From positions 62,001 through 126,000 of the forward strand of contig NZ_JAKGSI010000003.1 of the NCBI RefSeq assembly GCF_021568315.1: 64,000 nt of DNA, given 5' to 3'. The notes below the pieces were generated by a model. It was given only the letters and a program-made list of their open reading frames with translations. It was not told where the DNA came from and did no database searches. This document shows, piece by piece, positions 1 to 64,000 of this stretch (the stretch's first letter is position 1; each line of letters starts with the position of its first letter). The position numbers and the translations under genes are program-made. This DNA comes from Corynebacterium uropygiale. Lineage in GTDB: Bacteria > Actinomycetota > Actinomycetes > Mycobacteriales > Mycobacteriaceae.

Positions 1-186
1 GATGAGTACTTTCAGGCCCGAGTGGGTTCTAAGGAATGCACCCATGGCCAGGAAGAATGGCTTTCCCCGCCTGGAACGCCAACACCTATGGTGAATAAGA
101 AGACGGGTGAAGTTTTGGAGCAATGGATAGGGCTATCCCCGTGTTGGGAAGTCTGTACTGAGGCTCCCGAAGTGCGTTACTATTAA
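1..186 (+). CDS. 3' end of a truncated hypothetical gene (window edge)
   Basis: Frame 1 is open from the first base to a TAA at 184-186, giving 61 residues with no start inside the window. The tail ends in APEVRYY and contains tryptophans and cysteines, but I recognise no family. It lies just upstream of a terminator-like hairpin at 237-274 and of phage antirepressor genes, so a phage-derived gene is the likeliest origin. Because it is only the end of an open frame, it could be chance. Confidence 0.35.
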   Translation, partial: DEYFQARVGSKECTHGQEEWLSPPGTPTPMVNKKTGEVLEQWIGLSPCWEVCTEAPEVRYY

Positions 187-236
187 ATGTTAAGGCATTC
201 CTTCCGTAAGTAGGAGATGCTTTACATCGTGTGAAT

Positions 237-274
237 ATCCCCTGGAGGTAATTATTCTTCCTGGGGATTTTTCT
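237..274 (+). terminator. Imperfect hairpin plus T-run
   Basis: The arms at 237-248 and 257-268 pair with two mismatches around an 8-nt loop, and a T-rich run follows. It ends 25 nt before the ATG at 299. Similar hairpin/T-run units precede the antirepressor reading frames at 911-945 and 3695-3723. Confidence 0.55.
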
Positions 275-298
275 ATACCGCAAGGAAGGTGTTGTGGA

Positions 299-820
299 AT
301 GTGTACTGTCTCCGAGCTGCACGATGGCTATACGAAGCCTGTCGTGGAAGAGGATCCTCCGAAGGACTACGAGTCGGCCATGCGTCGCCTCGAGGATGCC
401 GTGAAGGCGAGGCGGTGGGCAGAGAAGGAAGCCGAGAGGTATCGGAAAGAGATTGAGGCTATCCAGCCGATGTTGTTTTTCGTTAACGCGGTGTGTGCAG
501 CAGGATCGTGCATCCTCGTGGGAGAGCTGGCGAAGATTCTGCGGGGTAACAGTATGATGATTTCTCAGGAGAAGGTGTTCAGCGTTCTGCGTCAGGCGGG
601 CTACCTTCATGACCGCCCAGGGCCTGAGTGGAACATGCCGACGAAGAAAGCAATGGATCGCGGCCTGTTGGACGTCACGGAGAATACTGCGGCTCATCCG
701 GACGGGCATACTACGACGAATAAGACAGTGAAGGTTACCGGGAAGGGGCAGGTGTTTTTCGTTGAGTGGTTCCTATCCGGCCGGGCGCTTAAGGAGGTAG
801 GGAATAACCGTATCGCTTAA
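299..820 (+). CDS. Phage antirepressor C-terminal (KilAC-type) protein
   Basis: This 173-residue protein has a charged, probably coiled-coil region at about residues 24-56, followed by a KilAC/ANT-type DNA-binding domain. The domain shows the usual order: GELAKIL helix, a phage-type QEKVFSVLRQAGYL segment, PTKKAMDRGLL, then VTGKGQVFFVEWFL near the end. Full-length phage antirepressors carry a BRO-N, AntA or DinD-like domain in front of KilAC, but here the first 55 residues are too short for one. It is either a stand-alone KilAC protein or a cut-down antirepressor. An AAGGAAGG ribosome-binding site at 283-290 supports the ATG at 299. In prophages such proteins counteract the lysogeny repressor. 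No complete prophage surrounds it, so its present role is unknown. Confidence 0.8.
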   Translation: MCTVSELHDGYTKPVVEEDPPKDYESAMRRLEDAVKARRWAEKEAERYRKEIEAIQPMLFFVNAVCAAGSCILVGELAKILRGNSMMISQEKVFSVLRQAGYLHDRPGPEWNMPTKKAMDRGLLDVTENTAAHPDGHTTTNKTVKVTGKGQVFFVEWFLSGRALKEVGNNRIA

Positions 821-910
821 GTAAAGACGCTCGTTTGCTGCGTCGTAATAGGTAAAACTCGCTGAGGAGGCCGGTGACGGTTCTCTTTGTTGTTCATATT
901 GTTGTTTTGT

Positions 911-945
911 GCCCTTGGAAGCTCTCATACTTCCCGGGGCTTTTT
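911..945 (+). terminator. Hairpin plus T-run before antirepressor gene
   Basis: Arms 911-921 and 930-940 pair over most of their length (GGAAG with CTTCC, GCCC with GGGC) and are followed by five T at 941-945. It ends 26 nt before the ATG at 972 and belongs to a segment repeated at 3707-3883. Confidence 0.55.
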
Positions 946-1105
946 CTATGCCTTGGAAAAGGAGGCTTGTCATGAGTGATGAGATCATGTCGTACAACCA
1001 CGCTGCTGATGCGGGGGCGTCCCCGTTCGATCAAGCGAAGCAGACTCGTCTGGATGGCAGCGAGTTCTGGTCTGCCCGGGATCTGATGCCGATGCTCGGG
1101 TATGG
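929..1105 (+). repeat. Direct repeat copy A (antirepressor leader and 5' end)
   Basis: This 177-bp segment recurs at 3707-3883 with no length change and scattered substitutions. It covers the terminator right arm, the ribosome-binding site and the first 44 codons of the antirepressor gene at 972. Confidence 0.85.
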
Positions 1106-1535
1106 GGACAAGTGGCAGAACTTCCATGGGTCGATCGAGCGGGCGATGATCGCTGCTGAGGCCCAGAACTGTGATGTGAGCAGGCTTTTTACTGGCGTCA
1201 GTAAAAAGACCATGGGGCGTCCGCAGAAGGACTACGAGTTGGCTCGCTTCGCGGCGTACCTCGTTGCGATGAATGGGGACCCGAGGAAGCCTGAGATCGC
1301 CGCCGCGCAGGCGTACTTTGCGGTGCGCACCCGGGAGGCGGAGACAGCCCCGGTGTTTGATCCGACTCAGTTGACGCGGGCGGAGATCCTCCAGATCGCG
1401 TTGAACGCGGAGGAAGAGCGCTTGGCGTTGGAAGCGAAGAACAAGGAGCTTGAGCCGAAGGCCGAGTCCTATGACACGTTCATCGACGCGACGGGGAGTT
1501 ACTCGGTGGGCGCCGACGCGAAGACGATCGGGTAA
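972..1535 (+). CDS. Truncated phage antirepressor, DinD-like N-terminal domain
   Basis: This 187-residue protein starts at the ATG at 972, preceded by AAAAGGAGG at 957-965. Residues around FWSARDLMPMLGYGDKW followed by ARFAAYLVAMNGDPRKPEI match the DinD-like N-terminal domain of phage antirepressors. A charged linker follows (EEERLALEAKNKELEPKA). The protein stops at SVGADAKTIG, which is where a KilAC domain normally begins, so the gene has lost its C-terminal DNA-binding half. The sequence after the stop belongs to a different, decayed antirepressor. A full-length version would act in the lysis-lysogeny switch; this form is probably defective or dominant-negative. The alternative start at 909 lacks a ribosome-binding site. 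Confidence 0.8.
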   Translation: MSDEIMSYNHAADAGASPFDQAKQTRLDGSEFWSARDLMPMLGYGDKWQNFHGSIERAMIAAEAQNCDVSRLFTGVSKKTMGRPQKDYELARFAAYLVAMNGDPRKPEIAAAQAYFAVRTREAETAPVFDPTQLTRAEILQIALNAEEERLALEAKNKELEPKAESYDTFIDATGSYSVGADAKTIG

Positions 1536-1769
1536 AACTATTACAACCTGATGACAAGCGTTGTGCGGCGGCTCGAAGAAGATGAAAAGGGTGTACGTCC
1601 AGCGCAGATTCCCTTCGGTAGTTAGCCGACGAGTGTCGTTAACGTGCTTGGCCTGTATATATACGGTTTCGTTTCGAAGCGCCCAGTGACTTTGGAGTTC
1701 AAGCGGTGGTTCACCTTCGATGTGTCCACGGCGGTCTCTCGTTGTGGTGCAAGCGGCAAGAGCGTGTAG
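1536..1769 (+). pseudogene. BRO-N antirepressor fragment with internal stop
   Basis: Directly after the TAA of the preceding gene, one reading frame resembles a BRO-N domain. The segment RRLEEDEKGVRPAQIPFG is interrupted by a TAG at 1623-1625. It continues in the same frame as VVNVLGLYIYGFVSKRP and then LEFKRWFTFDVSTAV, equivalent to the BRO-N core pattern (E-GLY, FKRWV, EVLP-I). The frame ends at a TAG at 1767-1769. There is no start codon at the front, and the N-terminal strands of the domain are missing. It is therefore a remnant of a third antirepressor gene, fused by recombination behind the truncated one. Confidence 0.7.
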
Positions 1770-2133
1770 TTTGATCGGTGTTTAGAGGCCGCGATCGACC
1801 GCGTACTTCGGCCAACGGCTCGGTCACGGCTCGGATGCCTTCAGCTTCTACCATCCGGATCAACGTGTCGGCACTCATCCCCTTTGACAAGAATGAGAAC
1901 ACTGGGCTCATCCCGAGGAAACCTATCTAGTAAAGGAGCAGCAGAACGCATGTTCCTGAAGACCTGGGTAAATGGTCCAGCCTGGGTGAATAATCCACAA
2001 TCTCGGCGGCACGCCCGGCACACCATCCCTAGCGGAAGGTGGCGAACGCTGTCGTCACGCGCCTCATCTGTAAAACTCGGCCTTACCGGCAGTGTAAGCA
2101 GGAATTAGCGGGGTGGTGGGTTGGAAGAAGGAT
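1770..2133. other. No supported gene
   Basis: Short open frames exist on both strands (for example 1711-1911 on minus and 1884-2108 on plus). None has a convincing ribosome-binding site, family resemblance or neighbour relation. The composition is like the rest of the island, so this is probably decayed mobile DNA. Confidence 0.5.
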
Positions 2134-2325
2134 CTATCGTGGCCGCCAAGACATCACGTCACTGGCGAGCCAAACGGGTGTACGGGCGTCTAGGTAGCCG
2201 GCAGCATTAGGGGCCTGGCCACGGGAAACATATGCTGACCATGTACCTTTACCAACTTCACACCATGCTGCACACTGAGTTGCCGTCCAAAACTCGCGGC
2301 CATCATCGTCAAAGATTTTGAACAC
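2134..2325 (-). CDS. Small helix-turn-helix (excisionase/AlpA-like) protein
   Basis: Read from a GTG at 2325, this is a 63-residue protein. It contains FWTATQCAAWCEVGKGTW, then AYVSRGQAPNAAGYL, TPVWLASDVMSWRPR. The pattern of a helix-turn-helix followed by a wing with SRGQAP and a final W-A-DV-W helix is typical of small MerR/AlpA-like excisionases in actinobacterial phages and islands. The upstream frame ends in TAG whose last base is the first base of this GTG (TAGTG), which favours this start over an ATG at 2391 and suggests translational coupling. Its likely role is DNA bending or regulation in excision of the island, but no integrase is present in the window. Confidence 0.6.
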   Translation of the reverse strand: MFKIFDDDGREFWTATQCAAWCEVGKGTWSAYVSRGQAPNAAGYLDARTPVWLASDVMSWRPR

Positions 2326-2468
2326 TATCGACTCCAGGCGAAGCGCAGAATAGCGGAGCAAGCTCCGAGGATCGGGACGATAAGGGTCCAAGCGGGATAC
2401 TTTAGTAGTCGGAAGGCGATGGCAATGGAACCATAAATTCCGAGATCACGCATGAGCATGTTGTCCAT
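2325..2468 (-). CDS. Small hydrophobic membrane peptide
   Basis: This 47-residue reading frame starts at the ATG complementary to 2466-2468. It is preceded by AGGAGAGG five bases upstream, one of the best ribosome-binding sites in the island. The sequence has a hydrophobic stretch LGIYGSIAIAFRLL and a second one, PAWTLIVPILGACSAIL, ending in a basic tail, so one or two membrane segments are expected. The stop overlaps by one base with the GTG of the HTH gene downstream, indicating a two-gene operon. I recognise no family. A holin-like or toxin-like peptide is possible but unproven. Confidence 0.5.
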   Translation of the reverse strand: MDNMLMRDLGIYGSIAIAFRLLKYPAWTLIVPILGACSAILRFAWSR

Positions 2469-2989
2469 TAGATCCTCTCCTATGAGCGACGAGTAGATGC
2501 GAAAAGCATTTGTGACCGTGTTGTCCGCGGTCAGCGTGTAATTGTAGCTGAATGTTATCGTACGCCAAATCTGCGAGGGTCTCAATCTCATGCTTGCTCC
2601 CCGCAGGGCCACTAGAGGATAGCGTAAAGGTGACCCTGCGTGCTTCCGAAGGGCTTCGCCTCTCGGGCACATCATAAGCCAGGCGGCTGTTAGTCCGGGA
2701 CGGACTATTGAAGCCAATACGAGCAGAGACGTAGGAGACGCTACGCGAATGAGAACAAACCTGACGAATGAGCTACGAATTTGGGAAGACTTTGTAGGAC
2801 GCGGTGCAAGTTAGAAGCGAGGGCGATTAGACCGAACGCGGTTTACTGCGGCATCAACCCACACCTCGCAACAAGGCCACAATGCAGGACGCAACCTCTA
2901 ACCAAGGTGGTTACGCCGTGGGATGAATAGTTGCTGGTTTAGGGGAGCATGGCCAGGCCTGGTGTGTTGTAGGGCCGAATCAATGTCCT
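2469..2989. other. No supported gene
   Basis: About 520 bp of island DNA hold only short overlapping frames on the minus strand that lack start signals and recognisable motifs. I see no tRNA, insertion-sequence end or repeat. Confidence 0.5.
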
Positions 2990-3384
2990 GCACCTCCTGT
3001 GGAGGACGGGGGTGGTGGTAGCCGTGGGTGCATTCGAGATCTGACCGGCAAGGGTATCGGCGCGGCACAATCAGGGAGGGTGCGATGCTGTTGCCTGAGG
3101 ATTGGTCGGATCAGAAGATCGTGGACGCGGTTCGGGACACGATCGTGAACCCAGATGAATACAGACCAGCAGGAGAAAACATACCGGTACAATGAGTGCG
3201 GAAAAAGGTGGATGGAGTCGCCATAGAAGCTAAGTGGGTAGTCATCAATGGGCAGGCGAAGTTCAATTTGGTGTATCCGGTGTATGGTCCCGGGGTGGTT
3301 CGGGTAGGCTCTGCTGGTAGGCTAGAGATCGTAGCACCTCCGGAGAAAAAGGACCGGAGGTTTGTCCCAGTGAACAGAGGATAG
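2990..3384 (+). pseudogene. Degenerate EndoU-type nuclease toxin domain
   Basis: The frame from 3085 reads LLPEDWSDQKIVDAVRDTI, then NPDEYRPAG, a TGA at 3193-3195, and in the same frame VDGVAIEAKWVVINGQAKF, followed by LVYPVYGPGVVRVG up to 3384. This order (FP-x-W-S, KI-AI helix, VDGV, NG, YP-GPGVVR) resembles the C-terminal half of bacterial EndoU RNase toxins of contact-dependent or polymorphic toxin systems. A glycine-rich EDGGGGSRG segment lies just upstream in another frame, where the catalytic GG-H motif would be, but the histidine is absent. One frameshift and one stop therefore inactivate it. The N-terminal secretion part is missing. The assignment rests on motif order only. Confidence 0.5.
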
Positions 3385-3390
3385 AAAACG

Positions 3391-3669
3391 ATGATCTACG
3401 ATCAAGACAATGATCCGTATGCGAAGCTCTGGAAAGAGTTCGACCGACGCTTTTCTCACCTTCTCCCAGAGGATGACCGAGAAATGGTTCAGGGGTCCGC
3501 CAATTGCGGAGAGGAAGATGCTTCATTGCTGGAGGCCATGCTTTTATGTCACTATTACGAAATTGATTTGCCGGTGGAGTTTATTGATCGTATGCAGGGT
3601 CGATTTAGTAATGTGAAAGGTTTCGGCCGAATCCTTGATGAGATGAGAGAAAGGAGTAAGACTCCGTAG
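3391..3669 (+). CDS. Probable immunity protein (MafI-like)
   Basis: This 92-residue acidic cytoplasmic protein starts seven bases after the toxin remnant. A GAGG at 3378-3381 lies upstream of the ATG at 3391. It reads WKEFDRRFSHLLPEDDREMV, then GEEDASLLEAMLLCHYYEID and PVEFIDRM. The LLPEDDR helix, an acidic turn, and a second long helix ending in E/D-x-P resemble small all-helical immunity proteins such as the MafI family. Its position right behind an EndoU-like remnant fits a toxin-immunity pair in which the immunity gene is intact and the toxin is broken. No membrane segment or signal peptide is present. The family call is an inference from layout and length. Confidence 0.5.
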   Translation: MIYDQDNDPYAKLWKEFDRRFSHLLPEDDREMVQGSANCGEEDASLLEAMLLCHYYEIDLPVEFIDRMQGRFSNVKGFGRILDEMRERSKTP

Positions 3670-3694
3670 ATATCCTGCCTGTCGTTCCTGCTTC

Positions 3695-3723
3695 GGAAGT
3701 TGTTTTACTTCCCGGGGCTTTTT
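3695..3723 (+). terminator. Hairpin plus T-run after immunity gene
   Basis: A GGAAG arm at 3695-3699 pairs with CTTCC at 3708-3712 around an 8-nt loop. It is followed by GGGGC and five T at 3719-3723. It lies 26 bp after the stop at 3669 and matches the hairpin at 911-945. Confidence 0.5.
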
Positions 3724-3883
3724 CTATGCCTTGGATAAGGAGCCTAGTCTCGAGTGATGAGACCATGTCGTACAACCACGCCGCCGATGTGGGGGCGTCC
3801 CCGTTCGATCAGATCAAGAAGACTCGCACGGATGGCAGTGAGTTCTGGTCTACCCGCGATTTGATGCCGATGCTCGGGCATGG
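3707..3883 (+). repeat. Direct repeat copy B
   Basis: This is the second copy of the 177-bp segment at 929-1105. The ATG of copy A is replaced here by CTCGAG context at about 3748-3753. Confidence 0.85.
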
Positions 3884-3896
3884 TTCCTGTTGTTAG
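3750..3896 (+). pseudogene. Antirepressor N-terminal fragment (second copy)
   Basis: This is a broken paralogue of the gene at 972. The original start is mutated, but an in-frame ATG at 3765 would still give 43 residues: SYNHAADVGASPFDQIKK, FWSTRDLMPMLGHGSCC and a TAG at 3894-3896. Similarity to copy A ends at 3883. GC-rich chromosomal sequence follows, so the junction probably marks the right edge of the island. Confidence 0.75.
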
Positions 3897-4079
3897 GGGA
3901 TCGACTGAAAAGACCCCCATCCAGAGCCCCGCGCGGGAACCTCCACAACCGAGCCGCATCATCCCCATCACCGCCCTCCCTGTTCTCCCGGGTGCTCGCG
4001 TCGATTCCAGTAATGAATTTCATACAGTGTTTCTCGCTCCTTAACCTTGGCAGCACCTCGCGCAGATAGATCAAGGTGC

Positions 4080-5177
4080 ATGTCGAAAGTGTCAAAGGAG
4101 CGAGAAGCTCAGGACAAGGGTCGGGCATCATTGCCGCGGCACGAAGGTGATCATCAACCCCACGAAGCATTGTCTGCAGGAGGCCCACTGCGTTCTTCGG
4201 CAGATATAGCAGCGAGCCCCAGCTCCGCGCCGAGTACGGCGCCGCGGTGGCTGATTATTGCGGCGGTGGTCGTCGTCGCCCTTGTGGTTCTGACGTGGAC
4301 AGAGCAGTCGCTGTCGGAGCGCTTAGCCGACCAGGGGAGCGTGTATGGGACGATCTTCCAGACGTTTGGGCAGTTCCCGCCGGCGTTGGTGTCGTGTTCT
4401 GGGTTGTTGATGATTTCGGTGGCGGTGTGGCGGCTCGTCGGGGAAGGGGGTGGGCTGCATAAGGTGGCGCTGTCGCTGTTCTCGATCCTTCTGGGGCTGG
4501 CGGCGTTCCTCCGCGCGCTCGCGTGGACAACGAAGGCGACCAACTACATCCGCTCGTGGCGGGCGAATGCGGCGGCGGGGCTTCCCATCGGCAAGCCGGG
4601 GGAGAAGGAAGGCGCAGAGGATTGGGCGCTTTTTGCGCCGCGATTCTTTGTGGCGCTTGCGATCTTTGTGGTCCTGTTGATTATCGTGCGGGTTGTGGTC
4701 GCGCGGGCGAGCCGCGAGCAACTGACGTCGATCATTGTTGCCGGGCTCGTGGCTGTGAGCGTGCTGTGGGCGGCGGAGGGGCTCGTCGACGGCATGAAGG
4801 ACGCATGGGGCCGCTTCCGCCCCTATGAGGTTGCCGACGGCAAGGGCGCCTTCACGACGTGGCTGCAGATTAACTTCCCGAACGGGCATAAGTCTTTCCC
4901 CTCCGGGCACACGAAGTCTGGAACCATGCTCGCAGGGCTGGCGATTCTTTTCCTGCCTTTCTCCAAGAAAGCCGCGCGGATTGCGCTGTGGGTCGGCGCG
5001 ATATATGGCGTGCTCATGGGGCTCAGCCGTGTCCTTGTTGCCGCGCATTACCCGACGGATACCGTCGCCAGTTTCGGCATGACGTTCGGCCTTATCGCGG
5101 CCGCGTATGTGCTCATGCAGCGGCTGCTGCCGTATCTGGGAGGCGGCGCACGGGCGACGACGCGCCCCGCAGAATAA
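4080..5177 (+). CDS. PAP2-family membrane phosphatase
   Basis: This 365-residue integral membrane protein has a hydrophilic N-terminal 50 residues and about six membrane segments. It carries the three PAP2/acid-phosphatase motifs: K-x6-RP as KDAWGRFRP near 240-248, PSGH near 274, and SR-x5-H-x3-D as SRVLVAAHYPTD near 315-326. Such enzymes dephosphorylate lipid phosphates (phosphatidic acid, undecaprenyl or polyprenyl diphosphate) at the outer membrane leaflet. The insert between transmembrane segments 2 and 3, with SWRANAAAGLPIG, is longer than in minimal PAP2 proteins. A close paralogue follows at 5259. The ATG at 4080 follows an AAGGTG; an upstream TTG at 4047 is the alternative. The substrate cannot be told from sequence. 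Confidence 0.9.
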   Translation: MSKVSKEREAQDKGRASLPRHEGDHQPHEALSAGGPLRSSADIAASPSSAPSTAPRWLIIAAVVVVALVVLTWTEQSLSERLADQGSVYGTIFQTFGQFPPALVSCSGLLMISVAVWRLVGEGGGLHKVALSLFSILLGLAAFLRALAWTTKATNYIRSWRANAAAGLPIGKPGEKEGAEDWALFAPRFFVALAIFVVLLIIVRVVVARASREQLTSIIVAGLVAVSVLWAAEGLVDGMKDAWGRFRPYEVADGKGAFTTWLQINFPNGHKSFPSGHTKSGTMLAGLAILFLPFSKKAARIALWVGAIYGVLMGLSRVLVAAHYPTDTVASFGMTFGLIAAAYVLMQRLLPYLGGGARATTRPAE

Positions 5178-5258
5178 CAAGAACGCGCTTGAGGAAATTC
5201 ACTGAGAGTTTCCTTGGCGGTCACCGTGTTGACCATGAACGCGACGTACAACGAGGGC

Positions 5259-6290
5259 ATGTCGAACACTGTGTTACATGGTCGTCAGAAGGTGGCGGAA
5301 CCACAACCGAGTTCCGCGCGCCGCTGGCTGATTGTTGCCGCTATTGTCATTGTCCTGCTGATTGTGTTGACGTGGACGGAACGCTCCATTTCCGAGAACA
5401 TCGCTGATCAGGGCAGCGTTTTCGGAACGTTCTTCCAAACATTTGGTGAGTTCCCGCCCGTTATCGTGGCGTGCTCCGCGACCCTCATGATTATCGCCGC
5501 CGTGCACCGCCTCCTCGGTGAGGGAAGCGGCTTGCACAAGCTGGCGCTGGCGCTCTTCTCGATCCTGCTGGCTCTCGCGGGATTCCTCGCCGTGCTGGAC
5601 TGGGCCGGCCAGATGATGTCCTACCTCCGCAGCTGGCAGGATAACGCCGCGAAAGGCCTCCCCATTGGGCAGGCCAATAATGATTCCTCCTCGACGGAGG
5701 GCTGGTCCAACTTCGCGCCGGGATTCTTCGTCGCGATCATCATCTTTATTGTGCTGGCGATCGTCGTCGTCACCCTCGTTAATAAGCTCAGCGAGGAGCA
5801 GTTGGCAGCCGTGATCATTGCCGGTCTCGTGGCGCTGTGCGTGGTGTGGGCGGCGCATGAAATCAACACGGGGATGAAATCCACCTGGGGCCGCTTCCGC
5901 CCCTACGAGGTGGCGGCCGGCAAGGGCGAGTTCACCACGTGGCTGCAGATTAACTTCCCCAACGGTCACCGCTCCTTCCCCTCTGGTCACACTGAGGAGG
6001 GGACCATGATGGCGGGCATCGCCATCCTGCTCCTCCCGTTCAGCAAGAAGGCGGCGAAGATCATGATGTGGGTCGGCGCCATCTATGGCATTCTCATGGG
6101 CCTGAGCCGTGTGCTCGTGGCCGCTCACTACCCGACGGACACCGTCGCGAGCTTCGGCCTCACTTTCGGGCTGATCGCAGCGGGCTATGTTCTCATCCAG
6201 CGGCTGCAGCCGCGGGTGGATGCCTTCATGGCTCAGCGCCCCCGGGGTGGCCTTGCTGAGGACACCCAACACCCTCAGCCCACGCACTAG
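5259..6290 (+). CDS. PAP2-family membrane phosphatase, tandem paralogue
   Basis: This 343-residue protein is collinear with the preceding gene over its whole hydrophobic part and shares long identical blocks, such as TTWLQINFPNGH and LMGLSRVLVAAHYPTDTVAS. All PAP2 motifs are present: KSTWGRFRP near 207-215, PSGH near 241, SRVLVAAHYPTD near 282. It lies 81 bp behind its paralogue, so the pair arose by tandem duplication and later diverged, mainly at the N-terminus and in the soluble loop. Start choice is uncertain: ATG at 5235 and TTG at 5214 are in frame upstream. 5259 is chosen because protein similarity to the paralogue begins shortly after it. A role in polyprenyl or phospholipid phosphate turnover is inferred from the family. 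Confidence 0.9.
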   Translation: MSNTVLHGRQKVAEPQPSSARRWLIVAAIVIVLLIVLTWTERSISENIADQGSVFGTFFQTFGEFPPVIVACSATLMIIAAVHRLLGEGSGLHKLALALFSILLALAGFLAVLDWAGQMMSYLRSWQDNAAKGLPIGQANNDSSSTEGWSNFAPGFFVAIIIFIVLAIVVVTLVNKLSEEQLAAVIIAGLVALCVVWAAHEINTGMKSTWGRFRPYEVAAGKGEFTTWLQINFPNGHRSFPSGHTEEGTMMAGIAILLLPFSKKAAKIMMWVGAIYGILMGLSRVLVAAHYPTDTVASFGLTFGLIAAGYVLIQRLQPRVDAFMAQRPRGGLAEDTQHPQPTH

Positions 6291-6300
6291 CCTGGAGGCT

Positions 6301-7410
6301 ATGCATGATGCGGTGGTAATTGGCGCGGGACAGTCGGGATTGGCTGTCTCGCGTTACCTCGTTCAGAGGGGGATTGAGCACATCGTGCTCGATGCGAACG
6401 GCGCACCCGGGGGAGCGTGGCAACACGCGTGGCCTTCGTTGCGGCTCTTTTCCCCGGGCGAGGCGTCTTCGCTGCCGGGCATGCTCATACCCCAGCTGGG
6501 GGAGGATTATCCGTCCCGAGCGGAGGTCATTGATTATCTCCGCAGCTACGAGCAGCGCTATGCGCTTCCTGTTCAGCGTCCCGTGCGGGTGCAACAGGTC
6601 CGGCCCGCCCGCCCTTCCAGCGCTCTCGGATTCCAGCTGGATGTGTCGTCGGGTCCGGCGCTCACGGCGCGCACGGTGGTGTCCGCGACGGGCACGTGGT
6701 CCGCGCCTTTTGTTCCTTATTATCCGGGCCGTTTCTCTTTTACAGGCCGGCAGATTCATTCGGCGCAGTACGCGGGCCCGGAGGAGTGGCGGGGGTTGAG
6801 GGTCGGCGTGGTGGGGGCGGCGAACTCCGCGGCTCAGATCGCGGCGGAGTTGGCCCTCGACGGCGAGGACATCCACCTCCACTGGTTCACAGCACACCCG
6901 CCGCGCTGGCTTGCCGACGACGTCGACGGCCGTGACCTCTTCGTCCGCGCCACCCAGCGCCTTCGCGAGCAGCACGGAGACATGCAGGACGCCGAGCCCT
7001 CGCGCACCCTGCACGGTGACATCGTCATGGTTCCCCCGGTTAGGGAGGCCCGCGACCGCGGCCTGCTCACAGCAGAGCCGGTCTTCGACAGGATCGTGGA
7101 GAGCGGCGTCGAACGCGATGGGAAGATCATTGGGCTCGATACCCTCGTCTGGGCCACGGGCTTCCGCCCAGCGCTGGGGCACCTGGCGGGGTGGGGGATC
7201 CGGCCCGGGGAGGGGGCCATTCGCCCGCTGCCAGGAGAGGAATCCCCGTGGGCGACGAGGTCCGCGGTGCACCCTGGTCTCTTCCTCGTCGGCTATGGGG
7301 ACTGGACAGGGGCGGCGTCGGCGACACTCGTCGGGGTGGGTCGAACAGCCCGGTGGACGGCGCGGGCCATCGAACGGACGCTGCACGACGCGCACCCGCC
7401 CAGCGTGTAG
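6301..7410 (+). CDS. Flavin-containing monooxygenase / NAD(P)-dependent oxidoreductase
   Basis: This 369-residue soluble protein starts at an ATG directly after GGAGGCT, 10 bp behind the PAP2 gene. Residues 8-13 (GAGQSG) form the FAD-binding Rossmann loop. A second nucleotide site, GVVGAANSAAQIA, lies near 170. The C-terminal LVWATGFRP near 283 is the ATG-containing hallmark of this superfamily. Its size and layout match CzcO-like putative flavoprotein monooxygenases that hydroxylate or N-oxidise small substrates. The substrate is unknown. It may be co-transcribed with the PAP2 genes; the DoxX-like gene follows 10 bp later. Confidence 0.85.
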   Translation: MHDAVVIGAGQSGLAVSRYLVQRGIEHIVLDANGAPGGAWQHAWPSLRLFSPGEASSLPGMLIPQLGEDYPSRAEVIDYLRSYEQRYALPVQRPVRVQQVRPARPSSALGFQLDVSSGPALTARTVVSATGTWSAPFVPYYPGRFSFTGRQIHSAQYAGPEEWRGLRVGVVGAANSAAQIAAELALDGEDIHLHWFTAHPPRWLADDVDGRDLFVRATQRLREQHGDMQDAEPSRTLHGDIVMVPPVREARDRGLLTAEPVFDRIVESGVERDGKIIGLDTLVWATGFRPALGHLAGWGIRPGEGAIRPLPGEESPWATRSAVHPGLFLVGYGDWTGAASATLVGVGRTARWTARAIERTLHDAHPPSV

Positions 7411-7420
7411 TCTGTACCCC

Positions 7421-7843
7421 ATGGACAAACCCGTGGTCAGAGACGCAGCACTCCTCGTTTTTCGAGCTGTGCTCGGGCTGATTTTCATCGTGCATGGTTG
7501 GAATAAGCTCATGATCACGGGAATCACGAAGACAACGGGGCAATTCTCCGCGTGGGGGGTTCCTCAGCCCAAGCTGTCGGCGTGGGTCGCAGGTCTTGCA
7601 GAGACCCTGGGCGGCGCCATGCTCGTGGTGGGGATTCTTACTACCTTCATCGCGGGGGCCTTGGCTCTGCTCATGGCGGCGGCCATCTACTTCGTCCACC
7701 TGGGGGCGGCGGGTGTGGCTGACCTCGGGACCGTGGGGGGAAACAACGTGGAGTTTCCGCTTCTCCTTCTGGTGGGCCTCATTCTCATCGTCGTGTTCGG
7801 GCCCGGGCGGGCCAGCGTGGATGGGGTGCTCGCGCGTGCTTGA
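7421..7843 (+). CDS. DoxX-family membrane protein
   Basis: This 140-residue protein has four hydrophobic segments. It begins with an RAVLGLIFIVHGWNKL motif and then GLAETLGGAMLVVGI, both typical of DoxX/SURF4-like proteins. The family is linked to redox homeostasis in actinobacteria, where DoxX partners with oxidoreductases and superoxide dismutase, but the biochemical activity is poorly defined. The ATG at 7421 lies 10 bp after the monooxygenase stop. The 3' end overlaps by 8 bases with the next gene, so translation is probably coupled to it. Confidence 0.88.
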   Translation: MDKPVVRDAALLVFRAVLGLIFIVHGWNKLMITGITKTTGQFSAWGVPQPKLSAWVAGLAETLGGAMLVVGILTTFIAGALALLMAAAIYFVHLGAAGVADLGTVGGNNVEFPLLLLVGLILIVVFGPGRASVDGVLARA

Positions 7844-8549
7844 TTGCGAGCAAATCCAGGCGGCCATCTCCGCGCGTCTCGACGGCGAGCCCACCGGCAT
7901 CCCCGAGGACGTGATCGACGCCCACATCGCCGGCTGCCCGGAGTGCCGCGCCTACCAGGAGAGCATCGTGATGTTCGACGCCAGCCTGAAGCGCAGCCAG
8001 CCTTCGCCCGCCGCCCACGGCCCGCGCAAGGACTTGGCGGATGTCATCCTCGCCGATGCCGAGCCGCACCTGCGGCGCCGGGCGGCGTCCCGGGCGTTGG
8101 GCCTCGCGCTCACCCGCACGGCGCTGTGCGTGCTGGCCGCCCTCTACGTGGTGTGGGCCGTGGTGCTGCTCGTCCATGCGGCGGACATCCCAGTGGCGGA
8201 GACCGCCGCTGGCGCGGGGGCCGAGGCCGGGCGCGGAGCGGAAGTGACGTTCATGGTGGAGGCCGCGGCGGTGCGCATCGCCTTGGCCTCAGGGCTTCTC
8301 TTCGGGGCGTGGTGGCCGCGCTTGGTGGCCGGAATGCTGCCCATGATGGGGACGTATTTCATGTTCACGGCTGGTATCACCATGCGGGACCTCATCCTCG
8401 GCAGCGCGAGCCACGAGCAGTGGATTCACCTGCTCATGTTGCTGCTGAGCCTCGCCGTGCTGCTGTGGAGCTGGCTCAATAACTATGGGATCGACGCCTT
8501 CCGCCGCTACTGGGGGACCCTGGGCTCAGGCAGCACCTCAGGCCCCTAA
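7836..8549 (+). CDS. Zinc-finger anti-sigma-like membrane protein
   Basis: This 237-residue protein has a short cytosolic N-terminal domain with C4, H28 and CPEC at about 32-35 (HIAGCPEC), the H-x3-C-x2-C pattern of zf-HC2 anti-sigma domains. A linker follows, then several membrane helices (around 90-112, 140-165, 175-195 and 205-225). Classical anti-sigma factors have one membrane helix and lie beside their sigma factor. Here there are four helices and no sigma gene nearby, so the partner is unknown. The GTG at 7836 overlaps the doxX stop; an in-frame ATG at 7821 is the alternative. Regulation together with DoxX is suggested by the overlap. Confidence 0.75.
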   Translation: MLDCEQIQAAISARLDGEPTGIPEDVIDAHIAGCPECRAYQESIVMFDASLKRSQPSPAAHGPRKDLADVILADAEPHLRRRAASRALGLALTRTALCVLAALYVVWAVVLLVHAADIPVAETAAGAGAEAGRGAEVTFMVEAAAVRIALASGLLFGAWWPRLVAGMLPMMGTYFMFTAGITMRDLILGSASHEQWIHLLMLLLSLAVLLWSWLNNYGIDAFRRYWGTLGSGSTSGP

Positions 8550-8606
8550 GCCGCACCCTGTGGGGCGCGCTGGGGTGGCGTCGTCGAGAGCACTCGGGGG
8601 CAGGGC

Positions 8607-10163
8607 TTATTGCCAGCTGGGGAGCCAGAGCAGGGACTGGTACCAGGATTCGGAGACCCAGTAGCCGAAGAGGATCGGGGAGAAATAGAGGAACATCGCG
8701 ATGACGAGCGCGAGATAGAGCGCCGTGATCAGGCCGCCGGTGGTGAGGTACATGGGGTAGCGCTGCTGCGGAGAGGGGTAGGATGCAGCGAGCACCCGCC
8801 CCCATGTCGCGATCCTTCCGCCGGCGAGGGCGAGGAGGCAGATCGTGAAGGGTACCAGCGGCGCAGCATAGAAGAAGTACATCTGCCGGTCATAGGAGGC
8901 CAGCCACGGCAGGAACCCCGCCGCGAAGCCGACCAGCGGCAGCAGATAGACAAGCCGCCGGCGAAGCACCAGGCGCCACAGCGCCCACAGGATGACCGGC
9001 ACCGTGAGCCACCAGATGGCCGGGGTGCCAAAAAGATAGATCGCGTGGTGGCAGCCGTGGCGGGAGATCCAGCAGCGGTCGGACGTCGAGGAGGAATACA
9101 ACACCGGGCGCGCGGCCACCAACCACGACCACGGCTTGGAGTCCCAGGGGTGGGAGTGCCCGGAGGAGCTCGTCAGCGAGCTGTGGAACTTCAACACGGA
9201 GAAGTGGTAATAGAGCCAGGAGCCCAGGGCGTGAGGCAGGTGGGAGAGGGGAGAGGAGGAATCGATGGTCCCGTCCTCCATCGCGTGGCGATACACCGAT
9301 GTCTCCCGCGAGAACCACGCGCGCCAACTCCACAGGTAGAGCGCCCCCGGCAGCACCGCGAGCGAGGCAATCGCCGCCGGAGCATCGCGCAGAAGCATGC
9401 TCTGTACGGGCTTTCGCACCCCCGCCCGGCGCCGTAGATAGGCGTCCATCCCCACGCTGAACAGCCCGAAAAACACGATGTAATAGAGCCCCGACCACTT
9501 CACCGAGAGCGCCAGCCCCAGAAACACGCCGGCGGTGAAGCGCCACCAGCGATAGCCCAGGCGCGGACCTCGCTCCGGCCAGTCCGCAGGTGACGACGCC
9601 CGCAGCCGCGCCGCACACTGCCGCACATCCCGGGCCAAGGCCCACGCCGCCGCCACGATGAAGAAGACCTGGAAGCCGTCGAGAAGGCCGAAGCGGGCCG
9701 TGATGAGCAGGACGCCATCGCACGTGGCCAGGACACCGGCCATGATGGCCACAGCGCCCGAGGCGGAGAGCTGCCTGGCCAGCGCCATGATCATGAACAC
9801 AGTGGCGCAGCCGAAGAGCGCGACCATGACGCGCCAGCCCATCGGGGTGTAGCCAAACACCATCTCGCCGAGAGCGATGAGCTGCTTCCCCAGCGGCGGG
9901 TGGACGACCAGCCCGTACCCGGGGTTGGACTCGATGCCGCCCAGCACGATGTCGCGCTGGGATTCCACCATGTCCCAGGCTTGGGGGACGTAGTGCTTCT
10001 CGTCGAAAATGGGGGTGCCGGCGGAGCTCACCTGGGCAAGCCCGAAAAAGCGCGTGGCGATCGCCGCGAGCGCGATCACCAGCGTGCACACCCATTCGGC
10101 GCGCCCGCGCCGGGGCACGGGCCCCAGCTGGAGGGGGCGTGGTGGTGCGGCTAAACGTGTCAC
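8607..10163 (-). CDS. pmt: Protein O-mannosyltransferase (GT39)
   Basis: This 518-residue polytopic protein of the PMT family transfers mannose from polyprenyl-phosphate mannose to Ser/Thr of exported proteins at the outer face of the membrane. The catalytic acidic pair is visible as IFDEKHYVP (D54, E55), with HPPLGKQLIALGE at the start of the next loop. The large extracytoplasmic MIR-like loop contains many aromatic residues, and there are about ten further membrane segments. It is divergent from rsmI, as in C. glutamicum. ATGGTA at 10171-10176 read on the minus strand is TACCAT, seven bases before the GTG start. This suggests leaderless transcription, since no ribosome-binding site is present. 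Secreted Ser-rich proteins in this window are possible substrates. Confidence 0.93.
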   Translation of the reverse strand: MTRLAAPPRPLQLGPVPRRGRAEWVCTLVIALAAIATRFFGLAQVSSAGTPIFDEKHYVPQAWDMVESQRDIVLGGIESNPGYGLVVHPPLGKQLIALGEMVFGYTPMGWRVMVALFGCATVFMIMALARQLSASGAVAIMAGVLATCDGVLLITARFGLLDGFQVFFIVAAAWALARDVRQCAARLRASSPADWPERGPRLGYRWWRFTAGVFLGLALSVKWSGLYYIVFFGLFSVGMDAYLRRRAGVRKPVQSMLLRDAPAAIASLAVLPGALYLWSWRAWFSRETSVYRHAMEDGTIDSSSPLSHLPHALGSWLYYHFSVLKFHSSLTSSSGHSHPWDSKPWSWLVAARPVLYSSSTSDRCWISRHGCHHAIYLFGTPAIWWLTVPVILWALWRLVLRRRLVYLLPLVGFAAGFLPWLASYDRQMYFFYAAPLVPFTICLLALAGGRIATWGRVLAASYPSPQQRYPMYLTTGGLITALYLALVIAMFLYFSPILFGYWVSESWYQSLLWLPSWQ

Positions 10164-10217
10164 GCGGGTTATGGTACCTATCCGGCAGAAGGCATGACGC
10201 GTGGCACACTAAGAAGC

Positions 10218-11060
10218 ATGGCTGAGCTTCCACATGGTGTCATCATTGCGGCAACTCCTCTGGGAAACATTGAGGATGCCTCTCCGCGGCTTGCCCGCGC
10301 CCTCGAGCAGGCGCAGGTCATAGCGTCGGAGGACACGCGGCGCACGCGGACGCTGGCGGCGGCACTCGGGGTGGAGATCCGGGGGAGCGTGGTTTCCAAC
10401 TTCGACCACAATGAGGACTCCCGCCTGCCCCAGCTCCTCGACGCCGCGCGGGCGGGGTCAGTGCTTGTGGTCACGGATGCGGGGATGCCCATCGTCTCGG
10501 ATCCGGGGCTGGCGCTCGTCGATGCCGCGCACGAGGCCGGCATTCCCGTGAGCTGCATCCCCGGCCCCTCTGCGGTGCCGACGGCCCTCGCGCTGAGCGG
10601 GCTGGGCGTCGGGAAGTTCTGCTTCGAAGGTTTTGCGCCGCGGAAGCAGGGGGCGCGCCGGGAGTGGTTGGAATCGCTTGCGAAGGAGGAGCGAGCGGTG
10701 TGCTTCTTCGAGTCCCCGCACCGGCTGGCGGATACCCTCGCGCAGGCGGTAGAGGTCCTGGGAGCGGAGCGTCGCGTCGCGGTGTGCCGGGAGCTCACCA
10801 AGATGCATGAGGAGGTTCGACGCGGACCGCTCGGGGAGGTGAGCGAGTGGGCCTCCGCGGACCCGGTGCGCGGGGAGATCACGGTGGTGCTCGATGGGGC
10901 GAAGCCTCAGGCCGCCGATGCGGAGGACCTGGTGCCCGCGGTGGAGGAGCGGGTGGCCGCAGGGGAGCGACTCAAGGCGGCGTGCAAGGCGATCGCGAAG
11001 GAACACGGGGCGTCCACGCGGGAGCTCTACGAGGCAGTGCTGGCTGCGCGAGAGGTGTGA
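10218..11060 (+). CDS. rsmI: 16S rRNA 2'-O-ribose C1402 methyltransferase RsmI
   Basis: This 280-residue cytosolic methyltransferase of the tetrapyrrole-methylase fold methylates C1402 of 16S rRNA with S-adenosylmethionine. The family signature ATPLGNIEDAS is at about 12-22. SEDTRRTRTL and VTDAGMPIVSDPG (about 86-96) follow, then IPGPSAVPTALALSGL. The C-terminal extension ends in a helix typical of RsmI. It is divergent from pmt and upstream of betP, the corynebacterial order. A CACACT hexamer seven bases before ATG 10218 suggests a leaderless start. An in-frame ATG at 10194 is less likely. Confidence 0.93.
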   Translation: MAELPHGVIIAATPLGNIEDASPRLARALEQAQVIASEDTRRTRTLAAALGVEIRGSVVSNFDHNEDSRLPQLLDAARAGSVLVVTDAGMPIVSDPGLALVDAAHEAGIPVSCIPGPSAVPTALALSGLGVGKFCFEGFAPRKQGARREWLESLAKEERAVCFFESPHRLADTLAQAVEVLGAERRVAVCRELTKMHEEVRRGPLGEVSEWASADPVRGEITVVLDGAKPQAADAEDLVPAVEERVAAGERLKAACKAIAKEHGASTRELYEAVLAAREV

Positions 11061-11145
11061 TGTTCGATAAGTTTTTGGGGGAAAACGCCAGGACCAGCAT
11101 TTTTTCACTTGCCTTCCGCTAGTGATCTCCACCATGGTGGGCAGC

Positions 11146-12942
11146 ATGGCTACAAGTGAAGAGAGAGAAGAACGAGTAGAACGAGTAGAGCGCACAGTAG
11201 ATGAAGAATTGACCTCCTATTCCGCCACCGAGCAGCTGGCCAGCATGCTGAGGAGCGGCCCCGTGGAAGCCACCACGGAGGAGGAGGTTGTCCTTCAATC
11301 GGATTCTGAGGATAAGAGCGTGAATTGGCCGGTGGTGGCGCCGGCGGCATTGATTTCTATCGCCATCGTCATTTGGGGTTTGGCCGGGGGATCGAGCTTC
11401 GCGGACTTCGCGGCGGCCGCGCTGGACTTCGTCGTGGGGAACTTCGGCTGGGCTTTCGTCCTCTTCGGGACGATCTTCGTCGTGTTCATCATCGTCATCG
11501 CGATGTCCAAGTTTGGCGCGATCAAGCTGGGCAAGGACGACGAGGGCCCCGAGTTCAACACGGTGTCCTGGATCTCCATGATGTTCGCGGCGGGCATGGG
11601 CATTGGCCTCATGTTCTACGGGGCCTCCGAGCCGCTGTCCTATTATCGCGACGGCATCCCCGGGCACTCCCCGATGGAGGTGGGAACCTCCATGTCGACG
11701 GCCCTCTTCCACTGGACCCTCCACCCCTGGGCGGTCTACGCGATCGTCGGCCTGGCGATCGCCTACTCCACCTACCGGGTGGGGCGTCCGCAGCTCATCT
11801 CCTCCGCTTTCGTCCCCCTCATTGGTGAGAAGGGTGCGAAGGGCGTCATCGGGAAGATCGTGGACATTCTCTCGATCATCGCGACGGTCTTCGGTACCGC
11901 CTGCTCCCTGGGCCTTGGCGCCCTGCAGATCGGCGCGGGCCTGCGGGCCGCGGGGATCGTGAAGGATCCCTCCACGTGGCTCATCATCGGGATTGTCTCT
12001 GTCCTCACGCTGGCCTTCATCCTCTCCACGCTGAGCGGTGTGGCTCGTGGCGTGCAGTATCTCTCCAACGCCAACATGATTCTCGCAGCTCTCATCGCGA
12101 TCTTCGTGTTTGTGCTGGGGCCGACGGTCTCCATCCTCAACCTCATCCCGGGCTCCATCGGGGCGTACCTCTCGAACTTCTTCGAGATGGCCGGCCGCAC
12201 GGCCGCGTCCGCGAATGGCACCGCCGGGGAGTGGCTGAGCACCTGGACCATCTTCTACTGGGCCTGGTGGATTTCCTGGAGCCCCTTCGTCGGCATGTTC
12301 ATCGCCCGTATCTCTCGGGGCCGCACCATCCGCGAGTTCTGCCTGGGCGTTCTCCTGGCGCCGACGGGTGTCTCGGTCGTGTGGTTCGCGATCTTCGGTG
12401 GCACCGCGATCACCCTCGAGCAGCAGGGCCACTCCATCTGGGGCGACGGCTCCGCTGAGAGCCAGCTCTTCGACCTCCTCCACACCCTGCCGGGCGGGCT
12501 CATCGTTGGTTTCGTCGCGATGATCCTCCTCGCCACCTTCTTCATCACCTCGGCGGATTCCGCCTCGACGGTGATGGGTTCGCTCTCCCAGCATGGGCGA
12601 GCGAACGCGACCCCGTGGGTGTCCGCTATCTGGGGCATTCTCACCGCGCTCATCGGGCTCACCCTGCTGGTGTCCGGGGGCAATGAGGCCCTCAGCAACC
12701 TGCAGAACGTCACGATCATCGCGGCGAGCCCCTTCCTCATCGTCGTCTTCGCCCTGATGTTTGCCATCGTGAAGGACTTGCGCAACGACGTCATCTATAT
12801 GGACTACCGCGAGCAGCAGCGCTTCGCCGCGAAGCTGGCCCGCGAGCGCCGTCTGCACACCGAGCGTGTGCGCCGCGAGGAGCTGCGCCGCCGGAGGAAC
12901 GAGCGCCTGCAGCGAGGTGGCCGTCGGCCCGAGGGCGCCTAG
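11146..12942 (+). CDS. betP: Glycine betaine/Na+ symporter BetP (BCCT family)
   Basis: This 598-residue secondary transporter imports glycine betaine with sodium under hyperosmotic stress. Twelve membrane segments follow an acidic N-terminal domain rich in E and D. The glycine-rich stretch of helix 3 is [11 protein letters not shown], and the aromatic substrate box is [16 protein letters not shown]. The C-terminal cytosolic helix is strongly basic ([20 protein letters not shown]), as in C. glutamicum BetP, where it senses potassium. Long blocks such as [19 protein letters not shown] are as in BetP, and the position between rsmI and metG is the same. ATG 11146 best matches the expected N-terminus; GTG 11122 and ATG 11134 are in-frame alternatives. 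Confidence 0.94.
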
Positions 12943-13019
12943 GGCCACCGCCGGCTCGGGAGCGTGATCGGGGCGAGGCTGGTGATGGTCTCGCCCTGGT
13001 CATCGGATAGGGTAGGACC

Positions 13020-14858
13020 ATGCCCAAATCTGTGCTCGTTAACGTTGCTTGGCCCTATGCCAACGGGCCCCGTCACATCGGCCATGTCGCCGGCTTCGGT
13101 GTTCCCTCGGACGTGTTCGCCCGGTACCAGCGAATGTCCGGTGCGAACGTGCTCATGGTCTCCGGGACGGATGAGCACGGAACTCCGCTGCTGGTCCAGG
13201 CGGATAAGGAGGGGGTGTCCGTCAAGGAGTTGGCGGATCGCTACAACCGGCAGATCGTGGAGGACCTCGCCGGCCTCGGCCTCTCCTATGACCTCTTCAC
13301 GCGGACGACCACGCGCAACCACTACGCCGTCGTTCAGGAGCTCTTCCGTGGGCTCTATGAGAACGGCTACATGATTAAGCAGGTCACCAAGGGTGCGGTG
13401 TCCCCGTCCACGGGCCGGACGCTCCCGGACCGCTACATCGAGGGCACCTGTCCCATCTGTGGCGCCCCGGGCGCCCGCGGCGACCAGTGCGATAACTGCG
13501 GCAACCAGCTGGACCCGGCGGACCTCATCAACCCGGTGAGCAAGATCAACGGGGAGACCCCAGAGTTCCGCGACACGGAGCACTTCCTCCTCGATCTCCC
13601 GGCGCTCGCCGGGGCGCTGGGGGACTGGCTGCGGACCCGCGAGTCCTGGCGCCCCAACGTGCTGAAGTTCTCCCTCAACCTGCTGGAGGACCTGCGCCCC
13701 CGCGCGATGAGTCGCGATATTGACTGGGGTATCCCCATCCCCGTCGAGGGCTGGGAGGAGAACAACGCGAAGAAGCTCTATGTGTGGTTTGATGCCGTCG
13801 TCGGCTATCTGTCTGCCTCCATGGAGTGGGCCTACCGTTCCGGTGACCCCGAGGCGTGGCGGGAATTCTGGACCAACCCCGAGGTGCCGTCCTACTACTT
13901 CATGGGCAAGGACAACATCACCTTCCACTCCCAGATTTGGCCCGCTGAGCTGCTCGGTTATGCCGGCCTGGGGGCGAAGGGCGGGGAGGCCGGGGAGCTG
14001 GGCACCCTCAATCTCCCGACGGAGGTCGTGTCCTCGGAGTTCCTCACGATGTCCGGCTCCAAGTTCTCCTCCTCCAAGGGCGTGGTCATCTATGTGAAGG
14101 GCTTCCTCAAGGAGTTCGGGCCGGACCCGCTGCGCTACTTCATCGCGGTGGCGGGGCCGGAGACCACCGACACGGACTTCACGTGGGACGAGTTTGTCCG
14201 TCGCGTCAACAACGAGCTGGCCAATGGCTGGGGCAACCTCGTGAACCGGACGGTCTCCATGGCGTATAAGAACTTCAAGGAGGTCCCGCAGCCCGGCGAG
14301 CTGCTCGAGGCGGACACCGCGCTGCTCTCCCTCGCGGAGGAGACCTTCGAGACGGTGGGCTCGGCCATCGGGGCCTCCAAGTTCCGCCAGGGTATCAACG
14401 CCGCGATGCGGCTGGTCGGCGAGGCGAACGCCTACCTCGCCGAGCAGGAGCCGTGGAAGCTCGCGAAGGATGAGTCCCAGCGCGAGCGCCTCGCCACCGT
14501 CCTGTGGACCGCCCTCCAGGTAGTTTCGGACTGCAATGTGGTGCTCACCCCCTACATCCCGCACATCGCCCAGCAGGTGCACGAGACCCTCGGGCGCGAG
14601 GGTGTGTGGGCCGCGAAGCCGCAGATCGTGGAGGTCACCGACGAGTCTCCGCGGACCCCGATCGGCGTCGGTCTGCCCGAGGAAGGGCAAACCTACCCGG
14701 TCATCATGGGTGAGTACGACGCACAGCAGGCCGTGTGGCAGCGCGTCGACGTCGAGCCCGGTACGCCGCTGAAGAAGCCGAAGCCGTTGGTCTCCAAGCT
14801 CGACCCGGACCTGGCCGTCACGGGCCCGGAGTGGGCGCCCGTGCAGCCCAGCGCCTAG
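13020..14858 (+). CDS. metG: Methionyl-tRNA synthetase
   Basis: This 612-residue class I aminoacyl-tRNA synthetase charges tRNA-Met and the initiator tRNA. HIGH occurs at residues 19-22 (RHIGH). The zinc knuckle cysteines are CPIC near 144-147 and CDNC near 157-160. The KMSKS-equivalent is KFSSSKG near 347, the variant used by this synthetase subgroup. An anticodon-binding helical domain forms the last third. A TAGGGT hexamer at 13008-13013, six bases before the ATG, suggests leaderless transcription. It lies downstream of betP as in other corynebacteria. Confidence 0.96.
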
Positions 14859-14987
14859 AGCAGCCCTCGCTCATTTCACCAGCACCCCTGGAGCCGCGTC
14901 GCAGACGGACGCCGGCGCCAGCGGGTGCTCCGTCGTTGGAGAGACGGATTGTGCCATTGTCGTTTGCCTTTGAAGGAGGATGAAGGA

Positions 14988-16256
14988 TTGTCCACATGTC
15001 GCGTAGGCGTCATTCCCGCTAGCTTGGCCTTTCTGGCGGTATTCACCGCGGCGCTCAATCTGCGCGCGGGGATCGCGTCCCTCGGCCCGGTCCTCGCCGA
15101 CATGCTGGGTGCGCTGGGGGCATCAGGGACGTGGGCCGGTGTGCTCACCGCCATGCCCGGTATGTTCTTCGCCATCATGGGGGTGCTGGCGGTACCGATC
15201 GCCATGCGGGTCGGCGTGAGCCGCACCCTCACGGCGGGCATGGTGCTCACCCTGGCGGGGCTGGCGCTGAGGCCTTTTGTCGGCTCGATCGCGCTCTTCC
15301 TGCCGCTCACCGCGCTGGTGGTCAGCGGCATTGCGCTGTCGAATGTCCTGCTCCCTGCGTGGATTAAGGCCCACGGCGGCCGGCATGTCGTGATCCTCAT
15401 GACCATTTACGGCGCTGTGCTGGGGCTTTCCGGTGCCCTGGGGCCGCTCAGTGCCCTCGTGGCGCAGTGGCAGGGGGCCCTTTTGGTGTGGGCGCTGCCG
15501 GCGGTGGTGCAGCTCCTCGTGTGGATTGTGGTGCTGCGGCACGCGGGTGTCGACATCCCCGATCACGGGGCGGGGTCCGGGGATGTGCAGTCCGCGGCCG
15601 ATTCCGCCAGTGGTTCCGCGGCGGCGGGGGCGTCGTCGAACGCGAAGGCCTCCCTGTGGTCCTCGCCGACGGCCGTCTTCCTCATGATCTTCTTCGGCCT
15701 CCAATCGATGACCGCATACACCCAGATGGGGTGGATGCCCCAGATGCTCACCGATGCCGGAGTGAGCTCCCACACGGCGAGTATCGCGATCGCCCTCGTC
15801 GGCGCGATGAATGTCATCGGCGGCCTTGTCATGCCGACGATCATCGACCGCGCCCGTAGCCTCGCCCCCTTCCCCGTGGCCTTCGGTGTGCTCACGGTCC
15901 TCGGTTATCTGGGGATTCTGTTGGGTGCCTCGGCGGCCCCGCTGCTGTGGGCTTTTCTCCTGGGTATTGGTGGTTTTTGCTTCCCGACGGCGCTCGCCCT
16001 CATCCCGGCGCGCTCCCGTAGTCCGTTGGTGACGGCGCGGCTCTCGGGCTTCGTGCAGCCGGTGGGTTATGTTATCGCGGCGGTCGGTCCTTTCCTCGTG
16101 GGGGTGGCCTATCAGTATGCGGGCGAGTGGACGGGGATCCTGTGGGCGCTGATTGTGTGCGCGGTTCTCATGGGGCTGGTGGGGCTTCGGGCGTCGCGCT
16201 CGGTGTTCATCGACGATGAGTTGGGTGCCGTTCCGTACGCTGGGAGTGGTGATTGA
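14988..16256 (+). CDS. MFS transporter, CynX/NimT type
   Basis: This 422-residue, twelve-helix major facilitator protein contains LNLRAGIASLGPVLADM near the start, the signature of CynX/NimT-like permeases (cyanate, 2-nitroimidazole or unknown anions). AAGGAGG at 14973-14979 is correctly spaced for a TTG at 14988. The only nearby ATG (14980) gives a nine-codon frame, so TTG is the likely start. The central cytosolic loop is Ser/Ala-rich. The stop overlaps the GTG of the OpuC-like ATPase downstream, so it is the first gene of a five-gene transport operon. The substrate is unknown. Confidence 0.85.
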   Translation: MSTCRVGVIPASLAFLAVFTAALNLRAGIASLGPVLADMLGALGASGTWAGVLTAMPGMFFAIMGVLAVPIAMRVGVSRTLTAGMVLTLAGLALRPFVGSIALFLPLTALVVSGIALSNVLLPAWIKAHGGRHVVILMTIYGAVLGLSGALGPLSALVAQWQGALLVWALPAVVQLLVWIVVLRHAGVDIPDHGAGSGDVQSAADSASGSAAAGASSNAKASLWSSPTAVFLMIFFGLQSMTAYTQMGWMPQMLTDAGVSSHTASIAIALVGAMNVIGGLVMPTIIDRARSLAPFPVAFGVLTVLGYLGILLGASAAPLLWAFLLGIGGFCFPTALALIPARSRSPLVTARLSGFVQPVGYVIAAVGPFLVGVAYQYAGEWTGILWALIVCAVLMGLVGLRASRSVFIDDELGAVPYAGSGD

Positions 16257-16983
16257 TTTTGAGGGCGTCTCCAAGCGGTTCGGCTCCACCCAGGCGGTAG
16301 AGGATTTCACCTTTCGGGTGCCGTCGCGAAGTTGTGCCGCGTTGGTGGGTTCCTCGGGCTGCGGGAAGACGACGCTCCTGCGGATGGTGAACCGGATGGT
16401 GACGCCCGATCGGGGTCGGGTCCTCATCGATGGTGAGGATGTGGCCCAGCAGGACCCGGTTGCGCTGCGTCGCAGCATTGGATATGTGATCCAGGGTGGG
16501 GGTTTGTTGCCGCATCGCACGGTGATCGACAACGCGGCGACGGTAGGGTATCTCCTTCGCTGGGATAAAAGGAAGGCTCGACGGCGGGCGGCCGAGTTGC
16601 TGGACATCGTGGGCTTGGACTCGTCGGTGGGGCGTCGATACCCGGGGGAGCTCTCGGGCGGGCAGCAGCAGCGGGTGGGGATTGCGCGGGCGCTGCTGAG
16701 CGATCCGGAAATTCTTCTCATGGATGAGCCGCTGGGCGCGGTGGATCCTATCGTCCGCTATGAGCTGCAGCAGCAGTTGGCCGCGCTGCAGGAGAATCTG
16801 GGGAAGACGATTGTGCTGGTCACCCACGACATGGCGGAGGCGTTCTTCCTTGCGGATCGGGTGGTGGTGCTGGATACGGGGGCGCGGATTGCGCAGGTGG
16901 GGACCCCGGAGGTGATCCGCTCGGCGCCGGAGTCGGAGTTTGTGGAGAAGATGATTCGCAGTGTCAGCGGTGATGCGCTGTGA
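16249..16983 (+). CDS. OpuC-type quaternary-amine ABC transporter ATPase
   Basis: This 244-residue ABC ATPase has Walker A GSSGCGKTT at 34-42, signature LSGGQQQR near 134, Walker B LLMDEP near 155 and the H-loop THD near 192. The Q-loop region YVIQGGGLLPHRTV is typical of OpuCA/ProV-type enzymes. It lacks the C-terminal CBS pair found in many OpuCA proteins. Two permeases and a binding lipoprotein follow, all with 4-base overlaps. Together they form an importer for betaine, choline, carnitine or a related solute. GTG 16246 is an alternative start three bases upstream. Confidence 0.9.
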   Translation: MIDFEGVSKRFGSTQAVEDFTFRVPSRSCAALVGSSGCGKTTLLRMVNRMVTPDRGRVLIDGEDVAQQDPVALRRSIGYVIQGGGLLPHRTVIDNAATVGYLLRWDKRKARRRAAELLDIVGLDSSVGRRYPGELSGGQQQRVGIARALLSDPEILLMDEPLGAVDPIVRYELQQQLAALQENLGKTIVLVTHDMAEAFFLADRVVVLDTGARIAQVGTPEVIRSAPESEFVEKMIRSVSGDAL

Positions 16984-17630
16984 CGTGGCTACGGAATAAC
17001 ACAGAGTATTTCTGGACGGTAGTGGGCAGCCATGTGGGGATCATTATCCTGCCGATCCTGCTGAGCGTGCTGGTGGCCGTGCCCCTGGGGTGGGTGGCCT
17101 CCCGTTCTGCGCGCTGGGGCGGGCTGATCGCGCAGCTGTGCCAGCTGGTGTACGTGGTCCCGATTCTCGCGATGATGGTGCTTTTCCCGGCGCTCGTCGG
17201 TCTGCCGCTGCGTTCCCCTTGGACACTGAGCGCTGTTCTCACGGTATATGGCGTTGCGCTCCTCGTGCGTACGGCAATGGAGGCCTTCCACTCCGTGCCC
17301 TCCGAGCAGGTGGAGGTGGCCCGGGCCTGTGGCTATTCGCGCTGGCAGAGAGTGTGGGGCGTGCATGTGCCGCTGGCGGCCCCGGTGGTGGTGTCGGGCG
17401 TGAGGATTGTGGCAATGTCGACGATCGCGATGGCCTCCATGGGTGCCGTGGTGGGAATCCCGAGCTTGGGGAGCCTCCTCACCGATGGCTTCCAACGGGG
17501 TCTCCTGGGAGAGGTGATGGTGGGCATCGTGTCGATCATGCTTCTTGCCCTCCTCGTCGATGGGCTCATCATGGTGGGAAGCCGCTTGCTCTTCCCCTGG
17601 GCGAGGGGGCGTCACGGGGGTGCACAATGA
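16980..17630 (+). CDS. OpuC-type ABC permease subunit 1
   Basis: This 216-residue membrane protein has five or six helices of the binding-protein-dependent transport fold. The cytosolic coupling helix contains VEVARACGYSRWQRVWGVHV, the EAA motif that contacts the ATPase. YVVPILAMMVLFPALVGLP is characteristic of OpuCB/ProW-like subunits. The GTG start overlaps the ATPase stop (GTGA). It pairs with the second permease at 17627. Confidence 0.9.
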   Translation: MTWLRNNTEYFWTVVGSHVGIIILPILLSVLVAVPLGWVASRSARWGGLIAQLCQLVYVVPILAMMVLFPALVGLPLRSPWTLSAVLTVYGVALLVRTAMEAFHSVPSEQVEVARACGYSRWQRVWGVHVPLAAPVVVSGVRIVAMSTIAMASMGAVVGIPSLGSLLTDGFQRGLLGEVMVGIVSIMLLALLVDGLIMVGSRLLFPWARGRHGGAQ

Positions 17631-18271
17631 CCTATCTTCTCGAGGCACTCCGCCTGCTTGGCACGGGTGAGTTCTGGTGGGGGCCCGGCGGCTGCGGTGT
17701 GCGGCTGGTCGAGCACATCGGCGTGAGCCTTCTTGCGGTGTTCATCGCGGCTCTCGTGGGCATTCCGCTGGGGATCCTTGCTGCGCACCTCCCTGGGGCG
17801 ACGGCCGTCGTCGGCGGCCTCGTGGGTGCGATGCGAGCGCTGCCGATCCTTGGCCTCGTGGTGGTGGCAGGTCTCATCTTCGGCGTGGGGCTGGTTGCGC
17901 CCATCGTGGTTCTTGTCATTTTGGCGGTGCCCTCGCTGGTGACGGCCGGATCCGCGGCGGTCCTTGCCACACCGGAGGACATCCGCGACGCGGCCACGGC
18001 GGTGGGTTTTTCGAGGTTGCAGGTGGTTCTCCAGGTCATTGTCCCCCACAGTGCGGGGGTTCTTTGGGCGGGCGTGCGCACCGCCCTCGTGCAGGTGGTG
18101 GCGACGGGAACCCTTGCGGCATATACCTCACCTGTGGGCCTTGGTGCCCCGATCTTCCTCGGGCTGAAGACCAGGGATTACCCGCTTATGGTGGCCGCGG
18201 CGTGCCTCGTCATGCTCGTGACGTGGGTACTCGACGCCCTGGCGGGCATCGCTCAGAGGAGGTTGTCGTGA
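17627..18271 (+). CDS. OpuC-type ABC permease subunit 2
   Basis: This 214-residue paralogous permease carries the EAA-type loop IRDAATAVGFSRLQVVLQVI and an ALPILGLVVVAGLIFGVG core. The ATG overlaps the preceding TGA (ATGA). Heterodimeric permeases are usual for OpuC systems, while ProW/OpuAB systems are homodimeric. The 3' end overlaps the binding-protein start by four bases. The tight spacing implies coupled translation of the whole operon. Confidence 0.9.
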   Translation: MTYLLEALRLLGTGEFWWGPGGCGVRLVEHIGVSLLAVFIAALVGIPLGILAAHLPGATAVVGGLVGAMRALPILGLVVVAGLIFGVGLVAPIVVLVILAVPSLVTAGSAAVLATPEDIRDAATAVGFSRLQVVLQVIVPHSAGVLWAGVRTALVQVVATGTLAAYTSPVGLGAPIFLGLKTRDYPLMVAAACLVMLVTWVLDALAGIAQRRLS

Positions 18272-19182
18272 AAAGTTGTCGACGGGCGCTTGGCGCCCTC
18301 ATGGCCGCCGTGATGCTCATGAACGTGGCAGGATGCGCGTCGGATAATCCCTTTTCTTCCAGGGTGGGGGAGGACGGGAGTATCGTCGTCGGATCGCAGG
18401 ATTACTACTCCAATGAGATTATTGCGGAGATCATCGCCCAATCCCTCGAGCGTGAGGGGGTGGACGTCGCACGGGATATGCGCATCGGGCAGCGGGAGGC
18501 CTATCTGCCGGATGTGGAGTCCGGTGCGATAGATGTCATGCCGGAATACACGGGAAACCTTGTGCGCTATTGGGATGAGGCCGCACCGCTGGGCACAGCG
18601 GAGGAGGTCTATGAGGAGCTGCGCGCTGCAGCGCCCCCGGGGATTGGCATCGGGCCCCAGGCGGAGGCGGCGGATGAAGACGTCTACGTGATGCCCGAGG
18701 AAAAGGCGGCACAGCAGGGGATTGAGAGCCTCGAGGACCTCGCCGCGCCGGGGAAGACGCGGGGGCGGGCATGGCGGCTCGGCGGCCCGTATGAGCTCTC
18801 CACGAGGGACTATGGCCCGGAGGGCCTTCGCCGGGTCTACGGCGTCGACGCTGAATTCTCCCCGCTGGAGGACGCCGGTGGCCCGCTCACGGTGAAGGCG
18901 CTCCGTGACGGCACGGTGGATATGGCGCGGATGTCGTCGAGCTCCCCGGCGATCGAGGAGAACCACCTGCGGATTCTCTCTGATCCCCGTCACCTGCTGC
19001 CGCCGTCACACGTGGTTCCTCTCCTATCTGATCGAGTGGATCCGCAGGCCCGCGCTATCATTGCCCGCGTGATGAGCCGTTTGGGGCGAGATGACCTGGT
19101 GGCTCTCAATAAGGCCAGCGTGGCGGAGCAGAAGTCCGCCGCGACTATCGCCCACGAATGGCTGGATGGCGCCATCCCATAG
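18268..19182 (+). CDS. OpuC-type substrate-binding lipoprotein
   Basis: This 304-residue lipoprotein has a basic N-terminus, a hydrophobic stretch with ALMAAVMLMN and a lipobox ending VAGC (cysteine near 23). The mature part begins with IVVGSQDYYSNEIIAEIIAQ and has MPEYTGNLVRYW near 90, hallmarks of OpuCC/glycine-betaine-binding proteins. The GTG start overlaps the permease stop. It delivers the solute to the two permeases. Aromatic ligand-box residues cannot be assigned confidently by eye, so betaine versus choline specificity is open. Confidence 0.9.
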   Translation: MKSCRRALGALMAAVMLMNVAGCASDNPFSSRVGEDGSIVVGSQDYYSNEIIAEIIAQSLEREGVDVARDMRIGQREAYLPDVESGAIDVMPEYTGNLVRYWDEAAPLGTAEEVYEELRAAAPPGIGIGPQAEAADEDVYVMPEEKAAQQGIESLEDLAAPGKTRGRAWRLGGPYELSTRDYGPEGLRRVYGVDAEFSPLEDAGGPLTVKALRDGTVDMARMSSSSPAIEENHLRILSDPRHLLPPSHVVPLLSDRVDPQARAIIARVMSRLGRDDLVALNKASVAEQKSAATIAHEWLDGAIP

Positions 19183-19192
19183 ACTGCTTCAT

Positions 19193-20047
19193 ATGTCGAA
19201 GAAGAAGCCTCGTCCGATTCCGCAGCCCGCCCGCACCCTTCCCGGCCTCGTGGATGCGCACACGCATCTGGCGGCGACGGCCTCCTTCCGCGCCCCGGCC
19301 GGTCCGACGAGCGTGGCGGGCCTCGTTGAGCGCGCTGCCGAGGCCGGGGTGGAGCGGATCTGCACCGTCGGCGATGGCCTCGAGGAGGCGCGGGAGGCGC
19401 TCGAGATCGCGAAGGCCCAGCCCCAGGTGTGGGCGGCGTGCGCGATCCACCCGACCCGCGCGCACGAGCTCACCGCGGCGGCCAAGGAGGAGCTCCGCGC
19501 GCTCATCGAGCATCCGCGCTGCGTCGCGGTGGGGGAGACGGGGCTCGACGCCTACTGGGTGCAGCACGAGCCGGAGAGCACCGCCACGATGGAGCAGCAG
19601 GAAGAGGCTCTGCGCTGGCATATCGATGAGGCCGTGCGCACGGGCAAGGCGCTCATGATCCACAATCGCGATGCGGATGAGGACCTCCTCCGCATTCTCG
19701 ACGACGCCCCCACGCCGCGCGAGACCATCCTCCACTGCTTCTCCTCGCCGCTGGAGGTGGCGCGGGAGGCGATCGACCGGGGGTATGTCCTCAGCTTCTG
19801 CGGAAATGTCACGTTCCCCCGGAATGAGGAGCTGCGGGAGGCTGCCCGGATCGTTCCGGCGGGGCAGTACTTGGTGGAGACGGATGCCCCGTATCTCACC
19901 CCGGCGCCCTATCGGGGGACGCGGAATGAGCCGGCGTTTGTGGGGCACACGGCCCTGTGCGTCGCCGAGGCGCGAGGGGCAGATGTGGAGAATGTGATTC
20001 AGGAGGTTTCTGAGACCTTCACCAGGGTATATGGGCTGGACAGCTAG
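19193..20047 (+). CDS. tatD: TatD-family metal-dependent hydrolase/DNase
   Basis: This 284-residue TIM-barrel hydrolase contains the metal-binding DAHTHL near 21-26, GETGLDAYW near 118, an HNRDADEDLL block near 160 and the C-terminal ETDAPYLTPAPYRG. TatD enzymes are 3'-5' exonucleases or DNases involved in DNA repair. TAGACT at 19180-19185 lies exactly seven bases before the ATG, a strong leaderless arrangement. It sits upstream of rpfB, as in corynebacteria and mycobacteria. Confidence 0.93.
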   Translation: MSKKKPRPIPQPARTLPGLVDAHTHLAATASFRAPAGPTSVAGLVERAAEAGVERICTVGDGLEEAREALEIAKAQPQVWAACAIHPTRAHELTAAAKEELRALIEHPRCVAVGETGLDAYWVQHEPESTATMEQQEEALRWHIDEAVRTGKALMIHNRDADEDLLRILDDAPTPRETILHCFSSPLEVAREAIDRGYVLSFCGNVTFPRNEELREAARIVPAGQYLVETDAPYLTPAPYRGTRNEPAFVGHTALCVAEARGADVENVIQEVSETFTRVYGLDS

Positions 20048-20084
20048 CGATTGTTACCGTACTGTTATTGAACGATGACCGTAG

Positions 20085-21266
<1,182 letters not shown>

Positions 21267-21276
21267 AAGGTTCCTG

Positions 21277-22149
21277 ATGGCACAGGCCCAGCTCCTTGGC
21301 CCGGTCGATATTCGGAGGCTCGCTGATGAGCTCGACATCCGCCCCACCAAGAAGCTGGGCCAAAACTTTGTCCATGACCCCAACACGGTGCGCCGAATCG
21401 TCGCCGCGGCGGAGCTGGGGGAGAAGGAACACGTCGTGGAGGTGGGCCCGGGGCTGGGCTCCCTCACCCTCGGGCTCCTTGACGTCGCAGAGTGCGTGAC
21501 CGCAGTGGAAATCGACCCCCGACTGGCCGGCAAGCTCGGAGAAACCGTCGCGGAATTCGCCCCCGAGCGGCGCGATGCCCTCCGCATCCTCTGCGCCGAT
21601 GCGCTCACCCTCCGCCCGGAGGAGGTGGGGGAGCCGACGGCGCTCGTCGCCAACCTGCCCTATAACGTGTCGGTGCCAGTGCTCCTGCACTTCCTGGCGA
21701 TTTTCCCCAGCATCCGGCGCGTGCTCGTCATGGTGCAGGCCGAGGTCGCTGATCGGCTCTCCGCCGCGCCGGGCTCTCGCATCTACGGGGTCCCGAGCGT
21801 CAAAGCCTCCTTCTACGGGGATGTGCGGCGCGCGGGGGCCATCGGGAAGAACGTCTTTTGGCCCGCCCCGAACATTGACTCCGGCCTCGTCCGTATTGAC
21901 TGCTTCGACGCCCACACCGCCCCCTGGGACCTCGGGGAGACCACGCGCTCCCGGGTGTTCCCCCTCGTGGACGCAGCTTTTGCTCAGCGTCGGAAGACTC
22001 TCCGTGCGGCCTTGAGCAAGCACTTCGGCTCGGGGGCGCGCGCGGAGGCCGTTCTGCGGGCGGCGGGCGTCGAGCCCACCGTGCGCGGGGAAAAGCTCGA
22101 GGTGGCGGACTTCCTGCGCATCGCTGACGCGGCGGAGGTGGCGGAATGA
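21277..22149 (+). CDS. ksgA: 16S rRNA dimethyladenosine transferase KsgA
   Basis: This 290-residue S-adenosylmethionine-dependent enzyme dimethylates A1518 and A1519 of 16S rRNA. The N-terminal KKLGQNF motif (about 25-31), the SAM loop [11 protein letters not shown] (about 54-64) and the catalytic NLPYNVS (about 127) are present. The ATG follows a GAAAGG 7 bases upstream, 10 bp after rpfB, and the stop overlaps ispE (ATGA). It is likely co-transcribed with rpfB. Confidence 0.95.
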
Positions 22150-23117
22150 CGCTGCGCGCCGAAGCACACGCCAAGGTAAACCTCCACCTGGGGGTTGGGC
22201 CCCTGCGCGAGGACGGCTTCCACGAGCTCCTCACGGTGTTTCAGTCCCTCAGCCTGCGCTCGGTGGTGGAACTCCACTCCTCACCGCGGGAGGATTCCCC
22301 GGGGCCGGACACGGCGGTGAGCTCCCTCGAGGTCACGGGGCTGTCAGCGCGGATGGTGCCGACAGATAGCTCCAACCTGGCGTGGCGGGCCGTCGACGCC
22401 GTGGCCAGGGCGGTGGGCGTGGAGCCCTCGGATCTTCCGGAGTCCGCGCGGCTGCGCATCCAGAAGGGGATCCCGGTGGCCGGAGGCATGGCCGGCGGAT
22501 CGGCCGACGCTGCCGCCGCGCTCCTCCTCGCCCGCGAGTGGCTGAGCGAGAGCTGCGGGGCCCCGCGCCTGGATGACCACGCCCTTGAGGAGCTCGCCGC
22601 GGAGCTCGGCTCCGATGTACCCTTCACGCTGCGCGGCGGGACCATGCTGGGGCGCGGGCGCGGTGAGAAGCTCACCCCGGTGCTCAGCCGGGGACCGTGG
22701 TGGTGGGTGCTGGCGCTCGCCGATGGCGGGCTCTCCACCCCCGTTGCCTTCCGCAAACTCGATGATCTTCGGGCTGCGGGCAATCTTCCTGAACCCGCGC
22801 TGGACAGCAGCGCCGTGGTGCAGGCCCTGGCCAGCGGGGATCCCCGCCGCCTTGCCGAGGCCATCCACAATGACCTCGAGCCTGCGGCGCTGAGCGTGCG
22901 CCCGGATCTGCGTCGGACCCTTCACTGCGGGGCGGAATCGGGGGCCCTGGCGGGGATCGTCTCCGGCTCGGGCCCGACGTGCGCCTTCCTCTGCTCCGAC
23001 GAGGCCCACGCCCAGGCCGTGGCGGCCGACATCGCCGATGCCGGCGTGGCCCGGCTGACCCTCGTCGCGAGCGCCCCATCTGGCGGGGCCGCGCTCCTGC
23101 CGGCAGACGCGGACTAG
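22146..23117 (+). CDS. ispE: 4-diphosphocytidyl-2-C-methyl-D-erythritol kinase
   Basis: This 323-residue GHMP kinase acts in the non-mevalonate isoprenoid pathway and phosphorylates CDP-ME with [15 protein letters not shown] stands at the N-terminus, and the ATP-binding glycine loop [17 protein letters not shown] is near 110-126. The C-terminal [10 protein letters not shown] is the third GHMP motif. It overlaps ksgA by four bases. Confidence 0.94.
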
Positions 23118-23184
23118 GGCGAGGGCGCCGGCCGCCCCGGACCACCCCGCCGAACTGAGAGAGCAACAACCAAGGAGGACATGG

Positions 23185-24981
23185 ATGGCAACCCCGCTGC
23201 TGGGTGTGGAATCGGTACACCTCGAATACCCCACGAAGGTGGTATTCGACGCAGTGAGCCTCGGCATCGAGGAGGGCGATCGCATCGGCATCGTCGGCCG
23301 CAATGGCGACGGCAAGTCGAGCCTCCTCGGCATTCTCTCCGGCGACGTCGAGTACCAATCCGGCCGCGTCACCACCCGCAACGGGCTGCGCTTCGGCGTG
23401 CTCGGGCAGCGGGATTCCTTTGACGACGACCTCAGCGTGAAAACCGCCATCGTCGGGGATCGCGAGGACCACGAGTGGGCGGGGGACGCCGGCATCCGGG
23501 ACATCATCCGCGGGCTCGTCGCCGATGTGCCCTGGGACGTCACGGTGGGGGAGCTCTCCGGCGGCCAGCGCCGCCGCGTGGCCCTCGCGCGTCTGCTCAT
23601 CGGGGAGTGGGACCTCATCGCGCTGGACGAGCCCACCAACCACCTCGACGTCGAGGGCATCTCCTGGCTCGCCGCGCATCTGAAGAAGCGCTGGCCCCCG
23701 CAGCATGGTGGGCTCGTCGTCATCACCCACGACCGCTGGTTCCTCGACGAGGTCTGCACCGAAACCTGGGAAGTCCACGATGGGATCGTCGAGCCCTTTG
23801 AGGGCGGATACGCGGCCTACGTGCTGCAGCGCGTGGAGCGCGACCGCCAGGCCGCCCAGGCCGAGCAGAAGCGTCAGAACCTCATGCGCAAGGAGCTCGC
23901 ATGGCTGCGTCGCGGGGCACCAGCCCGAACTTCCAAGCCGAAGTTCCGCATCGAGGCGGCGAACCGCCTTATCGCCGACGTCCCGCCGGTGCGTAACTCT
24001 CTCGAACTCCAGCGGCTCGCCGTGTCTCGCCTGGGCAAAGAGGTGGTCAACCTCGAGGGCGCCGGCGTGTGCTACGGGGAGACGGAGGTGCTGCGTGACA
24101 TCACCTGGCGCATCGCGCCGGGCGAGCGCACCGGCATCCTCGGCGCCAATGGCGCGGGCAAATCCACCCTCCTCCGGCTCATCGCGGGGGAGATCGAGCC
24201 CACCTCCGGGCGGGTGAAGCACGGCAAGACCGTGAAGATGGGCTTCCTGGACCAGCAGTTTTCGCAGCTGAAGGACATCGGGGATGACCTCGTCCGCGAC
24301 GTCCTCGCCCGCTACCGCACGAGCTTCACCGTCGAGGGCAAGGAGCTCAGCCCCACCCAGCTGCTGGAGCGCCTGGGCTTCGAGCGCGCCCACCTCTCGG
24401 CCCGGGTCGAGGACCTCTCCGGCGGCCAGAAGCGACGCCTCCAGCTGCTCCTGCTCCTCATGGATGAGCCCAACGTCATCGCGCTGGACGAGCCCACCAA
24501 CGACGTGGACTCCGACATGCTGGCCGCCATGGAGGACCTCCTGGATTCCTGGCCGGGCACCCTGCTGGTCATTTCGCATGACCGCTACCTCATCGAACGC
24601 GTCACGGATCAGCAGTACGCCATCATCGATCACACGCTGCGCCACGTCCCGGGCGGCGTCGACGAATACCTGCGCCTCCGCGAGGAGGAATCGAAGCAGG
24701 GCGCCTCCGCCGCCTCCTCGGAGAGCGCACCCGCTGAGCAGCCCTCCTCCGGGCTGAGCGGCTCTGACCGCTGGGCAGTGCGCAAAGACGTCGCGGCCGT
24801 CGAGCGCCGCATGCAGAAAATCGAAAAGAAGATTGCCGCCGTGGAGAAGGACATGGCCGCCCACGACCCCTCGGACTATGAGGGGCTCCAGGAGCTCAAC
24901 GCGTCCCTTCAGGGCCTGCGGGCGGACTATGCGGAGTTGGAGGACGAGTGGCTCGAGCTGGAATCCCAGCTCGAGGGCTAG
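23185..24981 (+). CDS. ABC-F family ATPase (Uup-like)
   Basis: This 598-residue soluble protein has two ABC domains and no membrane helices. Walker A of domain 1 is GRNGDGKSS near 38-46 and of domain 2 is GANGAGKST near 319-327. Signatures are LSGGQRRR and LSGGQKRR, each followed by ALDEPTN. A charged linker between the domains and a C-terminal coiled coil (about 530-598) match the Uup subgroup. The family acts on ribosomes or in DNA metabolism. AAGGAGG at 23174-23180 precedes the start; the ATG at 23181 is out of frame. It follows ispE as in C. glutamicum. Confidence 0.92.
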   Translation: MATPLLGVESVHLEYPTKVVFDAVSLGIEEGDRIGIVGRNGDGKSSLLGILSGDVEYQSGRVTTRNGLRFGVLGQRDSFDDDLSVKTAIVGDREDHEWAGDAGIRDIIRGLVADVPWDVTVGELSGGQRRRVALARLLIGEWDLIALDEPTNHLDVEGISWLAAHLKKRWPPQHGGLVVITHDRWFLDEVCTETWEVHDGIVEPFEGGYAAYVLQRVERDRQAAQAEQKRQNLMRKELAWLRRGAPARTSKPKFRIEAANRLIADVPPVRNSLELQRLAVSRLGKEVVNLEGAGVCYGETEVLRDITWRIAPGERTGILGANGAGKSTLLRLIAGEIEPTSGRVKHGKTVKMGFLDQQFSQLKDIGDDLVRDVLARYRTSFTVEGKELSPTQLLERLGFERAHLSARVEDLSGGQKRRLQLLLLLMDEPNVIALDEPTNDVDSDMLAAMEDLLDSWPGTLLVISHDRYLIERVTDQQYAIIDHTLRHVPGGVDEYLRLREEESKQGASAASSESAPAEQPSSGLSGSDRWAVRKDVAAVERRMQKIEKKIAAVEKDMAAHDPSDYEGLQELNASLQGLRADYAELEDEWLELESQLEG

Positions 24982-25011
24982 CTTCCTAGCCTTCTTAGCT
25001 CTCTCAGCGGC

Positions 25012-25194
25012 CTAATCCTGCGGGTCAATCTGCTGATTGCGCGTCTCTTTCCGCAGGCTGCTGTACGCGATGATGAAGCAAATGGCCGCCGGCACAAGGA
25101 AAACCACTGTGGCCAACTCATTGTCCGCCACCCAGCACCCCGCCGACGCCAGCACCAACAGGCCGGCGAGGATGAGGAAAGTGCGGGTGCGCAT
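25012..25194 (-). CDS. Small two-helix membrane protein
   Basis: This 60-residue protein has two hydrophobic segments (FLILAGLLVLASAGCWV and ATVVFLVPAAICFIIAY) and a charged tail. A GAAAGG lies about 7 bases before the ATG, which supports translation. I recognise no family. It is convergent with the ABC-F gene and divergent from the small monooxygenase gene. Confidence 0.65.
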   Translation of the reverse strand: MRTRTFLILAGLLVLASAGCWVADNELATVVFLVPAAICFIIAYSSLRKETRNQQIDPQD

Positions 25195-25346
25195 GTGTAT
25201 GCCTTTCTGCTGGGTGAGTGGGGTCTCGACGGCACCAGGGTGCCAGGGCTCCCCAGAGTGCCACAGGCAGGGGTATCAGTGGCATCGACGGTCACTTTTG
25301 ACTACCCCCATGTGGAGGCAATGGTGTGCCAGGTAGGGTGGGGGAC

Positions 25347-25676
25347 ATGATTCTCATCAACGTTCGTTTCCGTCCGAAGCCCGAGTACCTCGAGAACTTC
25401 CGTGAGAAGGTTGAGGAGTTCACCGCTGCCTCCCGCGCGGAGGAGGGCAACATCTTCTTCGAATGGGCGCGCAACACCGATGACCCCTCGGAGTACATCC
25501 TCCTCGAGGCCTTCCACGATGACGCCGCGGAGGCCCACGTCTCCAGCGATCACTTCCAGGCCGCCACGGAGCTCTTCCCGCAGATCCTCACCGAGACCCC
25601 GCAGATCATCAACACCCTCATCGAGGGCAAGACCGAGTGGGACCGCATGGCGGAGTTCCAGGTGGAGTCGAACTAG
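25347..25676 (+). CDS. Antibiotic-biosynthesis-monooxygenase (ABM) domain protein
   Basis: This 109-residue ferredoxin-like protein starts ILINVRFRPKPEYLENF and contains NIFFEWARNTDDPSEYILLE and a DHFQAATE helix, the ABM/quinol monooxygenase pattern. Members are small dimeric oxygenases or related enzymes (YgiN, LsrG, heme-degrading types). The substrate is unknown. TAGGGT at 25334-25339 sits seven bases before the ATG with no ribosome-binding site, so leaderless transcription is likely. Confidence 0.88.
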   Translation: MILINVRFRPKPEYLENFREKVEEFTAASRAEEGNIFFEWARNTDDPSEYILLEAFHDDAAEAHVSSDHFQAATELFPQILTETPQIINTLIEGKTEWDRMAEFQVESN

Positions 25677-25733
25677 GCGCTACGCTCACCTGTTTTCGGC
25701 GGCGTCCCGCGGCGTCGCCTCCTCGATTCCCTT

Positions 25734-25776
25734 GATCCCCTGGCCGCGTCGGGCCCGCCCCGGCGGCCAGGGGATC
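25734..25776 (+). terminator. Perfect 14-bp inverted repeat after ABM gene
   Basis: GATCCCCTGGCCGC at 25734-25747 is exactly complementary to 25763-25776 with a 15-nt loop. No T-run follows, but the position 58 bp after the ABM stop fits a terminator-like hairpin. Confidence 0.55.
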
Positions 25777-25802
25777 GACGCGTCCAGGTAGATTGGTAGA
25801 CC

Positions 25803-26468
25803 GTGATTCACGCAGCCTCCTTTGCTCTCGTCGACTCCATCAATGTCCTTCTCATTGGAGTTGTCGTCGCCTTAGGAGTGATGATCCCGCCCCGCGGCCC
25901 CTACCGAAAGACGGCTGCGTTACTCATTTCTGGGGACTGGCTGGGGGTGTTCAGCCTCGCCCTGCTTTCCCTGCTTGTGTTCCAAAGCCTCGGGGCCTGG
26001 GTGGTGGCTTTCGCGGAATCCTGGACGTTTGGGCTGGTCATTGCGCTGGCTGGCCTGCTCATCGCGGGGCTTACCGCGTGGGGTGGGACAAACGACGCGC
26101 TCATCGAGAAGATCCTCGTTCCTCTCCGCCGGCCCGGGCCGCTCACTGTGGCAACGGGGCTCGTCCTCGGTCTGGTGCAGTCGGTGACGTCGGCACCCTT
26201 CTTCCTTGGCCTCATTGAGTTGGCCGCGACGGGTCTCCCGCGCGGCGCCCAATACGCGTGGGTCATTCTCTACGCCAGCCTTGCCCTCAGCCTGCCCACT
26301 CTCAGCGCGGTGTGTGTGGGTGTGGTGCGCCGTCGGCCCCGCAGCCTCGTGGGTAAGGCCTTCGCCTGGATGAAGGAGCGCCCGCAGCAGATGACGCTTA
26401 GCGCCGGCTACGGGGTGGGAGTGTTGCTCATCCTCATGGGCGTGTGGAAGATGATCTGGCCCGGGTGA
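25803..26468 (+). CDS. Six-helix membrane protein (GAP/LysE-like)
   Basis: This 221-residue hydrophobic protein has about six membrane segments. The opening (FALVDSINVLLIGVVVALG) and the GLVLGLVQSVTSAPFF segment are similar in layout to GAP or LysE-type exporters of actinobacteria. The substrate is unknown. The start is GTG at 25803; a TAGATT hexamer lies eight bases upstream and no ribosome-binding site is seen. It ends before the terminator at 26502 that also serves the convergent porin-like gene. Confidence 0.8.
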   Translation: MIHAASFALVDSINVLLIGVVVALGVMIPPRGPYRKTAALLISGDWLGVFSLALLSLLVFQSLGAWVVAFAESWTFGLVIALAGLLIAGLTAWGGTNDALIEKILVPLRRPGPLTVATGLVLGLVQSVTSAPFFLGLIELAATGLPRGAQYAWVILYASLALSLPTLSAVCVGVVRRRPRSLVGKAFAWMKERPQQMTLSAGYGVGVLLILMGVWKMIWPG

Positions 26469-26501
26469 TACCCCCTCAGCAACGCACTCACGGCAGAGCT
26501 C

Positions 26502-26538
26502 AGCCCCTGGGGCATCCGAGGATGCGAACCCAGGGGCT
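26502..26538 (-). terminator. Bidirectional hairpin between membrane gene and porin-like gene
   Basis: AGCCCCTGGG (26502-26511) pairs with CCCAGGGGCT (26529-26538), and an inner GCATC/GATGC stem extends it. It lies 17 bp downstream of the small porin-like gene and 34 bp downstream of the convergent membrane gene. Confidence 0.75.
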
Positions 26539-26554
26539 TGAGTGCTGTCTTCTC

Positions 26555-26674
26555 TTAGAAGGAGAGGTCAGCGATGGAACCCGCGGCGCTCAGGGAGGTC
26601 TCGAAGGTGTTCCAGATCAGCTCGATGGCGTTGTCCCACCAGCCGAAGGTGATAGAGAGGGCGAGGTCAGCCAT
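26555..26674 (-). CDS. Porin-like 39-residue acidic peptide (PorA/PorH type)
   Basis: The ATG (complement of 26672-26674) follows AAGGAG with six bases spacing. The 39-residue product begins MADLALSITFGWWDNAIEL and ends GSIADLSF. It has three Asp, two Glu and no Lys or Arg, giving a net charge near -5. It alternates aromatic/aliphatic and polar residues as an amphipathic helix, and has no signal peptide. These are the features of corynebacterial mycomembrane porins: PorA of 45 residues and PorH of 57 in C. glutamicum, and about 40 residues in C. jeikeium. Those porins also map next to a ppk2 gene, as here. Serines are available for O-mycoloylation. A strong terminator follows. The porin function is inferred from size, charge and context, not alignment. 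Confidence 0.75.
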   Translation of the reverse strand: MADLALSITFGWWDNAIELIWNTFETSLSAAGSIADLSF

Positions 26675-26808
26675 GATGGCTCCTTCTTTCCATAACAGGG
26701 GAATGATACAGTGGTTGGTGCAACAATGATATCTTCAATTGAATACAAAAGTCCAGGGTAGAAGGGGTAGCGCGGGGGTGGAGGGCTTTCGTCGCTAGAC
26801 TTTGAAGC

Positions 26809-27723
26809 ATGGCTAAGAAGAACTCCGAGCACGACGCCCACGCCACGACGCCGCCCAAACTCTCCAAGAAGGCCTATGAGAAGGAGCTGCGCCGGCTGCA
26901 GGCGGAGCTCGTCGATATGCAGCAGTGGGTCGTGGAGACGGGCGCGCGCCTCGTCATCATCATGGAGGGGCGCGACGCCGCGGGGAAGGGCTCGGCGATC
27001 AAGCGCATCACCCAGTACCTCAACCCCCGCACGTGCCGCATTGAGGCTCTCCCGGCCCCGAACTCCCGCGAGCAGGGCCAGTGGTACTTCCAGCGCTACG
27101 TGGAGCGGCTGCCCACCGCCGGTGAGATCGTCATCTTCGACCGCTCCTGGTACAACCGCGCCGGGGTGGAACGGGTGATGGGCTTCTGCACCTCCCAGGA
27201 GTACCGCCGCTTCCTTCACCAGGCGCCGATCTTCGAGCGCCTCCTCGTGGAAGACGGCATCATGCTGCGCAAGTACTGGTTCTCCGTCTCCGATGAGGAG
27301 CAGATCAACCGCTTCCGTTCCCGCCTCAATGATCCGCTGCGCCGGTGGAAGCTCTCGCCCATGGACCTGCAGTCCATCACCCGGTGGGAGGACTACTCGC
27401 GGGCCAAGGATGAGATGTTCATTCACACCGACATCCCCTCGGCGCCCTGGTACACCGTCGAGAGCGAAGACAAGAAGCGCTCCCGCATCAACGTCATCAA
27501 TCATCTGCTCTCGACGATCCCCTACGAGAAGATCGATCGCCCGCTGCCGGAAATCCCTGATCGCCCGGATAGCGTCGAGAACTATGAGCGCCCGCCGCGC
27601 GAGGAGTTCCGCTATGTTCCCGACGTCGCAGCCGCGCTGGAGAAAGACCGGCTGAAGGCAGAGAAGGCCGAGAAGAAGGCGAAGAAGGCAAAGAAGTCCG
27701 CGAAGAAGTCAAAGAAGTCCTAG
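26809..27723 (+). CDS. ppk2: Polyphosphate kinase 2
   Basis: This 304-residue cytosolic kinase of the PPK2 family transfers phosphate between polyphosphate and nucleotides. The P-loop is GRDAAGKGS near 54-62. The lid-proximal FDRSWYNRAGVERVMGFC near 109-127 and WKLSPMDLQSITRWEDYSRA near 182 are diagnostic. The C-terminal 40 residues are a lysine/alanine-rich tail. TAGACT at 26796-26801 lies exactly seven bases before the ATG, indicating a leaderless transcript. It is divergent from the porin-like gene. Whether it favours NDP or NMP substrates cannot be read here. Confidence 0.94.
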   Translation: MAKKNSEHDAHATTPPKLSKKAYEKELRRLQAELVDMQQWVVETGARLVIIMEGRDAAGKGSAIKRITQYLNPRTCRIEALPAPNSREQGQWYFQRYVERLPTAGEIVIFDRSWYNRAGVERVMGFCTSQEYRRFLHQAPIFERLLVEDGIMLRKYWFSVSDEEQINRFRSRLNDPLRRWKLSPMDLQSITRWEDYSRAKDEMFIHTDIPSAPWYTVESEDKKRSRINVINHLLSTIPYEKIDRPLPEIPDRPDSVENYERPPREEFRYVPDVAAALEKDRLKAEKAEKKAKKAKKSAKKSKKS

Positions 27724-27742
27724 GGCGCTGAGCCCCACAACC

Positions 27743-28567
27743 TTAGAGCCCGTAAACGTCCTCGAGCACGCGGATGACGCCGGCCTCCTCGCAGGAGGGG
27801 GCCAGGTGATCGGCTGCCTCCTTGATAGCCGGGTGGGCATTAGCCATGGCCCACGCGCAGCCGGCCTCCTCGAGGAGTTCGAGGTCATTGAGGTAGTCCC
27901 CGAAGGCCATCGTCTGCGCGGCCGGCACCCCCAGTGCCTCCCGCAGCTCGGCGAGCCCCCGGCCCTTGTTGGCCCGGGGGTTCATCACGTCAATCCAGTG
28001 GGCGCCGCTGACGACCGCCCGCGCCTCCTCACCCTGCCCGAGGCCCTGCTCGACGGCCGCCCGGAGGACATCGATGTGGTTCTCGGCGTTGGTGCGGGTG
28101 TAGATCGCCACCTTGATGAGGTCCTCCCCGATCGTGGCGGAGAGGTCCTCCACGTGCTCGAGGTTGTGGTAGTACTTCGCGATCTCCTCACGGCCAGCGA
28201 TGTTCTCCGTGCGCACGTACGCGCAGTGCGGGGTGCAGATGACAATATCGAGGTCGCGGCCGCCTTCGGCCCAATGCTCCTCCACCGCCCGGAGGAGGGC
28301 CCGCCCGCCGCCCGGGGAGAAGGGGGTAATCGAGCTGATCTCCCCGCGGGCCACCACCACGCTCCCGTTTTCCGCCAGGTAGCTCATGTCCTCCCCGCAG
28401 TACCCGAACATGTCCTGCAAGGTGGCGAGCTGCCGGCCGCTCGCCGGGGTGAAGATGATCCCAGCCTCATGAAGCCGCTGGTAGAGGGCGTCGAAACCCG
28501 AGGGGAGCCGGCCTTCGCCGTCGAGCAGAGTGCCGTCCATGTCGCAGGCGATCAACCGATAATCCAT
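27743..28567 (-). CDS. HAD-superfamily hydrolase (Cof type)
   Basis: This 274-residue phosphatase has motif I DMDGTLLD at 9-16, the C2B-type cap found in Cof/YbiV sugar-phosphate phosphatases, and motif IV GDYLNDLELL near 222. Typical substrates are sugar phosphates or flavin precursors. GAGGAGAGC directly before the ATG at 28567 supports this start over longer frames to 28624. It is convergent with ppk2. Confidence 0.9.
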   Translation of the reverse strand: MDYRLIACDMDGTLLDGEGRLPSGFDALYQRLHEAGIIFTPASGRQLATLQDMFGYCGEDMSYLAENGSVVVARGEISSITPFSPGGGRALLRAVEEHWAEGGRDLDIVICTPHCAYVRTENIAGREEIAKYYHNLEHVEDLSATIGEDLIKVAIYTRTNAENHIDVLRAAVEQGLGQGEEARAVVSGAHWIDVMNPRANKGRGLAELREALGVPAAQTMAFGDYLNDLELLEEAGCAWAMANAHPAIKEAADHLAPSCEEAGVIRVLEDVYGL

Positions 28568-28626
28568 GCTCTCCTCCAGCTCCGAGTTCCTGACGGGCGC
28601 GCGGCCCCTGTGCCATACTGGCACCC

Positions 28627-29694
28627 ATGAGTAACCACGATCACACGCACGACGACGCGACCGTGCGCGCGTCCATCGAAAACACTACCGGAGTCCTCGA
28701 ACTCAACCGCCCCAAGGCGCTCAATAGCCTCAACCCGGAGATGATCTCCGCGATTAGTGCGGCGCTCGAGGAATGGCGGGATGACCCGCGGGTCACGCAG
28801 GTGCTCGTTCGTTCTTCTTCCCCGAAGGCCTTCTGCGCGGGCGGGGACGTCCGCTTCGCCCGTGAGGGCATCCTCGAGGGGAACGGCGAGGCCGTGGATG
28901 GCTTCTTCGAGGAGGAATACCGGATGAATGAGGCCATCGCCTCCTTCCCTAAGCCCTACGTGGCGCTCATCGATGGCATCGTTATGGGCGGTGGCTTGGG
29001 GGTATCGGCGCACGGCTCGCACCGGGTGGTGACGGAGAAGGTGCTGGCCGCCATGCCGGAGATGGCCATCGGCTATGTCACGGATGTGGGGATGACCTGG
29101 GCCTTGGCCCACATGGTGGGGAAGAAGGGCGAGCCCTCGGCGGCGCTGGCCGCCTTCCTGGGCCTCACCGGCTGGCATGTGAAGGTCGCCGACGCCGTGT
29201 GGTCGGGGCTCGCGACGGACCTCATCCGCAGCGAGGACGTGGATGCTTTCGCGGACGCCCTCATTGCGGACGGGGTGGAGGCTGCCCTCGAGCGTTTCCG
29301 GGTGAACCAGGAGGAGCCCTCCCAGCTGGAGGCCTGGTACCCGGAGATCAAGCGCTGCTTCTCCGAGCGCGGCTGGGCGGCCATCTCCCAGGCGGTGGAG
29401 GAGTCGAGCAACGAGGAGTTCCGCGAGGCCGTGCGCACGCTCTGCGCCTCTGCGAGCCCGAGCTCCCTCGTCGCCACCGCGGAGGTCTTTGCCCATAACG
29501 CCGAGGCGGACTCCCTCCATGAGGCCATCTGGGCCGAGTGGGCCGTGGGGAAGCGCCTCCTGAGGACCCATGACTTCGCTGAGGGGGTGCGGGCCGTCCT
29601 CGTTGATAAGGATCGGCAGGCTGCCTTTGAGCCCTCCGCCCCGGAGGAGGTCGACGCCGCAGCGTGGCGCGAGGTGGTCGCAGCGAAGCGTTAA
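28627..29694 (+). CDS. Enoyl-CoA hydratase/isomerase family, 3-hydroxyisobutyryl-CoA hydrolase-like
   Basis: This 355-residue crotonase-fold protein has the oxyanion-hole pair KAFCAGGDVRF (about 68-78) and IVMGGGLGVSAHGSHRV (about 119-135). PEMAIGYVTDVG near 146 aligns with the catalytic loop of HIBYL-CoA hydrolases. The length and the long C-terminal part also fit that subfamily (valine degradation) better than classical hydratases. CATACT at 28614-28619 is seven bases from the ATG. A convergent TetR gene follows. Confidence 0.88.
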   Translation: MSNHDHTHDDATVRASIENTTGVLELNRPKALNSLNPEMISAISAALEEWRDDPRVTQVLVRSSSPKAFCAGGDVRFAREGILEGNGEAVDGFFEEEYRMNEAIASFPKPYVALIDGIVMGGGLGVSAHGSHRVVTEKVLAAMPEMAIGYVTDVGMTWALAHMVGKKGEPSAALAAFLGLTGWHVKVADAVWSGLATDLIRSEDVDAFADALIADGVEAALERFRVNQEEPSQLEAWYPEIKRCFSERGWAAISQAVEESSNEEFREAVRTLCASASPSSLVATAEVFAHNAEADSLHEAIWAEWAVGKRLLRTHDFAEGVRAVLVDKDRQAAFEPSAPEEVDAAAWREVVAAKR

Positions 29695-29712
29695 GAGGGG
29701 CTTAAGGGGGGA

Positions 29713-30297
29713 TTAGAGCCGTCGGATGACCCCGAGGGCGTTGTGGATCATGAACTCGCCCATCTCGGGGTCGCGGGGGTGGGGGAGGTCCTCGTATCGC
29801 TGGAGCGCGAAGGCGATGGCCCCGGCCACGAGCCGCACCGCGAGGGTGAGGTCATCCGAGCGGAAGCCGAGCTTGTGTGCCCGCGGCATGAGCGCGGTGA
29901 TGAGGGGGCGGAGGATCTCCTCCGCATCGCCGTATTCCCGGCCCGGCTCCTTTTCGCGGAGCATCTCCGACAGACGGAACAGGTGGGGGAGACGCGCCGG
30001 GCCGTCGGCATCGAGGGTGATGATGGTGAGCCGCTCACTGATCTCCAGGAGGCCGAGCCCCTGGGGCAGGTGCTCAATTTCCTCCGCCAGGCGTTCCACC
30101 TGCTCGATGATGAAGAAGAGGAGGGCTTCCTCCCGGGAGGGGAAATAGTTGTGGAAGGTGCGCGTCGAAACCCCCGCACCCTCCGCGATGGCTGCGACGG
30201 TCAGCTGGGAGGTTCCGTGCTCGAGCGCAATTTGTGCAGCAGATCTGGCCAAGGCGCTCCGCGTTTGTGCTTTGCGAATTTCCCGTAGACCAGACAT
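29713..30297 (-). CDS. TetR-family transcriptional regulator
   Basis: This 194-residue regulator has an N-terminal helix-turn-helix at about 10-55, with TVAAIAEGAGVSTRTFHNYF, and a ligand-binding C-terminal domain without obvious family hints. It has an AAGGGAG ribosome-binding site. A TTGAAC-17-TACATT promoter lies upstream with a GAAC/GTTC palindrome over its -35 box, so autoregulation is likely. The convergent enoyl-CoA hydratase-like gene is a possible target but does not share the promoter region. Confidence 0.9.
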   Translation of the reverse strand: MSGLREIRKAQTRSALARSAAQIALEHGTSQLTVAAIAEGAGVSTRTFHNYFPSREEALLFFIIEQVERLAEEIEHLPQGLGLLEISERLTIITLDADGPARLPHLFRLSEMLREKEPGREYGDAEEILRPLITALMPRAHKLGFRSDDLTLAVRLVAGAIAFALQRYEDLPHPRDPEMGEFMIHNALGVIRRL

Positions 30298-30345
30298 GTG
30301 TCAACTCCCTTGGTGCTAGCGCAGCTCGTCTGAAGGCTTAGGTGG

Positions 30346-30374
30346 AATGTAGCACCCAACGAACTTTTGTTCAA
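30346..30374 (-). promoter_or_regulatory. Promoter and palindromic operator of the TetR gene
   Basis: On the minus strand TTGAAC (30374-30369) and TACATT (30351-30346) are separated by exactly 17 bp. The palindrome at 30361-30372 (GAAC, four bases, GTTC) overlaps the -35 box and is a candidate autorepression site. Confidence 0.65.
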
Positions 30375-30465
30375 TCTGCCAAACTGTGAAGGCCGAAGCT
30401 TCAGGGCGGCGGCGCCCCCACCGCCAAGGAATCAGCGGGTGAGGGCGCATTTCTCGAAGGATGGC

Positions 30466-32100
30466 CTAGTCCGCCACGAGCGGCTCGAGGACGAAGTCCG
30501 GGTTCTCCTTCTGGATGAATTGCAAACGCCATTTGTCACCGAAGAGGGCGATGAGCTCCCCATCGGTGCGCGTGAAGATCTCGACGCCGCGCTGCCGGGC
30601 GAGCTTTGGCGCGGTGGCGGCGTCGGTCTTGCGGGCGACGGAGTAGGGCACGGGGGCCGTCTCCGTTTCGACGTTGTACTCATTCTCCATGCGGGCTTGC
30701 ATCACTTCGAACTGCATGGGGCCGACGGCCGCCATGACCGGGTTGGCATCGCCGCGGGCGTCGTTGCGCAGGATCTGGACGACGCCCTCGGAGTCGAGCT
30801 GCTCGAGGGCCTTACGGAATTGCTTGTACTTGCCGAGCGACGTCGCGCGCAGCGTGCGGAAGTGCTCCGGTGCGAACTGCGGCATGGGCGGGTACTGCAC
30901 CTTGCGGCCAGAGTAGATGGTGTCCCCCGGGGCGAGGGAGCCGGCGTTGACGAGCCCGACGATATCCCCTGGGTAGGCGGTCTCGACGGTCGAGCGGGTG
31001 CGCCCGAACACGGTGAGGGCGTACTTTGAGGAGAAGCTCCGCCCCGATTGCGCGTGGGTCACCTGCATGCCGCGGTCGAACTCTCCGGACACGACGCGCA
31101 TGAAGGCGAGGGTATCGCGGTGCTTGCGGTCCATGCCCGCCTGGACTTTGAAGACGACGCCGGAGAACTCATCACCCGGGTCGCGGCGCTCATCCATAGC
31201 GGTGGTGGAGGCCTCGAGGGCGGCCGGGTCGGAGTCTCGGCCCGCCGGGGCGGGGGCGAGGGTGCACAGGGTGTCGAGGATCTGGTGCACACCAAAGTTC
31301 AGCATGGCGGAGGCGAAGATCACGGGCGAGGTTTCGCACGCCTCGAAGAGCTCCTGGTCATGGAGGGCGCCGTCGGCGGCGAGAAGCTCCGCCTCCTCGA
31401 CGGCCGTGTCCCAGGCCTCGGCCTCGCGCTCGGCGGCCTCGTCGGGGGAGTAGTGCTCCTCCGGCGCGATGGTGGAGCCGCCGGCCGTGCGGATGAAGTG
31501 GATGTACTCGGCGGCCTCACCCTCCTCGTCGATGCGGGCGAGCCCCCGGAAGTCGCCGGCCTCACCCACCGGCCAGAAGAGGGGTGTGGGCTGGAGGCCG
31601 ATCTCGGAGACGATCTCATCCACGAGCTCCAGGGGCTCGCGGCCCGGCCGGTCCCACTTGTTCATCACCGTGATGATGGGAAGCCCCCTGGCCTTGCACA
31701 CGCGGAAGAGCTTGAGGGTCTGCGGCTCAAGGCCCTTCGCGGCGTCGATGAGCATGACCGCGGCGTCGACGGCGGTGAGCACGCGGTAGGTGTCCTCGGA
31801 GAAGTCGGCGTGTCCGGGGGTGTCGACGAGGTTGATCATGTAGGGCTCGCCCTCGTGGCCCTCGGGGGCGTACTCGAACTGGAGCGCCGAGGAAGCGATG
31901 GAAATCCCGCGGTCCTTTTCCATCTCCATCCAGTCGGAGACGGTGGACTTGCGGCCGGCCTTGCCGTGGACGGCGCCGGCCTCGGAAATGACGTGGGCGT
32001 GGAGGGCCAGCGCCTCGGTGAGCGTGGACTTACCGGCGTCGGGGTGGGCGATGACGGCGAATGTGCGGCGGCGGGCTGCTTCCTCGGTGGTTGAACTCAT
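30466..32100 (-). CDS. prfC: Peptide chain release factor 3
   Basis: This 544-residue translational GTPase recycles RF1/RF2 after peptide release. G-domain motifs are AHPDAGKST (about 18-26), GISIASS switch I, DTPGHADFSEDTYRVL (about 93-108) and NKWDRPGREP (about 147-156). EF-Tu-like domain 2 and the RF3 C-terminal domain (VMAAVGPMQFEVMQARMENE) follow. AGAATA at 32108-32113 (TATTCT on the gene strand) is seven bases before the ATG, suggesting a leaderless transcript. Confidence 0.96.
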   Translation of the reverse strand: MSSTTEEAARRRTFAVIAHPDAGKSTLTEALALHAHVISEAGAVHGKAGRKSTVSDWMEMEKDRGISIASSALQFEYAPEGHEGEPYMINLVDTPGHADFSEDTYRVLTAVDAAVMLIDAAKGLEPQTLKLFRVCKARGLPIITVMNKWDRPGREPLELVDEIVSEIGLQPTPLFWPVGEAGDFRGLARIDEEGEAAEYIHFIRTAGGSTIAPEEHYSPDEAAEREAEAWDTAVEEAELLAADGALHDQELFEACETSPVIFASAMLNFGVHQILDTLCTLAPAPAGRDSDPAALEASTTAMDERRDPGDEFSGVVFKVQAGMDRKHRDTLAFMRVVSGEFDRGMQVTHAQSGRSFSSKYALTVFGRTRSTVETAYPGDIVGLVNAGSLAPGDTIYSGRKVQYPPMPQFAPEHFRTLRATSLGKYKQFRKALEQLDSEGVVQILRNDARGDANPVMAAVGPMQFEVMQARMENEYNVETETAPVPYSVARKTDAATAPKLARQRGVEIFTRTDGELIALFGDKWRLQFIQKENPDFVLEPLVAD

Positions 32101-32124
32101 GGCTATCAGAATAAACGGAGCGCT

Positions 32125-32799
32125 TTAGCGGGAGTGAATACGGTTTTGGGCTTTGGCAAGCCCCTCGGTGACGATGAGGCGGGCGCCCTCGGCGGCGCGG
32201 GCGATGAGCTCGTCGAGGGTGGCCCCAGAATCGACGGGCCCGAGCACGTAATCCGGCACGGAGGTGCCGCGCGGCGGGCGCCCGATGCCGATCCGGATCC
32301 GCAGGTAATCCCGGGTGCCGAGCGCACCGCTCGTCGACTTCAACCCGTTATGCCCATTCTCATTGCCCCCCTGCTTGAGCTTGACCGTGCCGAAGGGGAG
32401 ATCAAGCTCATCATGCGCGACGATGACCCGTTCCGCAGGAACCCCGAGCGCCCGGGCGAGCGGGCCGATCGCCTCGCCGGAGTTGTTCATGAACGTCGTG
32501 GGCCGCACGAGGAGAACAGGCACCCCGTCCCACTCGACGCGCGCCACCTGGCACGGCAGACCCGAGACGGGGCGGAGGAGGTCGCCGTTGACGGCCAGCA
32601 GATCGTCGATGGCCATGGCGCCCACGTTGTGCCGGGTGGCCTCATAGCGCGGCCCCGGATTTCCCAGGCCCACGACCAGCCAGGACACCCCCTCGGCCTC
32701 GAGGGTCTCGGTGCTCAGCGCCTCGCGGCGCGCCGGGGTGGGGCGCTCGGAGGAACGCAGTCGATGAAGCCAACGTGAAAAGAAAGAACGATCGCGCAC
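32125..32799 (-). CDS. pth: Peptidyl-tRNA hydrolase, first copy
   Basis: This 224-residue enzyme hydrolyses peptidyl-tRNA. LVVGLGNPGPRYEATRHNVG places the catalytic His near 57. TTFMNNSGE and VAHDELDLPFG carry the conserved Asn and Asp, and GGNENGHNGLKS holds the second Asn/His set. A basic 35-residue N-terminal extension precedes the core. The GTG start at 32799 has GGAAGG about nine bases upstream. A second, shorter pth is at 41129. Confidence 0.95.
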   Translation of the reverse strand: MRDRSFFSRWLHRLRSSERPTPARREALSTETLEAEGVSWLVVGLGNPGPRYEATRHNVGAMAIDDLLAVNGDLLRPVSGLPCQVARVEWDGVPVLLVRPTTFMNNSGEAIGPLARALGVPAERVIVAHDELDLPFGTVKLKQGGNENGHNGLKSTSGALGTRDYLRIRIGIGRPPRGTSVPDYVLGPVDSGATLDELIARAAEGARLIVTEGLAKAQNRIHSR

Positions 32800-32826
32800 G
32801 GTCTCATCCTTCCATATAGTGGTTCC

Positions 32827-33906
32827 ATGAGTGTGTTGAAGACGTGTCACTATCCTCTCGTTGCCGCCCCGATGGCGGGCGGCCCTTCCACTCCTGAGCT
32901 GGCCCGCGCGGTCTCGCAGGCCGGCGGACTGGGGTTCCTCGCGCTCGGGACGATGAGCCCCGAGGCCGCGCGCGAGAGCCTCGCGCAGATGACGGAGGGC
33001 GAGCAGCTGCCCTATGGGGTGAACCTCTTCGCCCCACAGGAAACGGCTCCAGATCCGGCGGCGATGGAGGCCGTCCGCGAGGAACTGCGCCCAGGCTTTG
33101 AGGAGTACGGCCTTCCCCTCCCGCCGCTTCCCGAGCCGGACCTCAGCAACGGCTGGGAGGAGAAATTCAGAGCCATCCTCGAGGCGAAGCACCCACCCGC
33201 GATCGCCAGCTCCACCTTCGGCTGCTTCCGGGAAGAAGAGATCCGCACCCTGCACGCCCGGGGAATCGAAGCGTGGTGCACGGTCACCTGCGAGGCGGAG
33301 GCGGCGGAGGCCGTGCGGCGTGGCGTCGACGGCCTCATCGTCCAAGGCCCCGACGCCGGCGGTCATCGCGGCGTCTGGCAGGTGGAGGACACCCCGGATG
33401 CCCGCCCGCTCCCGCAGCTCACAGCAGTTATTGCCGACGCCCACCCGGGCGTCCCACTCATCGTGGCGGGAGGCCTGGGAACCCCGGAGCGCATCGCCGA
33501 GGCGCTGTCCTGGCCAGGCGTCCTGGCCGTCGCAGCCGGTTCTGCGTTCCTTCTCAGCGAGGAAGCGGGAACCTCGGCGGCGAATCGGCGCCTCCTGGCC
33601 GCGGCCGCGGCAGAACACACAGCGGCGGGGCAGGACCCCGTGGAACCGACGCTCAGCACCCGTGCCTTTTCTGGTCGCTGGGCCCGGGGTCTGTGCACGG
33701 ATTACTGCCGGACGCACCCCGACCCCGCGATACCGCCGATCTACCCCGCCCTCAATGCGCTCCTGGGGTCGCTGCGGGCGTCGGCGGCAGAGCGCGGCGA
33801 TGACCGCTGGGCCTATTGCCTGGCGGGGCGCTTCTGCACCCTGGCGGAGGAAAAACCGGCGGGGGAGATTGTCCGGGCACTCATGTCACCCCCGAATGGC
33901 GGATAA
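32827..33906 (+). CDS. Nitronate monooxygenase (2-nitropropane dioxygenase family)
   Basis: This 359-residue FMN-dependent TIM barrel starts YPLVAAPMAGGPSTPELARA, has GLGFLALGTMSPEA, and carries the catalytic His in GPDAGGHRG near 178. IVAGGLGTPERIAEAL binds the FMN phosphate. Such enzymes detoxify propionate-3-nitronate and other alkyl nitronates. TATAGT at 32815-32820 is six bases from the ATG, so a leaderless start is likely. It is divergent from pth. Confidence 0.9.
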   Translation: MSVLKTCHYPLVAAPMAGGPSTPELARAVSQAGGLGFLALGTMSPEAARESLAQMTEGEQLPYGVNLFAPQETAPDPAAMEAVREELRPGFEEYGLPLPPLPEPDLSNGWEEKFRAILEAKHPPAIASSTFGCFREEEIRTLHARGIEAWCTVTCEAEAAEAVRRGVDGLIVQGPDAGGHRGVWQVEDTPDARPLPQLTAVIADAHPGVPLIVAGGLGTPERIAEALSWPGVLAVAAGSAFLLSEEAGTSAANRRLLAAAAAEHTAAGQDPVEPTLSTRAFSGRWARGLCTDYCRTHPDPAIPPIYPALNALLGSLRASAAERGDDRWAYCLAGRFCTLAEEKPAGEIVRALMSPPNGG

Positions 33907-33951
33907 GAAGGGCTCGCACAGCCGATAAATGTGGGTTCTGGGTTAGGCTGG

Positions 33952-33990
33952 CGGGTGGTTCAACCCACCCGTGTGCCCGGTCTTGACCGG
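33952..33990 (+). promoter_or_regulatory. Two hairpins in the gapB leader
   Basis: CGGGTGG/CCACCCG (33952-33958 with 33965-33971) and CCGGTC/GACCGG (33977-33982 with 33985-33990) form adjacent perfect stems upstream of the GAGGAG ribosome-binding site. A TAGGCT at 33944-33949 may be the -10 box. The hairpins could stabilise or regulate the mRNA. Confidence 0.45.
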
Positions 33991-34016
33991 CTCGTTTAGC
34001 CCTGAGGAGACTCCCC

Positions 34017-35462
34017 ATGTCCCAGCCCAGCTCCGACTGGAATGAGAAACTGACCCTGGCAGAGGAAATGCTGCCGCTCATCAGCGCCCTTCACCGCGAG
34101 CGCAACGTGGTGACCTCGATTTTCGGTCGTCTGCTGCTGGACGTGACGGCCATCGACATCATTAAGTCCCACCGCTACGCCCGCCGCATTACGGAGAAGC
34201 CGCTGCCGATCTCCCAGACCCTGCCGATCGTCCGTGAGCTCAGCACCATGGACCTGGGCACCGCGAGCATCGACATCGGCCGGCTGGCCACGAACTTCCA
34301 CCGCAACCCGGAGAACACGGACCTCCGCGCGTACCTGGAGGAGGAGCTCAAGCCGGTCATCGGCGGCACGAAGGATCGCCCCTCGCGGGACGTCGTCCTC
34401 TACGGTTTCGGCCGCATTGGCCGCCTGCTGGCCCGCATCCTCATCGCCCGCGAGGCAGCATATGGCGGCGTCCGGCTGCGCGCGATCGTCGTCCGGAGCA
34501 AGGGCGAGGGGGACATCATCAAGCGGGCCTCGCTCCTGCGGCGTGACTCCGTCCACGGCGCCTTCGACGGCACCATCACGGTGGATGAGGAGAAGAACAT
34601 CATCTGGGCCAACGGCACCCCGATCCAGGTGATTTACTCCAATGACCCCGCGAGCGTCGACTACACCGAGTATGGGATTCACGACGCCATCGTCGTCGAC
34701 AACACCGGCCGCTGGCGTGATCGCGAGGGGCTGAGCCAGCACCTCAAGTCCACCGGCGTGGACCGCGTGGTTCTCACGGCGCCGGGCAAGGGGGACCTGC
34801 GCAACGTGGTCTACGGGATCAATCACACGGACATCACCGACGAGGACACCATCATCACCGCGGCCTCCTGCACCACGAACGGCATCACGCCGGTGCTCAA
34901 GGTCATCAATGACCGCTACGGCGTGCGCCACGGGCACGTGGAGACGGTGCACTCCTTCACCAATGACCAGAACCTCATCGATAACTATCACAAGGGCCCG
35001 CGCCGGGGCCGCGCCGCCGGGCTCAACATGGTGCTCACCGAGACGGGTGCCGCCAAGGCCGTCTCCAAGGCGCTGCCCGAGTTCGAAGGCAAGCTCACCG
35101 GCAACGCCATCCGCGTCCCCACCCCGGACGTGTCCATGGCGGTGCTCAACCTGGAGACGGAGAAGGAGGTGGACCGCGACGAGGTGAACAACTACCTCCG
35201 CAAGGTCTCCCTCCACTCCGACCTGCGCCAGCAGATCAGCTACATCAACTCCCCGGACGTTGTGTCGACGGACTTCGTCGGCTCCACCCACGCGGGCGTG
35301 GTTGACGGGCTCGCCACCATCGCCTCGGGCACGCACCTCGTCCTCTATGTGTGGTACGACAACGAGTTTGGGTATTCTAACCAGGTCATCCGTATCGTCG
35401 AGGAAGTCGCTGGAGCGCGGCCGATTGTGCTGCCGCGCCGGGAAAGCCCGTCGGAGTTGTGA
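34017..35462 (+). CDS. gapB: Glyceraldehyde-3-phosphate dehydrogenase GapB type
   Basis: This 481-residue enzyme carries a 125-residue N-terminal extension before the NAD(P)-binding motif YGFGRIGRLLARI near 129. The catalytic cysteine lies in AASCTTNGITPVL near 285, and WYDNEFGYSNQV ends the catalytic domain. The extra N-terminal domain is typical of the corynebacterial second GAPDH (GapB), which works mainly in the gluconeogenic direction. GAGGAG precedes the ATG. The stop overlaps the start of the next small gene (GTGA), suggesting coupling. Confidence 0.92.
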   Translation: MSQPSSDWNEKLTLAEEMLPLISALHRERNVVTSIFGRLLLDVTAIDIIKSHRYARRITEKPLPISQTLPIVRELSTMDLGTASIDIGRLATNFHRNPENTDLRAYLEEELKPVIGGTKDRPSRDVVLYGFGRIGRLLARILIAREAAYGGVRLRAIVVRSKGEGDIIKRASLLRRDSVHGAFDGTITVDEEKNIIWANGTPIQVIYSNDPASVDYTEYGIHDAIVVDNTGRWRDREGLSQHLKSTGVDRVVLTAPGKGDLRNVVYGINHTDITDEDTIITAASCTTNGITPVLKVINDRYGVRHGHVETVHSFTNDQNLIDNYHKGPRRGRAAGLNMVLTETGAAKAVSKALPEFEGKLTGNAIRVPTPDVSMAVLNLETEKEVDRDEVNNYLRKVSLHSDLRQQISYINSPDVVSTDFVGSTHAGVVDGLATIASGTHLVLYVWYDNEFGYSNQVIRIVEEVAGARPIVLPRRESPSEL

Positions 35463-35659
35463 GTAGGAAGAACCGCAAGAAGAGCGCCGTGAAGGTCAAG
35501 GAGAACCCCCTTGGCCTCAAGCTCAAGTCCACCTGTTGTCGGAAGAATCCGCGGTGCATTAACTGCCCCGTGGTTTATCAGCGCCTCGCACGCTCGGGGG
35601 CGTGGGAGCGCGACGACATGAATCTTCCGCGCGAGCTGAAGAGGGCGCGGAAATGGTGA
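35459..35659 (+). CDS. Small cysteine-rich basic protein
   Basis: This 66-residue protein starts at a GTG overlapping the gapB stop. It has a strongly basic N-terminus and a CCRKNPRCINCPV motif (Cys 26, 27, 33, 36) that looks like a metal-binding knuckle. Similar short proteins with CC-x3-PRC-x2-CPV are known as conserved hypotheticals in actinobacteria. Its end overlaps the next gene by seven bases. The function is unknown. Confidence 0.7.
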   Translation: MSRKNRKKSAVKVKENPLGLKLKSTCCRKNPRCINCPVVYQRLARSGAWERDDMNLPRELKRARKW

Positions 35660-35895
35660 GCCGGGAGGGTTGGCAGGGCCAGACGCCCCGGAAGAGCCGG
35701 ACGAGGAGGACTCCCCAGCCGCGGTGTCCCATCCGCTATGGGGAGCCCTGCACGGCGTGTCAACCTGGCACCTCTGGCCCGGAGGACTGTCAGCTCGTGG
35801 CCCTCGTCATGGATGATCCCGATCTTCGTGAGCGCATGCAGCAGATGAATCGCGAGCACCGCCAGCGCGATCGGGACCGCCGTCGGCACCCGTGA
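35653..35895 (+). CDS. DUF6767-like small protein
   Basis: This 80-residue basic protein contains RYGEPCTACQPGTSGPEDCQ followed by LVALVMDDPDLRERMQQM and an arginine-rich tail. The GEPC-x2-CQPG-SGPEDC pattern is a conserved actinobacterial domain of unknown function (DUF6767 as I recall). The ATG overlaps the previous gene by seven bases, so the gapB-35459-35653 group is probably one operon. Confidence 0.7.
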   Translation: MVSREGWQGQTPRKSRTRRTPQPRCPIRYGEPCTACQPGTSGPEDCQLVALVMDDPDLRERMQQMNREHRQRDRDRRRHP

Positions 35896-35967
35896 TGTTT
35901 GGCACATTCTTGGTAATCATATTCAGCTGACTCGTCGTCCAGAGTCTGCACAGCTTATGCTCAGCTC

Positions 35968-37488
35968 ATGACGAAGAAGATGGGCCGGGTGCTGGCGGCA
36001 CTCGGCGTGTGCGCCCTCATGGGCGCAAGCCCACTGGTGACGCCGGCCGCGCAGGCCGGGACGGTCACTGAGACCCACCCCAGCATCACTGAGCTGGGCC
36101 GACTGAGCCAGCACGGACGCTGGTACGCCGATGGCGAGGGGCGTGCTTTCCTCACCGCCGGCGTGAACATGGTGTACAAGCACGCGCCCTACACCCCCGA
36201 GGCCGGCGGCTTCAACGAGGATGACGCCGACTGGCTGGCCGCGCAGGGCTTTGACTCCGTGCGCCTGGGCTTGCTGTGGAAGGCCGTCGAGCCCGAACCC
36301 GGCGTGTATGACGAGGCGTACATCGAGTCGCTGCGCCACACGGTGCGTATCCTGGCGGACCGCGGCATCGTGACTCTCCTCGACGCCCACCAGGACATGT
36401 ACAACGAGCGCTTCCAGGGAGAATTCGCCCCGGATTGGGCTGTCATTGACGACGGCGTGCCGAGCCTCCTCCAGGTGGGTTTCCCCACTAACCAGGTGCT
36501 CAATGTCGGCTTGCTCCGCGCCTACGATAACTTCCTCGCTGACCGGGAGGGCCCCGGTGGCGTCGGCCTTCAGGAGCGATACGCCGCGATGTGGGGGCAC
36601 GTGGCCGAGGCCTTCCGCGATGAGCCGGGCATCATGGGCTTTGACATTCTCAACGAGCCGTGGCCGGGCTCGGCTTTCCCGATCTGCTACTTAAGCGGCG
36701 GGCACTGCGGGCCGGCCCTCGATCACCTCAATGCCCTGCACCAGAAGGTGTCGGCGGCGGTGACCACGGCCTACCCCGAGGCGATCATCCACTACGAGCC
36801 CTACTCTATGTGGAACCAGGGCTTCAACACCCGCCCGGCTGCCCCCGCGGCCACGAACACGGCGCTGAGCTGGCACGTGTACTGCACCTCGAATGCGCTG
36901 TTCAACTCCTATATCGGGTGCCAGATCCCGGACGGGCAGACCTTCGCCAATGCCGAGGCCGTGGCCCAGGATCAGCACTCGGCCACCCTGCTCAGCGAGT
37001 TCGGGGCCACCGATGACCGCGCCACCCTCGAGGGCGTGACGGGCCTGGCCCGCCAGCACATGGTGGGCTGGCAGTACTGGTCCTACTGCGGGTGTAATGA
37101 CCCCACGACCCAGAACCAGCTCCAGCAGGGGATCGTCGCAGATCCCCAGGTCCCCGGCCCCGTGACCTGCGATGCCGTCAATCAGGAGAAGCTCTCCATC
37201 CTCGCGGCGCCGCATCTTCGAGCGGCGGCCGGCACCCCGACGGAGACCACCTGGGATTCGGCCTCGCGCACGTACCGGGCCTCGTGGACGGCGGATCGCG
37301 TCGACGGCACGGGGACGTTTGCGGCGGGCTCCGTCTCTGAGCTCGTGGTCCCCACGGTGAACTTCCCGGAGGGCTATCGCCTCACCGTGGAGGGCGGCCA
37401 TGTGGTCCGTAATGAGGAGTCGGGTCGGGTCCTCGTGGCCTCGGATGGTGAGGGGCCGGTGACGGTGACCGTCGCCCCGATGGCCTAA
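35968..37488 (+). CDS. Secreted GH5 endoglycoceramidase-like glycosidase
   Basis: This 506-residue exported protein has a Sec signal peptide (cleavage after AQA near 30). The GH5 barrel shows GVNMVYKHAPYTPEAGGF, then DDADWLAAQGFDSVRLGLLW and DAHQDMYNERF. The acid/base is GFDILNEPWPG near 231, and the nucleophile is LLSEFGATDD near 345. The GPGGVGLQERYAAMWGHVAE segment closely recalls Rhodococcus endoglycoceramidase II. A beta-sandwich domain forms the last 90 residues. Endoglycoceramidases release the glycan from glycosphingolipids, so host lipids could be substrates. TATGCT at 35956-35961 is six bases before the ATG. A terminator follows at 37512. Confidence 0.85.
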   Translation: MTKKMGRVLAALGVCALMGASPLVTPAAQAGTVTETHPSITELGRLSQHGRWYADGEGRAFLTAGVNMVYKHAPYTPEAGGFNEDDADWLAAQGFDSVRLGLLWKAVEPEPGVYDEAYIESLRHTVRILADRGIVTLLDAHQDMYNERFQGEFAPDWAVIDDGVPSLLQVGFPTNQVLNVGLLRAYDNFLADREGPGGVGLQERYAAMWGHVAEAFRDEPGIMGFDILNEPWPGSAFPICYLSGGHCGPALDHLNALHQKVSAAVTTAYPEAIIHYEPYSMWNQGFNTRPAAPAATNTALSWHVYCTSNALFNSYIGCQIPDGQTFANAEAVAQDQHSATLLSEFGATDDRATLEGVTGLARQHMVGWQYWSYCGCNDPTTQNQLQQGIVADPQVPGPVTCDAVNQEKLSILAAPHLRAAAGTPTETTWDSASRTYRASWTADRVDGTGTFAAGSVSELVVPTVNFPEGYRLTVEGGHVVRNEESGRVLVASDGEGPVTVTVAPMA

Positions 37489-37511
37489 GTCCCCTGAGCT
37501 GTGTGCCTGTG

Positions 37512-37546
37512 TTCCCTGTCCTCTCCCCGAGGGCAGGGAATTTTTA
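37512..37546 (+). terminator. Rho-independent terminator after GH5 gene
   Basis: A 12-bp stem with one G-T pair (arms 37512-37523 and 37529-37540) is followed by five T at 37541-37545. Confidence 0.85.
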
Positions 37547-37594
37547 GGATTTTCCCAGCTCCGGCGGGGCACAGGGCCCAGATTCTGTGGCACT

Positions 37595-38581
37595 GTGGTG
37601 GTTGTGAAGAAAACGAGGCGAATCGACCGACGCCAGTCGCTAACAGAAAAGGCGCTGACCCTGGGCTCGGTCCTGGACTTACCCTTTGTCCACGAGCACG
37701 CGCTCGATGCACAGAAGGTGCTGGACATCTCCGGGCTCAACCGCCTGGGTGACCTCAGTGCTAAGAACGTCGCGGTGGTCGATACGCTTCGGACCCTCAT
37801 CTACTCCACCCCGGAGAGCTTCTTTGATCTCGACGACGTCGCCGTGGCGCTGGGAACCTCGCTGCGCCAGGCGGCGAGCGCCCGGCACGCCGTGTGGCTG
37901 TCTGCTCTCACCCCGGAGGAACTCCGCGCAGCGATGTCCATTCTGGGCGAGGACCTCATTGAGCGGGTGGGAGTCGGGGAGGACGCCGATGGCTCCCGCG
38001 ACGGGCGAATCCCCGTCGCCGTCTCTCCGCTTCACCTCATGGAACGCTGGTCCCAGGGGAGTCCGAAGCAGCAGCAGGCGCTCAAGGAGCTTCTGCACGG
38101 TGCGGACACGCTCATCATGCAGCGCCGAGCCCTGGCCGCCGCCCGGCGGGTGGGGACGCGGCTCATTGAGCGCAACCGGATCCGTCGGATTCTGTATAAC
38201 CCGAAGGTCGTTGCCTACCTCATTGTTTTCATTTATTCCTCGCTGCGCGCGTTGCCGGTGATCTTAGTTCCGGGTTTCCACGGGAAAGTGTGGATTCTCT
38301 GGAGCATCGATATCACGACGGCCATTCCCTATACATGGGGAATCATTGAAATGTTCGCCGGGAGGACGATTCTTCGAAGAATGGTGGGCCTCGTCATCAC
38401 CATTGTGACCTTTATGTCCCCCTATGTGTATTTCTGGATGAACGGCCGTGGCTACCCGCTGTGGGTCAATATCGTGGTGGGGCTGCTCATCGTGGGCGCG
38501 ATCGCGGTGGAATTCCTCCGGTGGTGCCGCGATCGCTACGTGGATTACCGCTTCTCACATCTGCCTAAGCAGCCTGCTTAG
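37595..38581 (+). CDS. Membrane protein of unknown function
   Basis: This 328-residue protein has a soluble N-terminal 190 residues without recognised domain and four hydrophobic segments in the last 130 residues (VVAYLIVFIYSSLRALPVI, and others near 245, 270 and 295). A basic RRVGTRLIERNRIRRI stretch precedes the first helix. The start is a GTG at 37595 with an in-frame GTG at 37601; no ribosome-binding site is evident. I do not recognise it. Confidence 0.7.
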   Translation: MVVVKKTRRIDRRQSLTEKALTLGSVLDLPFVHEHALDAQKVLDISGLNRLGDLSAKNVAVVDTLRTLIYSTPESFFDLDDVAVALGTSLRQAASARHAVWLSALTPEELRAAMSILGEDLIERVGVGEDADGSRDGRIPVAVSPLHLMERWSQGSPKQQQALKELLHGADTLIMQRRALAAARRVGTRLIERNRIRRILYNPKVVAYLIVFIYSSLRALPVILVPGFHGKVWILWSIDITTAIPYTWGIIEMFAGRTILRRMVGLVITIVTFMSPYVYFWMNGRGYPLWVNIVVGLLIVGAIAVEFLRWCRDRYVDYRFSHLPKQPA

Positions 38582-39326
38582 CGTTCTTCCGGTGCTCGTG
38601 AAGGGTGCGGAGGAATCCGGGGAGGAGCAGCCACGCGCCCGCCGCGATGTTCACGACGATGAGCGTGATGACCTCGGGGTCCGTGATGGTGGTGGGGGCA
38701 CTATCCGGGGTGAGGTAGACGAGCACGCCGGTGGTGATCACCCACACGAAGGTGAGCACGATGTTGCGGCTGCGGTGCTTGACCACCCGGAAGGGGTGCG
38801 TGTAGTGCAGGGGCACGAGCGTGAGGACGCTGAAGATGAGCACCGCCGCGATACACACCAGCATGGGGGCGTGCCACACCCAGAGCAGGACGGCCACCAC
38901 ATTCCACGCGGCCGGGAAGCCGACGAAGTAGTGGTCCGTCGACTTGGCAAGGTCATTGCCATAGCAGAAGCACGAGGACACGAGGATGATGACCACGAAG
39001 AGCATTCCGAGCGGCTTCGGACCCACCGGCAGGTGGAGGGCGATGAAGAGTGCCGGGACGGCGGTCCAGGTGAGGTAGTCGACGACGTGGTCCACGACCG
39101 TCCCGTTGAACCACGGGATGATCTCCCGCACGCGGTAGGCGCGCGCCATGCTGCCGTCGACACCATCAACAATCATCGCGATGCCGAGCCATAGCCACAT
39201 CATTCGCAGGTTTCCATCGAGGAGAGCGAAGAGAGCGAACGTGAGCCAGACCAGACCGCTCAGCGTAAAGGCGTGAACTGCCCAGGCCTTGAGCTTCTCC
39301 TGACGGGTGGGGGTGGGTGTAGTCAC
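38565..39326 (-). CDS. pcs: Phosphatidylcholine synthase-like CDP-alcohol phosphatidyltransferase
   Basis: This 253-residue protein has about eight membrane helices and the CDP-alcohol transferase motif D54-x2-D57-G58-x2-A61-R62, with G75, D79 and D83 on the following helix. VSSCFCYGNDLAKSTDHYF, then VGFPAAWNVVAVLLWVW and the HPFRVVKHR block resemble bacterial Pcs, for example the Sinorhizobium enzyme, which joins choline and CDP-diacylglycerol. Phosphatidylserine synthases of the same family are the alternative. The start is GTG at 39326. A 9-bp inverted repeat flanks the likely promoter upstream. Confidence 0.8.
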   Translation of the reverse strand: MTTPTPTRQEKLKAWAVHAFTLSGLVWLTFALFALLDGNLRMMWLWLGIAMIVDGVDGSMARAYRVREIIPWFNGTVVDHVVDYLTWTAVPALFIALHLPVGPKPLGMLFVVIILVSSCFCYGNDLAKSTDHYFVGFPAAWNVVAVLLWVWHAPMLVCIAAVLIFSVLTLVPLHYTHPFRVVKHRSRNIVLTFVWVITTGVLVYLTPDSAPTTITDPEVITLIVVNIAAGAWLLLPGFLRTLHEHRKNAKQAA

Positions 39327-39357
39327 GATGCACTTTCTCTGGTTGACGATATGTCTT

Positions 39358-39414
39358 GCTGCACTCAGCGATAATCTTTCATGGATATTAGGCGTTTGCC
39401 TCCGCGAGTGCAGC
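39358..39414. promoter_or_regulatory. Inverted repeat flanking the pcs promoter region
   Basis: GCTGCACTC at 39358-39366 is exactly complementary to GAGTGCAGC at 39406-39414. Between them lies a TAATAT hexamer on the minus strand (39390-39385), a possible -10 box of pcs. It may be an operator pair or a long-loop hairpin after the FAH gene. Confidence 0.45.
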
Positions 39415-39427
39415 CATCAGAGGAGGT

Positions 39428-40267
39428 TTAGCTCTCGAACCTGAAGGAATTATGGATGCTACCTAGGCCTTCGATGCTAATGCGAACACGGTCACCATCC
39501 GCGAGGTAGCGCGCCGGGGTGCGCGCGTGGCCGACGCCGCCGGGGGTGCCCGTCGCGATGACATCGCCTGCGCGGAGCGGATAGAGGTGACTGATGAACT
39601 CCACGAGGGTGGCCGGATCAAACACCAGGTCGTGGGTGGGGGAGGACTGGACTTCCTCCCCATTGAGCTCGGTGCGCAGCTGCCCGCCGGGTTGCCACTC
39701 CTCGGAGGTGGTGAGCCAGGGACCAAAACCCGCTGTCTTTTCCAATGACTTTCCCTGATGCCACTGCAGCGTACGATTCTGGAAGTCCCGCTGGGTGCAA
39801 TCATTAATGACCGCGTAGCCGGCGATATAGTCCTCCGCATCGGACTTTGATACGCGGCGGGCATCGCGCCCCATAATCACCGCGAGCTCACCCTCCCAAT
39901 CCATCGCTGATTGCGCCCAGGGGGCAATGCTGACCTCATCGAAGGGGCCGGTGAGCGCCTCGGCAAATTTAATAAACAACGTGGGAACCTCGGGCAAAGT
40001 CCGCCCCATTTCGCGAATATGGTTGGCGTAATTGAGCCCCACGCAGATGATCTTGTCCGGGTGGGGGATCACGGGGGCGAGGTCTGTGGGCTCGACGCTC
40101 ACCTCGTTGCCCTCCGCCGCGGCGGCGAGCTCCCGCCAATCGGGGCGGCGAAGCAGCTCGCCCACATCCTGGACGCCGGGGATGGGCGTGAGCGTCAGCG
40201 CATCGGGGTTCTCTACGCGGGCCGCGGACGTCGTACCCTCGACATTTCTGAAAGTGACTAATCTCAC
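39428..40267 (-). CDS. Fumarylacetoacetate hydrolase family protein
   Basis: This 279-residue enzyme carries the FAH fold: [25 protein letters not shown], the metal-binding [12 protein letters not shown], and the C-terminal [19 protein letters not shown]. These proteins act on dioxo-acids or as acylpyruvases and oxaloacetate decarboxylases. AAAGGA six bases before the GTG at 40267 fixes the start. The gene stands alone, so the pathway is not evident; the pcs-like gene is downstream on the same strand. Confidence 0.9.
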
Positions 40268-40401
40268 AATATATCCTTTCGGTCGGTATCTACCTGGATC
40301 TTTACAGGATACGTGCAGGTCGTGAGCCCTGCTATCTGACGGTGCCTGGGGTTGCGAGGCGAGGGGGTCCTCCCCATAATGAAAACCGTTACCAGTTCTC
40401 A

Positions 40402-40431
40402 GCTTGGCAAAGGTATAAATCTGAGCCAAGC
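40402..40431 (+). promoter_or_regulatory. Inverted repeat upstream of secreted-protein gene
   Basis: GCTTGGC (40402-40408) and GCCAAGC (40425-40431) flank a TATAAAT sequence, 26 nt before the start at 40457. It may be an operator over the promoter or an mRNA hairpin. Confidence 0.45.
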
Positions 40432-40456
40432 AAAATGATTAGAAAGGACCATGTAC

Positions 40457-41113
40457 ATGGTGAAGGGACGTAAGCTTGCTGCCTCCGTCATCGCGGGTGC
40501 GGCTCTCTCTGCTGGCCTGATGGCTCCGATGGCCCACGCGGCCGTTGGTGGCCCCAAGTCCGACAACCCGGGCATCGTTGGCCTGACCGACTCCGAGGGC
40601 AACCAGGTCTGCTCCGCCGTCCTCGTGGACTCCCAGTGGGCGCTGACCTACGACGGCCCGCTCAGCTGCGCCAACGCTAAGTTCGGCACCGGTGACTCCC
40701 ACGACTCCGTGGAGATCGACCGCACCGAGGTCACCGATCGCGCTCCGGACGAGAGCCAGGCTATGCTCGTCCACTTCGCTTCGCCGATCCAGCGCGTGAA
40801 GCCTGTCGAGCTCGACACCAAGGCCCCGGAGAAGGGCGAGAAGCTCGAGGTTGCCGCGTTCAACGGTGAAGAGGGCATCAACAAGCTGCTCTCCGTCGGC
40901 GTGAGCCCGATCAGCATCGAGGGCCACAACGCCTGGCTGAGCTGGTTCCAGCAGCCGGAGCAGATGAAGCTGGAGACCGCGAAGGACAGCGGCGCTGCGG
41001 TCCTGCGTGACGGCAAGCTCGTCGGCTTCGTCGAGCTCGTCACCGAGAAGAGCACCTCCGCTGAGGACGTCGCGAACGTTGCCGACTGGGTCAAGGAGAC
41101 CATCGGCAAGTAA
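40457..41113 (+). CDS. Secreted trypsin-like protein lacking catalytic histidine
   Basis: This 218-residue exported protein has a signal peptide ending MAHAA near 30. The mature part follows the chymotrypsin-fold order: an N-terminal IVGL segment, CSAVLVDSQWALTYDGPLSC where active enzymes read W-LTAAHC, and DSGAAVLRDGKLVGFVELV where they read GDSGGPL-G-LVG. The catalytic His is replaced (TYDG), and the glycines after the Ser are changed. It is probably an inactive protease-like protein, perhaps binding rather than cutting. AAAGGA at 40444-40449 fits ATG 40457 better than ATG 40451. The GC-rich, strongly biased codons suggest high expression. Confidence 0.7.
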   Translation: MVKGRKLAASVIAGAALSAGLMAPMAHAAVGGPKSDNPGIVGLTDSEGNQVCSAVLVDSQWALTYDGPLSCANAKFGTGDSHDSVEIDRTEVTDRAPDESQAMLVHFASPIQRVKPVELDTKAPEKGEKLEVAAFNGEEGINKLLSVGVSPISIEGHNAWLSWFQQPEQMKLETAKDSGAAVLRDGKLVGFVELVTEKSTSAEDVANVADWVKETIGK

Positions 41114-41128
41114 AGACTCTGCGTGGGT

Positions 41129-41674
41129 CTAGAGTGCCGCCTCAATGGCGTCGGCGGCATCAGCGCAGATAATGGGAAGGTCCGCCCGCTCGGAGCGTGA
41201 GAAGGCCTGGAGCACGAATCGTGCCGGGTCCATCCGCCCGGGCGGGCGGCCTATTCCTAGGGAGACCCGCACGTACGCGCGAGTTTTCAGCGATGAGCTA
41301 ATCGATTTCAGCCCGTTGTGCCCATGATCGCCGCCGCCCGGCCGAAGGGCAACGGAGCCGAAGGGGGCTTCAAGCTCATCGTGAATAACAAAAAGCCGCG
41401 TGGGTTCAACATGGAAGAAGGAACACAGTGCCTTCGTCGGTCCTCCGGAGAGATTCATAGGGCAGCGTAGACGTGCGGCGACGACGGCCGGCCCGCCGGG
41501 GGAGAGTCTGAACTGTGCGATATCGGTGTTGGTTCGACGATGGCTACTGAGCCGGGCGCCCGGGCTCCGGCTGAGGAGCTCCTCGAGGGCCATGGCGCCG
41601 AGGTTGTGTCGGATCTCGGCATAGCGGGGGCCGGGGTTACCTAATCCAATAATGAGAGCGGTCTCTGCGGGCAC
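41129..41674 (-). CDS. pth: Peptidyl-tRNA hydrolase, second copy
   Basis: This 181-residue paralogue has LIIGLGNPGPRYAEIRHNLG with the catalytic His near 23, VIHDELEAPFG and GGGDHGHNGLKS. It lacks the N-terminal extension of the copy at 32125, and its conserved TTFMN-SG is changed to RCPMNLSGG. ATTGTA at 41681-41686 (TACAAT on the gene strand) is six bases before the GTG, so it is likely leaderless. It lies downstream of rplY, separated by the rplY terminator. Confidence 0.9.
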   Translation of the reverse strand: MPAETALIIGLGNPGPRYAEIRHNLGAMALEELLSRSPGARLSSHRRTNTDIAQFRLSPGGPAVVAARLRCPMNLSGGPTKALCSFFHVEPTRLFVIHDELEAPFGSVALRPGGGDHGHNGLKSISSSLKTRAYVRVSLGIGRPPGRMDPARFVLQAFSRSERADLPIICADAADAIEAAL

Positions 41675-41697
41675 GGAGACATTGTATCCAGACAGCA

Positions 41698-41722
41698 GAA
41701 AAGCCCCGCCGGGGCGGGGCGT
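41698..41722 (-). terminator. rplY terminator
   Basis: On the minus strand a GC-rich stem (GCCCCGCC with GGCGGGGC) is followed by TTTT. It lies 23 bp after the rplY stop. Confidence 0.75.
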
Positions 41723-41744
41723 TCTGTCACGGAGTGGGGGAGGC

Positions 41745-42395
41745 TTAGGACTCCTCGGACTCGGAGGACTCTTCGGTGGCCTCGACCTCGGACGCGTCGG
41801 TGGCGTCGGCCTCGGCGGCGGCCTCCTCCTCGGCATCCTCGTCTTCCTCGGGCTCCGGGTAGGTGACGGAGGCGATGACGGTCTCCGGGTCGGCGACGAG
41901 GGTCACGTCGCCCGGCATCTGGACGTCGGCCGCGGTGATAACGGTGTTGACTTCCTTGCCCTCGATGGAGACGGTGATCTCTTCCGGAATGTTGAGGACG
42001 TCGGCCTCAACGAGGAGGACGTCGGCGTCCTGGATGGCGATGGTGCCGGCCTCGGGCTCGCCCTCGAGGACGATCGGAACCTCAACCTCAACCTTCTCGC
42101 CGCGCTTGATGGCGAGGAGGTCGGCGTGGTCGATGTCCAGGGTCAGCACGTTCTGGTCGATGTGCTTGACCATGGTGAGGTGCTTGTCGCCCGCGACCTC
42201 GATCTCGATGACGGCGTTGGAACCGTTGTTGCGGACGATAGAGGTGAACTCGAGAATGTCCACAGCGATGTGGATCGGCTCGGTCTCCGGTCCGTAAATG
42301 ACGGCCGGAACCTTCCAGTCACGACGCAGGCGACGAGCAGCGCCCTTGCCGAACTCCGTGCGCTCAGCGGCCTGAAGAGTGGGGTACTTAGCCAT
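41745..42395 (-). CDS. rplY: 50S ribosomal protein L25 (general stress protein Ctc)
   Basis: This 216-residue protein has the N-terminal L25 beta-barrel binding 5S rRNA (RTEFGKGAARRLRRDWKVPA and VIYG) and a C-terminal TL5/Ctc domain, ending in a Glu/Ala-rich acidic tail of about 35 residues. AAGGAG lies 9-14 bases before the ATG at 42395. A promoter at 42571-42599 and a leader of about 170 nt with a strong hairpin precede it, suggesting leader-based control. Confidence 0.94.
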   Translation of the reverse strand: MAKYPTLQAAERTEFGKGAARRLRRDWKVPAVIYGPETEPIHIAVDILEFTSIVRNNGSNAVIEIEVAGDKHLTMVKHIDQNVLTLDIDHADLLAIKRGEKVEVEVPIVLEGEPEAGTIAIQDADVLLVEADVLNIPEEITVSIEGKEVNTVITAADVQMPGDVTLVADPETVIASVTYPEPEEDEDAEEEAAAEADATDASEVEATEESSESEES

Positions 42396-42459
42396 GAAGT
42401 GAATCTCCTTGGAGAAGTCGAGTACGTTCGTGCATTCTCGGCCGCGCTTGACATGACAA

Positions 42460-42498
42460 CAGCCTGCGGCCGAACTCCCGTCGAGTCGTCGCAGGCTG
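42460..42498 (-). promoter_or_regulatory. Hairpin in rplY leader
   Basis: Positions 42460-42468 and 42490-42498 form a perfect 9-bp stem (CAGCCTGCG with CGCAGGCTG) with a 21-nt loop. It stands 65 nt before the rplY start on the minus strand, between promoter and ribosome-binding site. Confidence 0.6.
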
Positions 42499-42570
42499 AA
42501 AGCAGTGACTACCATCGCGTCGATAACGGCTACCGTCCGTGTGGGCGGCGCCCTCGCCGAGACCTGTGGA

Positions 42571-42599
42571 ATTCTAGCACTGATCAGCGCAGACTCCAA
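42571..42599 (-). promoter_or_regulatory. rplY promoter
   Basis: TTGGAG (42599-42594) and TAGAAT (42576-42571) are separated by exactly 17 bp on the minus strand, a near-consensus housekeeping promoter. Transcription would start near 42564 and leave a leader of about 170 nt. Confidence 0.75.
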
Positions 42600-43027
42600 A
42601 AGGTTGTAGTCAATAGAACGTTGAGTGTTCCCTTAGCTGAATGCGCGCAAAGAGAACGGCCGTTCGCTGGCCAACCTTTTTGGGGGGTAAGAAAATAAGG
42701 TATCACTATTGTGCGGTCTGACGGGGGGAAGGTGTCTTACGCTGGGGTGATGCAGGGGAGGGGGCGATGTGGCAGGGAAATGGCTCCCCGTGACTGTTTT
42801 CTTTATATCGCAAAAATTGGAGATAAGAGTGTTTCCCTCCCATCTCACATTCTTCTTAGGTAACATCTGGTTTGGTCTAGGCGATTGTCCCTGTAGAAGG
42901 GTGCAGCCTTTCCACGAGTGACATTGTGGCGAAGCGAGTTCTCCCCCAACTTGCGAGCCTCCCTCTGTTCCCTCATCGTTCGTCTCCGGCGTGCGAGTCA
43001 TACCAACCACTCAAGAAGGACTCAGGA
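42600..43027 (+). other. Intergenic region upstream of pilin gene
   Basis: About 430 bp, less GC-rich than the flanks, separate the rplY promoter from the first pilin gene. An open frame from 42926 continues into the pilin in frame, but lacks a start signal and would destroy the signal peptide. A 37-codon frame from an ATG near 42751 has no support. The region probably holds the pilus promoter and a long leader. Confidence 0.5.
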
Positions 43028-44632
43028 ATGGGTACATCGTTGAAGTTCCGTCGATCTCTTGCTTCGATCATGGCTGTCGGAGCCCTCGCCACCTCTGGTC
43101 TGGTGATTGCTCCCACGGTCACTAGCATTGCTCCCGAGGCGCATGCTGCCATCGCTTATCAGCTCCCGAGTCAGCTGATTGATGCGAATAGAAAGGGCAA
43201 CATCACGATCTTCAAGCGCCTCAACCCGAATGCGCTGCAGGATCCTACCGGAAAGGTAAGTTCGAGGGTCACCGATGACACCGGCGTGGCCGTCCTCGGC
43301 GTCGAGTTCACGGTGTACCGAGTCAACGATGTGGATCTCAGTACCCACGAGAAGTATGCCGAGGCGGCTAAGCTGACGGTGGCCGAGGCAGAGGAAAAGG
43401 GCCTGACGGAAGTAGCAAAGGTTACTACCGAGAAGAAGGTTGGTGCCGCCCAGGCTCGGTCCTTGCCTGTGGGGCTTTATCTGGTGAAGGAGACTGATAC
43501 CTCCAAGGCGACGCTCGCGGACGGCACCCCTGTCGAAGGGCAGATCATCCCGGCGGCTCCTTTCCTCGTCTACCTCCCGATGACCGATCAGAAGGGCACC
43601 ATGTGGAACTATTCGCCGCAGGTCATGCCCAAGAACTCCACCGTGACGGTGGAGAAGACCGTGGAGGACAAGAGGCCTTTCGCGGAGTACGAGAATCGCG
43701 GAGAGCACCCCCTCGCTCCTGCGGATACCCTGTATACAGACGCTGGTGAGGATATCTCCTACACCATCACCACGGATATTCCGGCAGGTGGCGTGACTGA
43801 GTACAAGGTCGTGGACAAGCTCGACACGGAGAAGCTCACCTTCAAGGACATGGTTCCCTCCATCGGTGATACCAAACTGGAGAAGGAAACCGACTACACT
43901 CTCACCACGGATCCCAACCCCACGGTGACCTTCACGGAAGCCGGCATGAAGAAGCTGTCGGACGCCCGCAAGGCGGGTAAAGACACCAAGGTGAAGACTG
44001 TCGTCACCGCGACGGTCAAGGCCTTCGGTGGAGGCGACGTGAAGAACACCGGTAGCCTCATCACCAACGGTCATGAGTCCGAGTCCAACGAGGTCGTGAC
44101 GAAGTACGGCGCGCTCAACATCTTCAAGTACACGGGCGAGGACAAGAAGCCTCTGAAGGGCGCCAAGTTCAAGCTTCACCTCTGCCGAGCTGATGGCACC
44201 TACATTTATAACTACCCGGTTAGTGGCGTGGGCAAGGGTTCGGCCCCTGGATTGACGATTAATGGCGCCGCAGAGTGGGAGAGCGACGAGAACGGCAAGA
44301 TCACTATCGACGGTATTCACGTCACCGACTTCGCCAATAACGCCGTCGATGAGGATGGATTCCAGTACTGCCTGGTGGAGTCCCAGGCCCCTGAAGGCTA
44401 TGAGCTCCGCCCCGATCCCATCATGATCACCTTCAAGTCTTCTGATCTCACTGCTGGCGAGAGCGCCACCGGTACTCCGCTGGCCGCCCAGAAGTCTGTG
44501 GAGGTGGAGAACATCTCCAGCGTCGCCCCGAAGCTTCCTGCCACGGGTGGCATGGGTATCGGTATCCTCATGGCGATCGGTGCCGCGGTGATCGGTGTGG
44601 GTGTCTGGTTCGCCCGCCGCTCCCGTAGCTAA
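43028..44632 (+). CDS. LPXTG-anchored major pilin (SpaA type)
   Basis: This 534-residue surface protein has a signal peptide ending AHA near 40. The pilin motif lysine lies in QVMPKNSTV near 200. Isopeptide-forming CnaB-like domains follow (GALNIFKYTGEDKKPLKGAK in the last one), with an E-box YCLVESQAPEGYE near 447. The sorting signal is PKLPATGG near 503, followed by a hydrophobic helix and a basic RRSRS tail. The adjacent class C sortase would join subunits through the pilin lysine and the LPATG threonine. AAGGA at 43015-43019 supports ATG 43028. Calls beyond 'major shaft pilin' are inference. Confidence 0.92.
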   Translation: MGTSLKFRRSLASIMAVGALATSGLVIAPTVTSIAPEAHAAIAYQLPSQLIDANRKGNITIFKRLNPNALQDPTGKVSSRVTDDTGVAVLGVEFTVYRVNDVDLSTHEKYAEAAKLTVAEAEEKGLTEVAKVTTEKKVGAAQARSLPVGLYLVKETDTSKATLADGTPVEGQIIPAAPFLVYLPMTDQKGTMWNYSPQVMPKNSTVTVEKTVEDKRPFAEYENRGEHPLAPADTLYTDAGEDISYTITTDIPAGGVTEYKVVDKLDTEKLTFKDMVPSIGDTKLEKETDYTLTTDPNPTVTFTEAGMKKLSDARKAGKDTKVKTVVTATVKAFGGGDVKNTGSLITNGHESESNEVVTKYGALNIFKYTGEDKKPLKGAKFKLHLCRADGTYIYNYPVSGVGKGSAPGLTINGAAEWESDENGKITIDGIHVTDFANNAVDEDGFQYCLVESQAPEGYELRPDPIMITFKSSDLTAGESATGTPLAAQKSVEVENISSVAPKLPATGGMGIGILMAIGAAVIGVGVWFARRSRS

Positions 44633-44662
44633 CATCCCCAGCCCGGAAGGGAACCTCTATAC

Positions 44663-45538
44663 ATGAAGAAGACCGTCACTCACGACTCCTCGAGCACGAA
44701 GGACAATCGTCGCAGGGTCTGGGTGACGGTCCTTCTTGTGCTCGTGGGCCTGACCATCATGTTGTACCCCCTGGTATCAACGAACTGGAACAACTACGTC
44801 CAGAACAAAGCCTCCAACGAGTACGCCAAGTTCACCCAAGAACAACCCGAAGAAGTCCTCAAAGATCGGCTCGCCAGCGCCCGTGAGTGGAACTCCCGCC
44901 ACCGGGACACCCCAATCCTCGACCCCTGGCTCACCCAGCTCGACGATACCGACCCGGACTACAAGGACTACCTCCAACAACTCAACGACGCCCCAGCAAT
45001 GGCGCAGCTCAAGATCCCGAGCCTCGACATCAACCTGCCCATCTACCACGGGTCCAGCGAGGAAACCCTCAAGCATGGCGTCGGCCACCTTTATGGCTCC
45101 GGGCTCCCCATCGGGGGAGAAGGCAACCACGCAGTTCTCACCGGCCACACGGGGCTATCCACCGCGACTCTCTTTGACAACCTCAAGAACATCAATGAGA
45201 AGGACGCCATCTACATCAACGTGTACAACGAGAAACTCAAATACGAGGTACACGACATTGAGATTGTCCTCCCCGAAGAAACTGACTCGCTGAAGCCCGT
45301 CGAAGGCCAAGACCTCATCACCCTCATCACCTGCACCCCCTATGGGATCAACTCCCACAGGCTTCTCGTGCACGCCCACCGCGTTCCCCTCGAACCGGAA
45401 GACCTTGAAGCCATGGAGAAATCCGGCTTCCACTGGCAATGGTGGATGTACGTGAGCCTCCTCCTCGGGCTCATCGTTCTCATCCTGCTCATCCGCTGGA
45501 TCATCACCAACACCAAGCGTCAACGCTCAGAAAGCTAA
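44663..45538 (+). CDS. Class C sortase (pilin polymerase) 1
   Basis: This 291-residue sortase has an N-terminal membrane helix (about 19-38) and a C-terminal one (about 260-280). The lid motif LDPWL is near 87. The catalytic His is in LTGHTGLS near 161, Cys in LITLITCTPYG near 225 and Arg in HRLLVHAHR near 233. Lid and double membrane anchor identify class C. It follows the pilin by 30 bp and is probably co-transcribed. A strong inverted repeat at 45563 ends the unit. Confidence 0.93.
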   Translation: MKKTVTHDSSSTKDNRRRVWVTVLLVLVGLTIMLYPLVSTNWNNYVQNKASNEYAKFTQEQPEEVLKDRLASAREWNSRHRDTPILDPWLTQLDDTDPDYKDYLQQLNDAPAMAQLKIPSLDINLPIYHGSSEETLKHGVGHLYGSGLPIGGEGNHAVLTGHTGLSTATLFDNLKNINEKDAIYINVYNEKLKYEVHDIEIVLPEETDSLKPVEGQDLITLITCTPYGINSHRLLVHAHRVPLEPEDLEAMEKSGFHWQWWMYVSLLLGLIVLILLIRWIITNTKRQRSES

Positions 45539-45562
45539 CACCACGCACTGAGCGCACAAGCA

Positions 45563-45594
45563 AGCCCCCACCCGGCACCAGCCGGGTGGGGGCT
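45563..45594. terminator. Perfect 14-bp hairpin between sortase and convergent pilin
   Basis: AGCCCCCACCCGGC, a four-base loop ACCA and its exact complement form a very stable stem. It lies 25 bp after the sortase stop. No T-run follows on either strand, but its position between convergent genes fits a bidirectional terminator. Confidence 0.7.
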
Positions 45595-45658
45595 GCCGCA
45601 TCCCCTCACGCTCCCTCACGAGGGGACGTCTACCTCAAGCCCCAGAACTACCCCAGGC

Positions 45659-47449
45659 CTACACACCACGAGAGCGCCGGCGCCCCAAAACGACAGCAAG
45701 AGCGATCACCGCGAGGCCAGCACACATCGGCGCAAACACGCCCATACCGCCCGTATTCGGCAAAGAACCCGTCCGGCGGATATCTGCAATCCTCACCTCA
45801 CCGTGCGTTCCATCCGTCACGCCCCACTGAATGAAGGAATACTCGCGGGCCGGCTTCATCGCATAAGCGCTCCCCGTGTCCACAACCTCGAAGATGAACG
45901 CCTCCGGGAGCAACTCATAGCCCTCGGGAGACTTCGACTCCGTCAGCGCATACATCCCCGGCTCCACGTCCTTCAGCGTGAGCGCATTCCCCTCGCCAGC
46001 GGTGAGGGTGCGCGGCTCGGTGTAGAGCTCCTTGCCCTCGTCGACGTATTGATACTTATAGAGGCGGAACTCGGCGCCCTCGATAGGCTCGGAGGAGAAA
46101 TCCACCTCGCCCTTCTCATTGGTGCCGTACTTATACACCGAGAGCTCAAAGGGCGCCTTCTCCGGGTCCACCGCGCCCTCCTTCGCGCCGAAGAGGCCCA
46201 CCGTGTAGTCCTTCGCATCCTTGGGGGTTCCCCAGGACACGCCGCTGATCTTCACCGTGACCTGTGTCCCCGGGTCCACATCCAAGGGGGTGTTGAGCAG
46301 GATGTACAGGTGAGAGTTCTTCTGCTCATCCTTGAAGTAGGAGTGCTGGTAGGAGGAAGGATCAAGAACCTTCCCGTTGATCTCCAGGGAATCCATCTTC
46401 CCGTAGCCGTTCGGGTCCAAGTCGCCGCCATTCGGCAGGATGGAGATGGCCTGCAGCTGGGAATCATCCTGGATTTCCAAGGTGAAGGTGCGCGGGCTGG
46501 CCGTGAAAATGTTGTTGGAGCTCTCCACCTTCAAACGACAATAGGCCAATTCGTTGGTTCCGGGGAACTTCTCCACCATGCTCTTCAAGCATTCCTCATC
46601 GGGGCCGACGTTGGCCGCGCGCTCGCGGCCCCGCGCCGTCTCCGAGGTGCTTTCTGAGGGGCTCGCGCTGGCCGAGCTGCTCGAGGTGGAGCTGCTGCTC
46701 CTCGTGCTTGAGCTCTCGCTGCTGCTCGCAGATGCCGAAGCCGAGGCGGAGGAGGAGGCCGAGGACGACGAGCTCGCCTTCGTCGAGGAAGAGGGAGCGG
46801 CCGAGCTGCTGCTCGGGCGCGGCGTGGTGAGCCCCAGGTGGGCCGCCACGCGGTCGGTTCCGAGGTGATAACTCGCCCCGTCGGCGCCCTCGTCATCGAG
46901 GATGAGACGGAAGGTGAGCGTCGACGGATCGTGAATCTGCCAGGAGGAGAGGTCGAGAACGATGACGTCCGCCCGGACCGGGACGCCGTTCACGAGGACG
47001 CGCTCGTCGGGGTGGATGCCCACGACATTGGCGGAGGTGCGGACGCCGTCGACGGCAACCTTCTCGACGCGCTCCACACTGCCGCGCCCGCCCACGCGGT
47101 AGAAGGCGACGAGGCCGGGGGAGGACTCGTCGTTGATGGGGGCGATGCGGGCAGTTACATCATGGGAACGATCACCCACGGCGACTGAGCGAAGGCGCTG
47201 GAGGGTGATCGCGGAATCCGCCACGGGCTGCGGCGCGGGGGCCGGAGCCGGGGCGATGACCGGGGCCGGAGCGGCCGGCGAGGGAGCGGGCACTGCAGAG
47301 GTGCTGCTCACAGGGGCGGAGGAGGCTGTGGTGGGGGTCGGTTCCTCATCAGCGAGGGTGACCGGGGTGGCCATCACCAGGCCGAGACACATCACAGAGG
47401 CGGTGACGGGAGCACGATAGGTCGTCTTCACGGGGAGCTTCTGAAACAC
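45659..47449 (-). CDS. LPXTG-anchored Ser-rich pilin or adhesin
   Basis: This 596-residue surface protein starts at a GTG with GAGGAAG seven bases upstream. A signal peptide is followed by a Pro/Ala-rich segment near 50-75, a globular domain with a conserved WQIHDPSTLTF strand, and a serine-rich low-complexity stretch at about 213-272. Two CnaB-like domains follow, the last with the E-box YALTESKSPEGYE. The sorting signal is LPNTGG at 563, then a membrane helix and RRRSRGV. It is convergent with sortase 1 and divergent from sortase 2. It is probably a minor or tip pilin. The Ser-rich region is a candidate O-mannosylation target. Confidence 0.9.
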   Translation of the reverse strand: MFQKLPVKTTYRAPVTASVMCLGLVMATPVTLADEEPTPTTASSAPVSSTSAVPAPSPAAPAPVIAPAPAPAPQPVADSAITLQRLRSVAVGDRSHDVTARIAPINDESSPGLVAFYRVGGRGSVERVEKVAVDGVRTSANVVGIHPDERVLVNGVPVRADVIVLDLSSWQIHDPSTLTFRLILDDEGADGASYHLGTDRVAAHLGLTTPRPSSSSAAPSSSTKASSSSSASSSASASASASSSESSSTRSSSSTSSSSASASPSESTSETARGRERAANVGPDEECLKSMVEKFPGTNELAYCRLKVESSNNIFTASPRTFTLEIQDDSQLQAISILPNGGDLDPNGYGKMDSLEINGKVLDPSSYQHSYFKDEQKNSHLYILLNTPLDVDPGTQVTVKISGVSWGTPKDAKDYTVGLFGAKEGAVDPEKAPFELSVYKYGTNEKGEVDFSSEPIEGAEFRLYKYQYVDEGKELYTEPRTLTAGEGNALTLKDVEPGMYALTESKSPEGYELLPEAFIFEVVDTGSAYAMKPAREYSFIQWGVTDGTHGEVRIADIRRTGSLPNTGGMGVFAPMCAGLAVIALAVVLGRRRSRGV

Positions 47450-47641
47450 GATGTCTTCCTCGAAATGCTGGTTGGTTAAAGGCGATGCCTAAGAACCAGC
47501 TGTCGGGAGACTCCCCCTCTCCAACAGATGGTGCCTCTAAAGTGTAGCCGAGGAAAAGAGAATGTACAAACCTTTCCCGAATGAAAACGGGAGGTCCGCG
47601 CTCCGGTAGCATAACCGTGACGCAAAGAGAAAGGTCGAGTG

Positions 47642-48481
47642 ATGCGCCGGGTCATTTCGCTCCTGGTGGTGCTCATCGGGATAGGGATTGTGCTCTACCC
47701 CGTGGCTACCTCCACGTGGTCAAACATCCAGCAGCAGGAGGAAGCCCGCAGCTATAGCGCGGACGCGGATGCCCGCACTGACGAGCTTCTCGCGGAGAAC
47801 CTCGCCGCCGCGCGAGCGTGGAACGCTACCCACCCCGTGCGTCCGCTCTCCGATCCCTGGGAGGCGGGAAACCCCGATACCGACCCCGAGTATCGCGAGT
47901 ACCTCGGCCAGCTCGCCCTGAATGACATCATGGGGCGAATCGTCATCCCCAGCATCAACGTGGACCTTCCCATTCGCCACGGCAGCGGGGAAGACTCCCT
48001 GGCCCACGGAGTGGGTCACCTCTACGGCACCTCGCTGCCGGTGGGAGGGGAAGGAACCCATGCCTCGCTCACGGGGCACACCGGGATGACGTCGGCAACG
48101 ATGTTCGACAACCTCACGGACGTGCAGGTGGGTGCGCGGATCATCCTCGACGTGAGCGGGGAACAGATGGTCTATGAGGTGCATGCCACCGAGGTGGTGC
48201 TCCCGGACCAGACGGAGAGCCTCGCGGCGCAGCCGGGGGAGGACCTCCTCACCCTCATCACGTGCACCCCCTACGGCAGCAACACGCACCGGCTACTCGT
48301 TCACGCGCATCGCGTGGAGGCGCAGAGCGGTGATCTCACAACGCTTGAGGAACGCCACGTTCCCTGGCAATGGTGGATGACCGCGGTGTGTGTCGTGGTG
48401 GCCATCCTGCTGCTGTGGCTGATCTGGGAAGTAGCACGGAGTGTCCGGGGACGGGGCGCGCACCGGCATCGTGCCGGCTAG
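47642..48481 (+). CDS. Class C sortase (pilin polymerase) 2
   Basis: This 279-residue sortase is similar to the first: membrane helix near 5-22, lid SDPWEAG, catalytic His in LTGHTGMTS, Cys in LLTLITCTPYG, Arg in HRLLVHAHR and a C-terminal helix. GAAAGG seven bases before ATG 47642 favours that start over GTG 47639. It is divergent from the Ser-rich pilin with 192 bp between them. Confidence 0.93.
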   Translation: MRRVISLLVVLIGIGIVLYPVATSTWSNIQQQEEARSYSADADARTDELLAENLAAARAWNATHPVRPLSDPWEAGNPDTDPEYREYLGQLALNDIMGRIVIPSINVDLPIRHGSGEDSLAHGVGHLYGTSLPVGGEGTHASLTGHTGMTSATMFDNLTDVQVGARIILDVSGEQMVYEVHATEVVLPDQTESLAAQPGEDLLTLITCTPYGSNTHRLLVHAHRVEAQSGDLTTLEERHVPWQWWMTAVCVVVAILLLWLIWEVARSVRGRGAHRHRAG

Positions 48482-48484
48482 GCG

Positions 48485-49618
48485 TTAGGCGTCGGGATCC
48501 GTGGGCGGCGCGCTGACATCGGCGGTGGTCTCCGCGGCCTCCTCCTCGCGGCTCAGCGCCCGTGCGCGGCGGACGGAGGAGTTAATCATGGCCGTGAGCG
48601 GCACCGCGAAGAGCGCGCCGGGAAGGCCGGCGAGGTAGGTGCCCACCGCCACGACGACGATCACCGCCAGCGGGTGGATCCGGACCGCGTGGCCCATGAG
48701 GAAGGGCTGGAGGAGGTGCACCTCGACGAGGTGCACCCCGCACACCACGATGAGCATGATGACGGCCATCCAGAAGCCGCCATCGACGAGCGCGATGAGC
48801 ACCGCGAAAGCCCCGGAGACGAGCGCGCCCAGAATCGGGACGAATGAGCAGAGAAACACGACCACCGTGATGGGCACGACGAGCGGCAGCCCCAGCAGCC
48901 ACGCGCCGATGCCGATGCCGCCGCCGTTGATGGCCGCCACGCCAATCTGCATCCGGGCGTAGGCCCCGAGGGACTCCCAGCCGGCGCGCATGGCCTCGTC
49001 GAACCGGCGCCGGGCGGAGGAGGGCACAAAGTTGAGGCTAAAGCGCCAGATGGATCGGCCCTGGTAGAGGAAGAAGTAGAGGGCGAAGAGGGTGATGAGG
49101 AATCCCGCGATGGCGTCGGCCGTCGTGAGCCCCAGCTCCAGCGCGCCCGTCGCGAGGGCGCTGGCCCCCGTGCCCGCGAAGCTGGTGAGCTTCCGCGCTT
49201 GCTCAACGATGTTGATCTCCGCCGGGATGCTGAGGTGGAGGGGGCCGTGTTCCAGCCAGGAAGTCACGGTGTCCACGCCGGTGCCGGCGCCGTCGACGAG
49301 CTCGCGAATCCCCGAGGTCACCTGCGCACCGGCGAGCGTGAACCCCGCCACGACGAGGGCGAGCAGGCCGAACTCGGAGATCAGACACGCCAGCGAACGC
49401 GGCACGTGGCAGCGCCGGTGGAGGAGCAGGACCACGGGCTCAAGCATGGCCGCCAGGAGGATGGCGACGGCCACCGGAACGATCACCGGGGTAAGCCGGC
49501 TTGCCACATGAGAGAGCCCCCAGAGCGCAACCCCAATGACAATGATGCATCCGGCCCACGCGGTGGCGAGGAGGACCGGGTAGGGGATATCGCGGCGCAG
49601 GCGCTCCAGAGGTGTCAT
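48485..49618 (-). CDS. AI-2E-family transporter
   Basis: This 377-residue membrane protein of the PerM/AI-2E exporter family has about eight helices. VPITVVVFLCSFVPILGALVSG and LVEVHLLQPFLMGHAVRIHP are family hallmarks. The substrate is not known for most members. It begins at an ATG with a TACAAA hexamer seven bases upstream and no ribosome-binding site. It is convergent with sortase 2. Confidence 0.88.
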   Translation of the reverse strand: MTPLERLRRDIPYPVLLATAWAGCIIVIGVALWGLSHVASRLTPVIVPVAVAILLAAMLEPVVLLLHRRCHVPRSLACLISEFGLLALVVAGFTLAGAQVTSGIRELVDGAGTGVDTVTSWLEHGPLHLSIPAEINIVEQARKLTSFAGTGASALATGALELGLTTADAIAGFLITLFALYFFLYQGRSIWRFSLNFVPSSARRRFDEAMRAGWESLGAYARMQIGVAAINGGGIGIGAWLLGLPLVVPITVVVFLCSFVPILGALVSGAFAVLIALVDGGFWMAVIMLIVVCGVHLVEVHLLQPFLMGHAVRIHPLAVIVVVAVGTYLAGLPGALFAVPLTAMINSSVRRARALSREEEAAETTADVSAPPTDPDA

Positions 49619-49641
49619 GGGTCCATTTGTACGCCATGCAC

Positions 49642-49671
49642 GAACGCCCCGCCGGAAGAGGCGGGGCGTTC
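49642..49671 (-). terminator. prs terminator
   Basis: GAACGCCCCGCC and its exact complement around a six-base loop form a 12-bp stem between prs and the AI-2E gene, 50 bp after the prs stop. Confidence 0.75.
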
Positions 49672-49721
49672 AGCGTGGGGACGATGTCCCGCGACGCTCG
49701 AGTTCGCGGCGGTGCGAGGCC

Positions 49722-50699
49722 TTAGGCCTGGCCCTCGAAGAGGGTGGTCACCGAACCGTTCTCGAAGATCTCACTGATGGTGCGGGCCACCAGCGGGGCG
49801 ATGGACAGGACGGTGAGGTTGTCCCAGCCCTCGGTGTTCTGGGGGAGGGTGTCCGTCGTGATGACTTCCTCTGCGCCGCACTGGCTGAGGCGCTCGCGCG
49901 CCGGGCCCGAGAACACGCCGTGGGTGCAGGCGATGACGACGGAGCGGGCGCCGGCCTCCTTGAGGACGCGGCAGGCGCCGGCGATGGTTCCGCCGGTATC
50001 GATCATGTCATCGAGGAGGACGCAGTCCTTGCCCGCCACGTCGCCGACGACGCGGTTGGAGACGACCTGGTTGGCGACGTCGACACTGCGGGTCTTGTGG
50101 ACGAAGGCCATGGGGGCATCGCCGAGGGTGTTGGCCCACTTCTCGGCGACCTTCACGCGGCCGGCATCGGGGGAGACGACGCAGATGTTGTCCAGCGGAT
50201 ACTTGGAGGTGATGTAGTCCGTGAGGATCGGCATGGCGTGCATGTGATCCACCGGGCCATCGAAGAAGCCCTGAATCTGGTCCGTGTGCAGGTCCACGGA
50301 GACGATCCGGTCCGCGCCGGCGGCGGCCAGGAGATCAGCGACGAGGCGGGCGGAGATCGGCTCGCGGCCGCGGTGCTTCTTATCCTGCCGCGCGTAGGGG
50401 TAGAAGGGGAGAACAGCGGTGATGCGCTTCGCGGAGCCGCGCTTGAGGGCATCGATCATGATGAGCTGTTCCATGAGCCACTTGTTGAGCGGCTGGGTGT
50501 GAGACTGCAGGACGAAGCAGTCGGAGCCACGCACAGATTCTTCAAAGCGAACAAAAATCTCGCCGTTCGCGAAGTCGCGCGCCGTGGTGGGGGTCAGCTC
50601 GATGCCGAGCTCCTTCGCCACGGACTCGCCGAGCTCCGGGTGTGCGCGCCCGGAGAAGAGCATGAGATTCTTGTGCGTTTGCTTCCAATGGGCGGTCAT
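49722..50699 (-). CDS. prs: Ribose-phosphate pyrophosphokinase
   Basis: This 325-residue enzyme makes PRPP from ribose-5-phosphate and [23 protein letters not shown] forms the flexible loop, [13 protein letters not shown] is conserved, and the PRPP-binding loop is [13 protein letters not shown] near 225-237. ATG overlaps the glmU stop (ATGA), so glmU and prs are co-transcribed and coupled. Confidence 0.96.
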
Positions 50700-52219
50700 G
50701 ACTGAGAGGTCTCGCCTTCCTGGTCGGTCGGGTTCGTCGTTGGGCGGGCTTGCTGGGCGGCTTCCGCTGCCTTCGCGGCAGGAGTGCCGGGCCGTTTGCG
50801 GGCGACCCATCCCTCGATGTTGCGCTGTCGTCCGCCGGAGACGACGAGCGCTCCTGGAGGAACGTCGTCCTTGATCACTGTACCCGCACCGGAGTAGGCG
50901 CCATCGCCCACGGTGACGGGGGCAATGAACATCGTGTCGGAGCCGGTACGGACGTGAGAACCAACGGTGGTGTGATGCTTGTTCACGCCGTCGTAGTTCA
51001 CAAATACTGAGGATGCACCAATGTTGGAATACTCTCCAATATCGGCATCCCCCACATAGGTGAGATGCGGAACCTTTGTGCCGCGCCCGATCGTGGCGTT
51101 CTTCGATTCCACAAAGCCCCCGAGCTTCCCGTCCTCACCAAGGTGCGTGCCCGGCCGGATGTACGTGAAGGGGCCGACGGTTGCCCCGGCGCCAATCACC
51201 GAGTCACTGCCCTGGGCCCGGATCACGCTGGCACCATCGCCCACCTCCATGTTCTCCAGGGTGGTATCCGGGCCGATGGTCGCGCCGGAGCCGATCGTCG
51301 TCTCTCCCCACAGCTGCGTCCCGGGATGGATGATGGTGTCCGCTCCGATGCGCACGTCCACGCCGATCCACGTCGTTGCGGGGTCGACGACCGTGACGCC
51401 GGCGCGCATCGCGGCCTCCACGGTGCGCCGGTTGAGTTCCTTGCCGGCGGCGGCGAGCTGCACGCGGTCATTCACACCGGCGAGCTCGCGGGCATCCGCG
51501 GCGCGGTGGGCGCGGACGGGGTGGCCGTCGGCACGGGCGATGCCGAGCACATCGGTGAGGTAGAGCTCTCCCTGCGCGTTGTTCGAGTCCAGGCGGGTGA
51601 GCGCGTCGCGGAGGATGGCGGCGTCGAAGGCGAAGACACCGGAGTTCACCTCGGTGATGGCGAGGGTGGCCTCGTCGGCATCCTTCTGCTCGACGATGGC
51701 CGTGACCTCACCCTCCTCGTTGCGGACGATGCGCCCGTAGCCGGTGGGATCCTCCGCGGTCATGGTGAGGACGGTGACGGCGGTGGGGACCTCCTCGTGC
51801 GCGGCGCGCAGCTGGGAAAGTGTCTCGGCGCGGAGAAGGGGCACGTCCGCGTTGGTGACGATGACGGTGCCCGAGAACCCCTCGAGCGGCTCCATCCCGC
51901 AGCCCACCGCGTGCCCGGTGCCCTTCTGCTCCTCCTGGACGGCGACGTCAATCTCCCGCCCCAGAGCCTCGGCCGTCTCCGCCACCGCTGCGCTAACCTG
52001 CTCCCGGCCGTGGCCCACGACCACCACGATGTCCTCCGGCTCCATCCCCGCCGCAGCGTGAATGCTGTGGGACAACAAGGAGCGTCCCCCAATGGTATGG
52101 AGAGTCTTGGGAAGCGCGGACTTCATCCTGGTGCCCTGGCCGGCTGCCAGAATAACCACCGCGCACGGCTGGCCGGCGGACCGTGCCGAGCCCTTCGCGT
52201 CTGTTGCTGAGCTGCTCAC
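50696..52219 (-). CDS. glmU: Bifunctional GlmU (acetyltransferase/uridyltransferase)
   Basis: This 507-residue enzyme makes UDP-GlcNAc. The N-terminal nucleotidyltransferase has [15 protein letters not shown] near 25-39. The C-terminal left-handed beta-helix shows repeated hexapeptides (for example [20 protein letters not shown]). A Pro/Ala-rich tail ends the protein. The start is GTG at 52219, with TAGACA six bases upstream on the gene strand, a leaderless arrangement. Confidence 0.95.
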
Positions 52220-52449
52220 AGTAGGTGTCTACCTCCACACGTGGGGGACAAGGTTCTTGGGAAAGCATAACGCACCGCTCTCTCGCGGAAGAGGCCTTGA
52301 GTCGATGGGGCCGAGGAGGTAGGGTGCTGCCAACTCTGCGACCCGCCGTATGAAAAGTACTCGAAATAACTGGCGGAATAGTCGTCTACGGAGGGGCAGT
52401 GAGGCCCTCTTCATCAGGGGATCGTCGTGATATGTTAGGAGAAAGTCCA

Positions 52450-52836
52450 ATGAGAGTAGAACATTGTGTTCAGGCGATACTGTCCGCGGTTATTATACTC
52501 GGGAGCTTTATCACTATAAGTGGAAGAATACTCTGGGCCACGGTCCTGTGGATAGGTGCAGCCCTACCGCTCGCTATTCTTGTGCGAAATCTGGATAAGT
52601 GCTCGGTGGTACGTGTGTTCCACGTTGTGGGTATAACGTGCGTGTCGTGCGCGATGGTTATGGCCGCATGTGAGATCTATTTCCTTGTTGCCGTCAACTC
52701 GGAGTCGGGAATATTGACGTCCATCCCGATCATGATAATTTCTTTATCGATGATCGGGTACGGCTTAATTCGGTCCTCGTTGAATGAGGAAAAAGAAAAC
52801 ACGGAGGGTTATTCACGCCCCGGGGGCGGACAATAG
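52450..52836 (+). CDS. Low-GC four-helix membrane protein
   Basis: This 128-residue protein has four hydrophobic segments and a charged tail (EEKENTEGYSRPGGG). TTAGGAGA eight bases before the ATG supports translation; an in-frame ATG at 52432 is possible. The base composition is visibly lower in GC than glmU and mfd on either side, which suggests recent acquisition, possibly at the tRNA-Gln nearby. I do not recognise a family. Confidence 0.65.
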   Translation: MRVEHCVQAILSAVIILGSFITISGRILWATVLWIGAALPLAILVRNLDKCSVVRVFHVVGITCVSCAMVMAACEIYFLVAVNSESGILTSIPIMIISLSMIGYGLIRSSLNEEKENTEGYSRPGGGQ

Positions 52837-52953
52837 ATCTGCGGGATAAGCGTCACCGGCGATGGATCAGGGCTGTCGGCTCAGCACGAGCACTTGCCAC
52901 AAGGACAGGGAGGACGAATACGTGATCCCCCGATCCCGCCGATGATGATGAAG

Positions 52954-53025
52954 CTTCCCCACCAGGACTCGAACCTAGAATGACGGTACCAAAAACCGTA
53001 GTGTTGCCGATTACACCATGGGGAA
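52954..53025 (-). tRNA. tRNA-Gln (UUG anticodon)
   Basis: This 72-nt cloverleaf lies on the minus strand. The acceptor stem TTCCCCA pairs with TGGGGAA. The anticodon loop TTTTGGT gives UUG, and the T-arm carries TTCGAGT. The discriminator base is G, and no CCA is encoded. Confidence 0.95.
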
Positions 53026-53117
53026 CCACGCGTCTCCGCGCGTCATCCGAGTGTAGCCCATGCTCCCCACTCAGTGAAATTGAAGGAGGGGGAGGTGGGC
53101 GCGTTAATCTGGTGGGT

Positions 53118-53795
53118 ATGGTTCGACAGCGCATGACCGGTCGCGAGCGCCGGGAGCAACTGATTTCCATCGGCCGGGAAGTCTTCGCCGAACGCGGATT
53201 CGAGGGGACGAGCGTGGAGGAAATTGCCTCCCGGGCGGGGGTCTCCAAACCCGTCGTCTACGAGCACTTCGGCGGTAAGGAAGGGCTTTACGCCGTCATC
53301 ATGGACAGGGAGATGCGGCACCTCGAGGAGGTCATCACCACATCCTTGGCGGATGGCCGTTCCCGCGAGCGCATCGAACGCGCGGTCCTTGCGCTGCTCA
53401 CGTACGTCGAGGAGGAAACCGACGGCTTCCTTCTCCTCGGCCGAGACATGGTGCCCGGCCGTGATCGCTCCTATTCCACCATGCTCAATACGGCGGTCGC
53501 GCAGGTCTCGCATATCCTGGCGCAGGCCTTCACACGCCAGGGCCTAGACCCCGAGGTGGCGGTTCTCTACGGCCAGGCCCTCGTCGGCATGGTCTCCATG
53601 ACCGCCCAATGGTGGCTCGATGAGCGGGAGCCGGCCAAGGAAGAGGTCGCGGCGCACATCGTCAACCTGTGTTGGAACGGGCTCGCTGGTATGAAGAAGG
53701 AGCCGACCCTCGTGTCCATCCCCGAGGACGACGACGCCACCACCCCGGCGCCCGCCACCCCCACTAGCCCCCAACCCACTGAGGAGGAAGCGTAA
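53118..53795 (+). CDS. TetR-family regulator upstream of mfd
   Basis: This 225-residue regulator has an N-terminal helix-turn-helix (SVEEIASRAGVSKPVVYEHF near 34-53). The C-terminal domain is followed by an acidic Thr/Pro-rich tail. TAATCT at 53105-53110 is seven bases before the ATG, a leaderless promoter. It stops 2 bp before mfd, so both are likely one transcript. The ligand is unknown. Confidence 0.9.
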   Translation: MVRQRMTGRERREQLISIGREVFAERGFEGTSVEEIASRAGVSKPVVYEHFGGKEGLYAVIMDREMRHLEEVITTSLADGRSRERIERAVLALLTYVEEETDGFLLLGRDMVPGRDRSYSTMLNTAVAQVSHILAQAFTRQGLDPEVAVLYGQALVGMVSMTAQWWLDEREPAKEEVAAHIVNLCWNGLAGMKKEPTLVSIPEDDDATTPAPATPTSPQPTEEEA

Positions 53796-53797
53796 CG

Positions 53798-56700
53798 GTG
53801 CCCACCCCCATGCTCTCCGGCCTGCTCAAGGTCGCGGCGACTGATCCCGGGCTCAAGGGCCTCGGCGCGATCCTGGAGGACCCGGCGGTTCACCTCACCG
53901 GGCTGGACCAGGTTCGTCCCTGGGCTATCGGCACGCTTGCCCAGCGTTCCCCGAACCCCGTCCTTGTTGTCACCGCGACGGGGCGTGAAGCGGAGGACCT
54001 TGCTGCCGAGCTCCGCGCCATGCTTGGTGATCGCGTGGCCTGGTTCCCGTCCTGGGAGACGCTGCCCCATGAGCGGATGAGTCCCGGGGTGGAGAGCGTC
54101 GGTCTGAGGGCGGAGGCCCTCGACCGGATGCGTCGCGGCGAGGTGGACGTCGTTCTCACCGCCGCCCGCGGGGTGTGCCAGCCGCTCGCCGATGGGGCGG
54201 AGGGGACCGCGCCTCTTCACATCGAGGAGGAGCACGAGCACGACCTTCACGAACTCCAGGAGCAGCTCGTTCTCCGCGGCTACTCGCGGGTGGACATGGT
54301 GGCGCGGCGCGGGGAGTTCGCCGTACGCGGCGGGATTCTCGACGTCTATCCCACCACGCTGAGCCACCCGGTGCGCATCGAGTTCTGGGGCGATGAAGTG
54401 AGCGATATCCGGCACTTCGCCGTCGCTGATCAGCGCACCATCCCGGAGATGCAGCTCCACGAGGTGAGCATCTACCCGGCCCGGGCCCTGCCCATCACGG
54501 AGGCCGTGGCGCGCCGGGCGGCGGAGCTTTTGCCGACGCACACCGGCAACCCGACGCTGACGGACATGCTGACCTCCATCAGCGAGGGCATCCCAGCGGA
54601 GGGCATGGAGGCGCTCATCCCGGTGCTCAGCGATGTTCCGCTGCGGCCGGTCACCGAGCTCATGCCCGCTGGCAGCCACGTGGTTCTGTGCAACCCGGAG
54701 AAGATCCGCACTCGGATCTCTGACCTGCAGACCACCGACACGGAGTTCATGGAAGCCGGGTGGGAAGCCGCGGCGATGGGCGCTCGAGGTCCGGCGGCGG
54801 CGCGCGACCTTGACCTCAGCGCCTCCTCGTATCGCAGCTATGAGTCTCTCGCGGCGGGCGCCGAGCGAGACGGTATCCGGTGGTGGACCTTCACCCCGCC
54901 CGGCATGTTCGTGGGGGATGACTCGGAGACCGTGCCTCTCACCTACGAGCCCGGCCCCACCCCCCGCGGTGATCTCACCGAAATCCAGTCCATGATGGAC
55001 AAGCTGCGCCTTCATACCCAGCAGGGCGGGCGCGCCGCGTTCATCGCCCCGACGCGCGGTGCGATGAAGCGCATGGAGGAGCGCTTCGGCGAGCAGGGCA
55101 TTCCCCATAAGCTCGCGACGCCCGGCTGGCAGCCATCCCCGGGAGAGGTCACGCTCTACAAGGCGCTGTCCCACGCCGGGCTGGTGTTCCCCAAGGTGCG
55201 CAAGCTGAAGGACGCGGAGGCCCTGCCCCTGGTCGTCATCACGGAGACGGACCTGACGGGCAACCGGGTCGGCGACATCGCGGGCGCCAAGCGACGCCCA
55301 GCCAAGCGCCGCAACCGTGTTGATCCGCTGGCGCTCAGCACCGGGGACTACGTTGTGCACGAAACCCACGGGATTGGGCGCTTCCTCAAGATGGCGGAGC
55401 GCACCGTGAAGACGGGCGACGGGACGTCGCGTCGGGAATACATCGTGCTGGAGTACGCCGCGTCCAAGCGAGGGCAGCCGGCGGACCAGCTGTGGGTGCC
55501 CATGGATAGCCTCGACATGCTGAGCCGCTACACGGGCGGCGAGGCGCCGAAGCTGTCGAAGATGGGCGGCTCGGACTGGAAGAACACGAAGCGGAAGGCC
55601 CGCGCCGCCGTCCGCGAGATCGCCGGTGAGCTCATCGAGCTCTATGCCAAGCGGCAGTCCGCGCCGGGCCACGCCTGCTGCCCGGATACCCCCTGGCAGC
55701 GGGAGATGGAGGACAACTTCCCCTTCGTGGAGACCGAAGACCAGATGCTCGCCATCGAGGCGGTGAAGGCCGACATGGAGAAGCCGGTCCCGATGGACCG
55801 CGTCATCGTTGGCGATGTGGGCTATGGGAAGACGGAGGTCGCCGTCCGCGCGGCGTTCAAGGCCGTGCAGGACGGGCGCCAGGTGGCCGTGCTCGTGCCC
55901 ACGACCCTGCTGGCCCAGCAGCACCTCGCCACGTTTAGCGAACGCATGGAAGGCTTCCCCGTCACCATCAAGGGGCTCTCCCGTTTCACCACGGCCAGCG
56001 AGGCCAAGGAGATCCTCCGGGGTCTTGCCGACGGCAGCGTGGACATCGTCATCGGGACGCACCGACTCCTGCAGACGGGTGTGCACTGGAAGGAGCTGGG
56101 CCTCGTCATCATTGATGAGGAGCAGCGCTTCGGCGTCGAGCACAAAGAGCACATCAAGGCGCTGCGCACGCACGTCGATGTCCTCACCATGTCCGCCACC
56201 CCGATCCCGCGAACCCTGGAAATGTCCATGGCCGGCATCCGGGAGATGAGCCAGATCCTCACGCCGCCAGAGGACCGCCACCCGGTCCTCACCTACGTGG
56301 GCCCCGAGGAAGATAAGCAGGTGGCGGCGGCCATCCGACGGGAGCTCCTCCGCGACGGCCAGGTCTTCTTCATCCACAACAAGGTGGCGGACATCGAGCA
56401 GCGCGCCCGAAAGCTGCGGGACCTCATCCCGGAGGCGAGGATCGTCGTCGCCCACGGCCAGATGAGCGAGGACGTCCTCGAGCGGACCGTGCAGGGCTTC
56501 TGGGATCGGGAGTATGACGTCCTGGTCTGCACCACCATCGTGGAGACGGGGCTCGATATCGCCAATGCGAACACGCTCATCGTCGAAAACGCCCACCACA
56601 TGGGGCTGTCCCAGCTGCACCAGCTGCGCGGCCGGGTGGGGCGCTCCCGCGAGCGCGGCTATGCCTACTTCCTCTATCCCAAGGATCAGACGCTCACCGA

Positions 56701-57496
56701 GACCTCCTATGACAGGCTCTCGACCATCGCCCAGAACAACGAGTTGGGCGCGGGGCTCGCCGTCGCGCAGAAGGACCTGGAGATGCGCGGCGCCGGGAAC
56801 GTCCTCGGCGCGCAGCAATCCGGGCACATCGCGGGCGTGGGCTTTGACCTCTACGTTCGGCTCGTGGGGGAGGCGGTGGAGACCTTCCGCGCGATGGCGG
56901 AGGGCAAGCCCCTCGACGCCACCGACCAAGGGCCGCAGGAAATCAAGCTCGACCTGCCGGTGGACGCCCACATCCCCGAGGCCTACATCAACTCCGAGCG
57001 CCTGCGCCTGGAGATCTACCGCAAGCTCGCCGAAAGCCGCTCCGAGCAGGACATCCGCGTGGTGCGCGAGGAGATGGAGGATCGCTATGGCGCGCTCCCG
57101 CCGGAGGTCACCCGCCTCATCAGTGTCTCCCGTCTGCGCCACCTCGCCCGCGAGGTGGGGATCACGGATATTGGGGTCCAGGGCACCCGCCTGAAAATCC
57201 ACCCGGTGGAGCTTCCCGACTCCGGCCAGGTCCGCCTCAAGCGCCTCTTCCCGGGGGCCACGTATCGCCCGGCGGCCAAGGTCATCGCCGTCCCCCAGCC
57301 GAAGGCGGGCCGCGGAAATGTCACCGACCCGCTCCTTCGCGACGAGGACATCCTCCAGTGGGTGGCGGACTTCCTCGCCGCGATGTTCCAGCGGGAGGGC
57401 GTCGACGTCCGAACCGGGGAGGCGCGCAGCCCGGAGCAGCCCTCGGGCCGCAGTGAGCGCCCGCGCCGCCGCAGGATCTACAGCGTCTCGGAGTAA
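53798..57496 (+). CDS. mfd: Transcription-repair coupling factor
   Basis: This 1232-residue ATP-dependent translocase releases stalled RNA polymerase and recruits UvrA. The N-terminal UvrB-like domains are followed by a RNA-polymerase-interacting segment near 510-570 (GDYVVHETHGIGRF). The helicase domains have Walker A GDVGYGKTEVA near 672 and the DEEQ box near 772, and the TRG region with LHQLRGRVGRS near 940-953. The start is GTG after GGAAG. It is coupled to the TetR gene. Confidence 0.97.
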   Translation: MPTPMLSGLLKVAATDPGLKGLGAILEDPAVHLTGLDQVRPWAIGTLAQRSPNPVLVVTATGREAEDLAAELRAMLGDRVAWFPSWETLPHERMSPGVESVGLRAEALDRMRRGEVDVVLTAARGVCQPLADGAEGTAPLHIEEEHEHDLHELQEQLVLRGYSRVDMVARRGEFAVRGGILDVYPTTLSHPVRIEFWGDEVSDIRHFAVADQRTIPEMQLHEVSIYPARALPITEAVARRAAELLPTHTGNPTLTDMLTSISEGIPAEGMEALIPVLSDVPLRPVTELMPAGSHVVLCNPEKIRTRISDLQTTDTEFMEAGWEAAAMGARGPAAARDLDLSASSYRSYESLAAGAERDGIRWWTFTPPGMFVGDDSETVPLTYEPGPTPRGDLTEIQSMMDKLRLHTQQGGRAAFIAPTRGAMKRMEERFGEQGIPHKLATPGWQPSPGEVTLYKALSHAGLVFPKVRKLKDAEALPLVVITETDLTGNRVGDIAGAKRRPAKRRNRVDPLALSTGDYVVHETHGIGRFLKMAERTVKTGDGTSRREYIVLEYAASKRGQPADQLWVPMDSLDMLSRYTGGEAPKLSKMGGSDWKNTKRKARAAVREIAGELIELYAKRQSAPGHACCPDTPWQREMEDNFPFVETEDQMLAIEAVKADMEKPVPMDRVIVGDVGYGKTEVAVRAAFKAVQDGRQVAVLVPTTLLAQQHLATFSERMEGFPVTIKGLSRFTTASEAKEILRGLADGSVDIVIGTHRLLQTGVHWKELGLVIIDEEQRFGVEHKEHIKALRTHVDVLTMSATPIPRTLEMSMAGIREMSQILTPPEDRHPVLTYVGPEEDKQVAAAIRRELLRDGQVFFIHNKVADIEQRARKLRDLIPEARIVVAHGQMSEDVLERTVQGFWDREYDVLVCTTIVETGLDIANANTLIVENAHHMGLSQLHQLRGRVGRSRERGYAYFLYPKDQTLTETSYDRLSTIAQNNELGAGLAVAQKDLEMRGAGNVLGAQQSGHIAGVGFDLYVRLVGEAVETFRAMAEGKPLDATDQGPQEIKLDLPVDAHIPEAYINSERLRLEIYRKLAESRSEQDIRVVREEMEDRYGALPPEVTRLISVSRLRHLAREVGITDIGVQGTRLKIHPVELPDSGQVRLKRLFPGATYRPAAKVIAVPQPKAGRGNVTDPLLRDEDILQWVADFLAAMFQREGVDVRTGEARSPEQPSGRSERPRRRRIYSVSE

Positions 57497-57548
57497 GCCG
57501 AGGTCTCATCGCTGCTCAGGAGCGCCCAACCCCCTAGACTAGAGGGCC

Positions 57549-58163
57549 ATGACGGTACTCTTGCTTGATCCTCGCTGGCCCACGCAGATTCCGATGGACG
57601 GGGTGGTGGCGCTGCGCGCGCCCATCACCTACACGGGCGAGGTGCCAATATCCGTCCGCTGGCACGTGAGCGACCTGGCGGGCGCGGAGGAGCTCGGGAC
57701 CGGCACCCTCGTGAGCACGAATAGGGAGGACCCCGAGGTGCTCGAGCGCGTCGAGAGAGGGGAGCGCGTTATCGAGGCCCCCAGCCGCGAGGATCCGCTG
57801 GAGGAGGCGCGCCGGGTGATGAGCCGGGCTCTGGACCTGGGGGAGTGGGAGGCCCGGCAGACCCACGAGAGCCTGCTGCCCTACCTGCGCGAGGAGACCG
57901 AGGAGTTCTGCGAGGCCGTCTCCGCGGGCGCCTCCAGCGAGGAGCTCCGCAAGGAGCTGGGGGACCTCTTCCTCCAGGTGCTCTTCCATGCGGAAATCGC
58001 GGATCGCCGCGGCGAGTTCGACCTGGGGGATGTCGCCCGCAGCTTCGTGGAAAAGATGCGCGTGCGTTCGCCCTACCTCTTCGATGGCACTGTCATTCCC
58101 GTTTCCGAGGAGGAGCAAGAACGGCTGTGGGCTGAGGGCAAAAACTCAGAGAAGGGCCACTAG
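57549..58163 (+). CDS. mazG: MazG-family nucleotide pyrophosphohydrolase
   Basis: This 204-residue protein has an 80-residue N-terminal part of unknown fold, then a MazG domain with the acidic metal cluster REETEEFCEAV and ELGDLFLQVLFHAEIADRRG. It hydrolyses non-canonical NTPs. TAGACT at 57535-57540 is eight bases before the ATG. It lies between mfd and the CPBP protease. Confidence 0.92.
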   Translation: MTVLLLDPRWPTQIPMDGVVALRAPITYTGEVPISVRWHVSDLAGAEELGTGTLVSTNREDPEVLERVERGERVIEAPSREDPLEEARRVMSRALDLGEWEARQTHESLLPYLREETEEFCEAVSAGASSEELRKELGDLFLQVLFHAEIADRRGEFDLGDVARSFVEKMRVRSPYLFDGTVIPVSEEEQERLWAEGKNSEKGH

Positions 58164-58183
58164 CTGCCAACTGCCTGGCAGCT
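58162..58183 (+). terminator. Hairpin after mazG
   Basis: AGCTGCCA and TGGCAGCT form a perfect 8-bp stem around six bases, overlapping the mazG stop. A second short inverted repeat (TCAGGAA/TTCCTGA) follows at 58186-58200. Confidence 0.5.
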
Positions 58184-58288
58184 CCTCAGGAACTTCCTGA
58201 AGTGCAGTTCAGGGCGGGTTTTTCAGCAAAATTTCATGCTAGTTTTGGGGTCGTTGTTTCCCGACACCCTAGGACGCGAGGACGTGAT

Positions 58289-59197
58289 ATGCCCACCACC
58301 CGCCGCCCCCTGCTGACACGCCTGTGTTTCGGCTTGCTCTGCCAGACCATACTGTTTGCGCTGTTCCGCAGCTATCTTCTGCCGGACGGCTTCGATGAGG
58401 ATGCCGGACTTGCCGTCATCACCCTTGTGACCGCCGTGCCCGTTCTCCTCGCGGTGGGCTGGCCCTTCCTCCGCGAGGAACTCCGCTGGCGCGGGCGCGA
58501 CCTCTCGGTGCTCCGTGCGGTGGGCCTGGTCTTCGCCGCGATTGCAGTCTCCATCGTTGGGGGGATCCTCGCCGGGCTCGTCGGCAAACTGTGCGGGGCC
58601 CTCGGGTGGTCGACGTCCACCGGGGTGGGCGTCGCGACCTCTCACGTGACTCTGTGGGGAGTGCTCTACGCTTGCCTGGTGGGCCCCGTCATTGAGGAGC
58701 TCGTCTGGCGCGGCGCGGCCCTGGGGGTCCTGGCGCGTTATGGCCGCGGCCTGGCGATTGTCCTCAGCGCGATCGGCTTCGGCCTCACCCACCACGATCT
58801 GGAGCAGGGCATCTCGGCCTTCTGCACGGGCCTCTTGCTCGGCTATATCGCCTGGACGTGGGGCCTGCGCTACGCGATCGGCGCGCACATCCTCTCCAAC
58901 TCCTGGGACACCCTGGCTTCCTCCCTCACCTCGACGAACGCCGGCTCCGAGGCCCACCTCGGCAACCTTGTCGTTGCCCTCGTGACGGTCGCCGCGATCA
59001 TCATCGGGATCATTCTCCTCATCGCGGAGATGAAGGTTCGACGCGCACCCGACGCCCGCGCGGCCCGTCCCGTCACCGAGCCGGGCGAGGAGGAGCGCGA
59101 GGCCGCAGGAGCCCATCCCTGGTGGCGTGATGCCGTGCTGTGGGCCTACGTACTCGCCGAGCTGGTGCTCACCGCGAAAGCGATGGCGGGGATCTAG
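58289..59197 (+). CDS. CPBP-family intramembrane metalloprotease
   Basis: This 302-residue membrane protein has about eight helices and the three CPBP/Abi motifs: EELVWRG near 137, the FGLTHHDLEQGI helix near 165 and HILSNSWD near 202. These residues bind zinc and cut membrane proteins, in bacteria often for bacteriocin immunity or protein processing. GAGGA precedes ATG 58289 by six bases. Confidence 0.88.
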   Translation: MPTTRRPLLTRLCFGLLCQTILFALFRSYLLPDGFDEDAGLAVITLVTAVPVLLAVGWPFLREELRWRGRDLSVLRAVGLVFAAIAVSIVGGILAGLVGKLCGALGWSTSTGVGVATSHVTLWGVLYACLVGPVIEELVWRGAALGVLARYGRGLAIVLSAIGFGLTHHDLEQGISAFCTGLLLGYIAWTWGLRYAIGAHILSNSWDTLASSLTSTNAGSEAHLGNLVVALVTVAAIIIGIILLIAEMKVRRAPDARAARPVTEPGEEEREAAGAHPWWRDAVLWAYVLAELVLTAKAMAGI

Positions 59198-59271
59198 TCT
59201 CAGGCGCTCGCGCGGAGCCTCCTCACCGGCCAACTATTCTTGCGGGGCGCGGGCCGGTAGGATGAACACCC

Positions 59272-60060
59272 ATGGCACGACGCGGTATGAAGAAAGCAGC
59301 GGGGTGTGGTTGCGGTACCGTGTTGGCAATCATAATGGTGATCGCTTTCGTGGGGTGGTCGCTGTCCATGATGGGCGGCAACCCGCCCATGCGGCAGTAC
59401 CAGGCGGTTCCTGATCACGTTCCGCCGGATCCCGGGGCGGAGGTGCCCGCGATTGATTTGCAGGCGGGGGGACGCGTCGCGAGCCAGCTGGCCTGGTGGG
59501 CAGATCCTCTCTCCGATGAGACGGACATTCCCGCCCAGGCGCTGCGCGCGTACGGGGCTGCCGAACTCTACGCCCAGCAGGCCTGGCCCGAGTGCCACCT
59601 GCGCTGGAATACCCTGGCGGGGATCGGGTACGTCGAGACCCGCCACGGCACCTACACGGGCAAGGCCTTCGGCGCCGCAAAGATGAACGAGGAGGGCGTC
59701 GTCGAGCCACCCATCATTGGTGTGCCTCTCGACGGCTCTCCGGGCTTCGCGCACATCCCGGACACGGACGGCGGGCAGCTGGACAAGGACACCGAGTTTG
59801 ATCGCGCGGTGGGGCCCATGCAGTTCATCCCGCAGTCGTGGGAGCACTATGGCCTCGATGGCAATGGTGATGGAGTGCGCGATCCCCACCAGATTGACGA
59901 CGCGGCGCTGTCCTCCGCGCAGCTTCTCTGCGATGGCCACGACCTCTCCACGGCGGAGGGGTGGGTCGCCGCGATCGGGCGCTATAACCAGTCCGATCAG
60001 TACCTTCGCGACGTTCGCGACGCCGCGAACTCCTATGCGCTCAAGCAACCCGCCGGCTAG
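59272..60060 (+). CDS. Lytic transglycosylase (MltB/SLT-like)
   Basis: This 262-residue exported enzyme has an N-terminal membrane anchor near 15-32. A catalytic domain follows with the acid glutamate in GYVETRHGTY near 122, AVGPMQFIPQSWEHYG near 183 and a GRYNQSDQYL motif. It cleaves peptidoglycan glycan strands. TAGGAT at 59258-59263 is eight bases from the ATG. It sits upstream of eno. Confidence 0.9.
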   Translation: MARRGMKKAAGCGCGTVLAIIMVIAFVGWSLSMMGGNPPMRQYQAVPDHVPPDPGAEVPAIDLQAGGRVASQLAWWADPLSDETDIPAQALRAYGAAELYAQQAWPECHLRWNTLAGIGYVETRHGTYTGKAFGAAKMNEEGVVEPPIIGVPLDGSPGFAHIPDTDGGQLDKDTEFDRAVGPMQFIPQSWEHYGLDGNGDGVRDPHQIDDAALSSAQLLCDGHDLSTAEGWVAAIGRYNQSDQYLRDVRDAANSYALKQPAG

Positions 60061-60249
60061 GGGCACCGCCGAACCCCGTCCGCCGAGGCCGCCGAGGTCG
60101 CTGAGCCCAGGGTGCCCGCTCCCCACAGTCCGATTCATTCCGAATGTGACCGAATAGGCACGGCGCGCTCGCGCAAAACATGGAACAATAAGAAGCGATG
60201 GTGCCGTGCACCCCGTACGGCGCCCACAGTTCGCTCTCGAAGATTATGA

Positions 60250-61536
<1,287 letters not shown>

Positions 61537-61555
61537 CACCAGCCCCTAAGAAAAT

Positions 61556-61592
61556 CTCCCCGTGCCACGCCTGTGGCCGGGGAGCTTTTTTC
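61556..61592 (+). terminator. eno terminator
   Basis: The stem CTCCCCG/CGGGGAG with an inner GCCAC/GTGGC is followed by CTTTTTT. It lies 20 bp after the eno stop. Confidence 0.9.
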
Positions 61593-61620
61593 TCGCCGCC
61601 CGGGGTAGGATCAGGACATC

Positions 61621-62220
61621 ATGAACAGCAGGAGCCAGTCGTCGAAACCTCACCGTGGGCGCAGTACCGTACCGGTCTCCAGCCGGGATCGGGCTCGGGA
61701 ATGTGAGCGGGCCTCTGCGGAGGCAGCCAAGAAGGGGAGGAAGGCCCTCAAGGAGCGAGCGCAGGGGAAGATGAACCCCGGGGTGGCCGCGCTCATTGTG
61801 CTGTCGGTCATCGTGGTCCTGTGGATTGTGGCGCAGCCGCTGAGCAACTTCTATGAGCAGCGGCAGGAGATCGCGCGGCTGCAGGAGTCGATCGTGGCGA
61901 AGCAGCAGGAGAAGGATAGGCTCCAGGACACCATCGAGCGCTATAACAGCGAGGAGTACGTCAAGGAGCAGGCGAGGAACCGGCTGGGGGTGATCGACAA
62001 GGGGGAGACAGCCTTCCGCGTCCTCGACCCGCGCCTCCAGCGCGAAGCCGCCGGCACGATCACCGAGCGGGAAGAAGCGCAATCCCGCACATGGTACGAG
62101 GTCCTCTGGGACTCCATCACCGAGCCGCCCAGCGCCGGCCCCTCCGAGAACGAGGACCCCGGCCCCGGCGAAGATACCCACATGCCTCTGCAGCCCGACC
62201 CGGAGGGCATGCCACAATAG
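61621..62220 (+). CDS. divIC: Septum formation initiator DivIC/FtsB
   Basis: This 199-residue bitopic protein has a basic cytosolic N-terminus, a membrane helix near 53-71 and a coiled coil near 75-108. YVKEQARNRLGVIDKGE follows, the conserved block of DivIC/FtsB. The C-terminal tail is Pro/Glu-rich. It joins FtsL and FtsQ at the divisome. The DUF501 gene begins 5 bp downstream. Confidence 0.93.
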   Translation: MNSRSQSSKPHRGRSTVPVSSRDRARECERASAEAAKKGRKALKERAQGKMNPGVAALIVLSVIVVLWIVAQPLSNFYEQRQEIARLQESIVAKQQEKDRLQDTIERYNSEEYVKEQARNRLGVIDKGETAFRVLDPRLQREAAGTITEREEAQSRTWYEVLWDSITEPPSAGPSENEDPGPGEDTHMPLQPDPEGMPQ

Positions 62221-62225
62221 AGCTC

Positions 62226-62789
62226 ATGACTCTGAGCCCTGAAGACTTCGACGCCGTCTCCGCGCAGCTGGGTCGCCCCCCGCGCGGGGCCATCGAGGTG
62301 TCTTATCGCTGTCCCGATGGCGCCCCCGCGGTCATCATGACCCAGCCGCGCCTGCCCGATGGGACCCCCTTCCCGACGCTCTACTACCTCACCGACCCCC
62401 GCCTCACCGCCGAGGCCTCTCGTCTGGAGGTGGCCCACGTCATGACGTGGATGAGCGAGCGCCTCGAGAAGGACAGCGCGCTCGCCGAGGACTATCGCCA
62501 GGCCCACGAACACTACCTGGCCACCCGCAACGCCCTCGAAGACCTGGGCACCACCTTCTCTGGCGGGGGAATGCCGGATCGTGTGAAGTGCCTTCACGTC
62601 CTCATGGCCTATGCCCTCGCGGAGGGCCCGGAGCGCGTCCGCCTGGGCACCGAGGCCGTCGCCCTCGCCGCGGAGCACGGGGGCCTGCGCGGCACCGCCA
62701 TCCCGGAGTCCTGGCCCACCTGCGAAGAGCTGGGCATTGATCCCACCCAGTTCGATTTCTCCCACGCCGGAAAGGGGGCGCTGGCATGA
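62226..62789 (+). CDS. DUF501 protein
   Basis: This 187-residue protein contains YRCPDGAPAVIMTQPRLPDG, then PFPTLYYLTDPRL and GGGMPDRVKCLHVLMAYALA, the hallmarks of DUF501. It lies between divIC and ppx in essentially all Corynebacteriales. The function is unknown. The stop overlaps ppx by four bases. Confidence 0.93.
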   Translation: MTLSPEDFDAVSAQLGRPPRGAIEVSYRCPDGAPAVIMTQPRLPDGTPFPTLYYLTDPRLTAEASRLEVAHVMTWMSERLEKDSALAEDYRQAHEHYLATRNALEDLGTTFSGGGMPDRVKCLHVLMAYALAEGPERVRLGTEAVALAAEHGGLRGTAIPESWPTCEELGIDPTQFDFSHAGKGALA

Positions 62790-63736
62790 CGCGCCTTGCT
62801 GCCGTCGACTGCGGAACAAACTCCCTCCGCCTCCTCATCAGCGACGTCTCCGGCGGGCAGGCCCGGGACGTCCACCGCATCATGAAGATCATCCGCCTGG
62901 GCCAGGGCGTCGACGCCACGGGGGAGATCAACCCCGCCGCCATCGAGCGGGCGCGCGCCGTGCTGAGCGAATACGTCGAGCTCATGAAGCGCGAACACGT
63001 CGACGACGTCCGGATGGTCGCCACCTCGGCGGTGCGGGATGCCTCGAACAAAGAGGACTTCTTCTCCATGACCGAGGAGCTGCTCTCCCAGATCCGTCCC
63101 GGCCGGCGCGCGGAGGTCATCAGCGGGGAGGAGGAGGCCCAGCTGTCCTTCCACGGGGCGGTGGCGGACCTTCGCCCGGAGGATGGCCCCTTCTGCGTCA
63201 TGGACTTGGGCGGTGGGTCGACGGAGTTCATCGTCGGCGATCACGATGGCACCATCCACGGGGCGCACTCCATCCAGGTCGGCTGCGTGCGCATCACCGA
63301 GCGCATTATGCGCAGCGACCCGCCCACGGAGTCGGAGAAGGACATTGCCCGTGAGTACATCGACGAGCGCCTCGAGCGCGTCGAGCTCCTCGTGCCGCTC
63401 AAGGAGGCGCGCACCTGTGTCGGCTGCGCCGGCACGTTTACGACGCTCTCCGCGCTCGCGCAGGGCCTGGAGACGTACGAGCCCTCGGCGATTCACTGCT
63501 CTCAGCTGCGCTTCGATGCCTTGCCCGTCCTTGCCGACGGCATCCTGTCCGAAACCGCCGCTCAGCGGCGCACCCATCCCGTCGTCCACCCGGGCCGGGC
63601 GGATGTGTTCGGGGCGGGGGCTTTCATCGTGACGCGGATCGTTGAGCTGCTTCGCCGGGCCTGTGGCGCGGAGGCCTTCGTCATCTCGGAGAAGGACATC
63701 CTGGATGGCATGATCGCGGGGCTGCGCAGCGCATAG
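62786..63736 (+). CDS. ppx: Exopolyphosphatase/guanosine pentaphosphatase
   Basis: This 316-residue ASKHA-fold enzyme starts AAVDCGTNSLRLLISDV, has ATSAVRDASNKEDFF, ISGEEEAQLSFHGAVADL and VMDLGGGSTEF. It degrades polyphosphate from the ends or converts pppGpp. It lacks the extra C-terminal domain of long Ppx proteins. With ppk2 the window has two polyphosphate enzymes. ATG overlaps the DUF501 stop. Confidence 0.94.
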   Translation: MTRLAAVDCGTNSLRLLISDVSGGQARDVHRIMKIIRLGQGVDATGEINPAAIERARAVLSEYVELMKREHVDDVRMVATSAVRDASNKEDFFSMTEELLSQIRPGRRAEVISGEEEAQLSFHGAVADLRPEDGPFCVMDLGGGSTEFIVGDHDGTIHGAHSIQVGCVRITERIMRSDPPTESEKDIAREYIDERLERVELLVPLKEARTCVGCAGTFTTLSALAQGLETYEPSAIHCSQLRFDALPVLADGILSETAAQRRTHPVVHPGRADVFGAGAFIVTRIVELLRRACGAEAFVISEKDILDGMIAGLRSA

Positions 63737-63836
63737 GGGTGGGGGAGCGGCTGGGCTCCCCGGCACCTGAGCTCATGAGCAGGGAATTACCCTTATGGAA
63801 TCCGCGCGATTAAGATGATCGGCGGGTTTCGGCCCA

Positions 63837-63910
63837 GCCCCCATAGCCCAATTGGCAGAGGCAGCAGACTTAAAATCTGAGTGTTGTCGGTTCGAGTCCG
63901 ACTGGGGGTA
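63837..63910 (+). tRNA. tRNA with UAA anticodon and short variable arm (tRNA-Leu call)
   Basis: This 74-nt cloverleaf has acceptor GCCCCCA with TGGGGGT (first pair G-U), a three-base-pair D stem, a CTTAAAA anticodon loop giving UAA, a five-nt variable loop GTGTT, T-stem GTCGG/CCGAC and discriminator A. No CCA is encoded. The anticodon reads UUA (Leu), but the short variable arm is class I, whereas bacterial tRNA-Leu normally has a long arm. Confidence 0.85.
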
Positions 63911-64000
63911 CTATATTTCCGCAGCTCAACGGGGGTGTGGGCGGTGCGTTCCCGCGGGGAGTGCAGGGTTGGGAACTATTTCCGGGGGCGATGCGTTGAA

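Follow-up and report, generated by a model that had tools for sequence, protein, structure and literature searches.

A conserved small gene divergent from ppk2A in Corynebacterium uropygiale and its possible relation to mycomembrane channel peptides

Does a 39-codon gene beside a ppk2 gene of Corynebacterium uropygiale encode a channel of the PorA/PorH type, and does it point to a wider link between porins and ppk2? The gene lies at 26555–26674 on the minus strand of the window, the whole 64,000-nucleotide stretch of DNA that was analysed, and consists of an ATG start, 39 codons in all, and a stop, just as the initial annotation had it. Its predicted product, MADLALSITFGWWDNAIELIWNTFETSLSAAGSIADLSF, has a net charge of −5 and three Trp residues and is free of Lys, Arg, and His, as well as of Cys and Pro; no signal sequence was seen at its N-terminus by eye. 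The gene stands alone between a convergent membrane-protein gene (25803–26468, plus strand), which is weakly Sap/SfLAP-like at a Pfam score below the cut-off, and the divergent ppk2A (26809–27723, plus strand; PPK2, TIGR03707). This ppk2 had been described as the copy near rpfB and not the groEL-linked one, correctly: an rpfB-type gene with Transglycosylase-like, DUF348, and G5 domains is found at 20139–21263, and the genome carries another ppk2, with 53% identity to ppk2A, beside a Cpn60 (groEL) gene on a different contig (C5). ksgA, ispE, and an ABC-F gene were also recognised by eye in the ppk2A/rpfB neighbourhood.

The ribosome-binding site, AAGGAG at 26680–26685, ends 5 nt before the ATG and deserves the word ideal that was first applied to it. 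Further upstream is a promoter-like pair, TGGACT-18-TATCAT (26726–26755, minus strand), identified by a consensus promoter scan of the intergenic strand (one pair found against 0.1 expected) and by comparison with the relative G200 described below. A hairpin follows the stop codon (26494–26547, minus strand), with a folding energy of −36.6 kcal/mol and a z score of −4.6, and none of 200 shuffles folded equally well. The strong terminator claimed earlier is borne out as a stem, but no T run lies behind it and it is absent from the output of the consensus terminator scan; perhaps it is a terminator common to the peptide gene and the convergent gene. The promoter-like site and the hairpin argue against a leader peptide role. 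Searches of Pfam, NCBIfam, and PHROGs with the peptide, its initial Met omitted in some of the family-model searches, gave no match, and a PDB search gave one, with an E-value of 0.99.

Evidence on the gene also comes from G200, another species of the genus and the first-ranked relative of the window genome (ppk2A 90%, ppk2B 97%, and the Sap-like protein 71%). In G200 the frame recurs at the equivalent position, divergent to ppk2A. The two frames differ at 29 of 117 nucleotides, with 5 differences at first, 1 at second, and 23 at third codon positions; none of 20,000 random placements matched this third-position bias. Only five residues change (I20L, F24L, T26S, I34L, and F39L), and again none of 20,000 random mutation sets gave as few. 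dN is 0.08, and dS was not computable, which we read as saturation. Identity is 88/117 in the frame, 63/120 upstream, and 29/82 after the stop. Just 2 of the 14 nt directly 5′ of the ATG align, because the spacer length differs: by eye, the AAGGAG of G200 is 7 nt before its ATG. Also by eye, G200 has a promoter-like pair, TGGAAC-18-TAGAAT, with the same spacing as in the window; in both genomes, the block ACCAACCACT follows the pair; and after the G200 stop there is a hairpin unrelated to that of the window, and then TTTCTTT. It seems that the whole transcription unit is kept while its non-coding sequence drifts. Judged by these substitutions, the small gene is real, purifying selection acts on it in both species, which are close relatives of the Corynebacterium type, and it is almost certainly translated. 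That it might instead be a chance ORF or an untranslated small RNA finds some ground in the background rate: ORFs passing a common filter (ATG, strict RBS, 25–80 aa, acidic, few K/R) occur at about 1–3 per 100 kb of ordinary sequence, and the window holds one other, at 3085–3195. Nevertheless, the frame-respecting divergence in G200 refutes a chance ORF in practice, and the region 25700–27000 had no match in Rfam, so that we give this reading next to no weight.

How far does the gene extend beyond this pair? When 242 genomes of the genus were searched with a two-sequence profile, the convincing matches were those in the window genome (E 4e-28) and G200 (E 7e-27); the next best had an E-value of 0.009, and 71 of the 242, both carriers included, had a match at E ≤ 1. 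Most of the weak matches among those listed fall in long frames and about a fifth in frames of less than 100 aa. The best of them, in G057, was rejected: its frame has 32 aa, contains basic residues, and by eye shows no RBS ahead of the ATG. A search of 151 genomes, with a query lacking the initial Met, gave weak matches at E ≤ 1 in 29, the window genome included. A set of 401 family genomes, sampled from a larger group, gave two genomes with E ≤ 0.01, namely the window genome and that of the same 0.009 match; G200 was not among the matches of this search. A tblastn search of plasmids found no relative of the peptide. A scan of named genomes for back-translated WWDNAIE, in which near records may be missing, gave four stretches, from Bacteroidota, Acidobacteria, and a cyanobacterium. 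Since the convincing matches are confined to the window genome and G200, the small gene is, by its detectable similarity, lineage-restricted among the genomes searched. The refuting condition set by the initial proposal, a frame not conserved in relatives, did not come true, but the frame beside ppk2 was found in one relative only.

This distribution bears on whether the peptide could be a small regulator in the inner membrane or cytosol, for example of PPK2 or of the convergent Sap-like membrane protein. The arrangement fits such a role, as in both carriers the peptide gene is divergent to ppk2A and convergent with the membrane-protein gene. However, PPK2 matches occur in 240 of the 242 genus genomes (at least 11 of which apparently have the ppk2B type only, with a best E near 1e-83) and Sap-like matches in 208, these being matches and not established orthologues, against 2 of 242 for the peptide. 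Neither protein, therefore, needs the peptide, and we regard a regulator as unlikely. The Sap-like gene was also considered as a specific partner and rejected, given its 208 matches and 28 other neighbourhoods (L201–L228) that lack such a peptide; the sole filter-passing ORF among those 28, in L220, is Cys-rich.

What, then, does the peptide look like? AlphaFold2, run on the single sequence, predicts one straight helix from residue 2 to residue 37, with a mean pLDDT of 82.6 and a pTM of 0.47; the last nine residues of the helix are less certain (mean pLDDT 65). On a 100-degree wheel, all five acids, D3, D14, E18, E25, and D36, lie inside a 60-degree arc, a clustering equalled by 280 of 100,000 random placements of five residues. 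S7, G11, N15, N22, S29, G32, and S33 are on or beside the acid stripe, and L4 is also on that face. The initial description of a very acidic, amphipathic peptide without a basic residue agrees well with these computations. The predicted helix would be about 54 Å long (36 × 1.5 Å), which is within the 50–80 Å quoted for the thickness of the mycomembrane and differs from the roughly 34 Å of the modelled PorA-PorH pore (PMC12632848).

The closest known systems, compared by description, are two leaderless, homo-oligomeric channels: PorACur of C. urealyticum (cur_1714), with 37 aa and slight cation selectivity, and PorACj of C. jeikeium (jk0268), with 40 aa and anion selectivity (PMC5944148, PMC3792995). 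The peptide resembles both in size, in the lack of a leader, and in its predicted amphipathic helix, and PorACj also in the signals around its gene, with AGGAG ahead of the start codon and a stem-loop behind the coding sequence (PMC5944148, PMC3792995). The difference is in location, their genes lying between groEL2 and ppk2 and the present one being divergent from the other ppk2. PorA of the C. glutamicum type (NF033925) is likewise a small, acidic, leaderless helix but differs in its LIGL-type C-terminus and its pairing with porH. PorH (NF033937, NF033938) is likewise a small, acidic, leaderless, amphipathic helix, and many PorH-type ORFs share with the peptide a serine near the C-terminus; the peptide, however, is shorter and is without the PorH N-terminus, MDLxxI...DFxTF. 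Finally, ProtX of C. glutamicum (Cgp_2875) is described as a mycomembrane protein that has no leader and is not part of the porA-porH operon (PMC12632848).

To set the peptide against porin-type sequences, control sets were drawn from small ORFs at 70 canonical groEL2-ppk2B loci; a ppk2B match is present in 236 genomes, of which these loci represent a part. The rules for these ORFs were an ATG, an RBS, a charge below +4, and a position within 1 kb; 19 of the 70 loci gave no candidate. Genomes G000 (the window genome), G032, and G083 and one non-porin ORF were left out, and the corrected sets contain 46 PorA-type ORFs from 45 genomes (G170 and G194 included) and 40 PorH-type ORFs from 40. In length, charge, K/R content, GRAVY, and helical moment, the peptide is within the minimum–maximum range of the PorA-type ORFs (44 ORFs, or 46 in the corrected set), and 7 of the 46 are also free of K and R. 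Its helical moment of 0.41 is just under the PorA-type lower quartile of 0.42, and its three Trp exceed the PorA-type maximum of two.

Sequence comparison does not go beyond this general likeness. The NCBIfam models for PorA and PorH (NF033925, NF033937, NF033938) had no match to the peptide at E ≤ 10, and as a control the PorA/PorH pair of a congener matched NF033925 and NF033938. With a PorA HMM of 46 sequences, 349 of 1000 shuffles of the peptide score equally well (351 with a 44-sequence HMM); with a PorH HMM of 40 sequences, 101 of 1000 do so (37 with a 42-sequence set that includes the two PorA-type ORFs of G170 and G194). Profile comparison with hhalign gave a marginal result for PorA (P 0.009, probability 4.5%, 9 of 300 column shuffles equally good) and nothing above chance for PorH, where 198 of 300 shuffles were equally good. 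In the profile alignment there is a faint C-terminal likeness of AAGSIADL to WAGAVADL of PorA, and we take this resemblance as a lead and not as proof. Against the PorA LS motif with its invariant Ser, the peptide has ALS at residues 5–7, and a LIGL-type C-terminus is absent. Nor is the gene where a porA would be, between groEL2 and ppk2B on the ppk2B strand; it is divergent from ppk2A near rpfB. In kind, therefore, the peptide is PorA-like, being small, leaderless (by eye), acidic, and a predicted amphipathic helix, but by its sequence it is not demonstrably a PorA or a PorH. Of the initial proposal of a PorA/PorH-type channel, the size, charge, and helix hold up, while family models, shuffle-level HMM scores, and the locus and orientation do not lend themselves to it, and a porin reading of the peptide is plausible but unproven.

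The proposal that the link between porins and ppk2 is wider was examined in the upstream regions of ppk2A of 80 relatives. A K/R-free acidic ORF with an RBS, on the peptide's strand and no more than 700 bp upstream of ppk2A, is found in one of the 80, G200; in four others (L046, L070, L093, and L109) the same strand carries, inside those 700 bp, frames that are weakly acidic and in every case contain basic residues. The common filter found 76 ORFs at the canonical groEL2-ppk2B loci, in 47 of the 70 places, and it follows that it misses porins. It found 9 ORFs in 272 kb upstream of ppk2A (the 80 regions, G200 included and the window not), 2 in 100 kb downstream of ppk2A (40 regions), and 1 in 88 kb at 29 arbitrary places. 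One of the nine is the G200 peptide and one is a 29-aa ORF of G149; by eye, the other seven are three related release-factor-end-like ORFs, a metal-binding-chaperone-like one, an ABC-F-end-like one, and a pair of weakly acidic frames. Of the two ORFs found downstream, one is PTS-domain-like and one antisense to the ppk2 tail, and by eye neither is porin-like. Because ORFs on both sides are at background apart from the G200 peptide, ppk2A as a general porin site is not supported, and the wider link finds no backing here. In the literature, as represented by titles or the opening lines of abstracts, no porin at a ppk2A locus was found, which is no proof of absence.

The 29-aa acidic ORF of G149 was considered as a second case and set aside, as it is found in 1 of the 242 genomes. 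It is at L085 224–313 (G149:C1:975583–975672, minus strand), about 2.7 kb upstream of ppk2A, with AAGGAG before it, hairpins after it, and, by eye, a zeta-toxin-type-like pair nearby. Upstream of ppk2A, 55 of the 80 relatives have a monooxygenase-type gene (ABM domain), which in 43 of them is on the same strand and no more than 300 bp away. In both carriers of the peptide, the Sap-like gene and the peptide gene sit between the monooxygenase-type gene and ppk2A. The window also has, at 25012–25194 (minus strand), a gene for a 60-aa membrane protein, flanked by the ABC-F gene and the monooxygenase-type gene. The protein is 54% identical in G200, and the matches listed at E < 1e-4 include none from the other 79 loci, although some of these may not reach that far.

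If the peptide were a channel, the porins already present in its carriers would matter. G200 has a classical porH-porA pair too. In the window genome, the groEL2-ppk2B locus (G000:C5:183071–183656; L113 5072–5657) has two small, acidic ORFs, of 84 and 78 aa, and no clear porH-porA pair. Against a PorH HMM built without it, the 78-aa ORF scores 7.2 bits, a value equalled by 3 of 1000 shuffles, and against the PorA HMM 171 of 1000 shuffles are equally good; by its profile score, the 78-aa ORF is PorH-like. A PorA profile search of the window genome, which is 99.9% complete, gave nothing at E ≤ 1. The same profile found the PorA of G200, whose own sequence is part of the profile, at E 1.5e-17, and those of the near relatives G048 (E 0.001) and G229 (E 0.02), both outside it. 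Matches to sequences within a profile are circular, and this applies to the PorA of G200 and, for the PorH profile, to ORFs of G000, G200, G048, and G229. The PorA of the window genome may have been lost or may have diverged beyond recognition; since the canonical-locus PorAs of G048 and G229 score so weakly, the apparent absence may be a matter of divergence. An odd pair similar to that of the window genome is present in G032.

Our preferred reading, held tentatively and with somewhat less than even confidence, is that the gene encodes a leaderless helix peptide of the mycomembrane, specific to this lineage, and that the peptide oligomerises to form a pore with a preference for cations. From the gene, its selection, and the computed helix and acid face, we infer export, lipidation, an oligomer, and conductance as follows. 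The product of the monocistronic gene would work like the single-subunit channels PorACur and PorACj. Like PorA, PorH, and ProtX, it would leave the cell with no signal peptide, and it might be mycoloylated on a serine, for which the conserved S7, S27, S29, S33, and S38 are candidates. Several copies could then pack with the acid/Ser/Asn/Gly stripe inward, forming a water-filled pore that prefers cations. Mycoloylation has been reported on flexible, Ser/Gly-rich sites (PMC11066868); residues S27–S33 have such a Ser/Gly-rich composition, yet are predicted to be helical. Besides the sequence comparisons, the locus and orientation, the Trp content, and the helical moment given above, two further points count against the pore. 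The mycoloylated Ser15 of C. glutamicum PorA is described in a loop between two helices (PMC11927696), whereas the peptide is predicted as one continuous helix, less certainly so in its last nine residues, and in G200 it would be an extra channel, because G200 already has its porH-porA pair. It is tempting to go further and propose that an additional channel of the mycomembrane arose independently, next to the second ppk2, in a single Corynebacterium lineage, as a homo-oligomer of the acid-striped, 36-residue helix, which would be long enough to cross the mycomembrane. In the window species, for which the PorA profile gave nothing, this channel peptide would either replace PorA as the partner of the PorH-like protein or be the main pore, but we consider this elaborated history distinctly improbable.

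The same leaderless (by eye), acidic peptide, with its predicted near full-length amphipathic helix and three Trp, could also be a surface or secreted amphipathic peptide that is no resident channel, either ProtX-like or an anionic, leaderless surfactant or antimicrobial by analogy with the staphylococcal beta-PSMs. ProtX serves as a precedent, being described as a leaderless mycomembrane protein other than PorA and PorH (PMC12632848). On the other hand, the family searches that returned no match for the peptide offer nothing for this reading, and no immunity or peptide-export gene was recognised among the immediate neighbours, where the Sap-like family name alone hints at envelope transport. 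We judge such a peptide possible but, on the whole, rather unlikely. Should the pore be the right reading, corynebacteria would acquire pores of the outer membrane in the form of tiny genes that are specific to a lineage and escape homology searches. The peptide, with no basic residue, one acid face, and a 36-residue helix, would then be a clean test case for two open questions, namely how a peptide without a leader gets across the plasma membrane and how the mycomembrane can be spanned by such a small helix.

Two arrangements at canonical groEL2-ppk2B loci were seen in passing. The PorA-type ORF of L194 (G141) is unusually far upstream. At L196, the locus of G197, a PorH-type ORF is flanked by two PorA-type ORFs in one interval, an arrangement that suggests por gene duplication.
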